Assembly (NCBI GenBank): GCA_023489335.1
Contig: JAMDCP010000011.1
Span: forward strand, 245,486 to 309,485
Length of the DNA: 64,000 bases
Origin: Deltaproteobacteria bacterium
Lineage (GTDB): Bacteria > SZUA-79 > Acidulodesulfobacterales > Acidulodesulfobacteraceae
Direction: 5' to 3'
Below the pieces are notes generated by a model. The model worked only from the letters and a program-made list of their open reading frames with translations, was not told the origin of the DNA and did no database searches. Positions 1-64,000 of the stretch are shown here, piece by piece. The translations under genes were made by a program, and so were the position numbers. How positions within the stretch are numbered: the first letter of the stretch is position 1; each line of letters begins with the position of its first letter.

Positions 1-1433
1 CCGTTCCAAGCGATGCCGCCAACATATTAAAGTCTTCTTTAGCAAGGGGAGAGGTGCAGATAATCGGAGCGACGACGCTGTCGGAATATAAAGAGTTTAT
101 TGCGGAGGATGAAGCATTGGCGCGCCGTTTTCGGCTTGTCAATGTCAAAGAACCCTCGATTGACGATACCAAAAGGATACTGTACGGGTTAAAAAGAAGG
201 TTTGAGGATACTTATGATGTGGAAATAGAGGAATCGGCAATAGAGGAATCGTTGTCGTTGTCCGCCCGCTATTCAAGATCCTTGAGGCTGCCCGATAAAG
301 TTATCGGGTGGATAGATTCGGGGTGCGTTAAAGCCGAGATTTACAACGAAGACAGGATCGTTAAAAAGGAAAATATTTATCAGGTTATTTCCCAGGAAGC
401 GAATATGCCCATAGATTTAATTAAAAGAGACGTGCTTGAAAGGTTTCAAGATATGGAGAGCTTTTTCTCAAAACGGATTGTCGGCCAAAAAGAAGCCATA
501 GATTCCCTTGCAAAGCACATAAGGCTTAATAAAGGACCGCTCAAAGGAAACTTTGACAAGCCGGATGCCGTGCTCCTTTTTCTCGGTCCTACCGGGGTCG
601 GTAAAACAGAGACGGCAAAAGCGATGGCAGAATATTTATTCGGTTCCCCCAAGAATATTGTCAGAGTTGATATGTCCGAATATAAGGACGGCTCTATCGC
701 GGTGGACAAATTAATAGGCATGCCCCGCGGCATTGTCGGGTCGCCAAGGGGAGGGATTTTAACAAACCAGGTTAAGGATAACCCTTATTCCGTTATTTTG
801 CTTGACGAAATAGAAAAGGCGAGCGATCAGGTTTTTAATCTTTTCCTTCAAGTTTTTGACGAGGGTTTCCTCACGGACGGCAGGGGAAGAAGGGTTTATT
901 TTTCCGATTCGGTCATTATCATGACTTCGAATTTAGGTTCCCATGAATTTTCAAGGTTTACGAAGCCGTTAGGGTTCATAGAATCACATGATGTCGTTAA
1001 ATCTATAAGGACGACCATAAACAAGGAAATCGAAAATTTCTTTTCGCCGGAGTTCATAAACAGGATTGACGATATTGTCATATTTTCGCCTCTTACAAAG
1101 GAGGAAGTTAAGCTAATAGCCAAAATGCATATAGATTCGATTAATAAGACTATGTCGGAGCACGGGAAAGATTTAACCGTTACGGATGAAGCGTTAGACA
1201 GGCTTGTTGAGAAGGGTTATAGCTCAAAATTTGGGGCAAGATTTTTAAAACGCTCCATAGACGACATCGTTAAAGTTCCCCTGACGCTTAAATGGAAAGA
1301 CGGCGATAGTTTTATAGCCGATTTGATAGACGGCGAGGTAAGCGTCGCCGTCCAGGGCAAATATAAAACGATGACGACAAAAAATAATAAGAATAATAAA
1401 GAAGAATATGGAGAAGAACCCGACTATGTTTGA
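1..1433 (+). CDS. ClpA/ClpC-like AAA+ unfoldase subunit, 5'-truncated by the window edge
   Basis: Hsp100-type double-AAA+ unfoldase. The reading frame is open from base 3, giving a VPSDAANILKSSLARGE lead into GATT, the typical end of a Clp D1 domain, so the gene starts before the window; the GTG at 54 is not a real start. D1 arginine-finger region (ARRF) comes early; D2 has Walker [10 protein letters not shown] near residue 180 of the visible part, Walker B VILLDEIEKA, and a C-terminal sensor-2 region. An LGF tripeptide before FFSPEFINRID sits where ClpA has IGL and ClpC VGF, the loop that docks on ClpP, so this subunit probably feeds a ClpP peptidase. The usual D2 pore motif GYVG is GIVG here. 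Its 3' end overlaps the next gene by 26 bp. Family certain; exact subtype less so. Confidence 0.88.
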   Translation, partial: VPSDAANILKSSLARGEVQIIGATTLSEYKEFIAEDEALARRFRLVNVKEPSIDDTKRILYGLKRRFEDTYDVEIEESAIEESLSLSARYSRSLRLPDKVIGWIDSGCVKAEIYNEDRIVKKENIYQVISQEANMPIDLIKRDVLERFQDMESFFSKRIVGQKEAIDSLAKHIRLNKGPLKGNFDKPDAVLLFLGPTGVGKTETAKAMAEYLFGSPKNIVRVDMSEYKDGSIAVDKLIGMPRGIVGSPRGGILTNQVKDNPYSVILLDEIEKASDQVFNLFLQVFDEGFLTDGRGRRVYFSDSVIIMTSNLGSHEFSRFTKPLGFIESHDVVKSIRTTINKEIENFFSPEFINRIDDIVIFSPLTKEEVKLIAKMHIDSINKTMSEHGKDLTVTDEALDRLVEKGYSSKFGARFLKRSIDDIVKVPLTLKWKDGDSFIADLIDGEVSVAVQGKYKTMTTKNNKNNKEEYGEEPDYV

Positions 1434-1917
1434 GGATAAGGACGGTATTGACCTGAATGAAAAACAGGAAAAGCAGTTTAAGTTCATTGACAAAAGAAAA
1501 TTTTCGGAAGATTCCGGGGATGGCGGGAATAACGCCCCGACAGAAGACAAAGCAGTAAATACCGCAGGCACAAACGACCCAAACTTAGGTAAAACGGGAG
1601 ATGCGGTTAGCGAAACCTCCGGTAATGCCGTAGATACGGAGAAGCCTTCGGAGATGCCGCAGTTTGAAACTAATTTTGAAGCTGATTTTGCCACCTTTGT
1701 TTATTCATTAAATACGCAGGCTTTACTTTTTTTGGGGAAAATACCGAATCCTATGACGGGCAAATATGAAAAGGATGTCAATATGGCAAAATATCTTATC
1801 GATACCATAGATATGCTTTCAAAAAAGACCGAAGGAAATCTCGATGAAAACGAAAAAAAGCTTGTCGAAAATATATTATATGATTTAAGAATGGCGTATA
1901 TTTCCGAGAAAAAATAA
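1408..1917 (+). CDS. DUF1844 family protein
   Basis: A 169-residue cytoplasmic protein. The first half is low-complexity, acidic and Asn/Gly/Thr-rich with no clear fold; the C-terminal ~75 residues match DUF1844, with FATFVYSLNTQALLFLG followed by a helical region (AKYLIDTIDMLSKKTEGNLD). DUF1844 proteins are small helical proteins of unknown function common in deltaproteobacteria and acidobacteria. The ATG lies inside the 3' end of the upstream Clp gene (26-bp overlap), and clpB follows after 22 bp, so the three genes look like one transcription unit with translational coupling. A role linked to proteolysis is only suggested by position. The disordered N-terminal extension is longer than I would expect for the family. 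Confidence 0.8.
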   Translation: MEKNPTMFEDKDGIDLNEKQEKQFKFIDKRKFSEDSGDGGNNAPTEDKAVNTAGTNDPNLGKTGDAVSETSGNAVDTEKPSEMPQFETNFEADFATFVYSLNTQALLFLGKIPNPMTGKYEKDVNMAKYLIDTIDMLSKKTEGNLDENEKKLVENILYDLRMAYISEKK

Positions 1918-1939
1918 TCAGCTTAAGAGAGGTATATTT

Positions 1940-4555
1940 GTGGATTTGAATAATTTTACGATAAAATCACAGGAAGTTATAGAACTGACCGTTAACGCGG
2001 CAAAGGAGGCTAAAAACCCGGAGGTAACGGATTTACATCTCCTTTACGCTCTTTTAACCTACGATGAAAACAGCATTGCCGTTTCTTTATTAAAAAGGGT
2101 AGGAGTCGATTTAAATGCTTTTTCAGGCGAGGTTGAAAATGCCCTTTCTAAACTTGCAACGGTTGAAGGAGGACTGGAGCCAGGTTTTTCTACATCTTTA
2201 AAGAAGGTGTTCGATGCCGCCGAAAAGAATAGAACGGCTATGAAAGACGACTTCGTTTCGGTCGAACATTTTATACTGGCGCTTTTGGATGTAAAAGATA
2301 CAAAATCTTATGTAATTTTTGCAAAATTCGGCTTAAACAAAGAAATAGTTTTAAAAGCGCTTATGGAAATAAGAGGAAGCGCAAGGGTTACGGATCAAAA
2401 TCCCGAAGACAAGTATCAGGCATTGGAAAAATATACCGTCAATTTAACGCAGCTTGCGAGATCGGGGAAGATTGACCCCGTTATCGGAAGGGATAGCGAG
2501 ATTAGACGAATAATGGAAGTTTTGTCGAGGAGAACCAAAAATAATCCCGTTCTTATAGGAGACCCCGGGGTCGGCAAGACGGCAATTGTGGAAGGATTGG
2601 CTAAAAGAATTGCCGACGGCGATGTTCCCGAAATTTTAAAGGATAAATCCGTTTTGTCGCTCGATTTGGGTTCCCTTATTGCGGGGGCGAAATACAGGGG
2701 TGAATTTGAAGACAGGCTTAAAGCCGTTGTAAAAGAGATAAAATCCGCCGAGGGAAAAATTATAATATTTATAGACGAACTTCATAATCTTGTCGGGGCA
2801 GGCAAATCGGAAGGGGCGATGGATGCTTCCAATCTATTAAAGCCCGCTCTTGCAAGAGGCGAGCTCAGGGCTATCGGCGCCACGACAGTCGATGAATACA
2901 GAAAATATATAGAAAAGGATGCCGCTCTCGAAAGGAGATTTCAGCCTATATTTGTAGATGAGCCGTCCGTTGAGGATACAGTATCCATTTTAAGGGGATT
3001 AAAAGAAAGGTATGAGGCTTATCACGGCATAAGAATAAAAGACTCGGCGTTAATTGCAGCGGCAACGCTCTCCCATCGCTATATTACCGACAGGTTTTTG
3101 CCGGACAAGGCTATCGATTTAATAGATGAAGCATCCGCAAAATTAAGAATCGAAATAGATTCCTTACCGACCGTTCTCGATGAAATCCAGAGAAAGATTA
3201 TAAGGATTAAAATCGAGCAGGAGGCATTAAAAAAGGAAAAAGATGCGGAATCAAAAAAGAGGTTAAAGGAGATTGACGAAGAACTTGCCAATTTAGAAGA
3301 GGATTTTAACCAGAAAAAGGCAAAGTGGCAAAATGAAAAGGATGTAATTAAAAAAATAGGGGAAATAAAAAAGGAAATAGACTCCTTAAGGGTTGAAGAG
3401 CAAAGGTTTGAAAGGGAAGGAAAATATGACAAGGTTGCAGAGATTAGGTACGGCAAACTGGGCGAGCTCGAAAAAATATTAGAGGACTCAAACAAGAAGA
3501 TAACCCAAATGCAAAAAGGGGGTGGTTTTTTAAAAGAAGAGGTCGATTCCGACGATATTGCAAGGGTTGTTGCAAAGTGGACGGGAATTCCCGTTACGAA
3601 ACTGATGGAAGGCGAGAAGGAAAAGCTTTTGCTAATAGAGGAACATCTGCATAATCGCGTCATATCGCAAAATGAAGCAATAAGCAGTGTTGCCAATACC
3701 ATCAGGCGTTCAAGGGCAGGCTTGTCCGATCAAAACAAGCCTATGGGTTCTTTTATGTTTTTGGGTCCGACAGGGGTGGGAAAAACGGAACTTGCTAAAG
3801 CGCTTGCCGAGTTTTTGTTTGACGACGAAAACAACATAGTAAGAATAGATATGTCGGAGTATATGGAAAAACATACCGTTTCCAGGCTGATAGGCGCTCC
3901 CCCCGGCTATGTAGGTTACGAAGAAGGCGGGCAATTAACCGAGGCGGTTAGAAGGCGGCCGTACAGCGTTGTACTTTTTGACGAAATAGAAAAGGCGCAT
4001 CAAGATGTGTTTAATGTCCTGCTTCAGCTTCTTGACGACGGCCGCTTAACCGATGGGCAGGGAAGGACGGTGGATTTTAAAAATACCATCGTCATTATGA
4101 CTTCAAATATCGGCTCCGATATTATACAGGGTTATGCCGGAGAATACTATGAAGAGATGAAAAACAGCGTTACAGGGCTTTTAAAAAATTACTTTAGGCC
4201 CGAATTTCTTAACAGGCTTGACGACATAATTATATTTCATGCCCTTACCGAGGATGATATATTAAAAATAGTGGAGATTCAACTAAACAGGCTTAAAAAA
4301 ATATTGGAAGAAAAAGGGATTGGGGTTCGCTATACGGATTCGTTAGTCAAGTTTATAGCCATGGAGGGTTATGATCCTATTTATGGGGCAAGGCCGTTAA
4401 AAAGGGCTATAAAAACCTTTTTGCAGGACAAAATAGCCACGGATTTACTTTCGGGCGGAATCATAACCGGCGATTCCATTGTTCTGGATTATAACGAGGG
4501 GTTAAACGATGTTATAATCGAAAAGGCCGTAACGGTTTCAGCCGAAGATGTATAA
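1940..4555 (+). CDS. clpB: ClpB disaggregase (Hsp104 family)
   Basis: ATP-dependent protein disaggregase that works with DnaK/DnaJ/GrpE to rescue aggregated proteins in the cytoplasm. It is 871 residues, full length for ClpB. Order: N-terminal Clp repeat domain (~1-145), D1 AAA+ with GDPGVGKTA and [11 protein letters not shown], a long middle coiled coil (~405-525, rich in Lys/Glu), and D2 with GPTGVGKTE, the [11 protein letters not shown] pore region and [11 protein letters not shown]. The middle domain and the absence of a ClpP-docking tripeptide before [12 protein letters not shown] separate it from ClpA/C. Start is GTG at 1940 with an AAGAGAGG ribosome-binding site 8 bases upstream. It follows the DUF1844 gene closely. 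Heat-shock regulation is usual for the family but I see no CIRCE element. Confidence 0.96.
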
Positions 4556-4566
4556 AAAATATGATT

Positions 4567-4624
4567 ATTTGTCATAATGACAAATATTAATATAAAAAAT
4601 TAATTATTATTGTCATTATGACAA
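4567..4624. promoter_or_regulatory. Pair of near-identical palindromes upstream of degP (candidate activator sites)
   Basis: Two inverted repeats lie in the clpB-degP gap. The first (4567-4585) is ATTTGTCAT-A-ATGACAAAT, perfect with 9-bp arms; the second (4610-4624) is TTGTCAT-T-ATGACAA with 7-bp arms. Centres are 41 bp apart, close to four helical turns. Both contain GTCA-N3-TGAC, the core reported for the enhancer-binding protein NorR. They sit about 130-175 bp upstream of the expected start from the sigma-54 promoter at 4724, the usual distance for enhancer sites. Regulator identity is inference. Confidence 0.6.
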
Positions 4625-4723
4625 ATTAAAGATAATCGAAAATATAATTCCTTAGATGTTAAATTTTTATTTGGGCAAGGAAACATGGGTTATTAAACCG
4701 ATTATTAAAAATAAAATATATTC

Positions 4724-4740
4724 TGGCATAATTATTGCTA
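4724..4740 (+). promoter_or_regulatory. Sigma-54 (-24/-12) promoter of degP
   Basis: TGGCATAATTATTGCTA matches the RpoN consensus TGGCAC-N5-TTGCW with one mismatch (T for C) and exactly 10 bases between the GG (4725-4726) and the GC (4737-4738). It lies 50 bases before the degP start codon, leaving a leader of about 40 nt that holds a GGAGG ribosome-binding site. Activation would need an enhancer-binding protein; the palindromes at 4567-4624 are candidates. Confidence 0.72.
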
Positions 4741-4790
4741 TCTACATATATAAATAACTTAAGATATAACTGAGCGGAGGTTTTAAAGTT

Positions 4791-6275
4791 ATGGGTTTTA
4801 AATCTGATTCTAAAATAATCGGCGCCGGCGTAGCCGTATTAATAGGTATAGTTGCAGGAGTTATAATTACGGCAAATTTGCATTTATTTAAAAAGTCCGC
4901 TGCCGAGACGGTTTCGCCGGTAATTCATACGACGACAAATTCGGAAATGCCTGCCCAAAACGGCCCCAGTAATTTTATTGCGTTGATAAAACAGGATAAG
5001 CCGTTTGTAGTAAACATCAGAACAACCCAAAAGGTAAAGGGAGGACCGTTCCAGATGTACCAAAATCCGTTTGGCAACGAACAAAACCCTTTCGGCAACT
5101 TTTTTAACAATTTCTTTCATAATGTGCCTCAAAGCACATATACCGAAGAAAGCCTCGGTTCAGGCGTAATTATCAGCAAAAGCGGTTATATAATTACAAA
5201 CAATCATGTTATAAAGGGAGCAACCAAAATATATGTCAAGCTTTACAACGGCAAAACTTTCAAGGCAAAGGTCATAGGCAAAGATCCGCAGGTTGACCTT
5301 GCCCTTTTAAAGATAAACGACGGCAACAATCTTCCCGTCGCGGTCCTTGGAGACTCGGCCAAATCACAGATAGGGGAATGGGTTTTAGCTATAGGAAACC
5401 CCTTCGGGTTGGGTTGGACGGTTACTAACGGCATTATAAGCGCTAAAGGCAGAGCTATCGGCGGACCGTATGAAGATTTTATACAGACCAACGCCGCAAT
5501 TAATCCTGGAAATAGCGGCGGACCCCTTATTAATATGAAAGGCCAGGTTATAGGAATAAATACGGCAATCATTAAAGGCGCCCAGGGAATAGGGTTTTCG
5601 ATACCGGTAAATGTTGTCAAACAGGTTCTTCCACAGCTTGAGACCGGCAAAATCACGAGGGGCTGGCTTGGAATAGAAATTCAAAAGATAACGCCGGCGC
5701 TTAAGAAAGCATTTAATCTTCAAACTTCGCAAGGCGCGCTTGTTTCTTCGGTGCTTCCAAACGGTCCGGCGGCGCATGCCGGATTAAAAAGCGGGGATGT
5801 TATAATAAAATTTAACGGCGAAAAGATTAAAGAAATGTCCCAGCTTCCATGGTTAGTGGGAAATATGAAGCCTGGAAAAACTGTTCCGATGGAGATTATA
5901 AGGCACGGCAAGAAAGAAACTATTATGATTACGGTCGGCAATTGGAAAAGCCCTCAAAATACTTTTAACGAAAAAGCTCAAAAGGTTTCCGCTAAAAAGT
6001 TAGGGATTGTCGTTGAGCCATTAACAGGTTCCAATATGCAGGAATATGGCATACAGAATGTTCATCACGGCGTTATAGTCTCAAAGGTTATACCCGGCGG
6101 AATAGGCCAGAGAATCGGGATAATGCCCGGTGATGTAATACAGGAGATAAATCATCAACCCGTTAATAATATAAAGGAGTATGTTAACCTTGTAAATCAG
6201 GCTGAAAAATCCAAGCAGTTCCTTTTCTTTGTGAGAAGGGGAAATATGAAATTGTATCTTGCATACTCGGAATAA
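4791..6275 (+). CDS. degP: DegP/HtrA-family serine protease with two PDZ domains
   Basis: Envelope serine protease/chaperone that degrades misfolded exported proteins. 494 residues: an N-terminal hydrophobic segment (~8-28) serving as signal or membrane anchor, then a trypsin-like domain with the full triad His139 (NNHV), Asp169 (VDLALLK) and Ser242 (NPGNSGGPL), and two PDZ domains (~285-375 and ~400-490). A Gly/Asn/Phe-rich insert (~85-110) resembles the LA loop of DegP/DegQ. Two PDZ domains argue for DegP/DegQ rather than the one-PDZ DegS. ATG is preceded by GGAGG. It stands alone behind a sigma-54-type promoter and ends with an intrinsic terminator at 6378. Sigma-54 control of degP would be unusual, as sigma-E or CpxR is the textbook route. 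Confidence 0.93.
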   Translation: MGFKSDSKIIGAGVAVLIGIVAGVIITANLHLFKKSAAETVSPVIHTTTNSEMPAQNGPSNFIALIKQDKPFVVNIRTTQKVKGGPFQMYQNPFGNEQNPFGNFFNNFFHNVPQSTYTEESLGSGVIISKSGYIITNNHVIKGATKIYVKLYNGKTFKAKVIGKDPQVDLALLKINDGNNLPVAVLGDSAKSQIGEWVLAIGNPFGLGWTVTNGIISAKGRAIGGPYEDFIQTNAAINPGNSGGPLINMKGQVIGINTAIIKGAQGIGFSIPVNVVKQVLPQLETGKITRGWLGIEIQKITPALKKAFNLQTSQGALVSSVLPNGPAAHAGLKSGDVIIKFNGEKIKEMSQLPWLVGNMKPGKTVPMEIIRHGKKETIMITVGNWKSPQNTFNEKAQKVSAKKLGIVVEPLTGSNMQEYGIQNVHHGVIVSKVIPGGIGQRIGIMPGDVIQEINHQPVNNIKEYVNLVNQAEKSKQFLFFVRRGNMKLYLAYSE

Positions 6276-6377
6276 TGAATCTTTAAGTTAAAAATTAAAT
6301 AATTAAATATATAAAGTTTATAAAGTTTTCCTAAACCAAGACAAACTGTAAGCTTTCCATCACTCCTCCTAAAGGTG

Positions 6378-6410
6378 GCCCGGTTCCGTAAAAAGGACCG
6401 GGCTATTTAT
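6378..6410 (+). terminator. Intrinsic terminator after degP
   Basis: GC-rich hairpin GCCCGG..TCC / GGA..CCGGGC with one bulged T and the loop GTAAAAA, followed by TATTTATTT. It lies about 100 bases after the degP stop codon and before the repeat at 6416. Confidence 0.75.
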
Positions 6411-6415
6411 TTTAT

Positions 6416-6565
6416 AAAAGGTATCCGATTTATTTTTTAAATACCCCGTCCATCTTTGCCTGCATAAAACCGTTGGTTTTATAAACGCAGGCAAAGATAC
6501 AGCCTAAAGGCGGACCGCCACCCCTTTTAAAAAAGGGGAATTAAAAAATAAATCGGATACCTTTT
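6416..6565. repeat. MITE-like intergenic element with perfect 25-bp terminal inverted repeats (copy A)
   Basis: 150-bp element. The left end (6416-6440, AAAAGGTATCCGATTTATTT plus TTTAA) is repeated exactly in inverse at 6541-6565. Inside: ATACCCCGTC, a long hairpin with 12-bp arms ATCTTTGCCTGC / GCAGGCAAAGAT holding a second 8-bp stem (ATAAAACC/GGTTTTAT), then CACCCC and CCCCTTTT..AAAAGGGG. No coding capacity. The same modules recur at 19168, 21310, 25119, 31160, 35827 (inverted), 37414 (ends only), 39609, 43996 (inverted), 53213 (fragment) and 58744. It fills most of the 333-bp gap between degP and selB. Confidence 0.9.
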
Positions 6566-6592
6566 TCTTATCCCGTAAACCCATTTTTGTTG

Positions 6593-6598
6593 TATAAT
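6593..6598 (+). promoter_or_regulatory. -10 box TATAAT upstream of selB
   Basis: A perfect TATAAT ends 10 bases before the selB ATG; no good -35 is visible. Transcription would start at or a few bases before the ATG, so the selB message may be leaderless or nearly so, which fits the lack of a ribosome-binding site. Confidence 0.45.
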
Positions 6599-6608
6599 AT
6601 TACGGCAT

Positions 6609-8558
6609 ATGGAAAATTTTATATTGGGAACGGCGGGTCATATAGACCATGGAAAATCATCGCTGATAAAAGCCTTAACCGGCGTAGAAACAGATAGATT
6701 AGAGGAAGAAAAAAGGCGCGGGATTAGTATTGTGCTCGGTTATGCCAATATAACCCTTCCTTCTGGAATATCCGTCGGAATTGTCGATGTTCCGGGGCAT
6801 GCGAAATTTATCAAAACTATGGTTTCCGGTTCTACGGGAATGGATGGAGTTCTGCTTGTAATTGCCGCAGACGACGGCATAATGGCTCAAACCAAGGAGC
6901 ATCTTCTTATTTTAAAACTGTTGGGCATAGGTTTAGTCATACCTGTTTTAACCAAAATAGACACCGTAAACGACGAAATCATTTCGAAAAGGGAAACCCT
7001 GATAAAAGATTTCTTGAAATCTTACGGTTACGATAAGGCATCCCAAAATATTATTAAGGTATCGATTAAATCAGGCAGGGGCATTTTCGAATTAAAGAAT
7101 GCGATAGAAAAGGCTATAAATGCCCGGCATGCGAAAGATGCAGCGGTACCCGCATCTACAAAGGTCTTTTTGCCGATAGACAGGGTTATTTCTTCGAAGG
7201 GTTTTGGAACAATTCTGGCAGGAACTTTAAAATACGGCAGTTTTTCGGTTGGAGACGAAATACAGGTAATGCCGTCCGGTTTAACCGCAAAGATAAAAAA
7301 TATGGAATCGCACAATAAAAAAGTAACCGGGGCGCATAAATCTATGAGAATATCGCTCAATGTTCCCTCCATAAAAAAGGAAAGCGTAAAATACGGGGAT
7401 ATAATATCTTCAAAAGACAGCCTTTTGGCAACCGACTCCGTTTTTACAAAGTTTTATTATGATTTTGACAATAAAAAAGAGCTAAAGAGCCATCTAACAT
7501 TAATATTTATGACCGGAAGCACCAGTATTAGCTCAAAGGTAATTATTCTAAATGAAAATAAAAAAATAAGTCCAGGAAATTATTCATATGCCATATTCAA
7601 ATTGCAAAATAAAATATCCACAATGTCTAAGGAAAGATTTGTCGTAAGGGATGCAGGAGCGGGAAGAACGATAGGCGGAGGAATTATAATAGACCCTTTT
7701 ATAGATTATCGTTATGACGAACCCTCGGAAGGCGTTTACAAAGGAATGGCTTCGGATGACCCGCAAGAGGCTGTTTATAGCTTTATTAGGCTGGCAGGCG
7801 GCGCTGACCTGGAAGAGATTTATAAAAAATTAAATTTTAGCTATCCCGACTTTACGGCATTTATAGATAAATTAAAAGGGGACGGAAGGATAATAGCGGA
7901 TGATAAAAGAAAATTTGCGATTTTAAAGGAAGATTTTGATATAAGCAGGCATATATTGGTTAAGACAATTAAGGAAAATCTCGAAAATGAAAAAAGCGCC
8001 CTAAAAAGCGGGATCGGCAAACTGGAGTTATATCATCTGTTCGAGAATAATATTAATAAACATTATAAACATTCCGAAGTTCTGTTCGATATTATTTTAG
8101 ACGATTTGTTGTCGAAAAAAGAGATTTTGAACGATAACGGATATATAACTATTAAGAGTGCGGGCAACGAGCCTGCCGCATTTAAAATACCTGAGGAATG
8201 CCTTGAGGTCATTAAAAACATCGAAAATTTATTAAAGTCAAGCGGCAACAGCGTTCCCACTCTGGACGAACTCGAAAAGAAAATTAAAATAAATAAAAAG
8301 ATGTTGAATTACGCAATTACCGTAATGGCAAAGCAGGGAGAGTTAGTTAAGGTAAAACACGATATTTATTATTTAAAAGAACAAATCGATAATATTAAAA
8401 AAGGCCTGGATTTATTTTTCCAATCTTCGGAAAGACTCGAGCCGAAGGATATGAAAGAAATCGCAGCGGTTTCGAGAAAATATGCCATACCTCTGTTAGA
8501 ATATTTTGACTATGCCGGATATACGGTCAAAACAGGCGATTATAGAATCAAAAAGTAA
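6609..8558 (+). CDS. selB: Selenocysteine-specific elongation factor SelB
   Basis: GTPase that carries Sec-tRNA(Sec) to ribosomes at UGA codons marked by a SECIS element. 649 residues. The N-terminal G domain has GHIDHGKS (10-17), a switch region with [16 protein letters not shown] and TKID. The KRRGISI and LGYA pattern is typical of SelB rather than EF-Tu. Beta-barrel domains follow to ~370, then a C-terminal winged-helix region (~390-649) that binds SECIS RNA. A UGA-recoding system is implied, but no selA, selD, tRNA-Sec or obvious in-frame-TGA selenoprotein is seen here, so the partners must lie elsewhere. It stands alone between a MITE-like repeat and the menaquinone genes. ATG at 6609 has no clear ribosome-binding site. 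Confidence 0.93.
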
Positions 8559-8586
8559 TTTTATCATTTTATTTTTTTAATTAATT

Positions 8587-8595
8587 TGATATAAT
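8587..8595 (+). promoter_or_regulatory. Extended -10 promoter for the menaquinone cluster
   Basis: TGATATAAT is a TGn-extended -10 box with a perfect TATAAT at 8590-8595; no convincing -35. It lies about 55 bases before the ubiD-like start in an AT-rich 91-bp gap, giving a leader of roughly 45-50 nt. Confidence 0.5.
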
Positions 8596-8649
8596 ATAAG
8601 CATTACGGATAACAAGCAGTAATAAATAATAAATACCATAAAATTCATA

Positions 8650-10098
8650 ATGCCCTATAAAGACCTGCATGAGTTTGTCAAATTTTTAGAAGAAAACAAA
8701 GATTTACACAGGGTTAGCGCCCCTGTCGATAGGTTTTTAGAAATAGCCGAAATAGCGGATAGGATGGTAAAGCAAGAGGGACCGGCGCTTTTATTCGAAA
8801 ATGTCAAAGGTTATAATTTTCCGGTTTTAATAAATATGTTCGGCTCAAATAAACGGATTTTACAGGCCTTTGAGGTTGAAAGCCTTGACGATGTCGCAAA
8901 AAGGGTATCGGAGATAATAGACCCGGAGATACCGACAAATTTTTTCGAGAAAATAAAATCCCTCTCAAAACTTAAAAAACTTGCCGATTACATGCCAAAG
9001 ATTGTCAAAACAGGGAAATGTAAGGATGTTATTATTGACAAACCGCCCCTGCTTGATATTTTACCGGTTTTAAAGACATGGCCCGATGACGGCGGACCGT
9101 TTATAACCCTGCCGCTTGTTTTTACAAAAGATCCCGAAAAAGGCTCCACTAATGTAGGAATGTACAGGATGCAGGTTTACGACGATACATCGTGCGGTAT
9201 GCACTGGCATATACATAAAGACGGGGCAAGGCATTTTAGAAAATATAAAGAATTAGGCAAAAAAATACCCGTATCCGTTGTTATAGGTTCAGACCCGGCG
9301 GTGATTTATTCCGCCACCGCGCCGCTTCCTCCAGATATAGAAGAGATGATGTTTGCAGGGTTCTTAAGAGAGGATGCCGTAGAGCTTGTAAAATGCGAAA
9401 CAAACGATTTGCTTGTTCCGGCAAATGCGGAGTTTGTGCTGGAAGGCTATATAGATCCGGCTGAAGATTTCAGGCTCGAAGGCCCTTTCGGCGACCATAC
9501 GGGGTATTATTCGCTTGAAGATTTTTATCCGGTATTTCATGTAACCCTCATAACGCACAGAAAAGATGCGATATATCCGGCTACCATCGTCGGTAAGCCG
9601 CCCATGGAAGACTGCTATATAGGAAAGGCTACGGAAAGGTTTTTTCTGCCTGCCATAAAAAAGATATTCCCTGAAATTGTGGATATGAATTTACCCTTTG
9701 AAGGAATATTTCATGATCTAATTTTTATAAGCATTAAAAAAAGCTATCCCGGGCATGCAAAAAAGATTATGCACGGAATATGGGGCCTTGGACTTATGAT
9801 GTTTACAAAAATAATCGTCATACTCGACGAAGATGTCAATGTTCAGGATAAAAGCGAGGTTATCTGGAGAATATGCAATAACATAGACCCAAAACGAGAT
9901 ACAACATTTGTGGATGGGCCTATCGATGTATTAGAGCATGCGTCCGATATTCCGAACTATGGTTCCAAAATGGGAATCGACGCCACAAAAAAATGGGCAT
10001 CGGAGGGCTATAAAAGGAGATGGCCGAACGACATCGTTATGTCTGCCGAAATAAAAAAATTGGTTAACGATAGATGGAAGGAATATGGTTTAAGTTAA
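8650..10098 (+). CDS. mqnL: UbiD-family prenylated-FMN decarboxylase (probable menaquinone decarboxylase)
   Basis: Reversible (de)carboxylase using prenylated FMN made by UbiX. 482 residues, the UbiD family's usual length, with PEKGSTNVGMYRMQVYD and the region EGPFGDHTGYYS, which holds the conserved Glu/Asp/His around the cofactor. The next genes are a UbiA-like prenyltransferase (2-bp gap), UbiX and MqnE. In the futalosine pathway UbiD/UbiX-like proteins remove the carboxyl group from prenylated 1,4-dihydroxy-6-naphthoate, so this is most likely the menaquinone decarboxylase; a ubiquinone-type UbiD function cannot be excluded from sequence alone. No ribosome-binding site is visible before the ATG. 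The mqnL symbol rests on context. Confidence 0.85.
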   Translation: MPYKDLHEFVKFLEENKDLHRVSAPVDRFLEIAEIADRMVKQEGPALLFENVKGYNFPVLINMFGSNKRILQAFEVESLDDVAKRVSEIIDPEIPTNFFEKIKSLSKLKKLADYMPKIVKTGKCKDVIIDKPPLLDILPVLKTWPDDGGPFITLPLVFTKDPEKGSTNVGMYRMQVYDDTSCGMHWHIHKDGARHFRKYKELGKKIPVSVVIGSDPAVIYSATAPLPPDIEEMMFAGFLREDAVELVKCETNDLLVPANAEFVLEGYIDPAEDFRLEGPFGDHTGYYSLEDFYPVFHVTLITHRKDAIYPATIVGKPPMEDCYIGKATERFFLPAIKKIFPEIVDMNLPFEGIFHDLIFISIKKSYPGHAKKIMHGIWGLGLMMFTKIIVILDEDVNVQDKSEVIWRICNNIDPKRDTTFVDGPIDVLEHASDIPNYGSKMGIDATKKWASEGYKRRWPNDIVMSAEIKKLVNDRWKEYGLS

Positions 10099-10099
10099 A

Positions 10100-10999
10100 A
10101 TGCTTAAAAAAATAAAAAATACATTAGAGTTAGTCAAATTTTCCCATACGATATTCGTTTTGCCGTTTGCCCTTAGCGCTTTTTTGCTTGCCTTTTACGA
10201 TAAGTATCCCGCGGATTTCGGCGCCCCTTTTTTTTATTATAAAATAATATGGATTATTATTGCCATGGCAGCGGGGAGAAGCGGGGCAATGGCTTTTAAC
10301 AGGGTAATCGACAGAAAAATAGACGCAAAAAATAAAAGGACTATGGGCAGGACGCTTCCCAAGGGCGACCTTACCGCTCTATATAGCATTGTTTTTGGCG
10401 TCATTTCATACTCGGTTCTCGTTATCGCCGCATATGAGTTAAATTTTATATGTTTTGTGTTATCCCCGTTTGTGATTGCCTTTATTACATTTTATTCATA
10501 CACAAAAAGGTTTACCTTTTTTTCCCATCTGGTCCTGGGAATAAGCATGGCCTTAGGACCGGTCGGGACATGGCTTGCGGTAACGGGAAACCTTGATTAT
10601 AAAATTTTAATTCTGGGTCTTGCGGTAGTTTTTTGGGGAACGGGGTTTGACATTTTATATGCCGTAATGGATTATGATTTTGATGTCGCAAACGGATTAT
10701 TTTCTATTCCCGCAAAATTTGGAATAAAAAACGGGGTAATTATCTCAAGGATATTTCATTTATTAGCCTTGGGCTGCTTAATATCCTTATATTTCATCTT
10801 TAATCTTAACTTTTTATATATTATAGGGATAATTTTAGTAGCCGGGTTTTTTGCTTATGAACATTATCTCGTCTATAAAAGTTTAGACAATATAGATATG
10901 GCATTTTTTACCATGAACGGTTATATTTCTGTGACATTTTTTGTTTTTATTTTTATAAGCGTGATGTACGGCAATTTTTACTCAGGTCATAATTTGTAA
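10100..10999 (+). CDS. mqnP: UbiA-family prenyltransferase (probable MqnP)
   Basis: Integral membrane enzyme that attaches a polyprenyl chain to the naphthoate ring. 299 residues with about eight hydrophobic segments. Both Asp-rich motifs of the UbiA family are present: NRVIDRKIDAKNKRT (~70-85) and DYDFDVANGLFSIP (~190-205), which bind Mg-diphosphate. The start lies 2 bp after the UbiD-like stop, so the two are translated from one message. With UbiD, UbiX and MqnE as neighbours the substrate is probably 1,4-dihydroxy-6-naphthoate (menaquinone via futalosine); a 4-hydroxybenzoate prenyltransferase is the alternative. The Asp motifs are seen directly; the substrate is inferred. Confidence 0.85.
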   Translation: MLKKIKNTLELVKFSHTIFVLPFALSAFLLAFYDKYPADFGAPFFYYKIIWIIIAMAAGRSGAMAFNRVIDRKIDAKNKRTMGRTLPKGDLTALYSIVFGVISYSVLVIAAYELNFICFVLSPFVIAFITFYSYTKRFTFFSHLVLGISMALGPVGTWLAVTGNLDYKILILGLAVVFWGTGFDILYAVMDYDFDVANGLFSIPAKFGIKNGVIISRIFHLLALGCLISLYFIFNLNFLYIIGIILVAGFFAYEHYLVYKSLDNIDMAFFTMNGYISVTFFVFIFISVMYGNFYSGHNL

Positions 11000-11028
11000 T
11001 TATTAGAATATGAAAAGTTAAAAGGAAA

Positions 11029-11691
11029 ATGAAAGAAAATTTAGAGTCCGAAACCGAAAGGCCGTCCTATGTTGTCGCTATAACCGGCGCATCCGGAGCG
11101 ATATTTGGATTCAGCCTTCTTAAGGCCTTAGTTGACCATTCCTATTTTGTCTATCTTATAATTTCCAAACCGGGTTTTAAAGTAATTAAAGACGAATTAG
11201 GAATGTTTGCGAATCTCGATACGGACGGAAATTTAATAAGCCTTACAGGTAAAATCAAAGATGAAATCATGAGTAAATTTGAGCTTCATGATGACGGGTT
11301 TGCTTTTTTGGATGACATGTTTCTGGAGGCAAAGATTGCGAGCGGGTCGGCAAAGCAGGTTAAAGGTATGGCGGTTATTCCCTGTTCCATGGGAAGCCTC
11401 TCGAGAATTGCCTGCGGAAATTCGGGAAATTTAATCGAGCGCGCAAGCGATGTTATGCTTAAAGAAAGAAAGAAACTTATTGTTTGTCCGAGAGAAACCC
11501 CGTTTAACGATATTCACCTTAAAAATATGCTCTCATTAAATAATTCGGGGGCCGTCATACTTCCCCCAATTCCAGCTTTTTATAATAAACCGCAAAGCGT
11601 AGGCGATATGATTAGTTTTATAACCGGTAAAATATTGGATAGTTTGGGGATAGATAATGATATGTATGTGAGATGGAAGGGTTATGATTAA
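11029..11691 (+). CDS. ubiX: UbiX flavin prenyltransferase
   Basis: Makes the prenylated FMN cofactor needed by UbiD-type decarboxylases, from reduced FMN and dimethylallyl phosphate. 220 residues, Rossmann-like. Recognised by the N-terminal flavin-binding AITGASGAIFGFSLLKAL, the central IPCSMGSLSRIACGNSGNLIERASDV and the VCPRETPFNDIHLKNML segment, all hallmarks of UbiX/Pad1. Somewhat longer than the usual ~190 residues because of an acidic N-terminal lead and an insert around residues 60-100. It lies between the UbiA-like gene and mqnE and overlaps mqnE by 8 bp. Its presence beside the UbiD-like gene strongly supports a working decarboxylase pair. Confidence 0.92.
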   Translation: MKENLESETERPSYVVAITGASGAIFGFSLLKALVDHSYFVYLIISKPGFKVIKDELGMFANLDTDGNLISLTGKIKDEIMSKFELHDDGFAFLDDMFLEAKIASGSAKQVKGMAVIPCSMGSLSRIACGNSGNLIERASDVMLKERKKLIVCPRETPFNDIHLKNMLSLNNSGAVILPPIPAFYNKPQSVGDMISFITGKILDSLGIDNDMYVRWKGYD

Positions 11692-12793
11692 TCAAAATAT
11701 GAATAAGGCAATAGAAAATAAAAATTTTGATTTAATAAGAGAAAAAGTTTATAATAATAAAAGGCTTCAGGTAGAAGATGCTTTATTTCTATTTAAATAT
11801 AACGATTTGATTTCCATAGGGGAACTGGCAAATTTTAAAAACTCTCAGGTCAATGGGAACAGAGTATATTATATCGTCAATATTCATGTAAATTACACCA
11901 ATATATGCGTGAATCAGTGTGCCTTTTGCGCATTTTACAGAAAGGGAAAAGAAATAGATGCATATACTATGAACACCCGCGAAATAATTGAGTATATTAA
12001 AACCAATTATAAAGCCAATAACTTTAGGGAAGTTCACATCGTCGGCGGCCTCCACCCCTCGCTTCCTTACAGTTTTTATATTGATATGATTTGCGGCATT
12101 AAAAAAGAATTCCCCAATCTTCTTATTCAGGCTTTTACCGCTGTAGAAATAGATTATTTATCTAAAATTTCGGGATTGTCGGTTGGCGAAGTGCTACTGG
12201 ATTTAAAAAATAGCGGTTTAGACAGCCTTCCCGGGGGCGGGGCGGAAATATTCAATCCCGTCATAAGGAGAAGGTTATGTCCGCAAAAAATCAGCGGAGA
12301 AAGATGGATTCAAATACATAAAATAGCGCATGAACTCGGCATACCCTCCAATGCCTCGATGCTGTATGGAGTGAAAGAAAGCTATGAAGACAGGGTAAGC
12401 CATTTAGAGGCAATAAGAAACGCCCAGGATGAACTTGCAGGTTTTAAATCTTTTATTCCGTTTGCCTTCCAACCTAAAAACACGGCAGTTAAAAATTCTA
12501 ATTTAACCTCAGGATACGATGATTTAAAGGTGATAGCTATATCCAGGCTTTTTCTGGATAATTTTAAACATATTAAAACCTTCTTTGTCAATTTAGGTAT
12601 CAATCTTGCCCAGGTGTCCCTCTCTTTTGGAGCCGATGATTTTGACGGGACATTAGTGGAAGAAAAAATATCTCATAACGCAGGTTCTACAAATCCGGCT
12701 GGGCTTAGCGTTAAAAAGGTAAAGAAGATTATTGAAGAGACTGGTAATATCCCAACCGAAAGGGATACTCTATATAATGCAGTGTTTAGCTAA
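11684..12793 (+). CDS. mqnE: Aminodeoxyfutalosine synthase MqnE (radical SAM)
   Basis: Radical SAM enzyme of the futalosine menaquinone pathway; joins SAM with the chorismate-derived enolpyruvyl benzoate to give aminodeoxyfutalosine. 369 residues. The cluster motif is CVNQCAFCAFYR (CxxxCxxC, ~78-86). GGLHPSLP, AFTAVEI, SLPGGGAEIF, FIPFAFQP and DDFDGTLVEEKISH are MqnE-type; the related MqnC has GGHNP and a different C-terminus, so MqnE is the better call. The ATG lies inside the last codons of ubiX (8-bp overlap). The other futalosine genes (mqnA, mqnC, mqnD) are not in this window. The strong match also supports reading the three upstream genes as menaquinone genes. Confidence 0.92.
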   Translation: MINQNMNKAIENKNFDLIREKVYNNKRLQVEDALFLFKYNDLISIGELANFKNSQVNGNRVYYIVNIHVNYTNICVNQCAFCAFYRKGKEIDAYTMNTREIIEYIKTNYKANNFREVHIVGGLHPSLPYSFYIDMICGIKKEFPNLLIQAFTAVEIDYLSKISGLSVGEVLLDLKNSGLDSLPGGGAEIFNPVIRRRLCPQKISGERWIQIHKIAHELGIPSNASMLYGVKESYEDRVSHLEAIRNAQDELAGFKSFIPFAFQPKNTAVKNSNLTSGYDDLKVIAISRLFLDNFKHIKTFFVNLGINLAQVSLSFGADDFDGTLVEEKISHNAGSTNPAGLSVKKVKKIIEETGNIPTERDTLYNAVFS

Positions 12794-12840
12794 AACATCT
12801 ATTAAATTTAAAAAATCTAAAAGTTTTAGGAGGTTAAATT

Positions 12841-13353
12841 ATGCTTAACTTAAACGCAACGGAATTTAGCGTCAGATCATTTGTTTTTTATCCCAGCTAC
12901 GGGGTTGGTATTATTGAATGTATTTCCGTGCAAAAAATCGGCTCGGCGGACATTTCTTTTTACAATGTTAAGATTTTAGAAAACAATGCTAAAATTATGG
13001 TTCCCGTGAAAAATGCGCATGAGGTTGGACTTCGCAGCTTGATTAAGGAGAATGAAATACAAAAGGTTTTTGATGTACTGGAAGCCAGAAGCATTAAAAA
13101 TCCTTTTGCAAGAAAAGAATCCTGGAATAAGCGGTTTAACGGCTATAATGTAAAACTGTGTTCGTCATGCCTTTTTGAGGTTGCCGAGGTTTTAAGAGAC
13201 CTTTATATATTAAAGGCGGAAAAGGAACTATCTTTTGCGGAAAAAAAGATGTTCGAAAAGGCAAAACATTTAATAATAAAAGAATTATCCACCGTTATGC
13301 ACAGGCCGGAGACATTCGTAGAAGACAAAATAAAAAGGATATTCGTTCAGTGA
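12841..13353 (+). CDS. CarD/CdnL-family RNA polymerase-binding regulator
   Basis: Transcription factor that binds the RNA polymerase beta subunit and stabilises open promoter complexes. 170 residues. The N-terminal Tudor-like RNA polymerase-interacting domain (~10-65) shows FVFYPSYGVGIIECI and IMVPVKNAHEVGLRSLI; the C-terminal helical DNA-binding domain contains the family's W (SWNKRF), a DLYILKAEKELSFAEKKMFEKAKHLI-type helix pair, and ends in a basic tail. A strong AGGAGG ribosome-binding site precedes the ATG. In many deltaproteobacteria carD lies just before a PIN-TRAM gene and ispD/ispF, and the same genes are here, although the isp genes are on the other strand. The two Cys (CSSC, ~102-105) are not a family hallmark that I know. 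Confidence 0.9.
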   Translation: MLNLNATEFSVRSFVFYPSYGVGIIECISVQKIGSADISFYNVKILENNAKIMVPVKNAHEVGLRSLIKENEIQKVFDVLEARSIKNPFARKESWNKRFNGYNVKLCSSCLFEVAEVLRDLYILKAEKELSFAEKKMFEKAKHLIIKELSTVMHRPETFVEDKIKRIFVQ

Positions 13354-13464
13354 TAAATGATAAAAAATAAAAACCCGAAATCCTGGGTAGTAAGCAATCA
13401 GCCTTATATATAAAATAAATTAAAACGAATTTTAAAAAATGATTTAATTCAATGGTGAATTTTA

Positions 13465-14529
13465 ATGAAAATTTTTAATAAAGAGCCGATTCTTTTTGTA
13501 AGAGTATCTCTTGTTTTGATTTCGGCAATTTTAGGTTATTTAATCGGTAAGGAGTACTGGCACAACGACCTTCTATCCTATGTCGGGCTTTTATTTGGTT
13601 TTACGATAGGTTTTATTGTCGTAACCGTTGAAAAAAGCATGGAATCCATATCCACCAAAAAGATATTAGCGGGTGGAATAGGGCTTTTTATAGCTCTTTT
13701 TATAATTAATTATATAACATATCAACTGTTTAAAGGATTTTTTACCGGTAATCTTTTAGGCTATATAACCTATGCTTTTGTCAATTTTGTCGCCGGTTAT
13801 CTCGGTCTTATCATCGGGTTAAGGGTAAGCAACGAGGTGAATATCGGGGGGTTTGCCAATAAGGCCCGCCATTTGAATCCAAAAGATATAGAGGGCAAGC
13901 AGGTTCAATCCGAGCCTTGCCGCAATTATAAAGTAATCGATACAAGTTCGCTGATTGACGGCCGCATACTCGATGTCGCGAAAACAGGCTTTATCGACGG
14001 AACTCTTGTAATACCGACATTTGTTCTTCATGAACTTCAACATATTGCCGATTCACAGGACCCTCTTAAAAGGGTGAAGGGAAGAAGGGGTCTCGATATA
14101 TTAAAAGAACTGAGGGAAGATAAAAATATAAATATCGAATTTACCGACATCGATTACCCTAATATTAAAGAGGTTGATGCAAAACTAATTGCATTTGCAA
14201 AAGAAAAAAACGGAAAAATTATCACAACCGACTTTAATTTAAACAAGGTGGCGCAGGTCAGAAATATTAATGTCTTAAACATTAACGACCTTGTTAAAGC
14301 CCTTCGGCCAATTTTGCTTCCCGGCGAGGCAATAACTGTTTTAATTGCCAAAGAGGGAAGGGAAAAGAACCAGGGTATTGCCTATATGGATGACGGAACC
14401 ATGGTGGTGGTCGAAGATGCAATGAAACTCGTCGGTTCGGAACTCGATGTTATGGTTACAAGCGTTCTTCAAACATCGAGCGGCAGAATGATATTTGCAA
14501 AAATAAATTACGATAAAGAGCAGGTTTAG
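13465..14529 (+). CDS. Membrane-anchored PIN-TRAM domain protein (YacL-like)
   Basis: 354 residues. Four N-terminal transmembrane segments (~8-120), then a PIN nuclease-like domain (~155-275) starting KVIDTSSLIDGRILDVA with conserved acidic residues (the VIDTS Asp, HELQ Glu and TTDFNLNK Asp), and a C-terminal TRAM domain (~285-350) with GREKNQGIAYMDDGTMVVVEDA. The family resembles B. subtilis YacL and is conserved next to carD and isp genes; the function is not settled, with an RNA-related nuclease role plausible. It follows carD after a 111-bp AT-rich gap and is convergent with gltX, only 32 bp away and with no clear terminator between them. Confidence 0.88.
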   Translation: MKIFNKEPILFVRVSLVLISAILGYLIGKEYWHNDLLSYVGLLFGFTIGFIVVTVEKSMESISTKKILAGGIGLFIALFIINYITYQLFKGFFTGNLLGYITYAFVNFVAGYLGLIIGLRVSNEVNIGGFANKARHLNPKDIEGKQVQSEPCRNYKVIDTSSLIDGRILDVAKTGFIDGTLVIPTFVLHELQHIADSQDPLKRVKGRRGLDILKELREDKNINIEFTDIDYPNIKEVDAKLIAFAKEKNGKIITTDFNLNKVAQVRNINVLNINDLVKALRPILLPGEAITVLIAKEGREKNQGIAYMDDGTMVVVEDAMKLVGSELDVMVTSVLQTSSGRMIFAKINYDKEQV

Positions 14530-14561
14530 TCAGGCTTTAGACGGCGGGTTATGGACGGGCG

Positions 14562-16079
14562 TTACGACAGTCTTGCCATGACCCTTTGTTTGCCTAAGAT
14601 GACGGCAATTTTAATAATGGAAGGCCCGTCTAATTTACCAGTGAGGAAAAACCTTAAGGTTTCATAACAATCCTTAACGGTTTTATTGCCGCGGGCGGCA
14701 GTTTCTTTTATTGCATTTTTAATTGAAATTTCGTTAAACTCTGCCGCATTTTTAAGATTTTCCCGCAGGATTGTTTTTAAAGTTTCCAATTCCTCAAGTT
14801 TAAGCCCATTATATTTAATGTTATCCATGTTTATTTTAAAATCGTCAAAGAATATTTTTAATTCTTCTAATATCTCCTTTACGGTTTTAAATTCCTGTTT
14901 TAAAAAATCTATTATCTTTAAAAATGTTTCTGCCTGATATACCTCTTTAAGCCCGGCTATGATTGACTTGGGGCTTTCCGAAGGGCCTGCCGGCGCGGCG
15001 TCAAGATGGCTGAATTTTTCTGCAATAATATTGACCAGTTCGTAGGCCGGGGTATTAACGAGCCATTTTTCATTGACGAATTTTAATTTTTCTTCGTTAA
15101 AGATAGCGCTTGAACTCCTTGTCCTTGCTATGTCAAAGGCGGATGCCATTTCGGATACGCTCGAAAATATCTCTTTTTCCGTTGTGCCCGTAATTATGCC
15201 TGTTTTACCATTATGTTCCATGAAGGTGTTGCCGGTAATAGCGAGATAGTTTAATATGGCGCCCGGAAGATAGCCCGCGTTTTTATAGTAATCTATATTG
15301 GAAACAAGGTCCCTTTTTGACATCATTTTGCCGTCTTTTCCATATAAGAGCGAGATATGGGCAAAAGACGGTATGCTTTTCCCTAAAGCCTTAAGGAGTA
15401 AAATCTGCTTCGGGGTGTTAGGGATATGGTCTTCGCCCCTTATGATATGGGTTATATTAAGGTCGCTGTCGTCTATTATGGATGCAAAGTTGTAAGTGAA
15501 CCTATCGCCTTCGGTCTTAAGGATAAAATCGCCGAACAGTTTAGGATTAAAAGATATGCGTCCATGAACCATATCGTTAAATTCTACAAAGTTTAATCCA
15601 ATTTTGAGAATATTTATGCGGATTGAGGGTTCAAGCCCTTTTTCTTTAAGTTTGGAGCGAAATTCTTCTTTTTCGGTGGGCGAAAGATGCAGGCATCTGC
15701 CGTCATAAATGTAAGGTTTTTTTGACCTTATCGCTAATTCTTTGGATTTTAAAATATCTTCCTCGTTGCAAAAGCATTCGTAAACCAACCCCTTTTCCTT
15801 AAGAATATTGAGGTAATTTTCATAAACGGCCGTTCTTTCCGATTGCCTGTAAAATTCATCCCGCTTAATATCGAACCATTCCAAATCGCTTACGATAGAA
15901 TCCTCATATTCCTTTTTGCTCCTGAGCTTATCCGTGTCATCTATCCTTAAAATAAACTTGCCTTTGTTTTTTAGGGCAAAAAGATAATTAAACAGAGCGG
16001 TTCTTACCCCGCCTATGTGGAGGTTTCCCGTGGGGCTTGGGGCAAAGCGGACGCGAACCGGGGAGGAATATTTATCCAT
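14562..16079 (-). CDS. gltX: Glutamyl-tRNA synthetase
   Basis: Class I aminoacyl-tRNA synthetase charging tRNA(Glu). 505 residues, normal for GltX. The N-terminal HIGH-type motif is in FAPSPTGNLHIGGVRTALFNYLF, followed by LRIDDTD; the KMSKS loop is GKMMSKRD near residue 255. The C-terminal anticodon-binding helical domain is present. A CFCNEEDI/RCLHL region at ~110-130 is where bacterial GltX may carry a partial zinc site; here only some of the cysteines remain. Whether it is discriminating or also charges tRNA(Gln) cannot be told by eye. First of four minus-strand genes transcribed from ispF toward gltX. Confidence 0.95.
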   Translation of the reverse strand: MDKYSSPVRVRFAPSPTGNLHIGGVRTALFNYLFALKNKGKFILRIDDTDKLRSKKEYEDSIVSDLEWFDIKRDEFYRQSERTAVYENYLNILKEKGLVYECFCNEEDILKSKELAIRSKKPYIYDGRCLHLSPTEKEEFRSKLKEKGLEPSIRINILKIGLNFVEFNDMVHGRISFNPKLFGDFILKTEGDRFTYNFASIIDDSDLNITHIIRGEDHIPNTPKQILLLKALGKSIPSFAHISLLYGKDGKMMSKRDLVSNIDYYKNAGYLPGAILNYLAITGNTFMEHNGKTGIITGTTEKEIFSSVSEMASAFDIARTRSSSAIFNEEKLKFVNEKWLVNTPAYELVNIIAEKFSHLDAAPAGPSESPKSIIAGLKEVYQAETFLKIIDFLKQEFKTVKEILEELKIFFDDFKINMDNIKYNGLKLEELETLKTILRENLKNAAEFNEISIKNAIKETAARGNKTVKDCYETLRFFLTGKLDGPSIIKIAVILGKQRVMARLS

Positions 16080-16098
16080 ATATAACCTTTAGAATTGT

Positions 16099-16401
16099 TT
16101 ATTGTTTGATATTGAGTTTATTAATAACTTCCCTTAAATCTTTTATTCCCCTGAACCATTTTAACCGTTGTTTCTTGTTCATTTTGGAGACTAAATTAAC
16201 CATATAGTGGCAGTCCATACAGTTATTTTTAATGCTGTCTTTACTTTTGGTTTTAAGTACGGAGCCGGCTTTTTGCTTATCCTGCTTGGTAAGCACCTGT
16301 TTTGGCGAAGGCATTCCGCCGCAATAACCGAAACCATAAGCGGCTTGCGGAACTTGGGGAAGGAATAAAATTATAATGATTAACGCCAATAATTTTTTCA
16401 T
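16099..16401 (-). CDS. Small secreted protein with one CxxCH haem-binding motif
   Basis: 100 residues. A type I signal peptide (MKKLLALIIIILFLPQVPQAAYG, cleavage about residue 21-23) is followed by a short mature chain of ~78 residues with one haem c motif, Cys61-Met-Asp-Cys64-His65, a free Cys27, and a basic helical C-terminus. It looks like a small periplasmic monohaem c-type cytochrome or a haem-carrying accessory protein. Met68 and Met74 are possible distal ligands. I do not recognise a named family. It lies 19 bp from the gltX start on the same strand and 89 bp after ispD, so it is probably co-transcribed with the ispF-ispD-gltX group, an unexpected place for a cytochrome. Confidence 0.7.
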   Translation of the reverse strand: MKKLLALIIIILFLPQVPQAAYGFGYCGGMPSPKQVLTKQDKQKAGSVLKTKSKDSIKNNCMDCHYMVNLVSKMNKKQRLKWFRGIKDLREVINKLNIKQ

Positions 16402-16490
16402 AATGAAATACCGCTTTGTTATCTTTGTTATTTTGTTATATCGACAATTATTGCATTGTTTTAAAAAAAAGTAAATAACGAGGGTGAGGT

Positions 16491-17249
16491 TTACGGCTTA
16501 AACTTATCGTAAAGCAATTCCGCAATTTCAATATCTAAGGCAGAGGTTATTTTTATATTGAAGTCTGTCGATAGTACCGGCACGACCGGCAAGCCTAAAT
16601 TTTCCACTAAAGATATGTCGTCGGTCGATACAAAGTTTGTTCTGGCGGCGGCGTCAAAAGCCTTTTTTATGATGTTAAACTTAAATGCTTGAGGAGTTTT
16701 TGCTGATATTAAGTTATCCCTTTTAAGTGTTTTAAGTTTAAGGGGATTTGACAATATTAGTTTGTCAAAATTTACTTCTTTACTTACTTCTTTAATAGTT
16801 TCCGAAGCCAACGAACATAAAAAGGCGGCTCCGTGGGCTGCGGTTAGGGCCAGCAGCGAACTTAACTCTTCATCTTTTACAAACGGCCTTGCGGAGTCAT
16901 GAATAAAGACGATAGCGGTTTCCGTCTCCGAGGCGGGCAGGATACTTTCTAAATATTTTATGGAATTACCCACGGAATCCTGCCTTGCCCTGCCCCCTGT
17001 TATTATGTGCAGTTTTTTTAGAGTGCCTCCGGCAATATTTTTTTTAAAAAATTCGCCCCAGTTAAAATCGAAAACAGAGGAAGGCGGGGTTGCTATAATG
17101 ACGGCGTCGAAATTGATAGTCGATTTTGTAAATATTTCAAGGCTGTGGAGTATAATTTCTTTATCTTTGATTTTTGCAAGCTGTTTCGGAATAGAAAGAC
17201 CCGTTCTTAAACCTGTTCCCGCGGCAAGAAGTATTGCGTATGATTTCAT
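16491..17249 (-). CDS. ispD: 2-C-methyl-D-erythritol 4-phosphate cytidylyltransferase IspD
   Basis: Third step of the MEP isoprenoid pathway: MEP + CTP to CDP-ME. 252 residues. The N-terminal nucleotide-binding signature LLAAGTGLRTGLSIPKQLAKI matches LAAGxGxRxGxxxPKQ; VFIHDSARPFV is the conserved metal/substrate segment; a Lys/Thr stretch (SAKTPQAFKF) also fits. It lies downstream of ispF (33-bp gap) in the common ispF/ispD pair. The isoprenoid products feed the polyprenyl tail of menaquinone made by the genes at 8.6-12.8 kb. Slightly longer than the usual ~230 residues. Confidence 0.93.
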   Translation of the reverse strand: MKSYAILLAAGTGLRTGLSIPKQLAKIKDKEIILHSLEIFTKSTINFDAVIIATPPSSVFDFNWGEFFKKNIAGGTLKKLHIITGGRARQDSVGNSIKYLESILPASETETAIVFIHDSARPFVKDEELSSLLALTAAHGAAFLCSLASETIKEVSKEVNFDKLILSNPLKLKTLKRDNLISAKTPQAFKFNIIKKAFDAAARTNFVSTDDISLVENLGLPVVPVLSTDFNIKITSALDIEIAELLYDKFKP

Positions 17250-17282
17250 TTTTATTAATTTATTTTATATTCAATTTTATAT

Positions 17283-17792
17283 TCAATCCGAAGACAGGAG
17301 GCAGACGCTAAAGCATTCTATCGCTTTTTGTTTTCCGACGGAGTCAAGACCTTCTTTGGTTTTTCCTTTAATGTTGATACGGGATTTGTCAACACCAAGC
17401 GCGGCGGACACCGATTCGACCATTTGCTCTTTATAGGCGGATATTTTAGGCGTCTGGGTTATAATCGTAATATCGGCGTTTACTAATCCATATCCCTTTT
17501 CCCGAACCAATTTATAGGCATATTTTATAATTTCGATACTGCTGACCCCTTTTGTCGATTTAAGGTTGTCGGGATAAAGAACGCCTATATCTGGGAGGCT
17601 CAGGGCGCCGAGAAGGGCATCCGTAAGGGAATGAAGGATGACATCGCCGTCGGAGTGGGCGGCAACGCCTATATGATCCTCGATTAATATCCCGCCCAGA
17701 TAAAGCCTTTTGGCGGCCTTTTCAAAAAGCGCAACCTCTAAGAATTTGTGGATGTCGTAGCCGCATCCTATTCGAATGTTATTCATTTTCAA
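17283..17792 (-). CDS. ispF: 2-C-methyl-D-erythritol 2,4-cyclodiphosphate synthase IspF
   Basis: Fifth MEP-pathway step, forming MEcPP from CDP-ME 2-phosphate with release of CMP. 169 residues, the standard size of this trimeric zinc enzyme. GYDIHKF gives the zinc-binding Asp/His near the N-terminus; the central GVAAHSDGDVILHSLTDALLGAL is the family signature with the third zinc His; the C-terminal INIKGKTKEGLDSVGKQKAIE matches the substrate-binding KxTTxExLGxxGR region. First gene of the minus-strand unit ispF-ispD-cytochrome-gltX. Its start faces the minor pilin genes across a 93-bp divergent promoter region. Confidence 0.95.
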   Translation of the reverse strand: MKMNNIRIGCGYDIHKFLEVALFEKAAKRLYLGGILIEDHIGVAAHSDGDVILHSLTDALLGALSLPDIGVLYPDNLKSTKGVSSIEIIKYAYKLVREKGYGLVNADITIITQTPKISAYKEQMVESVSAALGVDKSRINIKGKTKEGLDSVGKQKAIECFSVCLLSSD

Positions 17793-17822
17793 ATTATAAC
17801 AGATTTTTATAATTTTGGTAAA

Positions 17823-17851
17823 TTGAAAATAGTTTTATGTTAAGATATAAT
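17823..17851 (+). promoter_or_regulatory. Sigma-70-type promoter for the minor pilin genes
   Basis: TTGAAA at 17823-17828, a 17-bp spacer and a perfect TATAAT at 17846-17851. It lies 35 bases before the first pilin ATG in the divergent gap with ispF. No ribosome-binding site is evident before that ATG (AATAAAAA). Confidence 0.65.
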
Positions 17852-17885
17852 TTTAAACATATTAAAAATAAATCGTTAATAAAAA

Positions 17886-18410
17886 ATGCGCTGCATTAAA
17901 AAGATAGACAATAAAAAAGGCTTCAGCCTGCTTGAAATGGTCATAACTATCATTGTTATAGGTCTTGCCTTAAGCGCTATAGTCGAAAGCTTTATTGTCG
18001 GTTCCGCAAAGAGCGTTAATATCGTGAACGAGGAAACGGCTACAAATGTGGCAAAGCAAATAATGGCGGAATTAAATTACTGCAGGAACGGGGGGGCGGT
18101 GAATGGGGTATGCACGACGTTTAACGGAGGTACATGGACTACCCCCACAATTTTTTATACCACACCTCAGGGACCGACACCTATAAATAATGAGTATTTT
18201 TGCACTGTTATAACCGCAAGTTGTGTTGTTTTCAACGATACGTTTGGCAGTGGAAAAATTGCAGCAGGAAGTTGTCCTCCTAAGACAGATTACATTCAAA
18301 CTATAGTCCAGACCTGGTGGACGCATTCAAGTCCAGGAGGGAGTTGTCCTGTTAATGTTCCGTCCGGTTATCCGTCCGTGAGGGTTTCGACGATTTTTGC
18401 TAATTATTAA
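17886..18410 (+). CDS. Type IV prepilin-like minor pseudopilin (MshD-like)
   Basis: 174 residues. A short basic leader ending in KKG is followed by FSLLEMVITIIVIGLALSAIVESFIV, the class III prepilin signal with the conserved Glu at position +5 after the cleavage Gly. The globular part has six Cys and Gly/Thr-rich loops. Length, N-terminus and the order with the next two genes resemble MSHA pseudopilins mshD-mshO-mshP, or general type IV minor pilins; the assignment is by pattern only. A prepilin peptidase such as PilD must be encoded elsewhere. The pilMNOPQ assembly genes at 33-37 kb are the likely machinery. 12 bp separate it from the next gene. Confidence 0.75.
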   Translation: MRCIKKIDNKKGFSLLEMVITIIVIGLALSAIVESFIVGSAKSVNIVNEETATNVAKQIMAELNYCRNGGAVNGVCTTFNGGTWTTPTIFYTTPQGPTPINNEYFCTVITASCVVFNDTFGSGKIAAGSCPPKTDYIQTIVQTWWTHSSPGGSCPVNVPSGYPSVRVSTIFANY

Positions 18411-18422
18411 GATTAAACTTTT

Positions 18423-18974
18423 ATGAAAATAATAATATTTTCAAATAATATTAAGAAAAATAACGGCGGATTTACGCTTATCGAGCTGGTTATGACAATT
18501 ATTCTGATAGGCATATTGTCGGTCGGGCTTTATGAAGTCGTTATGTTCGGGATAAACGATTATTTACGGAACGAAAATTATCTTCATTCGAGCAATTCGA
18601 TGACTTATGCAATGTCGGTAATAAGGAGGAATTTGGTAAATGCGGCTACACCCACATCGTTAATATCCCCTTCCGTGTCGGCATACTGTCCGTTATTTGA
18701 ATCGATTAATCCGAAAACTTCCGGTAACCCTATTGTTGTCGCCAATTTAGCGGGGCAGACCACAACCTGCGACGGGACGGGTCAGCCAGCCTGCAACGAA
18801 GCAGCTTTTTATCAAAATGTAATTGTAAGCGGAACGGCAATCCAGCAGCTTGTGGTATTTTGCGTAAATAATAATGTTTTATATAAAGAGGTTACGAATA
18901 AAGAGGTTACGAATACTAATGGGACGACGACATCATATCCGGTTGCGAATAATATTGGCAGTATTAATTTTTAG
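18423..18974 (+). CDS. Type IV prepilin-like minor pseudopilin (MshO-like), probably frameshifted near its 3' end
   Basis: 183 residues as read. The prepilin signal is NNGGFTLIELVMTIILIGILSVGLYEVVMFG, then SNSMTYAMSVIRRNLVNA, typical of MshO/PilW-like minor pilins. The frame stops in TTT-TAG after NNIGSINF, where such proteins normally continue with C-terminal beta strands. Skipping one T of the five-T run at 18968-18972 gives an uninterrupted continuation to 19161 with two Cys (SYCN..KVYSC) and strands (NINFTITNT, GGVSVIVANPQ) of the expected kind. So this is a homopolymer sequencing error, a true broken gene, or a slippery site. A 15-bp tandem duplication (18885-18914) repeats KEVTN just before. 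Confidence 0.72.
   Translation: MKIIIFSNNIKKNNGGFTLIELVMTIILIGILSVGLYEVVMFGINDYLRNENYLHSSNSMTYAMSVIRRNLVNAATPTSLISPSVSAYCPLFESINPKTSGNPIVVANLAGQTTTCDGTGQPACNEAAFYQNVIVSGTAIQQLVVFCVNNNVLYKEVTNKEVTNTNGTTTSYPVANNIGSINF
18885..18914 (+). repeat. 15-bp tandem duplication in the pilin gene
   Basis: AAAGAGGTTACGAAT occurs twice in direct succession (18885-18899, 18900-18914), adding one in-frame KEVTN to the pilin. Confidence 0.9.
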
Positions 18975-19161
18975 CGCGGCGGTTACTTTGAGCGGTTGCG
19001 GCGGTGGTGGAGGAGGAGGCAATCCGCCCCCAAGTGTTTCTTATTGTAATCAAAACGCTTCAACGAAGGTTTATTCCTGCAATATAAACTTTACGATAAC
19101 AAATACGGCGAATTATTCGCAGACAGGAGGGGTTTCCGTGATTGTTGCAAACCCCCAATAA
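18919..19161 (+). CDS. C-terminal part of the MshO-like pilin in the +1 frame, or an overlapping small lipoprotein
   Basis: From 18973 this frame reads SAAVTLSGCGGGGGGG..VSYCNQNASTKVYSC..VIVANPQ, a good continuation of the upstream pilin if one T at 18968-18972 is removed. The same frame can also start at ATG 18919: basic n-region MGRRHHIRLR, hydrophobic IILAVLIFSAAV, lipobox LSGC and a poly-Gly linker, which is a textbook lipoprotein signal giving a mature chain of about 54 residues. AAAGAGG lies 12 bases before that ATG. I favour the frameshifted pilin because the C-terminal strands resemble pilins, but the lipoprotein reading is not excluded. Confidence 0.5.
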   Translation: MGRRHHIRLRIILAVLIFSAAVTLSGCGGGGGGGNPPPSVSYCNQNASTKVYSCNINFTITNTANYSQTGGVSVIVANPQ

Positions 19162-19167
19162 TTAATA

Positions 19168-19192
19168 AAAAAAAGGTATCCGATTTATTTAT
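19168..19192. repeat. Solo end of the MITE-like element (copy J)
   Basis: AAAAAGGTATCCGATTTATT, the left terminal sequence of the element at 6416, without the rest. It lies just before the MshP-like gene. Confidence 0.75.
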
Positions 19193-19210
19193 TATGAAGA
19201 TGCGTTAAAA

Positions 19211-19777
19211 ATGATTAAAATAATAATAAAATTTTTCAAAAACGGGGTTATTGGTTCAAATAAAGGTATTTCCATAATTCTGGCGATTATTATTATTGTA
19301 ATTCTGGGGCTGGCGGGGTCTATTTTCGCGTATCTTATCTCAAGCGGAAGCATTGTTTCGAGGTCTAATCTCTTGAGCGCGGAGGCGAAATATGCGGCAA
19401 AATCCGGGGTCGAGATAACGATGTATGAACTGGAGCAGAACCCCAACCCCTTTTCCGGTAGTCCACTTTCCGGTTGTCCGACAAATCCTGTTTTACCGCC
19501 GGTGGTAGAAGGCAGTATTGGTTCACCGCTGTATCTTTCCGGCAATTTGCAGGGCGGTTTGCCCCCAAGCGCCGACTATACTCCGACCTTTTGCGCCGTG
19601 GAAGGCACATTGACATTGTCAGGCAGCACAGGCGGAAACTGCACCTATTACATCATCACTTCCAACGGCTTTGCGGGCGGAACTGAAAGGGAGGTTACGG
19701 CAGAAGTCGGCATTAAAAAAAACGGCAACAATTGTACCGGCATTTATGTCGAGTCCGAATTGCCTAATTCAAATTGA
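19211..19777 (+). CDS. MshP/PilX-like pseudopilin assembly protein
   Basis: 188 residues. N-terminus NKGISIILAIIIIVILGLAGSIFAYL is a hydrophobic stretch like that of MshP/PilX-type proteins (variant of the RGxALV leader, lacking the +5 Glu), followed by AEAKYAAKSGVEITMYEL, matching the AxYAAxSGxE helix conserved in these proteins. The C-terminal part has Cys pairs (SGCPTNP, PTFCAV, GGNCTYYIITSNG) and a GTEREVTAEVGI strand as in MshP. With the two preceding genes it forms an mshD-O-P-like set. Function: probably a tip or priming complex of a type IV pilus. Assignment is by motif and order. Confidence 0.72.
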   Translation: MIKIIIKFFKNGVIGSNKGISIILAIIIIVILGLAGSIFAYLISSGSIVSRSNLLSAEAKYAAKSGVEITMYELEQNPNPFSGSPLSGCPTNPVLPPVVEGSIGSPLYLSGNLQGGLPPSADYTPTFCAVEGTLTLSGSTGGNCTYYIITSNGFAGGTEREVTAEVGIKKNGNNCTGIYVESELPNSN

Positions 19778-19809
19778 AAAAATTTAAAAAAAATTAAGAA
19801 AAATATCGT

Positions 19810-19861
19810 TTGACATTTCAAGTAATAAATGTAATAATAGGTAATAATAATATTACATTTA
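19810..19861 (+). promoter_or_regulatory. Promoter and operator-like inverted repeat of the toxin-antitoxin operon
   Basis: TTGACA at 19810-19815 is followed at 16-18 bp by TAATAAT. A 10-bp perfect inverted repeat, TAAATGTAAT (19826-19835) and ATTACATTTA (19852-19861), overlaps the -10 and start region. This is where a ribbon-helix-helix antitoxin would bind to repress its own operon. The AGGAGG ribosome-binding site follows directly. Confidence 0.65.
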
Positions 19862-19877
19862 TAGGAGGAGATATATA

Positions 19878-20087
19878 ATGTTAAGTCTAAAACTACCCGA
19901 GGAGTTGGAAAACCGCCTTGAAAATTTGGCTGTTAAAACTAAAAGGTCGAAAAGTTTTTATATAAGGGAAGCCCTCCAGCAGTATCTCGAAGATAACGAA
20001 GATGGCTATCTTGCATTGGAGCGTCTTAACGATAAAAATGCTGAATACTTAAGCCATGAGGAAGCAAGAAAATATCTTGGATTATGA
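19878..20087 (+). CDS. Ribbon-helix-helix antitoxin (RelB/CopG type)
   Basis: 69 residues. N-terminal MLSLKLPEELENRLENLAVKTKRSKSFYIREALQQYLE is a ribbon-helix-helix DNA-binding domain (strand LSLKLP, two helices); the C-terminal EARKYLGL tail would wrap the toxin. An AGGAGGAG ribosome-binding site precedes the ATG and the stop overlaps the toxin start by 4 bp (ATGA), typical of antitoxin-toxin pairs. The upstream inverted repeat supports autorepression. Confidence 0.88.
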   Translation: MLSLKLPEELENRLENLAVKTKRSKSFYIREALQQYLEDNEDGYLALERLNDKNAEYLSHEEARKYLGL

Positions 20088-20344
20088 ATTATAAAATAAT
20101 CTGGCATAAGGCGGCGCTTAACGATTTAAAGCGATTGGATATATCCGTCAGGCAAAAAGTATTTGAAAAAGTGGAAACATACCTGGCGCAAGATCCAATC
20201 GGCTTAGGCAAGCCTTTGAAACAAAATCTTGCAGGAATGTTTAGATACCGCTATGGCGATTACCGCATAATTTATGTCGTTAACATTCCCGAGAAAAGTA
20301 TGACGATTCTTGAAGTAGGTCATCGAAAAGAAATATATAACTAA
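20084..20344 (+). CDS. RelE/ParE-family toxin
   Basis: 86 residues, full length. NYKIIWHKAALNDLKRLD is the RelE/ParE N-terminus; GMFRYRYGDYRIIYVV and a terminal VGHRKEIYN carry the Arg/Tyr/His residues typical of RelE-type mRNA interferases. The RxGDYRxIY and HRxxxY motifs favour RelE over ParE. Overlaps its antitoxin gene by 4 bp. Expected action is cleavage of mRNA on the ribosome when the antitoxin is lost; that is family knowledge, not seen here. Confidence 0.88.
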   Translation: MNYKIIWHKAALNDLKRLDISVRQKVFEKVETYLAQDPIGLGKPLKQNLAGMFRYRYGDYRIIYVVNIPEKSMTILEVGHRKEIYN

Positions 20345-20364
20345 AAAACATGTGAGGGGCTGTT

Positions 20365-21282
20365 ATGCTTAACACCGCACTTTACGCCATAAACTTCGGC
20401 GATTTCTATTACGAAAATCTCGGCTGCTTTGCGAGTTATTCCGCTCTCGGATTAAAAGAAATAGTCCTGATTCATATCATCGACCCATCGCTTTTTCAGC
20501 ATAACCTTTATTCCGTTTATAAAAAAGAGGATGAGGAAAAGATAAGGAGATTTGCCGAAATCAAACTCAATGATATAAAAAAAGACCTCGAGAAATCTGG
20601 ATTCGTCGTTCGCGTTGTCATACGGGTCGGCGATATTGCAGGTGAAATTGCGCAGGAGGCAAAAAATGAGAATATAGACTTCGTCGTTCTCGATAAAAAG
20701 GCAAATATTAAGTCCAAAGGCTTTCTTTCATTTTACGGTTCGCCGCTATACGATATTTTAATTAAAGTCGATAAGCCTATACTTATTATGAAAAGAGTTT
20801 TGTTTCATTCATCGAGCATGATAAAAACCGGTGAAAGCACGGCCTGCAAGAATCTTTTTGAGGATGTCGTCTTTGCTACCGATTTTTCGGAGTTTTCGCT
20901 CAGGACTTTACCGTTCATAAATAAAGTGCCTGCCGATATAATCAAGATGTTTACGATTTTATATGTTATAGATGAGAAGGCGGTAAAAAATTTAAAAGCG
21001 GAAGAAATAAAGAATTATGAAAAAAATTTGGCGGAAAAGTTCGAGGATGTCGCCCGCGGGTTAAATTACAGGTTTACAAAGGAAAAAACCAATCTTGAGG
21101 TGATTGTCAGGAAAGGTGTTCCATGCAAAGAGATAATAGATTTTATGCTCGGGACGAGAAAAAAACTTTTGATTTTGGGGCATAAGGGAAAGGATAAAGA
21201 AAAATTAGCCGAAATACTTTTCGGCGGCACCGCCGAAAGAGTGGTAAACGCCCTGCCGTGCTCGATTCTTATAGTTAAATAA
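20365..21282 (+). CDS. Tandem-domain universal stress protein
   Basis: 305 residues, two UspA domains. The first (~1-145) has a degraded nucleotide site (VLDKKANIKSKGFLSFYGSPLYDILI); the second (~165-305) begins DVVFATDFSEFSLRTLP and keeps the ATP-binding motif GHKGKDKEKLAEILFGGTAERVV followed by SILIVK. Such proteins bind ATP and are induced by stress or starvation; partners are unknown. GAGGGGC precedes the ATG. It lies 20 bp after the toxin gene, possibly by chance, and is followed by a MITE-like repeat. Confidence 0.88.
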   Translation: MLNTALYAINFGDFYYENLGCFASYSALGLKEIVLIHIIDPSLFQHNLYSVYKKEDEEKIRRFAEIKLNDIKKDLEKSGFVVRVVIRVGDIAGEIAQEAKNENIDFVVLDKKANIKSKGFLSFYGSPLYDILIKVDKPILIMKRVLFHSSSMIKTGESTACKNLFEDVVFATDFSEFSLRTLPFINKVPADIIKMFTILYVIDEKAVKNLKAEEIKNYEKNLAEKFEDVARGLNYRFTKEKTNLEVIVRKGVPCKEIIDFMLGTRKKLLILGHKGKDKEKLAEILFGGTAERVVNALPCSILIVK

Positions 21283-21309
21283 TAAAAAAAGTCAAAAAGG
21301 TATCAAGTC

Positions 21310-21480
21310 AAAAAGGTATCCGATTTATTTTATAAATACCCCGTCAGTCCGCCGTAGGCGGACTGCCACCCCTTTAAAAAAGGGGAATTAAAGACGAAAA
21401 CGAGATTGAAGGGCTATGCTCGTAATGACAAATTCCTCTTTTAAAAAAAGGGGAATAAAAAATAAATCGAATACCTTTTT
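21310..21480. repeat. MITE-like element with an internal insert (copy B)
   Basis: Left end AAAAAGGTATCCGATTTATT at 21310 and a right end in inverse at about 21457-21480 with one mismatch (TCGAATACC for TCGGATACC). The inner palindrome is AGTCCGCC-GTA-GGCGGACT. After CCCCTTTAAAAAAGGGGAATTAAA comes an extra ~50 bp (ACGAGATTGAAGGGC..GCTCGTAATGACA) resembling a decayed copy of the second repeat family (27387, 38309), then a second TTAAAAAAAGGGGAAT. The first bases of the end are also duplicated just before (GTCAAAAAGGTATC twice). Confidence 0.82.
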
Positions 21481-21503
21481 GGGATTATAACCAATTAATT
21501 TAA

Positions 21504-22214
21504 ATGGATCCTTTAAAAAGATTTCATAACGAGGACTGGCATACTCCCGAAGGGAAACTTATCAGGGAGTTTGTTTTTGGGATAAACGACGGCTTAGTTA
21601 CAACCGTGGGATTTGTCGCGGGTGTTACCGGCGCGCTTGTAAATACTAAAATAGTTCTTATGTCCGGTATGGCCGAGATTGTTGCGGGGACGGTTTCGAT
21701 GTTTTTTGGGGCATACCTTGCCGCAAAGTCCCAAAACGAATTTTACCAAAAAGAAATTAGAAGGGAAAAAAGAGAGATTGCGGAAAACCCTGACCACGAA
21801 ATAGAAGAGATTTACGAGTTATATGCGGATAAGGGCTTTACTAAAGAAGAAATAGACCCAATCGTTAAAAGGCTTACGGCTGATAAAAAGGTTTTACTTA
21901 ATTTTATGATACAGGATGAGTTAGGGATAAGCCTTGATTATTATGAAAAACCTCTTAAAATTGCTTCTTATACGGGTTTGTCTTTTTTAGCGGGAGGTGT
22001 TCCGCCGCTAATTCCATATTTTTTTACCAGAAATTCTTTTACGGCAATCGTTATTTCCATTTTGCTTTCTATATTAGTTTTGCTCTTTGCCGGTTTTGCA
22101 AAGGCTAAAGTTACAAAAACTAACGGATTAAAGAGTTCTATGGAGATGGTTTTAATAGGAGGGGCTGCCGCTGCCGCAGGGTTCGTATGCGGAAGGCTCA
22201 TAGGGCTGATTTAA
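21504..22214 (+). CDS. VIT/CCC1-family Fe(II)/Mn(II) transporter
   Basis: 236-residue membrane protein. EFVFGINDGLVTTVGFVAGVTGAL is the first VIT helix with the family's GxxDGLxT motif; AEIVAGTVSMFFGAYLAAKSQNEFYQKEI is the second, leading into a cytoplasmic Glu-rich helical part (~85-130) that binds metal; three more helices follow. VIT/CCC1 proteins export Fe2+ or Mn2+ from the cytosol or into a compartment. No ferritin-like domain is fused to this one; instead a ferritin-like domain is fused to a different transporter 1.5 kb away. Its last 17 bp overlap the MFS gene on the other strand. Confidence 0.88.
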   Translation: MDPLKRFHNEDWHTPEGKLIREFVFGINDGLVTTVGFVAGVTGALVNTKIVLMSGMAEIVAGTVSMFFGAYLAAKSQNEFYQKEIRREKREIAENPDHEIEEIYELYADKGFTKEEIDPIVKRLTADKKVLLNFMIQDELGISLDYYEKPLKIASYTGLSFLAGGVPPLIPYFFTRNSFTAIVISILLSILVLLFAGFAKAKVTKTNGLKSSMEMVLIGGAAAAAGFVCGRLIGLI

Positions 22215-23595
22215 TTTTGAACGAATTGCCAAAAATGGCGAAAAGCATCAAAGCCAGAATGATAATTACTGCTACAAGGCTATAGGCGGACAGATAATTA
22301 AAGTATTCAAACACCGCTCCCACCGCAAACGGCCCAAGGACAAATCCAAAATCGCTTAATGTTCTATATATTCCTATCGCTTCATCGTAACGGGTTTTAT
22401 CCACGCTATCCATAAGATACAAGTTTCTTGCCGGGCCGGAAAAGCCGCCGCCTGCGTTTAAAAGTATGATGGAAGCGCCGAATGCGATAACATTATTAAA
22501 TATTATAAAGCTCAATATTCCGATAGCGCTTATAGCGAGAGAGGCGATTATCGATTCTTTGATGCCCATCGCATTTATAACCCTGTCCGAATAATAAGTG
22601 AGTATTACTCCGATTATGGCGGATATCGAAATCAGAAGCCCTATATCTGCTTTATTCAAGCCCATTGTATAGGCGCCGACCAATGGCGCGAGTTCTCTTC
22701 TCGTTCCTATCCTTGAAAAGAAAAAGGAAAATGTCAAAAAACATAAAACTATAAAGCTTGTATTACGAAGAAGCAGTAAATGCCTTTTAATTGCGCCCTG
22801 TTTTTCGATTTCAGGAGAAGCCTGCGCCGAAATATTGTTTAATTTTTTATCATCATGGTTATTTTTATCTTTAGGTTGACCCGCTTCGCTTCGCGCGAAG
22901 CCGTTTTCATTGATTTCGCTTAATTTTATCGCCGCGGCGTTTTTGTCCGTTTTTTCTTTTTCTTTCTCAAAGGTTTCCGGATGCCCAAGCTGGATATTAT
23001 TTAGAAACTTTTTATTGTGAAAAGCAATTACGAGTCCCGCGAGCATAATCAGGGAATATAGCAAAAATGCAGCCTTATCTGTAAATTCTAATGCAACTGC
23101 CGCTCCCAAAAAAGGGGCGGAACCCATCGAAAGCCTTCTTGCTATCATATACCTGCTTAAAACCTTCCCCCTTTTTTCATCCATATAAAGATGTTTGGTA
23201 AGAATTATCATCGAAGAAGTATTTATAATGCCTGAACCGAAACCTTCCAGAAACCTAAAAATAAATAACTGGTAATATGCCGTCGAGAGGAGATAGCCGA
23301 CGGCGCCCAGAAAAATAAACAGCATTCCTATATGAATGTATTGGGATTTAAGTTTTTTGCTTATTATGCTTACGGGTATATTTACCAATATTCGGGCGAG
23401 TCCGAACGCGGCGATTATTAACCCGATTGTAATTATACTGGCGCCTAAACTTTTTGCATAAAGGGGGAGAACGACCGTATTTAACCCTAATCCGAAGTCC
23501 GCGAGGGCAATCGTGGAAAGAATGGCAATTAAAAGCCCTTTTGTCGAAGGGGCGTTAGTTGCGCCGGCGTTATCGTTATTATTATTTAACGGCAT
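22198..23595 (-). CDS. Major facilitator superfamily transporter
   Basis: 465 residues with 12 predicted transmembrane segments in two halves joined by a long charged cytoplasmic loop (~210-275, rich in Lys/Glu/Asn). Segments GLGLNTVVLPLYAKSLGAS and FGLARILVNIP are drug/sugar-type MFS features; the substrate cannot be named. The central loop is encoded partly by a GC-rich palindrome (GCTTCGC/GCGAAGC near 22885-22900). It overlaps the end of the VIT gene by 17 bp and diverges from the ferritin-FNT gene across 80 bp. Confidence 0.82.
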   Translation of the reverse strand: MPLNNNNDNAGATNAPSTKGLLIAILSTIALADFGLGLNTVVLPLYAKSLGASIITIGLIIAAFGLARILVNIPVSIISKKLKSQYIHIGMLFIFLGAVGYLLSTAYYQLFIFRFLEGFGSGIINTSSMIILTKHLYMDEKRGKVLSRYMIARRLSMGSAPFLGAAVALEFTDKAAFLLYSLIMLAGLVIAFHNKKFLNNIQLGHPETFEKEKEKTDKNAAAIKLSEINENGFARSEAGQPKDKNNHDDKKLNNISAQASPEIEKQGAIKRHLLLLRNTSFIVLCFLTFSFFFSRIGTRRELAPLVGAYTMGLNKADIGLLISISAIIGVILTYYSDRVINAMGIKESIIASLAISAIGILSFIIFNNVIAFGASIILLNAGGGFSGPARNLYLMDSVDKTRYDEAIGIYRTLSDFGFVLGPFAVGAVFEYFNYLSAYSLVAVIIILALMLFAIFGNSFKIKSAL

Positions 23596-23675
23596 AGATG
23601 CTTATTTTATAATATAATGACTTTGAAGTCAATTTAAGGTAAATCGGGGTAATCTGGGTTGTAAAATTATCTGCG

Positions 23676-25100
23676 ATGGATTATAATGTAAAACAAATGA
23701 CTGATTTATACATTAAACATGACGATAAAGACAATGATAAAAAGAAAATAAAAGAAGCCATCCTTTTGCTCCAAAAATACCTTGCCGCCGAGGTTGCCGG
23801 CCGTGATTTGTATATGGCGCAGGCAAAAACCCTTAAAGACCCGACATTAGTTCAGGCGCTAAAATCCTTTGCCTCGACGGAAAGCGGGCATATTATCAAT
23901 ATCAGGGAAAAAATAACCGAGCTTGGCGGCACGCCAAAACCGCTCGATGAAATCAGGGAATCGCAAAAAGGCGTTAGCGATGCATCCCATCAGGTTTCGG
24001 CCCCGTTAGACATGCTGAGGATTGATTTAAAAATAGAAGAAAACGCAATTAACGATTATACCGCAGGGTTGGAAATCATCGAAGACCCCGGTGTCAGAGT
24101 GCTTTTAGAGAATAATCTTGCCGAAGAGATACATCATTCTTTATATTTATCAAAAAGGATAAACGAGATTTTAGAGTCAACAAAGGCCCGCATCGGCGCC
24201 ATTGGGGCAGCGGAAAAACCCGGCGGGAAAGAACCGTCCGAGATTTTTAAAGCATCCATCGAGGTCGGGCAGACCCGCCTTAACAGGACATGGCTTGAAA
24301 TGTCGATGTCGGGCTTAATTGCGGGTATGAATGTTACCTTTGGCATAATCGCTTCTTCCTATGTTGCAGGCGCAACCGATCCTTTTGTCGGGGCAAATAT
24401 TTCTAAAATATTCGGGGCGCTATTTTTTCCAATCGGCTTTATCTTTTTAATGATTGGTAAAAGCGAGCTTTTTACCGAAAATTTTTTGGTCCCTGTTACC
24501 GCCGTTCTCGCAAAAAGAAATAAAATTAGCAGCCTTTTAAAATTATGGTCATTAACATTAATAGGCAATGTAGCAGGAATTCTTATATTTGCCCTCGCTA
24601 TCGCAGGTTCGCTAAACCAGTTAGTGCCATCGTTCGTCGTCAGCCACATACATAGCGTAGCCAATAGTTATATAAGTAAAAGTCCGTTTGTAATGGTTTT
24701 AAGCGCAATTTTTGCCGGATGGCTGATTACGCTTATGACATGGCTGTTAATTGCATCCAGCGGTACCCTTGCAAGAATTTTTATAATATGGATTGTCGGT
24801 TTTTTAATTTTTTTAAATTCATTCAGCCACATCGTAGTCGCTTCATCCGAAATTTTAATCGCTATTAATACCGGTTCTCATATATCATACCTTTCATGGC
24901 TTTATCCTTATGTTCCTTTAACTATCATAGGCAATATGATAGGCGGCTTATTTTTTGTTACCATTCTTCAATATTTGCAAATCTTGCATGCAAATTCGTC
25001 TTCGGAAGACATCATTCACTCATCCCGCGAGCTTAATATGTTCAGTAGGGCTGCTTCTAAAAAAGCGGATGAGGTCGAAGATATCGAGGATACTTTATAA
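23676..25100 (+). CDS. Ferritin-like domain fused to a formate/nitrite-transporter (FNT, YfdC-like) domain
   Basis: 474 residues. Residues ~25-168 form a rubrerythrin/ferritin-like four-helix bundle with the expected carboxylate/His ligands: Glu39, Glu69-x-x-His72, Glu121/122, and EEIHH with Glu150/151 and His153/154. After an Ala/Gly/Lys linker, residues ~187-450 are a six-helix membrane domain of the FNT family: PSEIFKASIEVGQTRLNRTWLEMSMSGLIAGMNVTFG and KSELFTENFLVPV are YfdC-like. Ferritin-like domains fused to VIT/CCC1 transporters (MbfA) are known; fusion to an FNT channel is, as far as I know, unusual. Possible role: sensing or storing iron or peroxide and gating transport. The VIT gene nearby suggests metal homeostasis. 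Diverges from the MFS gene. No ribosome-binding site seen. Confidence 0.82.
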   Translation: MDYNVKQMTDLYIKHDDKDNDKKKIKEAILLLQKYLAAEVAGRDLYMAQAKTLKDPTLVQALKSFASTESGHIINIREKITELGGTPKPLDEIRESQKGVSDASHQVSAPLDMLRIDLKIEENAINDYTAGLEIIEDPGVRVLLENNLAEEIHHSLYLSKRINEILESTKARIGAIGAAEKPGGKEPSEIFKASIEVGQTRLNRTWLEMSMSGLIAGMNVTFGIIASSYVAGATDPFVGANISKIFGALFFPIGFIFLMIGKSELFTENFLVPVTAVLAKRNKISSLLKLWSLTLIGNVAGILIFALAIAGSLNQLVPSFVVSHIHSVANSYISKSPFVMVLSAIFAGWLITLMTWLLIASSGTLARIFIIWIVGFLIFLNSFSHIVVASSEILIAINTGSHISYLSWLYPYVPLTIIGNMIGGLFFVTILQYLQILHANSSSEDIIHSSRELNMFSRAASKKADEVEDIEDTL

Positions 25101-25118
25101 AAGAAAAGGTATCAAAAG

Positions 25119-25204
25119 AAAAAGGTATCTGATTTATTTATAAATACCCCGCCAGTCCGCCTAAAGGCAGACTGCCACCCCTTTTAAAAAAGGGGAATTA
25201 AAAG
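25119..25204. repeat. MITE-like element, right end missing (copy C)
   Basis: AAAAAGGTATCTGATTTATT, then TAAATACCCCGCC, an imperfect palindrome AGTCCGCC-TAAA-GGCAGACT, CACCCC and CCCCTTTT..AAAAGGGGAATTAAA. The inverse terminal repeat is absent. The rest of the 309-bp gap (25205-25409) is AT-rich and holds only the probable promoter at 25296; nothing else was recognised in it. Confidence 0.85.
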
Positions 25205-25295
25205 AAATAAAAGGCGCGGATACAAGCATAGGCGGGAGCGAAATAGATTTATCAAATAAATTTAAATAAATCATTCAAGGCATAATTTTAGTCAC

Positions 25296-25323
25296 TTGAT
25301 TTTTTGAATTATTGAGATAAAAT
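25296..25323 (+). promoter_or_regulatory. Possible promoter of the sHdr operon
   Basis: TTGATT (25296-25301), 16-bp spacer, TAAAAT (25318-25323). It would give a leader of about 80 nt before shdrC1. The match is moderate in AT-rich DNA. Confidence 0.4.
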
Positions 25324-25409
25324 TTAATTGTCAGCGTATTTCCATTTTAAATTTTACCGATAAATTCACATTAAATTAAAATCAAACCAATAAATATAGG
25401 GAGTAATTT

Positions 25410-26087
25410 ATGGAATATGATGAAAATGGGGTAAGCATTGTTCCGTTCGAATTTAAAAAAGAGATTTTTGAAGAAGCAAAAAAAGATTTTAGATACGAAG
25501 AATATGTTAGGGGATGTTTAAACTGCGGCGTATGCACGGGGGGCTGTCCGCCCCACAGGTTTTTCGATTTTTCCCCTCGCATAGTTCTTCAAAAAATGAA
25601 ATCGAAAGACCCGGAGCTTATCTGGACAATGATGGATGAATATGTTTGGGCATGTTTTCAGTGTTTTACATGCGCTATGATTTGTCCGTTTCTCAACAGT
25701 CCGGGAGGGATCATCGCTATACTAAGGGAAATTGCCGTTAGAAGGGGCTTTGAATCCGCAAAAAAGGTTTTAAAACCGTACTCGAGAGTTCTCTTAAAAC
25801 TCACGGCTTACGGTAATCAACTTTCCCCCGATATGATTCAGCCGGATTTCTTTCCCGATTGGGGTCCGCATATAGGTTATGCCTCCACCGACCTTGCCGT
25901 AAAAAGAAAAGCCATTCCGATGCCGACCCTTCAGGTTACTAATCTTGCATGGGATGTTGCCCCCGAAACCATGAAAGAGCTTTATGATATATTTGACGAA
26001 GCGGGGGTTTTCAAGATAATCGAGGCAGTAGATCCTTCACTGTATGAAATTATACAGGATATTGTGGATGATGTGAGGAGTTCTTAA
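25410..26087 (+). CDS. shdrC1: sHdrC1, iron-sulfur subunit of the sulfur-oxidising Hdr-like complex
   Basis: 225 residues with two [4Fe-4S] ferredoxin motifs in the HdrC arrangement: CLNCGVCTGGCP (~36-47) and CFQCFTCAMICP (~82-93). The rest is helical with no membrane segment, so cytoplasmic. It leads the cluster C1-B1-A-H-C2-B2, the gene order of the sHdr complex of Hyphomicrobium and other sulfur oxidisers, in which protein-bound sulfane sulfur is oxidised to sulfite in the cytoplasm. HdrC passes electrons between HdrA flavin/clusters and HdrB. GGGAG precedes the ATG. A methanogen-type or other Hdr role is the alternative, but gene order favours sHdr. Confidence 0.88.
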   Translation: MEYDENGVSIVPFEFKKEIFEEAKKDFRYEEYVRGCLNCGVCTGGCPPHRFFDFSPRIVLQKMKSKDPELIWTMMDEYVWACFQCFTCAMICPFLNSPGGIIAILREIAVRRGFESAKKVLKPYSRVLLKLTAYGNQLSPDMIQPDFFPDWGPHIGYASTDLAVKRKAIPMPTLQVTNLAWDVAPETMKELYDIFDEAGVFKIIEAVDPSLYEIIQDIVDDVRSS

Positions 26088-26147
26088 CAAAAAAGGGAAC
26101 GGCAAAATAAATAAAATAAATTACTATAAATTAAACAGGAGAGACAT

Positions 26148-27347
26148 ATGGCTATTGAAATAAATAACAGATTGGGTCTTGCCAATGTGAAATCCGATTA
26201 TATTCATGTTGCGGGAAGAAAGCTCGAGGATATTCATGATGAACTTTTAGAACTCGAGGCAAAGGGAGAGGTTAAGGTTATACATGTAAAGGATGAAAAC
26301 AAGCCTATCGAAGCCGAAACCCTATTTGGCTGGAAGAAAAAGATTCCGACCAATAAATTGTGGCACCATAAATCTTGCGGGCAGTGCGGAAACATCCCGG
26401 GCTATCCCGTATCACTTTTATGGTTTATGAATAAAATGGGGCTTGAGTATGTTGACGAAAGAAATCAGACATCGTGCACCGCATGGAATTATCATGGTTC
26501 TGGTACATCCAATCCGGTAGGGCTTGCCGCCGTCGCCGTTAGAAACTGGCACAGGGCTTATGAACTCGGATTGTTTCCGTTGTTTCATTGCGCTACTACA
26601 TTCGGGGATTATAAAGAAATGCGGAATCTGCTTGTCGAACATAAAGAGTTAAGAGACGAGGTTAGAAGAATAATGCATAAAATCGGCAGGGAACTCGTTA
26701 TTCCCGAATATATCGTGCATTATAGCGAATGGGTCCATGTCATGCGTTTTGAAATAGCCAAATTAAAAAAGTATGACCTGAGTAATGTCATAGCGACGGT
26801 TCACCCGGCCTGCCACACTTATAAAATGATACCGGAGGACTGCATTTACGATAAAGAAATTTATGCGGGAAAACGAACGGCTGTATCCACCGGTGTTACG
26901 CTTGCCCTGGGGGCGCAGGTTGCCGATTACTCGACATGGTACGATTGCTGCGGCTTTGGATTCAGGCATATTCTGACCGAAAGAGAGGCTTCAAGGTCGT
27001 TTGTGATGGATAGAAAAATCAGGCCTATGGTTAGAGAGGCTCATTCCGATGTCTGTATTACCCAGGATACCGGTTGTACGACAACGCTTGACAAAAATCA
27101 GTGGATAGGAAAAGCTATGGGCTATACCGAACAGGTTCCGGTTATGGCGGATGTCATGTTTGCCGCTTTAGCCTGCGGCGCCGATGTTTATAAAATTGTT
27201 CAGCTTCAATGGCATACGACGGATTGGAGGCCGCTGTGCGAAAAGATAGGGATAGACTGGAAAAAGTCGGAAGATGAATACAATGCCTATCTGGAAGAGC
27301 TTAAAGCAGGGGGAAAGACCGTTAATTTATACGAGTATCCGAAATAA
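26148..27347 (+). CDS. shdrB1: sHdrB1, CCG-domain catalytic-type subunit
   Basis: 399 residues. Cys-rich protein of the HdrB type: SCGQCGNIPG (~77), HPACHTY, YDCCGFGFRH (~265, the CCG motif) and CITQDTGC (~306). HdrB subunits bind unusual noncubane [4Fe-4S] clusters through paired CCG domains; in this copy the first CCG motif is altered (SCGQCGNIPG), as can be seen directly, so one cluster site may differ. A strong AGGAGAG ribosome-binding site is 6 bp before the ATG; 60 bp separate it from C1. It is followed by 179 bp containing a palindromic repeat before shdrA. Confidence 0.87.
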   Translation: MAIEINNRLGLANVKSDYIHVAGRKLEDIHDELLELEAKGEVKVIHVKDENKPIEAETLFGWKKKIPTNKLWHHKSCGQCGNIPGYPVSLLWFMNKMGLEYVDERNQTSCTAWNYHGSGTSNPVGLAAVAVRNWHRAYELGLFPLFHCATTFGDYKEMRNLLVEHKELRDEVRRIMHKIGRELVIPEYIVHYSEWVHVMRFEIAKLKKYDLSNVIATVHPACHTYKMIPEDCIYDKEIYAGKRTAVSTGVTLALGAQVADYSTWYDCCGFGFRHILTEREASRSFVMDRKIRPMVREAHSDVCITQDTGCTTTLDKNQWIGKAMGYTEQVPVMADVMFAALACGADVYKIVQLQWHTTDWRPLCEKIGIDWKKSEDEYNAYLEELKAGGKTVNLYEYPK

Positions 27348-27386
27348 AATTTAAGGGCATAGAAAAAATATAAAAAGAGCAGAAGA

Positions 27387-27471
27387 ACGAGATTGCTTCG
27401 TCGCCTGTGGCTCCTCGCAATGACGGAATAGGCAGTAATTGCGAGCGCAGCGAAGCAATCACAGTCAAAAA
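27387..27471. repeat. Palindromic intergenic repeat, second family, between shdrB1 and shdrA
   Basis: Outer arms GAGATTGCTTCG and CGAAGCAATC in inverse enclose TCGCAATGACGG and GTAATTGCGAGCGCAG. A near-identical but perfect copy lies at 38309-38366, and a decayed one at 21392-21430. It could form a stem-loop within the sHdr transcript and affect stability or expression of the downstream half. Confidence 0.82.
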
Positions 27472-27526
27472 ATGTTAAGTTAGAACTAATAACCTAATAA
27501 TAACCTAATAATCTGGAGGATTTTAT

Positions 27527-28570
27527 ATGGCTGAGAATATTTTGGTAATCGGCGGAGGCCCGGCAGGTTTGAATGCGGCGACTATGCTTTCCGAATTGGG
27601 CGTAAAGGTAACTCTGGCGGAAAGGGATTTATTTCTTGGAGGCAACCCTAAGAAATTTAAATATAAATTTTTGTTTCCGGATATGCAGCCTGCGGATAAT
27701 GTGGTAGGCGAGCTGATTAAAAAGGCCGAAACAAGCAGTAATATTAAGGTGTATTTATCTTCGGAGATTTCGGATTTTAAGGAAAACGGTAAAAAGTTCG
27801 ATGCGCAGATAAAATCGCCTGACGGGAATGAAATAAAAACCTTTGATTCGGTTATCGTCGCTACCGGTTTTGAGCATTTCGACCCTGCGAGGGATGCCAA
27901 GTATTCCTATCAATTATTCGATGATGTAATCGATATTAAGGATTTGGAAAGAATGATGGGCGAGGGGAATTTCGCCAGGCCTTCTAACGGACAGCCGCCA
28001 AAAAATGTTGCTTTTATACTTTGCGTGGGTTCGAGGGACAGGCATGTCGGCAATCAATACTGCTCAAGGGTATGCTGCACCGTTTCGGTCAAACAGGCTA
28101 TCGAACTCAGAGAACATTTCCCCGATTGCGAAGTGTATATATTTTATATGGATATTAGAACCTACGGTTTTTTTGAGGATTTATACTGGCAGGCTATGGA
28201 AGAGCACGATGTCCAGATAGTTAAAGGCAGGGTTGCCGAAATTACTTCGGGACCAGATAATACGGTTATTTGCAAGGGCGAGGATACGCTTTTAAGAGGG
28301 CCGTTCGAAATTCCGTTCGATATGGTTGTGCTGGCTTCGGGCATGGAAGGCGGACCTCAGTCGTCCGAAATGGCTAAAAAGCTCGGGCTTGAGCTTGACG
28401 AGCACGGATTTTTAAAGCCGCAAAATGTTACGCTGGCGCTTTTTAAATCCAACAAGGAGGGCATATTTTTGGCGGGCGCATGCACGGGGCCGAAGGCTAT
28501 TTCCGATTCCATTATAGAGGGCGGGGCGGCAGCGATGAATGCCTACATTTATGCTGTTAGAAACCATTAA
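27527..28570 (+). CDS. shdrA: sHdrA, FAD-binding subunit
   Basis: 347 residues, the short HdrA form found in sHdr systems (methanogen HdrA is about twice as long and has extra ferredoxin domains). GGGPAGLNAATMLSELG (9-25) is the FAD Rossmann motif; FILCVGSRDRHVGNQYCSRVCC (~163-184) is the HdrA cluster region with Cys166, Cys179, Cys183 and Cys184; the C-terminal GIFLAGACTGPKAISDSIIEGGAAA completes the flavin site. It probably passes electrons within the cytoplasmic complex. TGGAGGA precedes the ATG. shdrH follows 5 bp after the stop codon. Confidence 0.9.
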   Translation: MAENILVIGGGPAGLNAATMLSELGVKVTLAERDLFLGGNPKKFKYKFLFPDMQPADNVVGELIKKAETSSNIKVYLSSEISDFKENGKKFDAQIKSPDGNEIKTFDSVIVATGFEHFDPARDAKYSYQLFDDVIDIKDLERMMGEGNFARPSNGQPPKNVAFILCVGSRDRHVGNQYCSRVCCTVSVKQAIELREHFPDCEVYIFYMDIRTYGFFEDLYWQAMEEHDVQIVKGRVAEITSGPDNTVICKGEDTLLRGPFEIPFDMVVLASGMEGGPQSSEMAKKLGLELDEHGFLKPQNVTLALFKSNKEGIFLAGACTGPKAISDSIIEGGAAAMNAYIYAVRNH

Positions 28571-28575
28571 TTTAT

Positions 28576-29349
28576 ATGCCGTATATTTTAAAAAACAATA
28601 AAATCGACAAAAGATATGAGGAAAAGTTCTTTGAAATTATAAGGGAGAATCTGCCGGACGATAAAATTGGGTTAATTAACTCTCTTTTAAGACAAAAAAC
28701 GGAAATAATAAAAAGGTTTTTGCTGAATATTCGCGAAGGAAAACAGGAAAGGGAAAGTTTTGATAAAATATTATCCATCATATTTTCTATAAGAAGGCAT
28801 AAGGAAAAGATTGCCCAAACTGTGAGCCTTGATAGCTTGAACAATGCATTTATTATCCTCGGCGATTCTAAAAAATCGGCCGAAATTAGAATAGGCAGAT
28901 TTTTAGAGGCATTTTCTTATGACGATGTTGTGGTTAAGAGAGATATTGCCTTAGAAATTTTACATTTTTACGAGCCTGCAAAGAATGTTTTATGGACATC
29001 ATGGGTTTATAGGCAGGATAACGGAACGGGCTGTTTGCCTTATATGGCTGATTTTTTAAAAAGAACATGGGATGGAAATCCTTATATCATGCCGTTCAGT
29101 ATAAAAGAAATGAAAGAGGAAATAGATTGCCTTTATGAATTATCGAATAAAAATGGTTTTGCAATCAAACCCCCTTACGGCGTCGATATTCTTTTAAGTT
29201 ATATGTATGCCGATTATGTCTATAAAATGGTATATGCCGAATCTAAGTCTTTATCTATCGGCGTACCGGACGGGTTTACATTGATGAAAAAGTTATTGGG
29301 GATTGAAAAATTGGAGTTGCAGAGACAGGAATTAGGAATGGCTGGGTAA
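28576..29349 (+). CDS. shdrH: sHdrH, conserved protein of the sHdr cluster
   Basis: 257 residues, helical, no signal peptide, no Cys cluster motif. It lies between shdrA and shdrC2, where sHdr loci carry the hypothetical gene called hdrH, and that position is the main reason for the name. Visible features are a charged first half (ERESFDKILSIIFSIRRHKEKI) and a DFLKRTWDGNPYIMPFS stretch. Function unknown; it is co-conserved with the complex and may be a structural or assembly factor. ATG follows the shdrA stop by 5 bp without a clear ribosome-binding site, so it is probably coupled to shdrA. Confidence 0.72.
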   Translation: MPYILKNNKIDKRYEEKFFEIIRENLPDDKIGLINSLLRQKTEIIKRFLLNIREGKQERESFDKILSIIFSIRRHKEKIAQTVSLDSLNNAFIILGDSKKSAEIRIGRFLEAFSYDDVVVKRDIALEILHFYEPAKNVLWTSWVYRQDNGTGCLPYMADFLKRTWDGNPYIMPFSIKEMKEEIDCLYELSNKNGFAIKPPYGVDILLSYMYADYVYKMVYAESKSLSIGVPDGFTLMKKLLGIEKLELQRQELGMAG

Positions 29350-29407
29350 CGACTGTAATATTCAAATAATAATTCAGTGATTATTAAAATTTGATTTGGA
29401 GGGCTTT

Positions 29408-30172
29408 ATGGCTTTAGAAAAGCAAGAAAAAAGACCGGTTGCCGAAAAAGGGGAACATATTATAGCAAGGCATTTAATCGAAGACGACTACATTAAAGAA
29501 GAAAAAAATTTAGTTATCGACGGGGTCGATGTTTCTGGCAGGTGGAACACATTTATTCGCACAAGGGTCGATTCGGAGTTTGACAGGAGCTTCTTTCGGG
29601 AGGTCAAGGAAACCGTTGCCGGTTCAAGAATTAACAGATGCTGGCAGTGCGGAATGTGTACGGCAAGCTGTACCGTGACTCCGCTATACAGAAGGTTTAA
29701 TCCGAGGGCATTTATTTATATGATGCAGCTTGGCAACTTAAAAGAGTTGAAAAAATATGTTGATGTTGCATGGCGGTGCGTCGGGTGTTATAAATGTTCC
29801 CAGAGATGCCCCAAACAGGTAAATCCCGCCGAAATGATGGAGGCGCTTGCGCTTTTGATAAAAAAATATTTCCCGGAAGAAATGGAAAGTAAATTGAAAG
29901 TTGACGAAGATGTTAAAAAGATATACGAGGATATGATTCTGGGACACGGAAGATTAGACCTGGCGAAGCTTCATACCTCGTCGATGCAAAAGATGGGGAG
30001 AACAAAGGAACTTATCGGAAAAATGGAAAGGGATGCTATTTTTAAAATGATTAAGGACGGAAGGGCTTTTTCGATATTAAAGCTCGGCAGGCCGCATAAT
30101 TGGGGAAAATCAAAAAGGGCGATAGAAAATTATTTAAAAAATGCCAATACCCTTGAAAGAAGCGAGGCATAA
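29408..30172 (+). CDS. shdrC2: sHdrC2, iron-sulfur subunit
   Basis: About 254 residues from ATG 29408, which has GGAGGG 5 bp upstream; an in-frame TTG at 29396 overlaps that ribosome-binding site and is less likely. Two [4Fe-4S] motifs: CWQCGMCTASCT (the last Cys is not followed by the usual Pro) and CVGCYKCSQRCP. An extra N-terminal strand region (IDGVDVSGRWNTFIRT) distinguishes it from C1. Second HdrC of the cluster, expected to pair with B2. Confidence 0.87.
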   Translation: MALEKQEKRPVAEKGEHIIARHLIEDDYIKEEKNLVIDGVDVSGRWNTFIRTRVDSEFDRSFFREVKETVAGSRINRCWQCGMCTASCTVTPLYRRFNPRAFIYMMQLGNLKELKKYVDVAWRCVGCYKCSQRCPKQVNPAEMMEALALLIKKYFPEEMESKLKVDEDVKKIYEDMILGHGRLDLAKLHTSSMQKMGRTKELIGKMERDAIFKMIKDGRAFSILKLGRPHNWGKSKRAIENYLKNANTLERSEA

Positions 30173-30227
30173 AATGTTTGCGGCAAGGACTGGATTAAGG
30201 TAAAAATTAATTATAATGGGGGTTTAC

Positions 30228-31151
30228 ATGGAAAAATTAAAGGAAAACCAGGCGGCATATTATCCAGGATGCGCTTTACTGACAATAGATAGAGCTTATA
30301 ATAACAGTTCTAAATTAGTATCAAAAAAGATGGGCATAGAACTTGTCGAGCTGCAAGGTTATAATTGCTGCGGCATAGGAGAGATGAAATCTAAAGGGGC
30401 GGTTTCGATGTATCTGCCGCTTAGAAATATGATGCTTGCAAAATCGCAGCTTGGCTCAAAAGATCTGGTTATGGCATGTTCGGTCTGCTATCATGAGTTT
30501 AGCAGGTCCATTACAAGGGTAAGGGAAAATAAAAACGAGCTTGTCGAAGTCAACGCTATATTTAAAGAAGCGGGTGAAATTGAAGGCGAGTTTACCCCGG
30601 ACGGCGAAGCAAGGCATATTCTGGAGTTTTTATATAACGAAAAAGGGGTGGATGAGGTAAAGAAAAACACGGTTAAGCCGTTAAAAGGCTTAAAAGCGGC
30701 GCCTTATTACGGCTGTCTTTACTCAAGGCCGTCGATGTACACTTTTACCGATAAAAAACCTAATTTGGACAATTCCGAAAGACCCCGGTTTATGCATGAT
30801 TTTTTGGAAGCCATGGGTGCGGAAGTCGTTTTTTACGGTAACGAGGTGCAGTGTTGCGGCGGAAGAAATGTCGTTCAGGACGAGGAAACCTCTTTTGCGT
30901 TATGTTCGCAGACGCTTTCGAAGGCAAAAAAAGCCGGGGCGGATTTCCTTGTTCTTATCTGCCCAAAATGCGCTGGCGCGCTGGATGTAAATCAGCCTAA
31001 GATAGCCGCAAAATTTGGGAAGGATTCGGAACTTCCCGTTGTTTATTTAACGCAATTAATGGCTCTGGCATTTGGTTTTTCCAAAAAAGAAGCCGAGTTC
31101 GGCGATATGATTTCAGACCCGCTCAAGGCGCTTCAGGAAAAGGGGTTTTAG
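30228..31151 (+). CDS. shdrB2: sHdrB2, CCG-domain subunit
   Basis: About 307 residues from ATG 30228, which follows GGGGG at the right distance; an upstream in-frame ATG (30216) contains that ribosome-binding site and is less likely. Two complete CCG domains of the HdrB type: YYPGCAL..YNCCGIGEM..MACSVCY and PYYGCLYSRP..VQCCGGRN..LICPKCAGAL. They would hold two noncubane [4Fe-4S] clusters at the active site. Last gene of the sHdr cluster; a MITE-like repeat follows. No lbpA (lipoate-binding protein), tusA, dsrE or etf genes are adjacent, so those partners must be elsewhere if the pathway is complete. Confidence 0.88.
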   Translation: MEKLKENQAAYYPGCALLTIDRAYNNSSKLVSKKMGIELVELQGYNCCGIGEMKSKGAVSMYLPLRNMMLAKSQLGSKDLVMACSVCYHEFSRSITRVRENKNELVEVNAIFKEAGEIEGEFTPDGEARHILEFLYNEKGVDEVKKNTVKPLKGLKAAPYYGCLYSRPSMYTFTDKKPNLDNSERPRFMHDFLEAMGAEVVFYGNEVQCCGGRNVVQDEETSFALCSQTLSKAKKAGADFLVLICPKCAGALDVNQPKIAAKFGKDSELPVVYLTQLMALAFGFSKKEAEFGDMISDPLKALQEKGF

Positions 31152-31159
31152 CAAAAGAT

Positions 31160-31300
31160 TTAATTATAAATACCCCGCCCCTCTTTGCCTGCATAAAACC
31201 GTTGGTTTTATAAACGCAGGCAAAGATACAGCCTTTAGGCGGGACTGACACCCCTTTTGAGAAAAGGGGAATTAAATAAGAGATAAATTAAATCGGATAT
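31160..31300. repeat. MITE-like element with decayed ends (copy D)
   Basis: TTTAATTATAAATACCCCGCC, then nearly the same long hairpin as copy A (CTCTTTGCCTGC / GCAGGCAAAGA around ATAAAACC/GGTTTTAT), CACCCC, CCCCTTTT..AAAAGGGG, and a weak right end TTAAATCGGATA. Left end not recognisable. It fills the gap between shdrB2 and the convergent GT39 gene. Confidence 0.82.
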
Positions 31301-31311
31301 GAATAAAAATC

Positions 31312-32856
31312 CTAAAACTGTTTCGAGGAGAATTTTTTAAACAGGTATTTATCTTTATACAAGAAGTCTTTTAACAAGTAAATCTTTACGGTTCTTATTG
31401 TTTCATGATTATCCGTAATCGCTGTCTTTTTTAACAGCGTACAGCTTTTAAAATTTTGGCATAACTTGCTTTCTATATTTTTGCCGTATTTTGTGTCTAT
31501 TATGTAAAGGAAATTTCGGCCTTTTTTATCTTTAAAATTGTTCCAGAACGCATATTGGTTGTCTCTTATAAAATAATTAAACGAATATGTCTGTGGTTTT
31601 CCTTTTACATAATACGCAAGTTCGCTTGCTACCTGAAATCTCCTTGCCGCTATCAATAAATCGTCCTTTTTATGAGCCGCAAGTTCCTTATCGACATAAT
31701 GCCCTAATTTTTTCCATCCTAATACATCTCTCATAGGATTTTTGCTTATTTTAATGCTAATCAACGGATAGTAAGGCTCCAAAAATATAATTAATGAAAA
31801 AATAAGTCCTGTCATAAAAGAAAGGGCATAAAAATAGGTTGTTAAGTTTTTAAGTTTTTGCGATTTTAAATTTAAGTTTAAGCGAAGTATCAGAATAAAA
31901 GATAATAAAAAGGCGGGAAAATATAAAAATACAGGCCAATTAGGCTGAACCGTCGTTTTTGTGCATTGGTATATAAAATATAAAAACGGGGCCAAGGATG
32001 ATATGGACAGCGCTAAATATGTGTCGTTATTTTCTTTTAATCCAAGATAAAAACCTATAAAAATAGATATTAGCATGATTATAAATATAAACGGGGAAAC
32101 TATACCCATCTGGGAAATAATAAATAAAAACAGATTCGATAAAAATGCGCTAAAACTTACAAAATGACCCGATAATGTCATAAGATGCCTGAAAGATACA
32201 AAATTGTTCAGATAATTCCATATTATTACGGGCGAAAATAGGGCGAGCGAAATTAAAAGGGCTAAATACGGTTCTTTTTTAAAAAAATATTTACGGTAGT
32301 TTTTGCTTAAAACGAGAAATAAAAACATTATAGGGTATATAAAAACCGCCGTATATTTACTGAGCAGCGCAAGTCCGGTCGTAATCCCTATGAGGTACCA
32401 ATAAAAATCCTTTTTGGTTAGAATAAGGTATATCAGAAGCAATATCGTTAACGAGAAAAATAACATTTGCAGGTTTCCGTACACAATTAATATCGAACCG
32501 ACATTAAGTATCGGGATTGTGTTTAACAGCGCCGCCCACAGCAAAGAAAGCAGATTATTGTTCGTAATCTTTTTTAAAGCCAGATATACATATATCGATA
32601 AAATCAAAGAAATAACAGGCGCCGCGAGCCTCACGAAAAACTGTGAATTAAGTTTGCCGAAAAATGTCGTCAAGGCTATCGTATAAGCAACCATAGGAGA
32701 CATATCATAGTAAGAAAGCGATAAATGCCTTGACCATTGCCAGTAATAGGTTTCTTCGGGAATCAGGTCTATTTTTGTTATGAGTACGAGTCTGATTATA
32801 AAAAGGATTATCAGTGCGGCAAAAAGAGAGTATGAAATAATTTTGTTTTTGTCCAT
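31312..32856 (-). CDS. GT39 / ArnT-like membrane glycosyltransferase
   Basis: 514 residues. N-terminal helix followed by a periplasmic loop with EETYYWQWSRHLSLSYYDMSPMVAY, the PMT_2/ArnT signature (acidic residue then xYYW and a DxPP-like DMSP), and 10-12 further transmembrane segments; ~100-residue soluble C-terminus (RRFQVASELAYYVKGKPQTYSFNYF). Such enzymes move a sugar from a polyprenyl-phosphate carrier to lipid A, glycans or proteins outside the membrane. The acceptor is unknown; pili or the flagellar region's glycans are possible. Lone gene, convergent with the sHdr operon. Confidence 0.82.
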   Translation of the reverse strand: MDKNKIISYSLFAALIILFIIRLVLITKIDLIPEETYYWQWSRHLSLSYYDMSPMVAYTIALTTFFGKLNSQFFVRLAAPVISLILSIYVYLALKKITNNNLLSLLWAALLNTIPILNVGSILIVYGNLQMLFFSLTILLLIYLILTKKDFYWYLIGITTGLALLSKYTAVFIYPIMFLFLVLSKNYRKYFFKKEPYLALLISLALFSPVIIWNYLNNFVSFRHLMTLSGHFVSFSAFLSNLFLFIISQMGIVSPFIFIIMLISIFIGFYLGLKENNDTYLALSISSLAPFLYFIYQCTKTTVQPNWPVFLYFPAFLLSFILILRLNLNLKSQKLKNLTTYFYALSFMTGLIFSLIIFLEPYYPLISIKISKNPMRDVLGWKKLGHYVDKELAAHKKDDLLIAARRFQVASELAYYVKGKPQTYSFNYFIRDNQYAFWNNFKDKKGRNFLYIIDTKYGKNIESKLCQNFKSCTLLKKTAITDNHETIRTVKIYLLKDFLYKDKYLFKKFSSKQF

Positions 32857-32957
32857 AATTTTTAGGAAATATTATACGATTTTTAAAGCCAAAATTGAAA
32901 TAAAAAAATCGATAAAAAAATAAATTAAAAATTTTTAATAAAATTAATAAAAAAGAC

Positions 32958-32987
32958 TTGACAATAAAAGCAGTTTTGTTTTATCTT
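32958..32987 (+). promoter_or_regulatory. Possible promoter of the pilMNOPQ operon
   Basis: A perfect TTGACA at 32958-32963 with TATCTT 18 bp downstream. It would give a leader of about 145 nt. The rest of the 281-bp gap (32857-33137) is very AT-rich and shows nothing else I can support. Confidence 0.4.
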
Positions 32988-33137
32988 TATATTTAATTAT
33001 AATTTACATTAAAATAGTTATAAAAATTAATGATGTAATGATAATTAATAAAATGTTAAAAAATGGCGATATAATATTAAGTGAGTAAATTGGTAAACGG
33101 GAACGGGGTCTTAAAATTACAGGGGTAATAAACTTAT

Positions 33138-34190
33138 ATGGCGTTTAAACTTAGCTTTGGTTCAAAAAACGGCGTGGGAATAGATATAGGTTCGGATTCG
33201 ATTAAGGTATTAAGGCTTTCGAAGTCGGGTCATAAATACCGTGTTTTGGATTCCGATGTGATAAGTTTGCCGGGCGGTGCCGTTAGCGGCGGGGTAATAA
33301 ACGATAAGGCTTCCGTCGCCTCTTATTTAAAAAGTTCGTTTTCGAGGCTTGGAATTAAAGAAAAAAATGTCGTTATAGCGGTGCCGTGCAAGCATGTTAT
33401 TATAAAGACGATCGAAATGCCGAAAATGAAAGAGGGCGAGCTTGATTCTTCGATATATTACGAAGCCCAACAATATATTACTTATGATATAAACGAGGTT
33501 TTTTACGATTATGTCGTTTTGGGAGAATCCCGAACGGATTCGAACAACAATATGATAATGATAGTCGCAGGAAAAAAAGACATAATTAATAATCAAACCG
33601 GGCTCATCCAGGAATGCGGCTTGAACCCGTATAAAGTGGACGTGGATTGCATAGCCGTTGAAAATATGTTTAATTTTAACTATCCCGAAGAATTTGACGA
33701 GCTTGTTTCCCTGACGAGAGTGGGCGCATCCGAAACAAATGTTCATGTAATTAAAAAGGGTTTGAATTTGTTTAGAAGGGATATTCCTATTGGGGGAATA
33801 AATATTACCGAGGAGATATCAAAAAAATTTCAGATAGATTTTAACGAAGCAGAAAATATAAAAACAGGCGATATCAGCAAAAGGGATGTCAATTTTCAAT
33901 CGAATTACGCCGTTTATCTCAATATGATAATATCCAGAATAACCTCGGAAATTCAAAGAACTATAGATTATTTTGCGGCGAATAACGATAAACAATATCC
34001 TAAAAAGATTTATTTAACGGGCGGTTCAAGTAAATTACCGGGCCTGTCAAACGATATAGAGGGAAAACTGAATATTCCGGTAGAGGTTATAAATCCGTTC
34101 AGGCATATTCTTTTTAAAGACGAAGCTATCGAGAACCAAAGCCATCTGTTCGGCGTTGCCGTCGGGTTGGCATTAAGAGGGCTTGAATAA
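33138..34190 (+). CDS. pilM: Type IV pilus assembly ATPase-like protein PilM
   Basis: 350 residues, actin/FtsA-like fold. GVGIDIGSDSIKVLRLSKS (~13-30) is the phosphate-1 nucleotide motif; KIYLTGGSSKLPGLSNDIE (~294-312) the adenosine motif. PilM is a cytoplasmic ring protein that binds the INLN motif of PilN and links the PilB/PilT motors to the inner-membrane PilNO complex. First gene of a pilM-N-O-P-Q operon; pilN follows after 2 bp. AGGGG ribosome-binding site 12 bp before the ATG. Confidence 0.93.
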   Translation: MAFKLSFGSKNGVGIDIGSDSIKVLRLSKSGHKYRVLDSDVISLPGGAVSGGVINDKASVASYLKSSFSRLGIKEKNVVIAVPCKHVIIKTIEMPKMKEGELDSSIYYEAQQYITYDINEVFYDYVVLGESRTDSNNNMIMIVAGKKDIINNQTGLIQECGLNPYKVDVDCIAVENMFNFNYPEEFDELVSLTRVGASETNVHVIKKGLNLFRRDIPIGGINITEEISKKFQIDFNEAENIKTGDISKRDVNFQSNYAVYLNMIISRITSEIQRTIDYFAANNDKQYPKKIYLTGGSSKLPGLSNDIEGKLNIPVEVINPFRHILFKDEAIENQSHLFGVAVGLALRGLE

Positions 34191-34192
34191 CG

Positions 34193-34777
34193 ATGATTAA
34201 AATTAATTTAAATAAAAAGCCGAAAAAGTTAAGAATTAAAATCGAGAAGAAAAGCATAAAGAGCATGAGCGGCTTCGTGCTCATACCGATTATAGCGGGC
34301 GCCGTCGTTGCGGCTGCAATGAATTATACCATTACGGCAAAGATTAACGCGACCATTAAGAATATTAAGGTATATAACGGCGAAATTTCCGCATTGCTTC
34401 CCAAGGTTCAAAAGGTTAACGCCATTAAAAAGAAACAGGCCGACATTCTTCAAAAGATTAATATTATAAAGACATTAAAAAAAGAACAAAGCGGACCGAT
34501 AGGTTATATGTATTATATAACAATGGCGCTTCCCCGGTTTGCATGGATCGATTCTTTAAAGTCGGCGGGCGGCAATATAAGCGTGAACGGCATTGCCCTC
34601 GACGGGCAGGTTGTTTCGCTATTTATGGATAATTTAAATAAAACCGGTTATTTTAATAATGTAACGCTATTACAGACATCCGAGGTAAAAAAACAAGAAT
34701 TGAAACTACAGAATTTTAATTTAACATTTAACGCAAATTATAAACAGGGCATTAAAAACGCCGTAAACAATAAATGA
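34193..34777 (+). CDS. pilN: Type IV pilus inner-membrane protein PilN
   Basis: 194 residues. Short cytoplasmic N-terminus with IKINLNKKPKKLR, the PilM-binding INLN motif, one transmembrane helix (~28-48), a periplasmic coiled coil (~55-95) and a ferredoxin-like domain (FAWIDSLKSAGGNISVNGIALDG..VTLLQTSEV). Forms a dimer with PilO that lines up the pilus machine. 2 bp from pilM and 3 bp from pilO. Confidence 0.9.
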   Translation: MIKINLNKKPKKLRIKIEKKSIKSMSGFVLIPIIAGAVVAAAMNYTITAKINATIKNIKVYNGEISALLPKVQKVNAIKKKQADILQKINIIKTLKKEQSGPIGYMYYITMALPRFAWIDSLKSAGGNISVNGIALDGQVVSLFMDNLNKTGYFNNVTLLQTSEVKKQELKLQNFNLTFNANYKQGIKNAVNNK

Positions 34778-34780
34778 ACT

Positions 34781-35392
34781 ATGGATACTAAATTAACGCG
34801 TAATATTAAATTTAATGGCCCCGTAGGTATAGGCTTAATTGTGAGCGTTGCAATATTCATAATTATTGTCGGAGGCTATTATTTTCTGTCTTATTCAAAG
34901 TTAGAGGCACGCTTAAGCCAAAAAAAAGCGGTTCTAAATACGGTTAAAGCAAAATATAATTCCTATTTAACTTTAGTTAAGAGCTATCCAGTTTTAGTGA
35001 AGCAATACAAAGCTTTAAGCAAAGAATTTGCGAGCCTCGTCTTAGAACTTCCGTCAAAAAAGGATATTCCGGGGCTTCTTATGAAAATTGCAAATTACGA
35101 AAAACTTCTTAGCCTTAATTTAAAAATGTTTAAACCAGGCAGGGTTGTTGCCAGAGGTTTTTATGAAGCGGTCCCTTTTTCGATGAATATAAGCGGAAAT
35201 TTTTATAATGTCTATAAGTTTTTTTATAAACTTGCGACTATGAAAAGGATAGTCGATGTCCATGATGTTTCCATATCTAACGGCGCAAAAGGGCAAAAGG
35301 TTTCCGTCAGTTTTAAGGGGACAACATTTTCTTTTACTGGAACCACCCCTCAAAAACTTGTTAAAAAAGCGGGAGGCGTCGTTAAAAAATGA
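34781..35392 (+). CDS. pilO: Type IV pilus inner-membrane protein PilO
   Basis: 203 residues. One N-terminal transmembrane helix (~14-34), a coiled coil (~40-90) and a periplasmic domain with LPSKKDIPGLLMKIANYEKLLSLNLKMFKPG and PFSMNISGNFYNVYKFFYKLATMKRIVDVHDVSI, which is the classic PilO pattern. Partner of PilN. Its last codons overlap pilP by 4 bp (ATGA), indicating coupled translation. Confidence 0.92.
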   Translation: MDTKLTRNIKFNGPVGIGLIVSVAIFIIIVGGYYFLSYSKLEARLSQKKAVLNTVKAKYNSYLTLVKSYPVLVKQYKALSKEFASLVLELPSKKDIPGLLMKIANYEKLLSLNLKMFKPGRVVARGFYEAVPFSMNISGNFYNVYKFFYKLATMKRIVDVHDVSISNGAKGQKVSVSFKGTTFSFTGTTPQKLVKKAGGVVKK

Positions 35393-35826
35393 AAAGAACC
35401 GTTTTAATATTAATATTGCTTGCCGTCATTTTAGCTTTGCCCTCTTTGTCGTACGGCAATACAAAACCGCAGGCTAAAAAACATAAAAGCTCATTAGTAT
35501 ATCCTTATTTTTTAAAAAGGAATCCGTTTCAAACATTTTTATACACAAAAAAACCGTCCGTTTCATTTAAAGTCGGGGAAATACCGCTGCTTCAATACAG
35601 CCTGTCATCTTTAAAAATAGTCGGGATTATGGAAAGAAGAGGGAAATATTTTGCAATGATTCAGACCCCGGATAACAGGTCTTACATAGTTACGGTCGGT
35701 TCGATTATAGGGGTTGGCAGAGCAAGGATTACATCCATTAACGACAATATGATAAACTTAGTCGAAAATACATATAACGCTTTGGGGCAAATGCGCGCCG
35801 TCAATGTTGTTATGAGGATGAGATAA
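35389..35826 (+). CDS. pilP: Type IV pilus assembly protein PilP
   Basis: 145 residues. N-terminal signal peptide (MKRTVLILILLAVILALPSLSYG) and a small beta domain (YSLSSLKIVGIMERRGKYFAMIQTPDNRSYIVTVGSIIGVG..ARITSINDNMINLVE) matching the PilP C-domain that bridges PilNO to the secretin PilQ. PilP is usually a lipoprotein; I see no lipobox Cys here, so it is likely cleaved by signal peptidase I. Followed by an inverted copy of the MITE-like repeat before pilQ. Confidence 0.88.
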   Translation: MKRTVLILILLAVILALPSLSYGNTKPQAKKHKSSLVYPYFLKRNPFQTFLYTKKPSVSFKVGEIPLLQYSLSSLKIVGIMERRGKYFAMIQTPDNRSYIVTVGSIIGVGRARITSINDNMINLVENTYNALGQMRAVNVVMRMR

Positions 35827-35884
35827 TTTATTCCCCTTTTTCAAAGGGGTGTCAGTCCGCCCAGGCGGACTGACGGGGTATTTT
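35827..35884. repeat. MITE-like core, inverted, inside the pil operon (copy E)
   Basis: Read on the plus strand: ATTCCCCTTTTTCAAAGGGG, TGTCAGTCCGCC-CA-GGCGGACTGACGGGGTATTTT. Outer terminal repeats missing. It lies between pilP and pilQ and could form two hairpins in the operon mRNA. Confidence 0.85.
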
Positions 35885-35935
35885 GGCAATATGGAGAAGG
35901 TATTTATTGTAATATCATAAAAGAGGAAAATTAAT

Positions 35936-37390
35936 ATGGAAAAGTTAAAGTTTCAAGGAAACTTCATGAGACCGAAGGTCGAAAGCGAAGCGGTCAAGTT
36001 TGAATTTATGAATCCCGCTCGCCGAAGGAATGGTAAAACATTTTTTAAATTAATATTTATAACATCGCTGTTTCTGGTTTTATATTTTTTTCCTCAGGCA
36101 AACTCTTTTGCAAGTTCCGGCGGCAATAGCCTTAATAATCGTCAAACGGTTAAAAAGTTTTTTGTCGACCCCTCGGACATGAGGGTTAGTTTTGATTTTC
36201 AAAACGCAAGCATCGTAGATGTAATTAGAATGATAGCAAAGGTTTCGAATATGAATGTTCTAATCGGTTCCGATGTCAAGGGAACCGTAACTATGAAAAT
36301 GCGCAATGTTCCGCTCAAAGATATATTGTCGGTTATAATGGAAGCATACGGGCTTGGAATGGTTAAAAAGGACGGAATTTATTATATAAACTCGTCGGGA
36401 ACGATAGCATCCGTTGTTTCTGCGGAAAGAAACGCCAGAGCTATTTCGGAGCCGAAAATTACTAAGATTATCCCGATTAATTATGTGAGCGCTAACGGAC
36501 TTATGCCAAAAATTAAAACTGTTTTAAGCTCTCAAGGCACAATAATATACGATAAATCTCTTCATGCTTTGATGATAACGGATACGGCTAAACATGTTAT
36601 GAGGGCGGTTAGTCTTATTAAAAGATTGGACAAACGGACCCCCGAAGTAGAAATAGTAGCTAAAATGGTCGAGGTGGATAGCGGTTATACTTCCCAGTTG
36701 GGTATTAATTGGGAAGGGGGTTATTCAGCTGCCGCCCATACAACGACGATTAATACTCCCCCTAATTATTTATCGGGTCAATTATCTGGTTTGCCTTCCG
36801 GTCCTGGTTTGATTGCTCCAACGGCTGCCGCGCCGACTCTTGCAGCGGCTTCACCCGGCACTTTTTCTATTGGAATAGTTAACCAATATGCCAGCGTTGT
36901 GGCAACGCTTCAAGCTCTTGAAAGTTTGAATAAAGTAGAAACTTTAGCTTCCCCAAAGGTTGTTGTTCTTAATAATCAAAAGGCTACTATTGAAAAAGGG
37001 GAAACTTTATATTTGCCAGGGGTTGCGGGCGTCGGAGCCGTTGCCGCCCCGCAGGCTATTACTGCGCAGATATCTCTTAATATCACCCCTCATATTATGG
37101 CTAACGGAAATGTTAAATTAACTATAAATTCAACAAACGATACCCCGACATCTTATCCCGGCGCTCAGGCAGCGCTTCAGACCGAAAGCGTAAATTCAAC
37201 GGTTATTGTTAAAAGTAGCAGTACCGTGGTATTAGGCGGCGTTTATCAAACGTCTAAAATAGTTAATACCAGTGGTATCCCTCTGCTTATGAATATTCCC
37301 CTGCTCGGATGGCTTTTTAAATCAAGGGATATCAATTATTCAAAGAAAGAATTGTTGATATTTATTACTCCAAGAATTATAAAAAGCTAA
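35936..37390 (+). CDS. pilQ: Type IV pilus secretin PilQ
   Basis: 484 residues; outer-membrane secretin pore. A long N-region (~1-35) precedes a hydrophobic signal (FFKLIFITSLFLVLYFFPQANSFA). The STN/N0-like domain has VSFDFQNASIVDVIRMIAKVSNMNVLIG and VPLKDILSVIMEAYGLGM; one N1-type domain follows (KIIPINYVSANGLMPKIKTVL), then the secretin core (VEIVAKMVEVD..LASPKVVVLNNQKATI..LLIFITPRII). No AMIN domain is present, so it is shorter than the ~700-residue proteobacterial PilQ. AGAGGA ribosome-binding site fits ATG 35936; ATG 36011 would give a more usual signal peptide but lacks one. Confidence 0.9.
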   Translation: MEKLKFQGNFMRPKVESEAVKFEFMNPARRRNGKTFFKLIFITSLFLVLYFFPQANSFASSGGNSLNNRQTVKKFFVDPSDMRVSFDFQNASIVDVIRMIAKVSNMNVLIGSDVKGTVTMKMRNVPLKDILSVIMEAYGLGMVKKDGIYYINSSGTIASVVSAERNARAISEPKITKIIPINYVSANGLMPKIKTVLSSQGTIIYDKSLHALMITDTAKHVMRAVSLIKRLDKRTPEVEIVAKMVEVDSGYTSQLGINWEGGYSAAAHTTTINTPPNYLSGQLSGLPSGPGLIAPTAAAPTLAAASPGTFSIGIVNQYASVVATLQALESLNKVETLASPKVVVLNNQKATIEKGETLYLPGVAGVGAVAAPQAITAQISLNITPHIMANGNVKLTINSTNDTPTSYPGAQAALQTESVNSTVIVKSSSTVVLGGVYQTSKIVNTSGIPLLMNIPLLGWLFKSRDINYSKKELLIFITPRIIKS

Positions 37391-37413
37391 TTATAATAGA
37401 AAAATTTATCCAG

Positions 37414-37469
37414 AAAAAGGTGTCCGATTTATTTTTTGTTTTCTTTAAAAATAAATCGGACACCTTTTT
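37414..37469. repeat. Terminal-repeat-only copy of the element forming a perfect hairpin (copy F)
   Basis: AAAAAGGTGTCCGATTTATT plus TTT (37414-37436) is followed after 10 bases by its exact inverse complement (37447-37469). The arms read GGTGTCC/GGACACC instead of GGTATCC/GGATACC in other copies, a matched change on both arms. The run of T after the second arm makes it a likely bidirectional terminator between pilQ and folE2. Confidence 0.9.
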
Positions 37470-37515
37470 CTATTTTGCATTGCTTAAAAGTGTGTTTTTT
37501 TGCTAAAATATAGCA

Positions 37516-38301
37516 ATGTTGATAGATGTTCAAAATTCAAAGGATAAAAGAGGAATAGCCATAGATAAAGTCGGCATAAAAAATCTCAGCTATCCAATTG
37601 CCGTTCTCGATAAAAAAAAATCTCTCCAGCATACCATAGCCAATATAAATATGTATGTTGACCTTCCACATTATTTTAAAGGCACGCATATGAGCCGCTT
37701 TCTCGAGGTTTTAAACGAATACAGGGGAGAAATAAGCATTGTCAAATTTCCCGATGTTTTAAGAAAAATCAAGCATGTTTTAAATGCAAATTCCGCTTCC
37801 GTGGAAATGGAATTCCCTTATTTTATCGAGAAAACTGCCCCTGTCAGCAGAAAAAAAAGCCTTATGGAGTATATTTGTTATTATAACGGGACGATAAGGG
37901 GTGCAAAAGAGGACGCGGGGGAAGAAAGTATTATCAGGATAGGCGTTAAAGTGCCTATTAATACCCTGTGTCCCTGTTCCAAAGAAATATCGGAATATGG
38001 GGCGCATAATCAACGGGGTGTCGTTTCAGTTTCCATCGAGTTTAGCAAATTAATATGGTTTGAAGATATAATCGAAAGCGTTGAATCCTGTGCAAGCTCG
38101 CCCATATATTCGCTTTTAAAAAGGTCGGATGAAAGGTTCTTGACGGAGCATGCTTACGAAAACCCAAGATTTGTCGAGGATGTGGTCAGGTGCGTAGCAG
38201 GCATTCTCAAAAAGGATAAGGATATTAAGCGGTTCAGGGTAGAGGCGGAAAACTTCGAAAGTATTCATAATCATAATGCTTATGCAATGATTGAGGGGTG
38301 A
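37516..38301 (+). CDS. folE2: GTP cyclohydrolase FolE2 (type IB)
   Basis: Converts GTP to dihydroneopterin triphosphate, the first step of folate (and queuosine) synthesis, using a metal other than obligatory zinc. 261 residues. Recognised by VKVPINTLCPCSKEISEYGAHNQRGVVSV (~150-178), the conserved metal-binding Cys/Glu/His region of the FolE2 family, and the terminal ENFESIHNHNAYAMIEG. Zinc-independent FolE2 is often used under zinc limitation, but I see no Zur-like site. No clear ribosome-binding site before the ATG. Followed by a perfect palindromic repeat and then aroC. Confidence 0.93.
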   Translation: MLIDVQNSKDKRGIAIDKVGIKNLSYPIAVLDKKKSLQHTIANINMYVDLPHYFKGTHMSRFLEVLNEYRGEISIVKFPDVLRKIKHVLNANSASVEMEFPYFIEKTAPVSRKKSLMEYICYYNGTIRGAKEDAGEESIIRIGVKVPINTLCPCSKEISEYGAHNQRGVVSVSIEFSKLIWFEDIIESVESCASSPIYSLLKRSDERFLTEHAYENPRFVEDVVRCVAGILKKDKDIKRFRVEAENFESIHNHNAYAMIEG

Positions 38302-38308
38302 AAAAACG

Positions 38309-38366
38309 AGATTGCTTCGCTACGCTCGCAATGACATCTGTCATTGCGAGCGTAGCGAAGCAATCT
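38309..38366. repeat. Perfect 28-bp palindromic repeat (second family)
   Basis: Arms of 28 bp (AGATTGCTTCGCTACGCTCG.. at 38309-38336 and its exact inverse at 38339-38366) separated by 2 bases, followed by TTTTA. It may end folE2 transcription. Related to 27387-27471. Confidence 0.9.
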
Positions 38367-38409
38367 TTTACAAATAAATAATAATAATAATAATAATCGG
38401 AGAATATAT

Positions 38410-39585
38410 ATGTTAAGATTTTTGACTGCGGGAGAATCCCACGGAAAGGGGCTCGTTACTATAATAGATAATTTTCCGTCGGGGGTGAAAATCGACAGGG
38501 ATTTTATCGATGAAAAGTTAGCCTTACGGCAATCCGGCTACGGCAGGGGCGCGAGGCAGAAAATAGAAACCGATAAAATTGAATTTTTATCCGGCGTCAG
38601 GGGCAGTTATACGACCGGTTCCCCAATATCCTTTTTCATAAAAAACAAAGATTATGAAAACTGGGTTGAAAGAATGGATATATTTAAACCTGTGGACGAA
38701 AAAAACAAAATACATATTCCGAGACCAGGCCATGCGGATTTTGCAGGTTCGCTAAAATATAACCTCGATGATATAAGAAATGTTTTAGAGCGTTCGAGCG
38801 CAAGGGAAACCGCCTCAAGGGTTGCGGTCGGGGCGATTTGCCAGATTTTGCTGAAAGGGTTTGGGATTGAATTTGCTTCAGGGGTTGCCGGTATCGGCGA
38901 GGTTAATGCCTGCAATTATATTGACCTTTTTAACGAGGATATTCTTAAAAATATTAAAAATTCCGAGCTTAGAATGCCTTATCCGGATTTGGAAGCCAGG
39001 GCAAAAGCCTTAATAGACAAGATAAAAGCGGAGGGGGATACTATTGGAGGATTGATTATTGCGCAGGTAAACAATCTTCCGGTAGGTTTGGGGAGTTTTA
39101 CCCAGTGGGATGAAAAGTTAGATGCGCATATAGCAATGTCTTTAATGAGCATTCAGGCAATTAAAAGCGTGGAAATAGGTTTAGGGATAGAATCGGGTTA
39201 TGTAAGAGGGTCCCGTTATCAGGATTCCATCTATCTTAATAAAAATAACGATAATTATAATGAAAAAAATAGAAGATATTTTAGGAAGACCGACAATGCC
39301 GGGGGCATAGAAGGCGGAATGTCCAACGGAGAGATTATAAGCGTCAGGTGCGCAATGAAGCCGATTCCTACGCTTATGAAGCCGTATCTCGATACTGTCG
39401 ATTTAAAAACAGGGGAAGCCGAAAAGGCGTTTCTTGAGCGCTCGGATGTTTGCGCTGTTCCCGCCGCTTCCGTCGTGGGCGAGGCTGCTTTAGCTTTTTC
39501 GGTATGCTACTTTTTCTTAAAAAAATTCGGCGGGGATAGTTTTGAAGAGATTAAAAGGAATTACGAAGGCTATATAAAGAGTTAG
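38410..39585 (+). CDS. aroC: Chorismate synthase
   Basis: Last shikimate-pathway step, EPSP to chorismate, using reduced FMN. 391 residues. Signatures: LTAGESHGKGLV at the N-terminus, the GYGRGARQKIETDKIEFLSGVR block with FMN/substrate Arg residues, RPGHADFAGSLKY, RSSARETASRVAVGAI and GGIEGGMSNGEII. Chorismate also feeds the futalosine menaquinone pathway at 8.6-12.8 kb. CGGAG precedes the ATG. aroK follows after a MITE-like repeat. Confidence 0.95.
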   Translation: MLRFLTAGESHGKGLVTIIDNFPSGVKIDRDFIDEKLALRQSGYGRGARQKIETDKIEFLSGVRGSYTTGSPISFFIKNKDYENWVERMDIFKPVDEKNKIHIPRPGHADFAGSLKYNLDDIRNVLERSSARETASRVAVGAICQILLKGFGIEFASGVAGIGEVNACNYIDLFNEDILKNIKNSELRMPYPDLEARAKALIDKIKAEGDTIGGLIIAQVNNLPVGLGSFTQWDEKLDAHIAMSLMSIQAIKSVEIGLGIESGYVRGSRYQDSIYLNKNNDNYNEKNRRYFRKTDNAGGIEGGMSNGEIISVRCAMKPIPTLMKPYLDTVDLKTGEAEKAFLERSDVCAVPAASVVGEAALAFSVCYFFLKKFGGDSFEEIKRNYEGYIKS

Positions 39586-39608
39586 AAAAATGGATAGAGT
39601 TGAAAATG

Positions 39609-39696
39609 TTTAATTATAAATACCCCGTCATTTTGCCTTAAGGCAAAATGACACCCCTTTTAAAAAAAGGGGAATTAAAGGCAAAGCGGATACCTT
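39609..39696. repeat. MITE-like element between aroC and aroK (copy G)
   Basis: TTTAATTATAAATACCCCGTCA, palindrome TTTTGCC-TTAA-GGCAAAA, TGACACCCC, CCCCTTTT..AAAAGGGGAATTAAA, and a decayed right end (GCGGATACCTT) that stops 4 bases before the aroK ATG, so the element supplies the sequence where the aroK ribosome-binding site should be. Confidence 0.85.
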
Positions 39697-39699
39697 AAA

Positions 39700-40302
39700 A
39701 TGAAAACTAATATTGTGCTTATCGGGTTTATGGGAGCCGGAAAAACGGAAGTCGGGCGGCTTTTGGCAGAAAAAAGAGGGTATAACTTTGTTGACCTTGA
39801 TTACATTGCGGAAATCCGCGAGAGCATGACGATTAATGAAATATTTAAGCAAAAAGGCGAGACTTATTTTAGAGACATAGAAAATAAAATTTTAAAGGAT
39901 TTTAAAAAAAATAAAGATAATATTTTAAGTTCCTTAAAAAACTTTATACCTATAACCTTAGCATCCTCAAAATCCGGCAATTTAATTATAAACGGAGAGG
40001 ATAAGCGCTGGGTAATCTCTACCGGAGGAGGTATGCCGGTTTATAAAAACAATATGGAAATGCTAAAAATATTGGGTTATGTCTTATACCTTAAGGCCGG
40101 GGCAAAAACTATTTATCGAAGAATCAGGTCGGAAAAGAACCGTCCGGTTTTGGGGGAAAGCGGCTTTAGCGAAAAAGATATTAAAAATATACTTGAAGAA
40201 AGGGAAAATGTTTATAAAAAAGCCGATATGATAATTTATACCGACGGACTTTCGCAGCAGGGCGTTGCCGAAGAAATAGATATCTTTGTTTCAAATTTAT
40301 AA
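39700..40302 (+). CDS. aroK: Shikimate kinase
   Basis: Phosphorylates shikimate at O3 with ATP. 200 residues. LIGFMGAGKTEVGRLLAEKRGYNFVDLDYIAE gives the Walker A loop and the shikimate-binding Asp pair; RDIENKIL and STGGGMPVY (~108-115) are the substrate-binding Arg and GGG motif; RPVLGESG is the lid with its Arg. About 30 residues longer than usual because of an insert (~70-100) before STGGG. In many deltaproteobacteria aroK is directly followed by aroB; here aroB is 16 kb downstream. Confidence 0.93.
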   Translation: MKTNIVLIGFMGAGKTEVGRLLAEKRGYNFVDLDYIAEIRESMTINEIFKQKGETYFRDIENKILKDFKKNKDNILSSLKNFIPITLASSKSGNLIINGEDKRWVISTGGGMPVYKNNMEMLKILGYVLYLKAGAKTIYRRIRSEKNRPVLGESGFSEKDIKNILEERENVYKKADMIIYTDGLSQQGVAEEIDIFVSNL

Positions 40303-40339
40303 CCCCCGCCCCCACCGTTAATAAAAAAATTAAAAAAAT

Positions 40340-40367
40340 TAAAGTTTAATTTTAAAAAGGACGATAT
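40340..40367 (+). promoter_or_regulatory. Sigma-28 (FliA) promoter of the flagellin gene
   Basis: TAAAGTTT at 40340-40347, a 12-bp spacer and GACGATAT at 40360-40367. The consensus is TAAAGTTT-N11-GCCGATAA; the -35 is perfect and the CGATAT core matches the -10 form seen in several flagellate bacteria. Expected start is about 40375, giving a ~175-nt leader. Confidence 0.7.
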
Positions 40368-40426
40368 AAAATAAAGAAGTAAGGTTGTCGTGTCTTTAAA
40401 TATCGGGTTTGCTAATTATAATTAAG

Positions 40427-40435
40427 AGGAGGTGA
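40427..40435 (+). promoter_or_regulatory. Orphan Shine-Dalgarno sequence in the flagellin leader
   Basis: AGGAGGTGA is a full nine-base match to the 16S rRNA 3' end, 115 bases before the flagellin ATG, with no start codon at a usable distance. It may be a ribosome standby site or a CsrA site (it contains GGA). Confidence 0.5.
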
Positions 40436-40507
40436 AAAGGGTAAGTATTACAGATATGAGATAACAGGCAATCATATTTCTATTTTTAAGATTAATTTAA
40501 ACAAAAC

Positions 40508-40527
40508 TTTCGGCACGGATGCCGGAA
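40508..40527 (+). promoter_or_regulatory. CsrA-type hairpin in the flagellin leader
   Basis: CGGCA-CGGA-TGCCG, extended by T-G and two T-A pairs to an 8-bp stem, shows GGA in the loop within CACGGATG, close to the CsrA consensus ACARGGAUG. A second GGA pair lies in the ribosome-binding site GGAGGA (40539-40544), the usual two-site layout for repression. Confidence 0.65.
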
Positions 40528-40549
40528 AAATTTATCATGGAGGATAAAA

Positions 40550-41635
40550 ATGTATAACGGTTTATTTATCAATTCAAACCAGTCTGCAATTATTGCGGAG
40601 AACAATCTTCAAAACACTTCTAATGCATTAGGGACCGCACTAAACAGGTTATCGAGCGGCTTAAGAATAACCGGCGCTTATGTTGACCCTGCCGGTTATC
40701 AAATTGCCCAGGGGTTAAATTCCACAAACCTCGGTATTAATCAGGCGACAAGAAACGCAAACAATGCTAATTCATTAGTTTCAATTGCCTCAGGCGGTCT
40801 TTCGACCATTCAGGGAATGCTTGGAACAATGCAGACATTAGCAACCGAAGCTGCAAACGGAACAGAAAGCTCTCAGGATCTGGCGGCGTTAAACAGCGAA
40901 TATTATCAGCTTGCTTCGGAAATAACACAGATTGCCCAATCCAACCAGTTTAACGGCCTGCATCTTTTGAATGCCAACGGGGGAAATCCTTATATAAGCG
41001 TAGAAAGTGGCACAGGCACAGTTCAATTTAATACAACCGCAAGCGCCTTTAATTTCCAAATAGGTTATAATGCAAATACAGCTACCAATCAGATTCAGGT
41101 GACTATTAGCGGGACACAGGCTTCTCAGTTGGGAGAAAATGCTGGAACGGTGTATCTTACAGGAGCGGCAGGAACGGCATATACGGCAACCGAGTTCATT
41201 TCTTTGACCGGGATTAGTTATTATTCCGCAACATCTACAGGAGGGGTTACGACTATTAATTTAGCGGCGGATGGAATAACCAGCGCTTCAGCCAATTCGA
41301 CTTTTGCGTCCGGCGTTTATTCACCGGTTAATAATGTTGACCTGTTGAGCAATACCGATGCCTTAACCGCCCTTAGCGCCGTTCAGGCTGCAAATGTTCA
41401 GGTAGCCAGTATGAGCGGTCAGCTTGGTTCGTATCAAAACAGGGTTACCCAGATATTGGGCAACCTGCAGACGGAAGGGCAGAATACTCAGGCCGCGTAT
41501 TCCCAGATTATGGATGTTAATTTTGCCGCGGAGATGGCAACATTCACATTGCAGTCAACGCTTGCTCAATCCGGCGAGGCTATGCTTGCCCAGGCAAACT
41601 TAATTCCGCAGGGACTTTTGACATTGCTTAGATAA
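40550..41635 (+). CDS. fliC: Flagellin
   Basis: Flagellar filament subunit, 361 residues. The N-terminal D0/D1 helices (SNQSAIIAENNLQNTSNALGTALNRLSSGLRI) and C-terminal D0/D1 (QVASMSGQLGSYQNRVTQILGNLQTEG..QSTLAQSGEAMLAQANLIPQGLLTLLR) are clear; the middle D2-like region (~145-270) is Thr/Ser/Ala-rich and exposed. After RLSSGLRI the usual NSAKDDAAG reads TGAYVDPAG, a visible departure from the canonical motif. A GGAGGA ribosome-binding site precedes the ATG. Sigma-28 promoter and CsrA-type leader upstream. Downstream glycosyltransferases suggest glycosylation on Ser/Thr. Only this flagellin is seen in the window. Confidence 0.94.
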   Translation: MYNGLFINSNQSAIIAENNLQNTSNALGTALNRLSSGLRITGAYVDPAGYQIAQGLNSTNLGINQATRNANNANSLVSIASGGLSTIQGMLGTMQTLATEAANGTESSQDLAALNSEYYQLASEITQIAQSNQFNGLHLLNANGGNPYISVESGTGTVQFNTTASAFNFQIGYNANTATNQIQVTISGTQASQLGENAGTVYLTGAAGTAYTATEFISLTGISYYSATSTGGVTTINLAADGITSASANSTFASGVYSPVNNVDLLSNTDALTALSAVQAANVQVASMSGQLGSYQNRVTQILGNLQTEGQNTQAAYSQIMDVNFAAEMATFTLQSTLAQSGEAMLAQANLIPQGLLTLLR

Positions 41636-41652
41636 AAGAAGCGGTTAAAAAT

Positions 41653-41727
41653 AAATAGGGGGTATATATAATCTGTCTTTGCATATTGCTTAATTAAGAA
41701 ATTAAGATTATATATACTTTCCTATTT
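41653..41727 (+). terminator. Stem-loop downstream of flagellin
   Basis: A perfect 12-bp stem TATATATAATCT (41663-41674) / AGATTATATATA (41705-41716) with a 30-base loop, extended by AAATAGG / CCTATTT after a small internal mismatch. AT-rich and without a T tract, so more likely an mRNA-stabilising or partial termination structure than a strong terminator. Confidence 0.5.
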
Positions 41728-41748
41728 GTATTTATCAAGGTGATTATT

Positions 41749-42198
41749 ATGAACGGGATAGAAAGTGTCATCGGGAATACTGTCGGCCAGGCAAATAATT
41801 ACGCAATTAATTATGATGCTACGCAAAATTTAGAAAACCAAAATAATGGAATTCTGAATAATAATTTGCAGACAGGCGGCGCGGTGCCTTCAAATAACAC
41901 GCTTGCCGCCGTTAATAATAATTCTAATTCGGCAGGGTCGGTTAGAAATAATAATAGCGCGGGCGGCAACCAAAAAAAATTAACTGCGCAAATATTACAA
42001 CAGATACAAAAGGAATTAAATCCTTCACCTATGCTACCAACTGTTTATATGTTAAGTTGGGACGGCAAATACGGGGGTGTCGTTCTTAATGTAATCGATA
42101 ATAAAACGGGCGAGGTTATAGGAACCGTTCCGCCCTCGCAGGTGCTTAAATATTTAAAAAACTATTACAAAGGAATGTTTTATAATAATAAATCTTAA
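41749..42198 (+). CDS. FlaG-like flagellar protein
   Basis: About 149 residues from ATG 41749 (AAGG 8 bases upstream; an in-frame GTG at 41740 overlaps that site). The first ~80 residues are an Asn/Ser-rich disordered stretch; the C-terminal part has KLTAQILQQIQKELNPSP and WDGKYGGVVLNVIDNKTGEVIGTVPPSQVLKYLKNYYKGMF, matching FlaG (PF03646), with the conserved VxVxDxxTGEVIRxIPPE-like pattern. FlaG proteins affect filament length. Lies between flagellin and fliD. Confidence 0.82.
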   Translation: MNGIESVIGNTVGQANNYAINYDATQNLENQNNGILNNNLQTGGAVPSNNTLAAVNNNSNSAGSVRNNNSAGGNQKKLTAQILQQIQKELNPSPMLPTVYMLSWDGKYGGVVLNVIDNKTGEVIGTVPPSQVLKYLKNYYKGMFYNNKS

Positions 42199-42233
42199 TT
42201 TAAAATAATAAAACAATAGAAGGTGAATAATTT

Positions 42234-43985
42234 ATGTCTATAAGTCCAACTGCCGCATATCCGAATCAGGGCTTAATTACAATGGGAACGGGTCCTGCAT
42301 CGGGAATCAATTATTCCCAGATACTTGCCGCTTTGCAACAGTGGCTTTCCCAACCCATAACGGTATTGCAGACCCAGGAAGGGGTTTATAACAACCAGTT
42401 AAGCGCATGGCAGACGATCGGGACAGATTTGACGAATCTTGATAAAGCCGCTCAGGCATTGGCAAGTCCGAGCTTAATGAAAAATTATACCGCTAATTCT
42501 TCAAATACTTCCGTCGCAACTGCAACGGCTTCTTCCTCTGCGCTTCCGGGGACATACTCTTTTACCGTAAATCAGTTAGCCCAGGCTAATACGTTAGGCT
42601 CTCAGGGAATTGCCTCAACCTCCACTACTGTGGCTGGTTCAGGAACGGGAACATTTAACATAACCGTTAACGGGACGACAACCGATGTAACATTAAATTC
42701 CACCACCGGCTATACCTTAGCAGATTTAGCGCAGGCAATAAACAATGCTAATGCCGGCGTGAGCGCTTCCATTATTAACGACGGGAGTGCGAACGATCCA
42801 TACAGGTTGGTTTTGACAAGTAATACCACAGGTACAAACAGCGCTATATCAATTACCAATAATTTATCGGGAGGTTCCGTAAGTCTTAACTTTAATTCAA
42901 CTACTATAAACCCGACATACTGGGTTAAGCAAATAGCTTCAACCGATGCCTTGCCGGCCGATACGGGAACCTACACCGGCACGCAAACCCAAACCTATAC
43001 TTTCACTGCCCAAAATAGCGGGACTGTCGGGACTAACGCAATTACATATGACTGGACCAATTCTTCGGGTCAATCCGGAAGTTTTACGGTTCCGTCAACC
43101 GAAACGGGAACAACTTCTTATTATATAGACGGCTCTACTTCGTCAAACTCTACCAACAGCGGTATCGAGCTTACCTTTACTAATGGCAAGACCGTGTCGT
43201 CGGGAGATAAGTTTTCTTTAGATGCCTTTAACCCTCAAATGGTAGCGGCTCAAAATGCCGTTATAAACTATGGAAACGATTATATAACGAGCCAATCCAA
43301 CACCGTAACCAATGCCATACCGGGTGTTACTTTAAGCCTTGTGGGAACAGGTTCGGCATCAGTAACCGTCGCTTTAAACAGCAGCGCGATAAATTCCGAT
43401 GTCAGCAGCTTTATTTCGAGTTACAATCAGCTTATATCGGATATAAATTCACAGCTTCAGTATAATACGCAAACAAAATCAAGCGGTCCTTTAGGAGGCA
43501 GCGCAACGCTTATGACGCTAAAGAGTTCGCTTATGTCTTTTATGGCGTCGGAGGCGCCTGGTTTAACGGGTAATAACGGGCTTGCCTCGACTTACGGTAT
43601 AACTCCCGACCCGTCAGGTTCGGGCAAACTTCAGTTTGATTCCACTACCCTTGATTCCATATTAACCTCTAATCCCACTCAGGCTCAGCAGTATTTCAGT
43701 TCGCTATTCGACGGTTCGCCGACCGCGAACGGCGTGGCACAGGCCGGGGGGATGGTAACTTATTTGAACAGCTATACAAACCCAGCAAACGGGATAATTC
43801 AGTATAAAGAAGCGGGAATAAACAGCAACATAACAAACTTAAACAATCAGATTTCATTAGAACAAAGCATGGTTCAGGAACAAATGGGCATTTACACCCA
43901 AGAATTTTCACAGCTCGAGTCTTATATAGGCCAAATGAATACCACCAATCAGGCTTTAACAAGCTCTATTGCCAAACTGCCGTGA
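42234..43985 (+). CDS. fliD: Flagellar filament cap protein FliD
   Basis: 583 residues. N-terminal FliD_N domain: INYSQILAALQQWLSQPITVLQTQEGVYNNQLSAWQTIGTDLTNLDKAAQALA; a large Ser/Thr/Gly-rich central region (~110-380) with beta repeats; C-terminal FliD_C with SSFISSYNQLISDINSQLQYN, STYGITPDPSGSGKLQFDSTTLD and a terminal coiled coil. It caps the filament and helps insert flagellin subunits. AGGTGA ribosome-binding site. An inverted copy of the intergenic repeat follows before fliS. Confidence 0.93.
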   Translation: MSISPTAAYPNQGLITMGTGPASGINYSQILAALQQWLSQPITVLQTQEGVYNNQLSAWQTIGTDLTNLDKAAQALASPSLMKNYTANSSNTSVATATASSSALPGTYSFTVNQLAQANTLGSQGIASTSTTVAGSGTGTFNITVNGTTTDVTLNSTTGYTLADLAQAINNANAGVSASIINDGSANDPYRLVLTSNTTGTNSAISITNNLSGGSVSLNFNSTTINPTYWVKQIASTDALPADTGTYTGTQTQTYTFTAQNSGTVGTNAITYDWTNSSGQSGSFTVPSTETGTTSYYIDGSTSSNSTNSGIELTFTNGKTVSSGDKFSLDAFNPQMVAAQNAVINYGNDYITSQSNTVTNAIPGVTLSLVGTGSASVTVALNSSAINSDVSSFISSYNQLISDINSQLQYNTQTKSSGPLGGSATLMTLKSSLMSFMASEAPGLTGNNGLASTYGITPDPSGSGKLQFDSTTLDSILTSNPTQAQQYFSSLFDGSPTANGVAQAGGMVTYLNSYTNPANGIIQYKEAGINSNITNLNNQISLEQSMVQEQMGIYTQEFSQLESYIGQMNTTNQALTSSIAKLP

Positions 43986-43995
43986 TTGGTTCCCA

Positions 43996-44097
43996 TATCC
44001 CCTTTTAAAAGGGGTGATATATTCACCTGCGCGTTGTCAAGGCACGCCCTTGACGCAGGTGAATATGCCGCTAAAGCAGGCTGACGGGGTATTTTAA
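43996..44097. repeat. MITE-like core, inverted, between fliD and fliS (copy H)
   Basis: ATCCCCTTTTAAAAGGGGTGA, a long hairpin with 13-bp arms ATATTCACCTGCG / CGCAGGTGAATAT around GTCAAGG / CCTTGAC, then GCTGACGGGGTATTTTAAATT. No terminal repeats. Confidence 0.82.
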
Positions 44098-44122
44098 ATT
44101 AATTAATATATTAAGGAGTGAA

Positions 44123-44566
44123 ATGATGCAGAATGGCGGTTATAATAATTACCAGGGTACCGATGTCGCAACGGCAGACCAGGGGAAGCTTATCTTAATG
44201 GCTTATGAGGGGGCTATAAACTTTGCCAAAATTGCTAAGGAGAGATTAGCCGCTAACGATTATGCCGGAAAATCCATTAATATATCTAATGCCGTTGAAA
44301 TAATAAATGAATTGCGCTCCAGATTAGATATCGAAAAGGGTGGCGAAACCGCTAAAAATTTAAATAATTTATATATATTTTTGTCAATGCAGCTTACTAC
44401 GGCCAATTTAAAAAGGGATATACATAAAATAGACGAGGCGGTAAAAATTCTCGAGACTTTATATAATGGATGGGTCAATATTGTTGAATTAGAGAAGAAA
44501 AAAGCTTTAAACGGGTTTAATGATGAGAGGGAGACTGTTAATTTGACCGCTAATGTCGTGGCGTAG
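44123..44566 (+). CDS. fliS: Flagellin export chaperone FliS
   Basis: 147 residues, all-helical. NYQGTDVATADQGKLILMAYEGAINFAKIAKERL is the FliS N-terminus; SKSINISNAVEIINELRSRLDIEKGGETAKNLNNLYIFLSM-type helices and a final WVNIVE segment follow the family pattern. Binds the flagellin C-terminus before export. AAGGAGTG ribosome-binding site; two adjacent ATG codons (44123, 44126). 2 bp before the next glycosyltransferase gene, so it is co-transcribed with the glycosylation genes. Confidence 0.92.
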   Translation: MMQNGGYNNYQGTDVATADQGKLILMAYEGAINFAKIAKERLAANDYAGKSINISNAVEIINELRSRLDIEKGGETAKNLNNLYIFLSMQLTTANLKRDIHKIDEAVKILETLYNGWVNIVELEKKKALNGFNDERETVNLTANVVA

Positions 44567-44568
44567 CA

Positions 44569-46206
44569 GTGATTAATGACGAACTTCCGGAGATTATTTT
44601 ATTTCAACGAAGAAGGGTAGGAGACCTTTTTCAAAGCCTTCCTTTAGTTAAAAACATACTGTCGGGATTTGAGGGTAATTGCCGTTTATTTATTGTCGTT
44701 AATAAAAATTTAAAAGTATTACAGCCTTTTTTTGAACCGAATATCGCTTTAATAGATTTAAACGACTTTTTTAAAGAATTTTATAGTGTCGATTTAAATG
44801 AAAGCGCATGTCCGGATTATTTAAATCTAACCAAAGATGCCGTTGTTTTTGACACAGCCATAAACCTTAATTACAATTTAACGAATTCTTTAATATTAAA
44901 TATTATTCCTGCCAGGTCTAAATCAGGCTTTATAGCAAATCAAAAAGGGGATAAAAAGCAAAAAATAATTTATCCGTTAAAGGCGGTAAACTATTTTTTT
45001 AACTCTATAAGACATAGAAATCAAAACAGGATTAATATAGCGGATATTTTTTGCCTGTTTAACCCCGATTTTTATTTAGAAAATAAAAGTCATTCCCGCG
45101 TAAGCGGTAATCCATGTAATAATAAAGGTTTTGACGGGCTAAAAAGGGCAAAAAAAAGAGATAACGGTTTTAAGAGGATTATATTTGCCGTAGGCGCAAG
45201 TTCTCCGAAAAGGCAGTGGGATAATAATGAATTATCGGAACTCATCAAATTAATACGTGGTAATCACCCCGATTTTGAAATTATATTAGCCGGTTTAAAA
45301 GAGGAATCGGATTATGCAAAACAGATTGAAAATAGTCTTGATTTCCCTATTTTAAATCTTGTCGGCGGGACATCGCTGACAGAGGTAATAGAACTTCTAA
45401 AGACCGGTGATATTATAATTTCGCCCGATACGGGGCTTCTTCAAATCGCATCTTTTATCGGACTTAAAATAGCGGCTATTTTTCTGGGAAATGCAAATGT
45501 ATATGAAACCGGTCCGTATCTGGAAGGCTCTTATGTAATCTCTCCGGCTATAGGTTGTTATCCCTGCCTTGAACATTTAAGGTGCGAGTTTAATTATGAA
45601 TGTAAAAAAAGAATAAAAGCAAAGGATGTTTTTAACCTTATTGAGCTGATGCTGTTAAGGGACGGCGGCGGGTTTAATTATGGCGGTAAGAAAAAGGATA
45701 ATATTCTAAAGGATTTAGAAGGAGATTCTAAAGAAGGGAGATTTAACTTATATAAAATATCTAATAGTGTAGTAACGCTTTCGCCCGTTCCGGTATTTAA
45801 GTCAAAATTGGATAAAATAAGCATTGCCTCGGAGATTTTTAAATTCGGGTGGTTTAAAATTCTTTCGGATAATAAAATTAGCGCATGTTATGACGATATA
45901 TTAAAATATTTAACCGATTATTTTGTTTTTGATTTAGATATTGCCAAATCTATCAATGATGATATAATGTTTTTTAAAAATATAATGGCGAATGCATTTA
46001 AAACAAATGAAATTTCCGAAAATTTTATTTTGTTTTTAAAAAATATGGCATTAAATTATCCGCATTTGTCGCTCCCGCTTAATTATTTTATAAGCGAGAT
46101 ACGGTTCGGCATAGAGACTAACGATAAGCGGTATATAAAATCATCTTTTATCGATATTACCTTCTTTTTAGAAAATGCGCATAATGTGTTAAATCAATTT
46201 CGTTAA
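44569..46206 (+). CDS. GT9-family (heptosyltransferase-like) glycosyltransferase
   Basis: 545 residues. The GT-B N-domain starts PEIILFQRRRVGDLFQSLPLVKNIL, the GT9 start with the conserved GD; the C-domain has AVGASSPKRQWDNNELSELIKLI, LNLVGGTSLTEVIELLKTGDIIISPDTGLLQIASFIGLKIAAIF, the GT9 donor site. A ~170-residue helical C-terminal extension is not part of GT9. GTG start. An intergenic-type palindrome is embedded in frame at 45088-45114. Probably modifies flagellin, judging by the position behind fliS. It may use a nonulosonic or heptose-like sugar, but the donor is unknown. Confidence 0.82.
   Translation: MINDELPEIILFQRRRVGDLFQSLPLVKNILSGFEGNCRLFIVVNKNLKVLQPFFEPNIALIDLNDFFKEFYSVDLNESACPDYLNLTKDAVVFDTAINLNYNLTNSLILNIIPARSKSGFIANQKGDKKQKIIYPLKAVNYFFNSIRHRNQNRINIADIFCLFNPDFYLENKSHSRVSGNPCNNKGFDGLKRAKKRDNGFKRIIFAVGASSPKRQWDNNELSELIKLIRGNHPDFEIILAGLKEESDYAKQIENSLDFPILNLVGGTSLTEVIELLKTGDIIISPDTGLLQIASFIGLKIAAIFLGNANVYETGPYLEGSYVISPAIGCYPCLEHLRCEFNYECKKRIKAKDVFNLIELMLLRDGGGFNYGGKKKDNILKDLEGDSKEGRFNLYKISNSVVTLSPVPVFKSKLDKISIASEIFKFGWFKILSDNKISACYDDILKYLTDYFVFDLDIAKSINDDIMFFKNIMANAFKTNEISENFILFLKNMALNYPHLSLPLNYFISEIRFGIETNDKRYIKSSFIDITFFLENAHNVLNQFR
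45088..45114. repeat. Small palindromic repeat embedded in a coding frame
   Basis: GTCATTCCCGCGTAAGCGGT followed by AATCC resembles the widespread GTCATTCCCGCGAAAGCGGG intergenic repeat. Here it is translated as SHSRVSGNP (residues 174-182 of the glycosyltransferase) between the two GT-B domains. Confidence 0.65.
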
Positions 46207-46230
46207 AAACTTTAGATTTTAATTACCTAA

Positions 46231-48120
46231 ATGGATTTTTTTAAAACAAATATAGAAAAAATAAAGCGAAAGAATGCCGGTTTATATAATCTATTAATTT
46301 CTAATGAAAATTTAAATTTAGAATTTAATTTAGCCGTTATAAAAACAAAAAAAGAAGGTTTTAATTCTTTAAAGATAAATAATATCACCGTTCATTCCGT
46401 TTACGACCCATTTGCCGAGGCAAAAAAATGGACGGAGGTTAATTTAGGAAACGCCGGTCATAAGTCTAAAAGGATTATAGTCTTTGGTTTGGGCGCAGGC
46501 TATCATATTAAAGAATTGATTCTGGAGCTATCCGAAAGGGCAGGTAGAAATGGAGAAGTTCCAGTTGTCGATGTAATCGAACCGGATATTCGGACACTGC
46601 TGTTTATATTAAAAAATTTTGATATTTCGGATATATTAGACTACATTAATATAATTGTTTACGGGAAAGATACTAAAGAAAATGATTTTTTTGAGAGCCT
46701 TAATCTGTCCGAATATAATCTTTTACTATTTTCCCTTCCAAGTTATCAAAGAATATTTGCGGATATTTATCCCCCGCTATTTAAAATATACACTATAAGG
46801 CAACTTTTTAACAACTCAAAATTTAAAGTGAGCGTCGTTCAGCCGATTTACGGCGGTTCTTCCACCATAGGCAATTATATCCGCAAGGCTTTTCTAAACG
46901 AAGGATATAATGCCGATATTATTGACTTTTCACCTTTCTATCAAGCATATAAGTCGTTTGAAAATTACACTGCGGACAGCGTTAATCTTGAGGCGTTAAG
47001 GCAGAATTTTTTTAATGTTTTAGGAGAGGCATTATTGGCGAAAGTAGGCGAAAATCCCCCCGATTTGCTGTTCTTTATGGCGCAAGCTCCCGTTAATCAG
47101 GTAGTTTTATCAAAAATCAGGGATATGGGCATAAAAACGGCATACTGGTTTGTCGAGGACTTTAGATTAATGACATACTGGGATAAAATTGCCCCGTTTG
47201 TCGATTATTTTTTTACTATCCAGAGGGATGAATTTTTTGAAAGGCTGAAAGGATTGGGTCTTAATAACTATTATTATATGGAGCTTGCCTGCCTTCCAGA
47301 TTTTCACAGGAAGTTTAAAGAAGATGAAATTAATATAAAAGATATGGAGTTTTACGGAAGCGATGTAAGTTTTGCGGGGGCGGGGTATTATAACAGAAGG
47401 AATGTGTTCTTAAAGCTGGTCGATTTGAAAAACTTTAAAATTTGGGGCAGGGATTGGGATTTAAACACTCCTCTCGGTTTATTTATAAAAAACAACAATC
47501 AAGGTTTTACCGAAGAAGAGGCGGTTAAGATTTATAACTGCACAAAGATTAACATCAATCTCCACTCGTCAAGTTATCACTGGGATATAAATCCCGAAGG
47601 CGATTTTCTAAATCCCCGTTTTTATGAAATTCTTGCGTGCGGCGGATTTCAGCTTGTCGATTACAGAAAATACATGGAGCCTGAGTTTGAACCAGGCAAG
47701 GATTTTGTGGTTTTTAACGATGTAATGGATTTAAAGAAAAAGATAGAGTACTATCTTGGGAATGAAGAGGAAAGGCTTGAGATAGCAAATCATGGATATG
47801 AAAAGGTTAGAGGTCGCCACACATACGAAAGGCGCGTAAGGGATATAATGGATATAGTTCTGATTAATTCTTTCGATAGCTTTAAGACTAAATTTATTTA
47901 TAAAAAAGTAGGCATCGATAAATTATTGGATGAGGTAAAAGAAAACGATGAGCTGTACAATATCATTCTGTCTATGATAAATAAAGGCTTAATAAAAGAC
48001 GGAAATATTTCGGTGGACGAACTGGCGGAATATGTTAAATCTGGAAGCGGAAGGCTTTCAAAAACCGAGGCGTTAATATTATTGCTTCAGCAAATCAGGC
48101 AAAAAATTACGGCTTTTTAA
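46231..48120 (+). CDS. Large glycosyltransferase with Maf-like N-terminus and CgeB-like C-terminus
   Basis: 629 residues. The N-terminal ~200 residues carry KRIIVFGLGAGYHIKELILEL and VDVIEPDIRTLLFILKNFDI, resembling the N-domain of motility-associated (Maf) flagellin glycosyltransferases. Residues ~205-560 are a CgeB/DUF3880-type GT-B: SVVQPIYGGSSTIGNYIRKAF, IKTAYWFVEDFRLMTYWDKIAPFVDYFFTIQ, DVSFAGAGYYNRRNVFLKL, and the C-terminal NLHSSSYHWDINPEGDFLNPRFYEILACGGFQLVD, where the EILACGG block binds donor. C-terminal ~60 residues are helical. Its place behind fliS and a GT9 gene suggests flagellin glycan synthesis. No ribosome-binding site before the ATG. Confidence 0.78.
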   Translation: MDFFKTNIEKIKRKNAGLYNLLISNENLNLEFNLAVIKTKKEGFNSLKINNITVHSVYDPFAEAKKWTEVNLGNAGHKSKRIIVFGLGAGYHIKELILELSERAGRNGEVPVVDVIEPDIRTLLFILKNFDISDILDYINIIVYGKDTKENDFFESLNLSEYNLLLFSLPSYQRIFADIYPPLFKIYTIRQLFNNSKFKVSVVQPIYGGSSTIGNYIRKAFLNEGYNADIIDFSPFYQAYKSFENYTADSVNLEALRQNFFNVLGEALLAKVGENPPDLLFFMAQAPVNQVVLSKIRDMGIKTAYWFVEDFRLMTYWDKIAPFVDYFFTIQRDEFFERLKGLGLNNYYYMELACLPDFHRKFKEDEINIKDMEFYGSDVSFAGAGYYNRRNVFLKLVDLKNFKIWGRDWDLNTPLGLFIKNNNQGFTEEEAVKIYNCTKININLHSSSYHWDINPEGDFLNPRFYEILACGGFQLVDYRKYMEPEFEPGKDFVVFNDVMDLKKKIEYYLGNEEERLEIANHGYEKVRGRHTYERRVRDIMDIVLINSFDSFKTKFIYKKVGIDKLLDEVKENDELYNIILSMINKGLIKDGNISVDELAEYVKSGSGRLSKTEALILLLQQIRQKITAF

Positions 48121-48145
48121 TTTTTTAATGTTTATCGTTTAATTA

Positions 48146-49855
48146 ATGGAACTTAAAAAGATATTAATAATAAATTTTACCAGAATGGGAGATTTAATTG
48201 AATCCACATCCCTGTTTAAAAAGGTTAAAACGGTATATCCCGACAGTTTTGTTACCCTTCTTGTCCTGCCCGAATTTTACGAGATATGCGAGTTTTTCGA
48301 CGATATAGACGAGATTATAACATTTGATATAACGAATATATCCGGCGATATATTTAATAATAATTATAAGTTTAGTTATAAACTTTATAAATCTTTAGAA
48401 GATTTTTTAAATAAGTTTACCAAAACAAACTATGAGGTCGTTTTTAATTTAACGCATGATATAATAAGCTCATATTTTATGTATTTATTAAAAGCCGATA
48501 AATTTATAGGGTTTTCAAGAAATAGGGAAGGAGATTTACTTAAAATCGGGGAGATTGTATTATATTTTATAGGCGCCGCAAAAATAAGGAAAGCAAGCTG
48601 TATTAATTTAGTCGATATTTATAAAGAGATGCTGCCTCAAAAGGCGGCTGCGAGAAGAGTTTATTTAAATACCTCAAAAAAACCGGATGCCCGCGAGTCC
48701 GCAAAAAAAATTTTAACCGAAAACGGCGTTCAAGATAACAATGTTGTTATATCGTTTGCCATAGGGGCATCATCCGAATTAAAAAAATGGAAAAAAGAAT
48801 ACTTTTTAGAACTTGCAAAATTATTAATAAAATATGATATAAATATTAAAATATTGATATTGGGCGCAAAATATGACAAACCTGCAGGGGATTACATAAA
48901 GCAAAATATAGGGAGCGAATTTAACGATAATATTATCGATTTGACGGGAAAAACATCGGTTTCCGAGCTTGTAAATATTGTTGAGGGAAGCCATATTTTA
49001 ATTACGAACGATACGGGTACAATGCATATAGCGGCTGGGGTAGTAACCGATATTATTGTTCTTTATACCGGCCAGGCGGGATATTTTGAGACGGGTCCTT
49101 ATGCGGAAAATCAGGTGTTGGTATTGCCGGATATTCCATGTTTTCCGTGTGATTTTGGGGTTAAATGCAATAATTTTATCTGTGCAGATTATATTAAGCC
49201 AGATAATATATTTGAAATTATTAAGTTAAAATTAGAACAGGGGCTCAATAGGGAAAACTTAAAGGATTTAAATTTAGGAAAAATTAATTTGCTTATTTCA
49301 AAATTCGATAAATTTGGATTTATGGATTATGTTCCGTTAAAAAGGCGAAGGCTTTCTTTTGACGATTTAAAATTAAGAATATTTAAGCTGTCTATGGAAT
49401 CCGTGTTGAATAAAAATGCTCCGGATACCGTCGGCAAAAGGGATATTAGGGAAATATTGGATAATTACTCCGGCATAGACGAGAATATATTTGACAATTT
49501 AGATAAATTAGTTGAAGTGATAGGCAAGATGATTAATTTTTGCTCCAAGGCTATGAAAGATATAAAGTCTATCTTGAAAGATATAATAGATTCAAGAATC
49601 GATTCCGATAAAGCCGCCGCGGGGCTGAATGCAATCGAAAATTCCGATGTAAATTTGCTTTTTAACGGACTTATATACGATGAGCTTTTTGTGTTGAATA
49701 TCATGTATAAATCTTATAAGCAAAGTATCCTCAGCTATGACCTTTTTGGGATTAGCGTCGATTCGCTTAAGAATTTTTCTAAGTATAAGCTTTATTTGCA
49801 AAATTATAAAAGATTGATTGCAGAGTTTAAAGAGGAAATGGGCGCAATGTTTTAA
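48146..49855 (+). CDS. GT9-family glycosyltransferase (second copy)
   Basis: 569 residues. Begins KKILIINFTRMGDLIESTSLFKKVKTVYPDSFVTLLVLPEF, the GT9 GD motif; C-domain SFAIGASSELKKWKKEYFLELAKLLIKY and DLTGKTSVSELVNIVEGSHILITNDTGTMHIAAGVVTDIIVLYTGQ, with a more canonical NDTGTMHIA than the first GT9 gene. PCFPCDFGVKCNNFICADYI is a Cys-rich insert also present in the first copy (CYPCLEHLRCEF), so the two are related. A ~190-residue helical C-terminal extension follows. Same operon as the previous genes (25-bp gap). Confidence 0.83.
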   Translation: MELKKILIINFTRMGDLIESTSLFKKVKTVYPDSFVTLLVLPEFYEICEFFDDIDEIITFDITNISGDIFNNNYKFSYKLYKSLEDFLNKFTKTNYEVVFNLTHDIISSYFMYLLKADKFIGFSRNREGDLLKIGEIVLYFIGAAKIRKASCINLVDIYKEMLPQKAAARRVYLNTSKKPDARESAKKILTENGVQDNNVVISFAIGASSELKKWKKEYFLELAKLLIKYDINIKILILGAKYDKPAGDYIKQNIGSEFNDNIIDLTGKTSVSELVNIVEGSHILITNDTGTMHIAAGVVTDIIVLYTGQAGYFETGPYAENQVLVLPDIPCFPCDFGVKCNNFICADYIKPDNIFEIIKLKLEQGLNRENLKDLNLGKINLLISKFDKFGFMDYVPLKRRRLSFDDLKLRIFKLSMESVLNKNAPDTVGKRDIREILDNYSGIDENIFDNLDKLVEVIGKMINFCSKAMKDIKSILKDIIDSRIDSDKAAAGLNAIENSDVNLLFNGLIYDELFVLNIMYKSYKQSILSYDLFGISVDSLKNFSKYKLYLQNYKRLIAEFKEEMGAMF

Positions 49856-49883
49856 TTTAATAAATTCATGGGAGGATTTATTT

Positions 49884-50507
49884 ATGATGAAGATAAAAAT
49901 AGACGGAAAGGATGTGGATTTGTCTGTTCGGGGCAATAAGCCCGACAGCCTGTATGATTTTATTTCGAACGATATCGTAAATTTTATTCCGAAGGGCAGG
50001 GTAATTAAAGATATATATTTAAATGGGACGAAATTCGACGAACTTTTAATAGACGACGGAAAAGCTAAGGCGCTCAGACTTACCGAAGACGGGGAATTGG
50101 GTATTATCACTATGAGTTCGAATGATTTAATTTTGGAATCTATTTCCGCAATTAATAACTATTTTAATGATTTATCGAAAAATTTAAGCAAAGTTTCGGA
50201 CCTTTTGAGGGTTGGAAACGATAAGGACGGTTTTAACGACTTTGCGGCGGATTTGAAGGGCATAACCGCATTTGTCCAGATTATGGATAAACTCGCGCCG
50301 TTTTTAAATATAGATTATTCGACATATACTTATAAAGAGAAAACAATAAAGGCATATTTTGACGACCTGGAAACGGTTTTATCAAAAATTTTGGAAACGC
50401 AAAGGAGCCATGATTACACCATGCTTGCCGATATAATAGAATTTGAAATGGAGCCTCTGCTTAAGGTATGGCAGGATGTGCTGGAATCTTTTAAAAGCCG
50501 AATATGA
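49884..50507 (+). CDS. Unrecognised protein in the flagellar glycosylation cluster
   Basis: 207 residues from ATG 49884, with GGAGG 8 bases upstream; a longer frame exists upstream but lacks a start with such a site. N-terminal ~75 residues form a beta-rich part (MKIKIDGKDVDLSVRG, VIKDIYLNGTKFDELLID); the rest is helical (LILESISAINNYFNDLSKNLSKVSDLLRVG, LSKILETQRSHDYTMLADIIEFEMEPLLKVWQDVL). No signal peptide or membrane segment. I do not recognise the family. Overlaps the next glycosyltransferase gene by 4 bp (ATGA), so the two are translated together; an accessory or chaperone role is possible. Confidence 0.7.
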   Translation: MMKIKIDGKDVDLSVRGNKPDSLYDFISNDIVNFIPKGRVIKDIYLNGTKFDELLIDDGKAKALRLTEDGELGIITMSSNDLILESISAINNYFNDLSKNLSKVSDLLRVGNDKDGFNDFAADLKGITAFVQIMDKLAPFLNIDYSTYTYKEKTIKAYFDDLETVLSKILETQRSHDYTMLADIIEFEMEPLLKVWQDVLESFKSRI

Positions 50508-52954
50508 TCCGTATAAACACAATAAATAATGAAAATATAGGCGGTATAGTCGAGGATTTAAAAAACCGGCTGATAAAAGACGATTTTTTAATAATCGAGA
50601 TTCCCGCGGATTATTTAATATTAGATAATTTTGAAAAAAGATTAGACAGCTCAGGCATTTTGATTACGGAATTCGAATATAGAGGCAACCTGATATTGCT
50701 TAAACTGGCATCAGCCTCTCTCGCCGCCTCCCTGACGGAAGAAGCTCTCAACCTCACCTCCAACCACGATTTGTTTGCTTTTAATCCTTATAACCTTTCT
50801 CTTGCAATAAATAAAAATAACTGTCATAGCGAGACAGAAAAGATTGATTTTGCATATCTTAAAACCTGCCTTTTAACATTCCCTTTCAGTTTATTAAAAG
50901 AGATTTATGTTAAAAATATTCTTGAAAATTTTGATTACGATGAAAATGAATTTTTCTTTAAAGAGTTTTATAGAATGACGGCATTTGGCGGCAAGCTGCA
51001 TTTAGAGGTGAGCGATATTCCTTTTTATTTTAAGTTATATAATGAGATAAAAATAAAAAGACCCGATTCTATGGATTTATTGCCGGCAATAAGGGAATAT
51101 GAAAAGACAACCAAGGAATACTCCGAAAGCCGCTATAAGTTATTTGCTCCGGAAATGCTAATTAGCCGCTCCCTTAAAGATAATAGTTTAAAAAGCATTT
51201 ATTCGCATGACCTTTTAAAAGCCTATTTAGAATATTGTGGTTTTATAAATGTTTTTCCAAGAGTGAGCGCAGCGGATTATGAAGCCGGAAAAATTGGGAT
51301 GGATGCGGTAAAGATGGGGCTAAAAGAGTTTGCGGCATTGCCCAAAAAAGTGTTATTAAGGGCTGTTTCGGGATGTTATGACGATTTGCTTGAGTTTAGC
51401 GTATTTATAAGAAATCTGCATAACGCTTATAACAATTGGGATTTATATCTTATAACGGATAATTGCGATTTTTTTGAAAATAATATTTACTTAAAATATT
51501 TAAGCAGTACAATGACCGATGAAAATGTCGATTATACTATTATATTAGATAATGCTAAAAATCTGCCGGTGGTAGATTATGCCTTAAAGTTTGTAAGTAG
51601 CGGAAAGCCCGATATATTTATAAGCGAAAAGGATGTTGCAGAATCTTATGACCTTTTAAGAAACGCAGGCATTAATCTCAACGAAAAATTTGCCATATTA
51701 GATACCGATTTCATAGATAACAAGGAAGAAACCTATATATTAAATATTATAGAAAAGGATTTTTCTTATCTAAGAGATTTTAAAGTTTTAAATATCTCCC
51801 TTAAAGAGCAAAACATGCTGACTTTAAAAAAATTAGCGGTAATAATAAGCCTTGCATCATTTTATGGCGGCGGCGGTTTTTTTTATGGGTTAGCCGATGG
51901 TTTATGGGTTCCTTCTTATAATAAAGAAATTGATAAGTTTAATTATAGAAGGAGCAAAGAAGATATTGACCTGTCTATTATAATTCCCGTATTTAATAAT
52001 ATTGAATATACTAAAAATTGCTTAAATTCATTGTTTAAAAATCATCCGCTTTTAAATTTTGAAATAATCGTAATAAATAATGCCTCAACCGACGGAACGC
52101 AAGAGTTTCTGAATGGTTTTGATTATCTGGATAACTTTACCATTATACGCAACGATTCTAATCTGGGCTATGCGCATGCTTGCAATCAAGGGGCAAAAAT
52201 AAGCAAAGGTAAATATTTATACTTTTTAAATAATGATACCATCGTATTTAAAGGCGCGATTGACGAACTTTTTAACACATTGGAAAGCGCAGGGGATGAA
52301 TTCGGCATGGCAGGTTCATTGCTTTTTTATCCGGATGGGAAACTGCAGCATGGCGGGGTTGCGTTCAGCAGCGAAGGAACCGCTTATCATCTTTTTAGAA
52401 ATACGGAAATAATAGGGTGCAAGAACCTGATGTTTAAAAATGCCATATTTTTAAAGAAGTGCAATAGTGTCACAGCGGCTTCAATGATAATAAAAAGGAC
52501 TCTTTTTTTTGACATCGGCGCTTTTGACGAAAGTTATAAAAACGGGTTTGAGGATATCGATTTATGCCTTAAAATCAGGCGGCTAAAAAAAGATATTATA
52601 TTTAATCCGAAAAGCATGCTTATACATTTTGAAGAAAAGACGGAAGGCAGAAAGAAATTTGACATGCAAAACCAGATTAATTTTCAAAACAAGTGGAAAT
52701 TTAGCTTTAGGCAGGATGATAATATTTTTGCCGAAATTAGCGATATGAGGATGTTTCTTGAACCAGCGACCTTTCGGATACTTAATTATTCCATAAGCGA
52801 AATTAAAATGATGGAAGAAGAATTATATAAACTGTTTAATTTAGGAAACTATAAGGACGCTTTAGAAATAGCGGAACATATATTAAAACATGATTCTTTA
52901 AACATAAAAGCTTACAGAAAGAAAATAGAAATAGAAATGTTACAAAAAAACTAA
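50504..52954 (+). CDS. Multidomain glycosyltransferase (methyltransferase-like + GT9-like remnant + GT2)
   Basis: 816 residues. The first ~270 residues look like the C-terminal half of a class I methyltransferase (FYRMTAFGGKLHLEVSDIPF, then HDLLKAYLEYCGFINVFPRV), without the SAM-binding Gly motif. Residues ~285-470 resemble a worn GT9 domain (FKVLNISLKEQNMLTLKKL, SLASFYGGGGFFYGLADGLWVP). Residues ~487-740 are a GT2 domain: DLSIIIPVFNNIEYTKNCLNSLF, IIVINNASTDGTQEFL, YLYFLNNDTIV (DxD-like) and GGFDE-like GAFDESYKNGFEDIDLCLKIRR. A TPR-like C-terminus (LFNLGNYKDALEIAEHIL) ends it. Last gene of the glycosylation unit. Confidence 0.75.
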   Translation: MIRINTINNENIGGIVEDLKNRLIKDDFLIIEIPADYLILDNFEKRLDSSGILITEFEYRGNLILLKLASASLAASLTEEALNLTSNHDLFAFNPYNLSLAINKNNCHSETEKIDFAYLKTCLLTFPFSLLKEIYVKNILENFDYDENEFFFKEFYRMTAFGGKLHLEVSDIPFYFKLYNEIKIKRPDSMDLLPAIREYEKTTKEYSESRYKLFAPEMLISRSLKDNSLKSIYSHDLLKAYLEYCGFINVFPRVSAADYEAGKIGMDAVKMGLKEFAALPKKVLLRAVSGCYDDLLEFSVFIRNLHNAYNNWDLYLITDNCDFFENNIYLKYLSSTMTDENVDYTIILDNAKNLPVVDYALKFVSSGKPDIFISEKDVAESYDLLRNAGINLNEKFAILDTDFIDNKEETYILNIIEKDFSYLRDFKVLNISLKEQNMLTLKKLAVIISLASFYGGGGFFYGLADGLWVPSYNKEIDKFNYRRSKEDIDLSIIIPVFNNIEYTKNCLNSLFKNHPLLNFEIIVINNASTDGTQEFLNGFDYLDNFTIIRNDSNLGYAHACNQGAKISKGKYLYFLNNDTIVFKGAIDELFNTLESAGDEFGMAGSLLFYPDGKLQHGGVAFSSEGTAYHLFRNTEIIGCKNLMFKNAIFLKKCNSVTAASMIIKRTLFFDIGAFDESYKNGFEDIDLCLKIRRLKKDIIFNPKSMLIHFEEKTEGRKKFDMQNQINFQNKWKFSFRQDDNIFAEISDMRMFLEPATFRILNYSISEIKMMEEELYKLFNLGNYKDALEIAEHILKHDSLNIKAYRKKIEIEMLQKN

Positions 52955-53030
52955 ATATGATAAGGCTTTAACATTAGATAGGCTAAATATATAGTAACTA
53001 TTAGGGGGATTCCAATGGGTTTAGGGAATT

Positions 53031-53213
53031 ATGAAACAAACTTACGCCCGTTCACTGGATGATATTCTCAATTTAGCCAGACGATACGGATTATCCGCTT
53101 ATGATGCTTCGTATCTAGAATTGGCTTTGCGGGAAAACCTTCTGTTAGCCACCCTGGATGAGGATTTAACTAAAGCTGCCAAAAAAGCCAGAGCAAAAAT
53201 TTATTATGTTTGA
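53031..53213 (+). pseudogene. 3' remnant of a vapC PIN-domain toxin gene
   Basis: About 60 codons, SLDDILNLARRYGLSAYDASYLELALRENLLLATLDEDLTKAAKKA, match the C-terminal half of VapC-type PIN domains (the YDASYLELA and LATLDxDL acidic motifs). The N-terminal half with the first catalytic Asp is missing, and no vapB lies upstream. The ATG at 53031 is only the first in-frame one. The last part (53134-53185) is repeated exactly at 54692-54743. Confidence 0.75.
53134..53185 (+). repeat. 52-bp direct repeat, left copy
   Basis: AAAACCTTCTGTTAGCCACC..GCTGCCAAAAA, identical over 52 bp to 54692-54743. Here it is part of the vapC remnant. The two copies are 1,558 bp apart and flank the ATPase gene. Confidence 0.95.
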
Positions 53214-53245
53214 AAAAGGTGTCTGAAAAAGATTTATTTTATTTC
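53213..53245. repeat. Decayed end of the MITE-like element (copy K)
   Basis: GAAAAAGGTGTC-TGAAAAA-GATTTATTTTATT resembles the element's terminal sequence with a 7-base insertion. It begins at the stop codon of the vapC remnant. Confidence 0.45.
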
Positions 53246-53344
53246 TCACGTATTGCCGCATTTACGCAGATTATTACAGCATGTTCTTGAGTTCTCAAAA
53301 ATTTTACGGTTTAAAAGACGATAAGACTTCTTAATAGTTTATCC

Positions 53345-53382
53345 TTGACATAAGGAAATATTTGATATATTATTTCCTTATG
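53345..53382 (+). promoter_or_regulatory. Promoter with overlapping 12-bp palindrome for the ATPase gene
   Basis: TTGACA (53345-53350), 17 bp, TATTAT (53368-53373). A perfect inverted repeat CATAAGGAAATA (53349-53360) / TATTTCCTTATG (53371-53382), spacer 10, overlaps the promoter and runs into the ATG at 53380. Transcription would start near that ATG, so the message may be leaderless. The palindrome looks like an operator. Confidence 0.65.
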
Positions 53383-54675
53383 CAAAAGAAAGATATTCTA
53401 AAAACAATCATAAGGGGATTTCATACCGAAGATATCCCTCTGTTTATACGCAGAAACATTGAACTGCCGTTAAATTCATCGAAAATCATAACGGTAACAG
53501 GGCCTAGAAGAGCCGGCAAGACATACCTCGTTTTTCAGCACATACAAGAGCTTATCTCTAAAAACGTAAGCAAGGAGAAAATTTTATATTTAAATTTTGA
53601 AGATGAAAGGATAGAACTGTCTCAGAACGAGCTCGACCTTATACTTCAATCCTATAGAGAGCTTTATCCTGAAATAAAGCTATCAGATTGCTATTTCTTC
53701 TTCGATGAAATCCAGAATTTAACAGGATGGGAAAGGTTTATCAGAAGAATTTACGATACCGTCTGTAAAAATATTTTTATTACAGGTTCCAATTCGAGGC
53801 TGCTTAGCAGCGAAATAGCCTCATCGCTTCGCGGAAGAACGCTAAAATACGAAGTTTATCCGCTGATGTTCAGGGAATTTCTTTTATTTAAAAAGTTTAA
53901 TTTTAAGCCGGAAATCGACCTGTTCGATTCCGTAAAAAAAGCTGTTTTAATAAAGCTTTTCAACGAGTATTTGCAATACGGAGGGTTTCCGGAAATTGTC
54001 TTGCTCGAAGAAAATCTTAAGCTAAAAACCCTCCAGGAATACTTCGAGGTTATGCTATACAGGGATATTGCCGAAAGATATTCAGTCAGGGATACGCTTG
54101 TTTTAAAGTATTTCCTGAAAAGACTTGCGGAAAGCGTTACAAAGCCATATTCAATACATAAGATATACAACGAACTTAAATCAAACCAGATAAAGGTCGG
54201 AAAAGACACTCTTTATAAATTCATTGATTACGCCGAAGACGTTTATATGATAAAAACCATAAAAAAACATTATAATTCTATTATCAAAACCGAACTTGCC
54301 GAAAAAAAAGCCTACCTTGCAGATACAGGGCTTCTCGCCGCTATTAAAATGATTAATGGAAATAATCTTGGAGCGCTGCTCGAGAACCTTGTCTCTCATG
54401 AATTATCCGCAAGACATCAAGACATAGTTTTTTTTAAAGAAAGAAACAAATGCGACTTCATAGTAAACAAACGCAATTGCTTTCAGATTTGCTTCGATTT
54501 AGGTACCTACGAAACCAAAAAAAGAGAGATAGCCGGACTTAAAGAGGCATGCAGGTTCGTTGGTACCAATAAAGGTTACATACTGACTATGGATGAAAAA
54601 TTCGATATCAAAGAAAGCGGTATAAATATAGCGGTCTTACCGGTGTTCGAATTTATATTGTCCGATATAATTTAG
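53380..54675 (+). CDS. AAA_14/DUF4143 predicted ATPase
   Basis: 431 residues from ATG 53380 (an in-frame TTG at 53362 lies within the promoter and is unlikely). Walker A GPRRAGKT (41-48), Walker B YFFFDEIQN (105-113), sensor FITGSNSRLLS, then SSLRGRTLKYEVYPLMFREFL, which is diagnostic of the AAA_14 family; the C-terminal DUF4143 part (~205-430) has YGGFPEIV and a PD-(D/E)XK-like end (FFKERNKCDFIVNK). Function unknown; these genes are common, mobile-looking and patchily distributed. Flanked by a 52-bp direct repeat inside a vapC remnant. Confidence 0.88.
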   Translation: MQKKDILKTIIRGFHTEDIPLFIRRNIELPLNSSKIITVTGPRRAGKTYLVFQHIQELISKNVSKEKILYLNFEDERIELSQNELDLILQSYRELYPEIKLSDCYFFFDEIQNLTGWERFIRRIYDTVCKNIFITGSNSRLLSSEIASSLRGRTLKYEVYPLMFREFLLFKKFNFKPEIDLFDSVKKAVLIKLFNEYLQYGGFPEIVLLEENLKLKTLQEYFEVMLYRDIAERYSVRDTLVLKYFLKRLAESVTKPYSIHKIYNELKSNQIKVGKDTLYKFIDYAEDVYMIKTIKKHYNSIIKTELAEKKAYLADTGLLAAIKMINGNNLGALLENLVSHELSARHQDIVFFKERNKCDFIVNKRNCFQICFDLGTYETKKREIAGLKEACRFVGTNKGYILTMDEKFDIKESGINIAVLPVFEFILSDII

Positions 54676-54691
54676 CAATAAATGAAAACTA

Positions 54692-54743
54692 AAAACCTTC
54701 TGTTAGCCACCCTGGATGAGGATTTAACTAAAGCTGCCAAAAA
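54692..54743 (+). repeat. 52-bp direct repeat, right copy
   Basis: Identical to 53134-53185. Only about 17 codons of vapC (NLLLATLDEDLTKAAK) are present here and the sequence then diverges. The stretch to 54963 is AT-rich; I see nothing else I can support in it. Confidence 0.95.
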
Positions 54744-54963
54744 TATGATACCGATATGCAGATATAGCAAATATAATATAATTGATGTAAAATATACATC
54801 ATATGTAAATGGGTTGCGTATTCCGTTTAGCCGCTGCACGCAGTCTATAGCAATAATTAAAATAGCTTATAATTTCGTCAACGACGAGACGAACCCAGCG
54901 GAAGTACTTTAAAACTTCCACTAATAATTATCGATAAGTAGAAAGATACAATCTAAAATCACT

Positions 54964-56448
54964 ATGAAATTAGGCACTAAAAAATCAGCCAACCTTGTTC
55001 TTTTATTATTTTTTATTATATTTATAGGAACGTTTTTTATTAACCTGCCAGGCATATGGGGACAAATACTAAAAAGAGCCGCCGAGGCTGCATTAATTGG
55101 CGGGATTGCCGACTGGTTTGCGGTTACGGCTCTTTTTAAACATCCGTTTAATCTTTCCTGTATTCCCCACACTAATATTATAGAAAATAATAAAAATAAA
55201 ATTATAGATGGCGTAACCCGCATAGTAAACGAAAAATGGCTCAGCAAGGAGTTTCTCGGCAAAGAAATAAATAAAATTGACTTTTACGATGTAATCGAAA
55301 AGAGTCTTAAAAAAGATAAATATAATAAAAAAATAAGATTTAATGCAAGAAAATATATGATTAAATTTCTAAAATATTCAAAGACCGAAAAATTTAATAA
55401 ATATTTATTGGATTTAATAAATAGAACCTTGGATTCGGCTGACTTAGCCGCTAAAATTTCAAACGGTATTGTAGCTTTTTTAGAAAGCAAAGATTTTGAC
55501 AAAACTTACGATATGCTGGCAGTCCGCATAAAAAATTACATAGCGGCATACGATTCGATAAATTTGACGGAAATAACAGATTTGATAAAAATATTTGCCG
55601 AAAAATCGATAAACGACAATTTTGATAACGCAATGATGAGCCTTTGCGATTTTACAGTTCAAATAGTCGACGAAAACAAATCTTCGTTAAAAGAAAAAAT
55701 AGTTGACGTTATCAACAAGTATAAAGAAAATACCTTTCTTAGAGAGCTTGCCGTTTATTTTGCACAGAAAACGAATATTCTTAATATCGAAAATTTATCC
55801 GATGAAATAATAGCCGAGATAAAAAACTTTGTAATCGATATTAAAAATAATCCGTCTAACGCTGTAAGGCTTGAAATAAAAAAATATGCATTAAATAAAT
55901 TAAACATTATTGAAACCCTTTTTTATCAAAATCTTGACACATTTAAAGATTATATCTCAAACTATATTGACAGCTATAAAGGAAAAAATCTTTTTAAAAA
56001 TAAGCTATTAAATATAATAAAATTGGATGAAACAAGCGAAAATAAAATTTTAAAGCAATTTGACAAACAGATAAAAGGATGGATCGTTGCCGCAAGTTTA
56101 AACATCGTTAAAACGATAATAGACAATAATAATATTTATATATTCAATAAAAGCTTATTTAAAGAAAAATTCGACTATGTAATAAGCTTAATTCTGAGGG
56201 AAGCCGAAAACAAAAAAACCGCTATAAATTTATTTTTCCGAGAAAAAACCGTATATGCAATGAAAGTTAACCATTCTATAATAGGAAAATTAGTCCGCGG
56301 ATATTTAGAAAGTTTAGATAATAAAGAATTGGTAGCCCAGATAGAATCTAAAATAGGAAACGATCTTCAATACATAAGAATAAACGGAGCTTTAGTCGGC
56401 TCTTTAGTAGGCATAGCAATAGCGATTATAACTTTTTTCTTAAAATAA
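54964..56448 (+). CDS. DUF445 family membrane protein
   Basis: 494 residues. An N-terminal transmembrane helix (~10-28) and the family core KRAAEAALIGGIADWFAVTALFKHPFNLSCIPHTNIIENNKNKI identify DUF445 (YjiN/YheB-like). A long helical, charged middle (~75-440) and a C-terminal transmembrane helix (LVGSLVGIAIAIITFFLK) follow. Function unknown. Richer in Lys/Asn/Ile than its neighbours, consistent with high AT content. Lies alone between the ATPase region and aroB. No ribosome-binding site seen. Confidence 0.85.
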   Translation: MKLGTKKSANLVLLLFFIIFIGTFFINLPGIWGQILKRAAEAALIGGIADWFAVTALFKHPFNLSCIPHTNIIENNKNKIIDGVTRIVNEKWLSKEFLGKEINKIDFYDVIEKSLKKDKYNKKIRFNARKYMIKFLKYSKTEKFNKYLLDLINRTLDSADLAAKISNGIVAFLESKDFDKTYDMLAVRIKNYIAAYDSINLTEITDLIKIFAEKSINDNFDNAMMSLCDFTVQIVDENKSSLKEKIVDVINKYKENTFLRELAVYFAQKTNILNIENLSDEIIAEIKNFVIDIKNNPSNAVRLEIKKYALNKLNIIETLFYQNLDTFKDYISNYIDSYKGKNLFKNKLLNIIKLDETSENKILKQFDKQIKGWIVAASLNIVKTIIDNNNIYIFNKSLFKEKFDYVISLILREAENKKTAINLFFREKTVYAMKVNHSIIGKLVRGYLESLDNKELVAQIESKIGNDLQYIRINGALVGSLVGIAIAIITFFLK

Positions 56449-56577
56449 ATCGCATATGCCCACGTGATTTATTTTGTTTCCCACAATCGGGATTTGAGCA
56501 ATATTTTCTGTTGTTTCTGTTGTTTCATTGTTGACATTAGCAGAAAAATGATATTAAAATTATAAGGTATTATACTA

Positions 56578-57747
56578 ATGCACGAAAAAAAGACGATATT
56601 TTACCGGGCATATAACGAGGCAATGAAAATCAGGGTAGATTTAAGCAGTTCAACCAAAGACAGCAGTTATGATATTTTAATAGGTTCGGGGATTGTCAAC
56701 GCAAAAGCAGGCGATGAAATTATAAATGTTTTTAACTCGGCAGGTTTAAAAAACCGCGCATTCGTTATAACCTCCGAAACCGTTTCCGGTTTATACCGCT
56801 CGCTTCTTAATGGTTTTTTAGAAAATGCCGGCATTAAACCGGTTGTTTTATCCTTACCCGACGGCGAAGGCACAAAAAGCCTTAAGTATCTTTCTTATAT
56901 TTACGATGAACTTATTAAAAACAGGTTCGAGAGAGGGGACTTTATAATTGCTTTCGGCGGCGGCGTTATCGGAGACCTGTCGGGATTTGCGGCGGCTACT
57001 TACCTGAGGGGAATAAATTTTATCCAGATTCCTACCACTCTGCTTGCGGATGTAGATTCCAGCGTGGGCGGAAAAACCGGCATAGACCATCCGGGAGGCA
57101 AAAACCTTATCGGGGCATTTTACCAGCCGAGATGCGTAATCATCGATGTGGATTTTCTTGATACCCTTAGCGAGCGTGAACTCAAAAACGGCTTTGCCGA
57201 GGTTATAAAATACGGCGCAGTTATAGATAACGAATTTTTTATATACTTAGAAAATAATTACGAAAAAATCCTTTCCCGCCATAAAGACAGCTTGATGCAT
57301 ATCATCGAAAAATCATGCGCCATTAAGGCGGATGTCGTTAATAAAGATGAAAAAGAGGCAGGGCTAAGGTCGGTACTAAATTTTGGACATAGTCTCGGGC
57401 ATGCCATTGAAACGCTTTATAACTATGAAACCGTTAAACACGGCGAGGCAATCGCTATAGGAATGGTATTTGCCTCGATGCTTTCTGAAGATTTAGGGCT
57501 TTGCACCGGCGAGACGGCAGGCAGGGTCAAAACCCTGATTAAAAATTCAGGGCTTCCCGTGAAGGTTCCGGACTTTTCCCCCGAAGAGTATATTAACGCA
57601 ATGAAACTCGATAAAAAGGTGAAGGGTAAGCTAATTAAATTTGTTCTTATAAAAGATATAGGCAGTTTTGTCTTTAAAGAGCTGGATTTTGAATATCTCA
57701 TGAAATTTTTAAAGAAAATAAAGGATAGAAGGTTAGATAATTTATAA
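56578..57747 (+). CDS. aroB: 3-Dehydroquinate synthase
   Basis: Second step of the shikimate pathway, DAHP to 3-dehydroquinate, NAD- and metal-dependent. 389 residues, with DGEGTKSLKYLSYIYDELI, FGGGVIGDLSGFAAATYLRGINFIQIPTTLLADVDSSVGGKTGIDHPGGKNLIGAFYQP and NFGHSLGHAIETLYNYETVKHGEAIAIGM, which holds the metal-binding His residues. The first ~15 residues (MHEKKTIFYRAYNEA) may not belong; ATG 56623 is an alternative start but its ribosome-binding site is too close. Normally next to aroK; here aroK is at 39.7 kb. Confidence 0.94.
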   Translation: MHEKKTIFYRAYNEAMKIRVDLSSSTKDSSYDILIGSGIVNAKAGDEIINVFNSAGLKNRAFVITSETVSGLYRSLLNGFLENAGIKPVVLSLPDGEGTKSLKYLSYIYDELIKNRFERGDFIIAFGGGVIGDLSGFAAATYLRGINFIQIPTTLLADVDSSVGGKTGIDHPGGKNLIGAFYQPRCVIIDVDFLDTLSERELKNGFAEVIKYGAVIDNEFFIYLENNYEKILSRHKDSLMHIIEKSCAIKADVVNKDEKEAGLRSVLNFGHSLGHAIETLYNYETVKHGEAIAIGMVFASMLSEDLGLCTGETAGRVKTLIKNSGLPVKVPDFSPEEYINAMKLDKKVKGKLIKFVLIKDIGSFVFKELDFEYLMKFLKKIKDRRLDNL

Positions 57748-57809
57748 CCGACACTCTCCTGGAATTAAAAATAAAAAATTTCGAAAAGGGTAGGTCAAAT
57801 CAAGAGGTC

Positions 57810-58745
57810 ATGGCAATACAAGTTGATGAATTAGAAAGAGAAATAGACTCATATATTTCATACCTTAAGATAGAAAAAGGGTTAAGCCCCAATACTGTTT
57901 CGTCATATCATCTGGATTTAATGAAGTTTCATAAGTATGCCGCGGAAAAGGAGATCGATTTTAAGACTGCATCGCCTTTGTTTTTTCAGGATTTTTTGGG
58001 ATACCTGGCGGAAAACAACCTAAACGGAAAAACGAGGGCAAGGTTTTATTCTTCCGTTAAAGGGTTTTATAAATATTTATTTAAACACAGGAAAATCGCC
58101 GAGTTTCCGTTTAAGGATATAGAATATCCTTTTGTTGCCCAAAAACTGCCGGAATTTCTTACGAAAGATGAGATTGGCAGGATTTTAAGCGTTGATTTTA
58201 AAAATAAAGGCGGCAGAAATAAAGCAAAAGAAAGTTCAGATTTTGAAAATATAAGGAATAAAGTCATTTTAGAGCTTTTATACTCAAGCGGTTTAAGGAT
58301 TTCCGAGCTGGCGGGAATAAAATTAGAAAATTTTAATTTCGATATGAATTTTATCAGGGTGCGGGGCAAGGGTTCGAAAGAAAGGATTGTTCCGTTCGGC
58401 ATCCCCGTTAAAGAGGTTTTAAAAAGCTATTTGCCGTTAAGGCGGCAATATGAAAAATTGAGTAAAAGTTATATGTTCATTACAAAAAGAGGGCTTCCGT
58501 TTACAAGGCAGGGATTATGGAAGATAATTAAAAAGGCGGCGCTTCTTGCAAACATAGATAAAAACATTACGCCTCATATGTTAAGGCATACATTTGCCAC
58601 ACACCTTTTAGAGGGCGGGGCGGATTTAAGGTCTATTCAGCAGATGCTGGGCCATTCAAGCATATCTACAACGGAAATATATACCCATACGGACATATCC
58701 CATTTAAAAGCGCAGCATTCCAAGTTTCATCCAAGGAATAAATAA
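57810..58745 (+). CDS. xerD: XerC/XerD-type tyrosine recombinase
   Basis: 311 residues. N-terminal SAM-like core-binding domain (YISYLKIEKGLSPNTVSSYHLDL..KGFYKYLFKHRKI) and a catalytic domain with LLYSSGLRISELAGI (first Arg), GKGSKERIVPFG (Lys loop), HMLRHTFATHLLEGGADLRSIQQMLGHSSISTTEIYTHT (HxxR, His and Tyr nucleophile). Standard length for the chromosome-dimer resolvase at dif sites; XerC versus XerD is not decided. It lies among housekeeping genes, so a mobile-element integrase is unlikely. AGAGGTC ribosome-binding site before the ATG. Confidence 0.9.
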   Translation: MAIQVDELEREIDSYISYLKIEKGLSPNTVSSYHLDLMKFHKYAAEKEIDFKTASPLFFQDFLGYLAENNLNGKTRARFYSSVKGFYKYLFKHRKIAEFPFKDIEYPFVAQKLPEFLTKDEIGRILSVDFKNKGGRNKAKESSDFENIRNKVILELLYSSGLRISELAGIKLENFNFDMNFIRVRGKGSKERIVPFGIPVKEVLKSYLPLRRQYEKLSKSYMFITKRGLPFTRQGLWKIIKKAALLANIDKNITPHMLRHTFATHLLEGGADLRSIQQMLGHSSISTTEIYTHTDISHLKAQHSKFHPRNK

Positions 58746-58850
58746 ATACCCCGCTATTTTACCTACGGTAAATAGCACCCATTCCCCTTTTTCAAAAGGG
58801 GTGGCGGTCCGCCGCAAGCGGACCGACGGGGTATTTAAAAAAAGGGGAAT
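58744..58850. repeat. Nested pair of MITE-like cores in opposite orientation (copy I)
   Basis: A forward core begins TAAATACCCCGC, palindrome TATTTTACC-TAC-GGTAAATA, GCACCC; an inverted core follows: ATTCCCCTTTTTCAAAAGGGG, TGGCGGTCCGCC..GCGGACCGACGGGGTATTT; then AAAAAAGGGGAAT completes the first. It looks like one copy inserted in the other. Confidence 0.8.
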
Positions 58851-58907
58851 AACTAAAGAAAGAACGATTCCGGATTTTGCGCTTATCAAGGAACAACGAG
58901 GTTAAAA

Positions 58908-61685
58908 TTGACGCCAAAAGACTTAAAAGAAAAAATAACATTAGAGTATAAATCCTTAAAGGACGACCTGCTTAATTTTTCCTCTTTTCACACGACAAGA
59001 AGAATATCCCTTTTTTTTGATTCCCTTATTATAGAGGCATTCTCTAATATTAAAACGCAAAACGACTTTTGTCTTATAGCGGGGGGCAGTTATTCCAACC
59101 TTGAACTATGCCCTTACTCCGATGTCGATATTATGGTTATTACGCGGGAAGGGCTTTATCGGGAGGATGTTGCCAAAAGGCTTAAGGATTTTTTCTACCT
59201 TTTTTGGGACGCATCCGTCGATTTAGCCCAGAGCGTTAGAACCGTTAAAGAAGCAATAGGTTTAATGAAAACCGATTTCAATACATATACATCGTTTATA
59301 AATGCCAGATATATAACGGGAAACAAGGAATTATACGACGGGTTTAAAAATGAGTTTAAAAAGATAGATGCAAGGTCTATTTTTTTAGTCGAACTTATGA
59401 AAAGTTTAAGGAGAAGAAGGCTAATCAATGTTATGGTCGATAATGATATATTCCTCCTTGAACCCGATGTTAAAGAAGGAATCGGGGGGTTAAGGGATTA
59501 CTCGTTTTGCGAGTGGGTTTATTATATCGCAAAAAAACCTTTTGCCCCGCTTAATTTTCTGCATAACAATCCGAATATAATAAACTATGAAAATGAAATT
59601 TTATTTAACGGCAGCGGGAACCTTGATAACGATAGGTCTAATAATGCGCATGGCGAAGGGAATGGGAAAAGCATAATAAGCGAGACATTTAAGCTAATGC
59701 AATTAGACAGTTCTTTAAATGCCGAGGATATTATAAATCTTTATAATGGAAAAGAATTTATATTAAAGGTCAGGGTTATGATGCATTTAATAGCTCGAAA
59801 AAAGTTAGACAGGCTTACATTCGATATTCAAGAAAAGCTTTCCCATGCCTTTTATTATAAAGACGGCAAATTTTTAAATAAGATTGAATATTTTATGCAT
59901 GACTACTATATAAATGCCAAAAATATACATATTATTTCAAGGCTTATAATAAATTTTTTGATAAAACCTACGATTTTAATTCAAAAGTCAAGGCAGTTTT
60001 ACAATTTAAATGTTGAAAAAGGCGTCAATCTTGGCAATAACCTGTATTTTGAAAATGGTCTAATTTGCATAAGGGATAGAAAGATATTTTTAACGGATGT
60101 TAAAAATATCTTCAGACTGTTAGACGCTTATCAGCTCACGGGCGAAAGGCTTGATATCGAATCTATAAACCTTTTGAAAATAGCCTGCTCTACTCATAGA
60201 AAGTTAATAAAAAATGACGACTATGCAAAAAGTTTTTTTATTAATCTTTTAAAAAAGAAAAAAAGAGTTTATCAAACTCTTTTGCTTATGCATGAAACAA
60301 AAATTTTAAGCGCATTAATCCCTGAATTTGAAAAGATAGATTCGCTTTCGACAAACGATGTTTACCATGTTTATACCGTTGATGCCCACTCCCTTAACGG
60401 AATTCGTTACCTCGAAGATATGGTGAATTTAAGAATCAATAAGGATTTAAAGGAAACATTCGAACATTTAAAAGGCGACGACCTGCTTATTTTGAATTTC
60501 TCGCTTCTTCTTCACGACATCGGAAAGGGATATTCTTCCCATCATGAGCAGGTAGGCTCTAAGATTGCCGTAAAGGCGGCAAAAAGGCTGGGTTTTGACG
60601 AAGAATCGCAAAATTTTGTAAATTTCTTAATATTAAATCATTTTCTGCTTCCATTGACATCCGAAAGAAGGGATATACACGACCCTGCAACAATTAAATC
60701 CATTTCATATACCGTTAAAGACATAAGGCATTTACAATTTTTGTTTATAGTCAGCCTTTGCGATTCGATGGCTGTTTCCAAAACAAGGTTTAATTCATGG
60801 AGAAAGATGCTTTTGGTAGAACTATATGATAGGACTTTAATGTTTTTAAAGAACGCGGAGGAATACTTCAGGGGCGATTTATATTACATAGACAGGATAT
60901 ACGAATATGTGCTGAAATTCGTCGGAAAGAAAGGTTATAATTTCCTTAAAGGTATAGGCATGGTTAATCTGAAGGGTTTTATCGACGGCTATATCGATAA
61001 ATTTTATTCGGCTAACAGGTATTTAATGAGGGAAAGCCCTGAAAATATACTTCTCCATTTAAAACTATTTTCTAAAATCACCGATAAGCATAGATTTAAT
61101 TTTGTGGCAAAAGCGCACGTCGAAGAGGATTATTATGAAATAGTTATCTGCGGAGAGGATAAAAAGACCATTTTTTCCGATATAACCGGCGTGCTTTCTT
61201 ATTTTGATTTCAACATAATGAGCGCGGATATTAACACAAGGAAGGATGGAAGATTTATAGATACTTTTTTCGTAAACCATATTTATAAGAAAGTTGACGG
61301 AAAAATAGATTGGCATAAGTTAAGGAATACCTTTTTTAATGTTTTTAACGGCAGGGTATTGTTGGACGATATGTTTAAGAAAAAGAGGCAGAATGAAGGG
61401 TTGTTTAAAAAAAGCGCCCCGCATGTCTCAAACTCGGTCGAGATTTATAATAACCTGAGCGATGAATTTACCGTGATAGAAATTCAGGCATTGGACAGAA
61501 AGGGTTTGCTATACGACATCGGAAGAATTTTTAACAGGTTTGACATAAATATTTTTGTTTCGAAGATAACGACCCAGGGTAATAAGGCTTTTGATACCTT
61601 TTATGTAAAAGACAGCGGGGGAGACAAAATCAAAAGCCTATTAAACATAAGAAAGATTAAAAGGGCGATTACCATGGAGTTATAA
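58908..61685 (+). CDS. glnD: Bifunctional PII uridylyltransferase/uridylyl-removing enzyme GlnD
   Basis: 925 residues, full length. Order: nucleotidyltransferase domain (GGSYSNLELCPYSDVDIMVI, ~59-78, with the SDxD metal site), helical GlnD linker (RRRLINVMVDNDIFLLEPDVKEGIGGLRD), HD domain (LLLHDIGKGYSSHHEQVGSKIA) and two ACT domains (DITGVLSYFDFNIMSADI and DRKGLLYDIGRIFNRFDINIFVSKI) that sense glutamine. It uridylylates PII to signal nitrogen status. The usual GGYGRGEL is GGSYSNLEL here, losing the Arg. TTG start with ACGAGG 6 bases upstream. No glnB, glnA or amtB gene is nearby. Confidence 0.92.
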   Translation: MTPKDLKEKITLEYKSLKDDLLNFSSFHTTRRISLFFDSLIIEAFSNIKTQNDFCLIAGGSYSNLELCPYSDVDIMVITREGLYREDVAKRLKDFFYLFWDASVDLAQSVRTVKEAIGLMKTDFNTYTSFINARYITGNKELYDGFKNEFKKIDARSIFLVELMKSLRRRRLINVMVDNDIFLLEPDVKEGIGGLRDYSFCEWVYYIAKKPFAPLNFLHNNPNIINYENEILFNGSGNLDNDRSNNAHGEGNGKSIISETFKLMQLDSSLNAEDIINLYNGKEFILKVRVMMHLIARKKLDRLTFDIQEKLSHAFYYKDGKFLNKIEYFMHDYYINAKNIHIISRLIINFLIKPTILIQKSRQFYNLNVEKGVNLGNNLYFENGLICIRDRKIFLTDVKNIFRLLDAYQLTGERLDIESINLLKIACSTHRKLIKNDDYAKSFFINLLKKKKRVYQTLLLMHETKILSALIPEFEKIDSLSTNDVYHVYTVDAHSLNGIRYLEDMVNLRINKDLKETFEHLKGDDLLILNFSLLLHDIGKGYSSHHEQVGSKIAVKAAKRLGFDEESQNFVNFLILNHFLLPLTSERRDIHDPATIKSISYTVKDIRHLQFLFIVSLCDSMAVSKTRFNSWRKMLLVELYDRTLMFLKNAEEYFRGDLYYIDRIYEYVLKFVGKKGYNFLKGIGMVNLKGFIDGYIDKFYSANRYLMRESPENILLHLKLFSKITDKHRFNFVAKAHVEEDYYEIVICGEDKKTIFSDITGVLSYFDFNIMSADINTRKDGRFIDTFFVNHIYKKVDGKIDWHKLRNTFFNVFNGRVLLDDMFKKKRQNEGLFKKSAPHVSNSVEIYNNLSDEFTVIEIQALDRKGLLYDIGRIFNRFDINIFVSKITTQGNKAFDTFYVKDSGGDKIKSLLNIRKIKRAITMEL

Positions 61686-61742
61686 AATGTTTATTTATTT
61701 TACTTGACTGATATGGCCGTTATATGTTAAAAATTATATATT

Positions 61743-61991
61743 ATGGCAACGGAATTAAAAACAAAGACATTTGCCGAGCTTTACGAGTCCCAGGGGCATT
61801 ACAAAGAGGCTCTTCATATTTATATAGACCTCTTAAAGGAAAATCCTCTCGACGATAGCCTTGCTGACAGCATTAAAAGGCTTCAGTCTCTAATCAATGA
61901 GGAAAATGCCAGCAAAAAGAGGTCGGCTGATGCTCAAGTATCGGCCATCGATAATTTCCTGCAAAAGGTTTACGCTTATAAAGTAAGCTGA
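61743..61991 (+). CDS. Small TPR-like protein
   Basis: 82 residues. TFAELYESQGHYKEALHIYIDLLKENPLDDSLADSIKRLQSLI is a tetratricopeptide-like helix pair (A-helix LYESQGHYKEAL, B-helix IYIDLLKENP); the C-terminal 30 residues are charged and helical. Similar short proteins precede pepP-efp-accB in other deltaproteobacteria, as I recall, but the function is unknown. A scaffold for protein interactions is the usual guess. No ribosome-binding site visible before the ATG. Confidence 0.75.
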   Translation: MATELKTKTFAELYESQGHYKEALHIYIDLLKENPLDDSLADSIKRLQSLINEENASKKRSADAQVSAIDNFLQKVYAYKVS

Positions 61992-62024
61992 AAAAAAATC
62001 GGCATCTTTACATTTCGCGTTATC

Positions 62025-63155
62025 ATGCTTAATATTCAGGATTTAATTTTTCCCATAAACAATAAAAAAGCGTCCGGTTTTTTAATTAAAAATAGCAGCA
62101 ATATTTTTTATATAACTTTTTATTCCGGGGAAGGTTATATTTATGTGTCCGCAAGCGGAGAAATAAATCTGTATGTGGACGGCAGATATGCTCAGCGGGC
62201 AAAAAGAGAGGCGCATAAAGCCAGGGGCAAAGTTAATATAAATATAATCGGCGTTAAGGAGATATATAAAGATATCGCAGCCGATATAACTAAACAATTC
62301 AAAGGCAGCAATAACGGCAATCGATATAAACCTGCGGTGCTTTTTGAATCCCCTTATTTTACCTATGAAGAATTTTTAAGTTTTAAAAAGGCGTTTAAGC
62401 ATTCGGTTAAATTAATTCCGTCGCATAATGCTTTGTTAAAAATCCGTTCTTTAAAGGATAAAAATGAGCTAAATTCCATAAAAAAAGCTGTTTCCATAGC
62501 CGAAGGCTCATTTTTAAATTCGTTAAGAACAGCGTTAGATTCCGGATTAGAATTTAGCGAGCAGGGCATTGCCATGGAATATAAAAAACACTTGATAAAT
62601 AATAATTCCAAAGAGTCTTTTGAGGCGATAGCGCTATCTAATAAAAACTCAAGTATGCCCCACGGGGCGCCTTCAGATAAAAAGGTGGATAAAAACGGCA
62701 TTTTGTTATTCGATTTTGGAGCGGAATGGAATGGATATAAAAGCGATGAGACGGTAACGATGCATTTTGGCAAACCGGACAAAAAATTTTCCGATGTTTA
62801 CGACGCGGTTTATTCGGCGCAACAATTGGCTATTTCAAAAATAAAGCCAGGGGTCAAATTTAAAGACTTGGACAAAACCGCAAGAGATTATATAGAAAAA
62901 AAAGGGTACGGCAAATATTTTACCCACTCCCTCGGACACGGGGTTGGGCTCGATATACATGAATATCCTTATGTTTATAATAAAAATGCCGATACGGTTA
63001 AAGAAGGGATGGTTTTCACCGTTGAGCCGGGGGTATATCTGGAAGGGGAGTTTGGCGTGAGAATCGAGGATATGTGTTATGTGAAAAGGGACGGGGCGCA
63101 AGTTATTACGAATATAAAGAAGAAAAGTTTTTATATTAAGGATATATTGCAATAA
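62025..63155 (+). CDS. Aminopeptidase P / Xaa-Pro dipeptidase family (M24) peptidase
   Basis: 376 residues. An N-terminal creatinase-like domain (SGFLIKNSSNIFYITFYSGEGYIYV) and a pita-bread catalytic domain with the five metal ligands: Asp in LLFDFGAEWNGYKSDETVTMHFG (two), His in HSLGHGVGLDIHE, Glu in FTVEPGVYLEGEFGVRIED (two). Removes Pro-containing N-terminal residues from peptides; PepP and PepQ are hard to tell apart by eye. efp follows after 134 bp, a conserved neighbour. No ribosome-binding site is evident. Confidence 0.9.
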   Translation: MLNIQDLIFPINNKKASGFLIKNSSNIFYITFYSGEGYIYVSASGEINLYVDGRYAQRAKREAHKARGKVNINIIGVKEIYKDIAADITKQFKGSNNGNRYKPAVLFESPYFTYEEFLSFKKAFKHSVKLIPSHNALLKIRSLKDKNELNSIKKAVSIAEGSFLNSLRTALDSGLEFSEQGIAMEYKKHLINNNSKESFEAIALSNKNSSMPHGAPSDKKVDKNGILLFDFGAEWNGYKSDETVTMHFGKPDKKFSDVYDAVYSAQQLAISKIKPGVKFKDLDKTARDYIEKKGYGKYFTHSLGHGVGLDIHEYPYVYNKNADTVKEGMVFTVEPGVYLEGEFGVRIEDMCYVKRDGAQVITNIKKKSFYIKDILQ

Positions 63156-63289
63156 ATTAAATAAAGCTATTTAGTTATATATTAATAAAATTAAAGGTTG
63201 ATTTTTATTTTATTTTATTTTAAATTGTTTAAATTATTATTTATATAATTTGCATATTTACTTAATTAGTTTCTTAGAGGTATTTATTT

Positions 63290-63856
63290 GTGTATTCCAC
63301 AACGGATTTCAAAAAAGGATTGAGAATAGAAATTGACAAAGAGCCTTTCGAGATTGTTGATTTTCAACATGTAAAGCCGGGAAAAGGCGGGGCTTTCGTG
63401 AGGACAAAACTTAAAAACCTGCTCAACGGAAAGGTGATAGACAGGACATTTAGATCCGGCGAAAAGGTGGAAACGCCCAATATAGAAGAAAAAAATATGC
63501 AGTATCTTTATTCCGAAGGCAACGATTATATCTTTATGGATAACGCAACATACGACCAGGTCCATATAAGCAAAGAAGCGGTTGGCGACAGCGCCGGCTT
63601 TTTGCTCGAAAATATTCAGGTCAATGTTCTTTATTATAACGACAAGCCTATCAATATCGAGGTGCCTAATTTTATTGAAGTTAAAATAATCAAAACGGAG
63701 CCGGGACTGAGGGGTGATACGGTTTCAGGGGCTACAAAGCCTGCTACGCTCGAGACGAATCTTGTAATAAATGTGCCTCTATTTTTAAACGAAGGCGATA
63801 TAATTAAAGTCGATACAAGGACAAAATCGTATATAGAAAGGGTCAGTTTAAAATAA
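63290..63856 (+). CDS. efp: Translation elongation factor P
   Basis: 188 residues, three beta-barrel domains. YSTTDFKKGLRIEIDKEPFEIVDFQHVKPGKGGAFVRTKLKNL has the KPGKGGAFVR loop with Lys32 at the tip, the residue modified with beta-lysine or other groups in many bacteria; the C-terminal domain (LRGDTVSGATKPATLETNLVINVPLFLNEGDIIKVDTRTKSYIERV) is canonical. It relieves ribosome stalling at polyproline stretches. GTG start with GAGGT 9 bases upstream. No epmA/epmB is nearby. Confidence 0.95.
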   Translation: MYSTTDFKKGLRIEIDKEPFEIVDFQHVKPGKGGAFVRTKLKNLLNGKVIDRTFRSGEKVETPNIEEKNMQYLYSEGNDYIFMDNATYDQVHISKEAVGDSAGFLLENIQVNVLYYNDKPINIEVPNFIEVKIIKTEPGLRGDTVSGATKPATLETNLVINVPLFLNEGDIIKVDTRTKSYIERVSLK

Positions 63857-63905
63857 CAAATAATAACATAACTAATAAAATAAAATAACAAAAGATTATA
63901 AGCCG

Positions 63906-64000
63906 ATGAATATAAATGACATAAAGGATTTAATAAAATTTATTAAATCTAATAAAATTAAAGAATTTTACTATAAGAAAGGCGACGAAGAGGTTTCGGT
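63906..64000 (+). CDS. accB: Start of accB, biotin carboxyl carrier protein (cut by window end)
   Basis: Only 31 codons are visible: MNINDIKDLIKFIKSNKIKEFYYKKGDEEVSV-like, the amphipathic N-terminus of AccB. The pepP-efp-accB order is conserved in many bacteria and supports the call. It starts 49 bp after efp; accC is expected next. Confidence 0.7.
   Translation, partial: MNINDIKDLIKFIKSNKIKEFYYKKGDEEVS

Follow-up and report, generated by a model that had tools for sequence, protein, structure and literature searches.

A ferritin-like domain fused to a YfdC-type formate/nitrite transporter pore: a candidate sensor-gated channel in two bacterial groups

Introduction

What would a ferritin-like domain do at the head of a membrane pore? 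The question is raised by a gene on the forward strand (23676..25100) of a 64,000-nucleotide stretch of deltaproteobacterial DNA, the whole of which is referred to here as the window. The gene is an unbroken open reading frame of 474 aa, and the initial annotation had read it as a ferritin-like domain joined to a YfdC-like member of the formate/nitrite transporter (FNT) family. The YfdC channels are an orphan branch of this family, and their function is given as unassigned in the available text of two studies (PMC5525234; PMC10971958). Members headed by ferritin, cyclic-nucleotide-binding (cNMP), receiver or CorA-type domains give a handle on both the cargo of this branch and its control.

Results and discussion

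Two domains in one reading frame

The domain search placed a ferritin match (PF00210, 41.3 bits against a Pfam cut-off of 24.5) at residues 31-164 of the window protein and a Form_Nir_trans match (PF01226, 165.6 bits against 34.6, covering nearly the entire profile) at residues 189-433, so that the N-terminal region does score as ferritin-like and the C-terminal part as FNT. Structure prediction as a monomer model returned the expected fold for both parts, a bacterioferritin-like bundle and an FNT. Based on Pfam, ligand counts and fold, the ferritin-like four-helix domain was assigned to approximately residues 22-172 (23739..24191, forward strand). It is followed by a flexible linker of low pLDDT (residues 173-186; 24192..24233, forward strand), which leads into the FNT N-terminal helix (residues 187-202), and by the YfdC-type FNT pore (residues 187-440; 24234..24995, forward strand), which was delimited by Pfam, by alignment to solved FNTs and by fold. 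The same layout was found in 92 aligned sequences; an artefact of assembly or gene merging was therefore ruled out, and the single-frame fusion first proposed was borne out by Pfam, fold and alignment alike.

A relative of 467 aa (P0005) begins where the window protein has M8, so the true start of the gene is possibly 23697. An antisense open reading frame within the gene (24359-24664) was taken as chance.

Phylogenetic spread

A survey of the architecture yielded two deep groups, A and B. The alignment consisted of the window protein, 53 group A and 38 group B sequences (92 rows), drawn from the best 120 of 595 and the best 120 of 281 matches; P0054-P0057, which are partial or carry a ubiquitin tail, were left out. 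Group A falls within the window's own family, and one of its loci (L023) comes from Candidatus Acididesulfobacter diazotrophicus, which belongs to an acid-mine order according to the available text of PMC6776010. An FNT was found in 23 of the 30 genomes of this family, in 26 copies, all of which were ferritin fusions; the ferritin part was strong in the same 23 genomes, with one copy cut by a contig edge. The ferritin query gave just a weak 50-residue match elsewhere in one further genome (G006). Three fusion copies in G026 and two in G018, each on its own contig, represent either paralogues or mixed strains.

The group B fusion was detected in eight of the nine genomes of one small phylum. 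This group includes a start-trimmed record of 346 aa from Thermosulfidibacter takaii, which is named formate uptake permease. Outside the window's family, the matches listed for 356 sampled genomes contained three fusions, all in the group B phylum; these were recognised by strong scores, and a more distant fusion could score below them. In one of the three (G049:C10:89702-90993) the fusion is split near residue 53, with the part before it read in a different frame, whether by error or through a true break. Two further candidates (G252, G320), in which a long frame extended just beyond the head, were identified as ferritin-VIT proteins and not as FNTs.

In the tree of the FNT domain, group A fell with the cNMP-headed and near receiver-headed forms, though with less than full support (94/85), and group B stood alone (100/98). 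A single clade of A and B was not rejected for the FNT domain (p-AU 0.097; 90 of 123 rows remained after 13 long or distant rows were dropped and a far unfused clade was thinned), nor for the ferritin domain (p-AU 0.31; 13 sequences used from the 14 of 20 fetched stretches with a ferritin match, the branch of L126 being very long).

The literature searched, outside which lie preprints and most subscription journals, gave no described ferritin-FNT protein, in agreement with the first impression that none was known. The available text of the 2017 FNT survey contains neither 'ferritin' nor 'fused', and the YfdC proteins in it have N-termini averaging 42-55 residues, unlike the approximately 186 residues with a folded domain here. 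An automatic annotation, 'FocA (FNT family)/bacterioferritin', already exists in one source.

A bacterioferritin-like head

From the alignment, the predicted diiron ligands of the window protein are E39, E69, H72, E121, E151 and H154. The first three were present in all rows covering the region (54/54 in group A and 36/36 in group B, two rows being start-trimmed), and the other three in 54/54 and 38/38 rows, respectively. The ligands first picked out by eye thus stood for E39, E69, H72, E121 and H154, whereas E122 and E150 were dropped, since E121 and E151 are the positions fixed across the alignment. Residues Y46 and Y128 were likewise invariant in all fusion rows covering them. The mean identity between the ferritin domain of the window and that of group B was 27.6% (36 rows), and the ligands were kept nonetheless.

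The E, ExxH, E, ExxH pattern on a four-helix bundle places the domain in the ferritin-like superfamily, and bacterioferritin was the best match in both the fold comparison of the predicted structure and the profile search. The window protein shares the four-helix bundle with bacterioferritin, as well as a six-ligand layout that we take to be the same. Bacterioferritin binds haem through a Met (Met52) beside the helix-B Glu; the window protein has S70 at this place and the aligned fusions have S, A or R, which sets them apart from bacterioferritin proper. Unlike bacterioferritin, the ferritin domain is also attached to a membrane domain, which makes a 24-subunit cage unlikely. A rubrerythrin-type site, with its extra Glu three residues past the helix-C ligand, was ruled out, as this place is occupied by A124, invariant in 14 aligned fusions. 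Residues 1-185 contain no hydrophobic stretch, and FocA/FNT termini face the cytoplasm according to the available text of PMC5572259; the predicted diiron domain would therefore be cytoplasmic.

A YfdC-type pore

Positions in the FNT domain were assigned by ungapped alignment to solved FNTs and compared, in FocA numbering, with Table 4 in the available text of PMC5525234, leaving out F90 (uninformative) and T34, L37, N113 and L167 (unmapped). Nine of the ten mapped discriminating positions fit YfdC-alpha or -beta (L79F, G86K, S92E, T93N, N172G, F202I, E208S, A212V and N254Y), the odd one being K100, which is Ala in the window protein. These positions were mostly kept in group B, with Gln at G86 in 20/38 rows, Leu or Ile at N254 in 38/38 rows and Pro at K100. 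T267 and H385, which correspond to FocA T91 and H209, were fixed in 92/92 rows, and together with the domain model and the fold this Thr-91/His-209 pair identifies the window protein as an FNT. The FocA and NirC equivalog models of NCBIfam scored far under their cut-offs (61.7 bits against 290.1 and 28.4 against 293, respectively), and Ile378 and Glu268 take the places at which the hydrosulfide channels (HSC) have Phe (202) and Gly, Ser or Ala (92). On these aligned positions, the window pore is a YfdC-type FNT.

Regulatory-type heads on related pores

Other N-terminal domains were detected over the Pfam cut-offs: a cyclic-nucleotide-binding domain (PF00027) on the related FNTs P0082 and P0188, a receiver domain (PF00072) on P0058 and on a distant FNT, P0190, and a CorA-type domain (PF01544) on the related FNTs P0104 and P0118. 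Among 64 longer FNT proteins, a count restricted to candidates of approximately 370 aa or more, 55 had a ferritin head, five a cNMP head, three a receiver and one a CorA-type head. No description of cNMP-, receiver- or CorA-headed FNT pores was found in the literature searched. Because these domains sit at the same N-terminal place, the ferritin head is best read, from the domain layouts, as one of several swappable FNT regulators. More speculatively, the YfdC-type FNTs may be modular gated channels whose cytoplasmic head has been exchanged to suit different signals (cyclic nucleotide, phosphorylation, divalent metal or ferritin-type diiron), and the window protein would then be the first channel gated by a ferritin-like iron/oxygen switch.

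A proposed sensor-gated pore as the favoured explanation

We favour, tentatively and with a probability of about 0.4, the reading that a cytoplasmic diiron ferritin-like domain senses iron or oxygen and gates the YfdC-type pore. Two irons would bind in the ferritin bundle, and either loading with Fe(II) or the reaction of Fe(II) with O2 or peroxide would shift helix D and the linker. Their movement would in turn push against the N-terminal helix of the FNT, or free it, at the cytoplasmic entrance to the pores of the pentamer, so that passage of a small solute, either neutral or a weak acid, might be allowed or halted. The full ligand set, the bacterioferritin-like fold and the regulatory-type heads on related FNTs speak for gating, and it is the other swappable heads, together with the path from the last ferritin helix along the linker to the N-terminal helix of the FNT, that make a sensor-gated pore the best reading. 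The initial annotation suggested that transport could be coupled to the sensing of iron or peroxide, which agrees with the evidence and is strengthened by the cNMP-, receiver- and CorA-type heads. The small anion that it offered as one possible cargo would sit less well with the neutral or cationic substrates suggested by computation (see below). Tight mechanical coupling is harder to argue from the model, in which the linker is flexible.

Two known systems resemble parts of the proposed mechanism. The N-terminal helix of FocA is able to reshape or close off the cytoplasmic vestibule, and the FocA N-terminus cross-links to PflB (available text of PMC12559229); there too a partner in the cytoplasm acts at the FNT N-terminus, although PflB is a separate enzyme, not a fused domain, and FocA carries formic acid. 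The P1B-5 ATPases with a hemerythrin domain likewise have a cytoplasmic diiron domain (predicted here) on a membrane transporter, but they have another diiron fold and another transporter, and they are energised by ATP. According to the available text of PMC9388753, diiron hemerythrin domains are known oxygen or redox sensors, and for the P1B-5 domain oxygen versus iron sensing is debated.

If the heads gate the pore, the YfdC family would comprise natural signal-controlled channels, and regulation would be added to storage and detoxification among the roles of ferritin folds. For the ferritin-headed members, this would be a new kind of regulated channel, in two separate bacterial groups.

Iron export and membrane-held catalysis as less likely alternatives

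Regulation is not the sole reading, since a head of the same kind is found on VIT transporters and is required for iron transport in MbfA. The main rival is an MbfA-like iron exporter in which the ferritin domain takes up Fe(II) and either oxidises it or passes it on, and the metal leaves by the YfdC-type pore; we consider it unlikely, and if iron does pass through the pore, a further class of bacterial iron exporter would result. MbfA, which had been named at the outset as the known analogue, is a fair one: two ferritin-VIT proteins from other sampled genomes (L130 and L131) share the layout and have a recognisably similar head, and the ferritin domain of the window finds the ferritin-VIT head of G252 with 29% identity (E 4e-5). 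As in MbfA, an N-terminal ferritin-like domain, cytoplasmic by FNT topology, is carried on a transporter, whereas the membrane part is an FNT here and a VIT there; no VIT1 domain was matched in the window protein by Pfam, nor did the NCBIfam MbfA model (NF045676) match it at E 0.1. The available text of PMC7762939 reports that the ferritin-like domain of MbfA has ferroxidase activity and is required for iron transport, and a 2020 computational study suggested a neutral or cationic cargo for YfdC-alpha, as reported in the available text of PMC10789880. An iron path would also suit E268, which replaces FocA Ser-92 in 92/92 rows.

A VIT-family protein, a predicted iron/manganese transporter (Pfam VIT1), is encoded upstream of the fusion in the window (21504..22214, forward strand), and VIT1 was seen near the fusion in six of the 23 fetched group A loci, some of which are too short to show it. 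At the genome level, VIT1 was present in 20/23 fusion genomes and 3/7 others (p 0.03, without correction for kinship). This association is in keeping with the exporter; the presence of both together in 20 genomes led us to reject the fusion as a replacement for VIT1. FNT pores have narrow hydrophobic constrictions, with F251, I378 and F255 at these places here, through which Fe(II) would pass poorly; nor do the relatives with cNMP or receiver heads point to iron.

The two ferritin-VIT proteins themselves (L130 688-1941 and L131 722-1948, the latter on the reverse strand; approximately 410 aa) fell far below the cut-off of the MbfA model or were missed by it, so the spread of MbfA-like exporters may exceed what the model captures.

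It is improbable that the ferritin-like domain is simply a membrane-held ferroxidase or peroxidase, with the pore feeding it or draining its product and no gating involved. The complete ligand set and the invariant Y46 and Y128 suit catalysis as well as sensing. We know of no reaction by which a ferritin would be connected with a YfdC cargo, however, and a membrane-held enzyme leaves the unrelated regulatory-type heads at the same place on related pores unexplained.

Neighbouring genes and possible cargo

The fusion is followed on the same strand by an Hdr-like operon (25410..31151) encoding hdrC, hdrB, hdrA, a protein of no Pfam family, hdrC and hdrB, an order that we take to be that of sulfur-oxidising sHdr systems; the three Hdr-like proteins scanned did not reach the NCBIfam Hdr cut-offs. 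An hdrC-like gene lay next to the 3' end of the fusion, on the same strand and at a gap of 84-756 bp, in 22/22 group A loci reaching it (23 fetched). This could point to a dedicated sulfur channel that carries bisulfite, sulfide or a precursor for the operon, a reading that we hold to be quite improbable. Three genomes (G005, G006 and G007) have the operon directly adjoined by the MFS gene, with no fusion in between (G008 was left out of this comparison because of a contig end), and the eight group B stretches that were read encode no proteins like the Hdr proteins of the window. Its position beside the fusion is therefore conserved within one family but does not prove that the two are partners, and the three empty sites weaken the fusion as its dedicated partner. 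DsrA reached its cut-off in 17/23 fusion genomes and 6/7 others (without correction for kinship); its failure to do so in six fusion genomes weakens the sulfur channel in general and sulfide from DsrAB as cargo in particular. Some DsrA matches run through an in-frame TAG (G021:C23, G024:C18 and others), possibly just past the true stop.

In group B the neighbours of the fusion vary, with no steady oxygen or iron theme; in one genome (L063) desulfoferrodoxin and ferritin genes occur no more than 5 kb from the fusion.

Least probable is a formate channel with ferritin as an add-on. In its favour, the formate dehydrogenase alpha subunit (TIGR01591) was over cut-off in 16/23 fusion genomes and 2/7 others, and the T. 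takaii record carries its permease name. Against it, the association has p 0.08 before any correction for kinship, the window's own genome has just weaker matches to the subunit, including a frame interrupted by TGA, and the scores of the FocA and NirC models are far too low. None of the nine group B phylum genomes reached the formate dehydrogenase cut-off either, which also weakens formate as a general cargo. Nitrite is disfavoured by NrfA (PF02335), the one nitrite enzyme searched for, which was found in 0/30 family genomes.

Formate-dehydrogenase-like frames with an in-frame TGA, perhaps for selenocysteine, were seen at G000:C11:48280-49050 and in matches in G002, G012 and G024. The window also contains a ribbon-helix-helix and ParE-type toxin-antitoxin pair (19878-20344, forward strand), which is absent from many syntenic loci. 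In G061 an FNT gene is immediately preceded by a beta-carbonic anhydrase gene (L069 6765-7382). Unfused YfdC-like FNTs in Ectothiorhodospiraceae and UBA6915 are preceded on the same strand by genes (L027 2179-2883, L028 4336-5034, L029 302-985 and L030 7197-7961) for proteins of 227-254 aa that match no Pfam or NCBIfam family and have an apparently soluble part and C-terminal membrane helices; these proteins could be separate partners of the pore. A small cytochrome c gene is convergent on the unfused FNT gene in three of the four loci.
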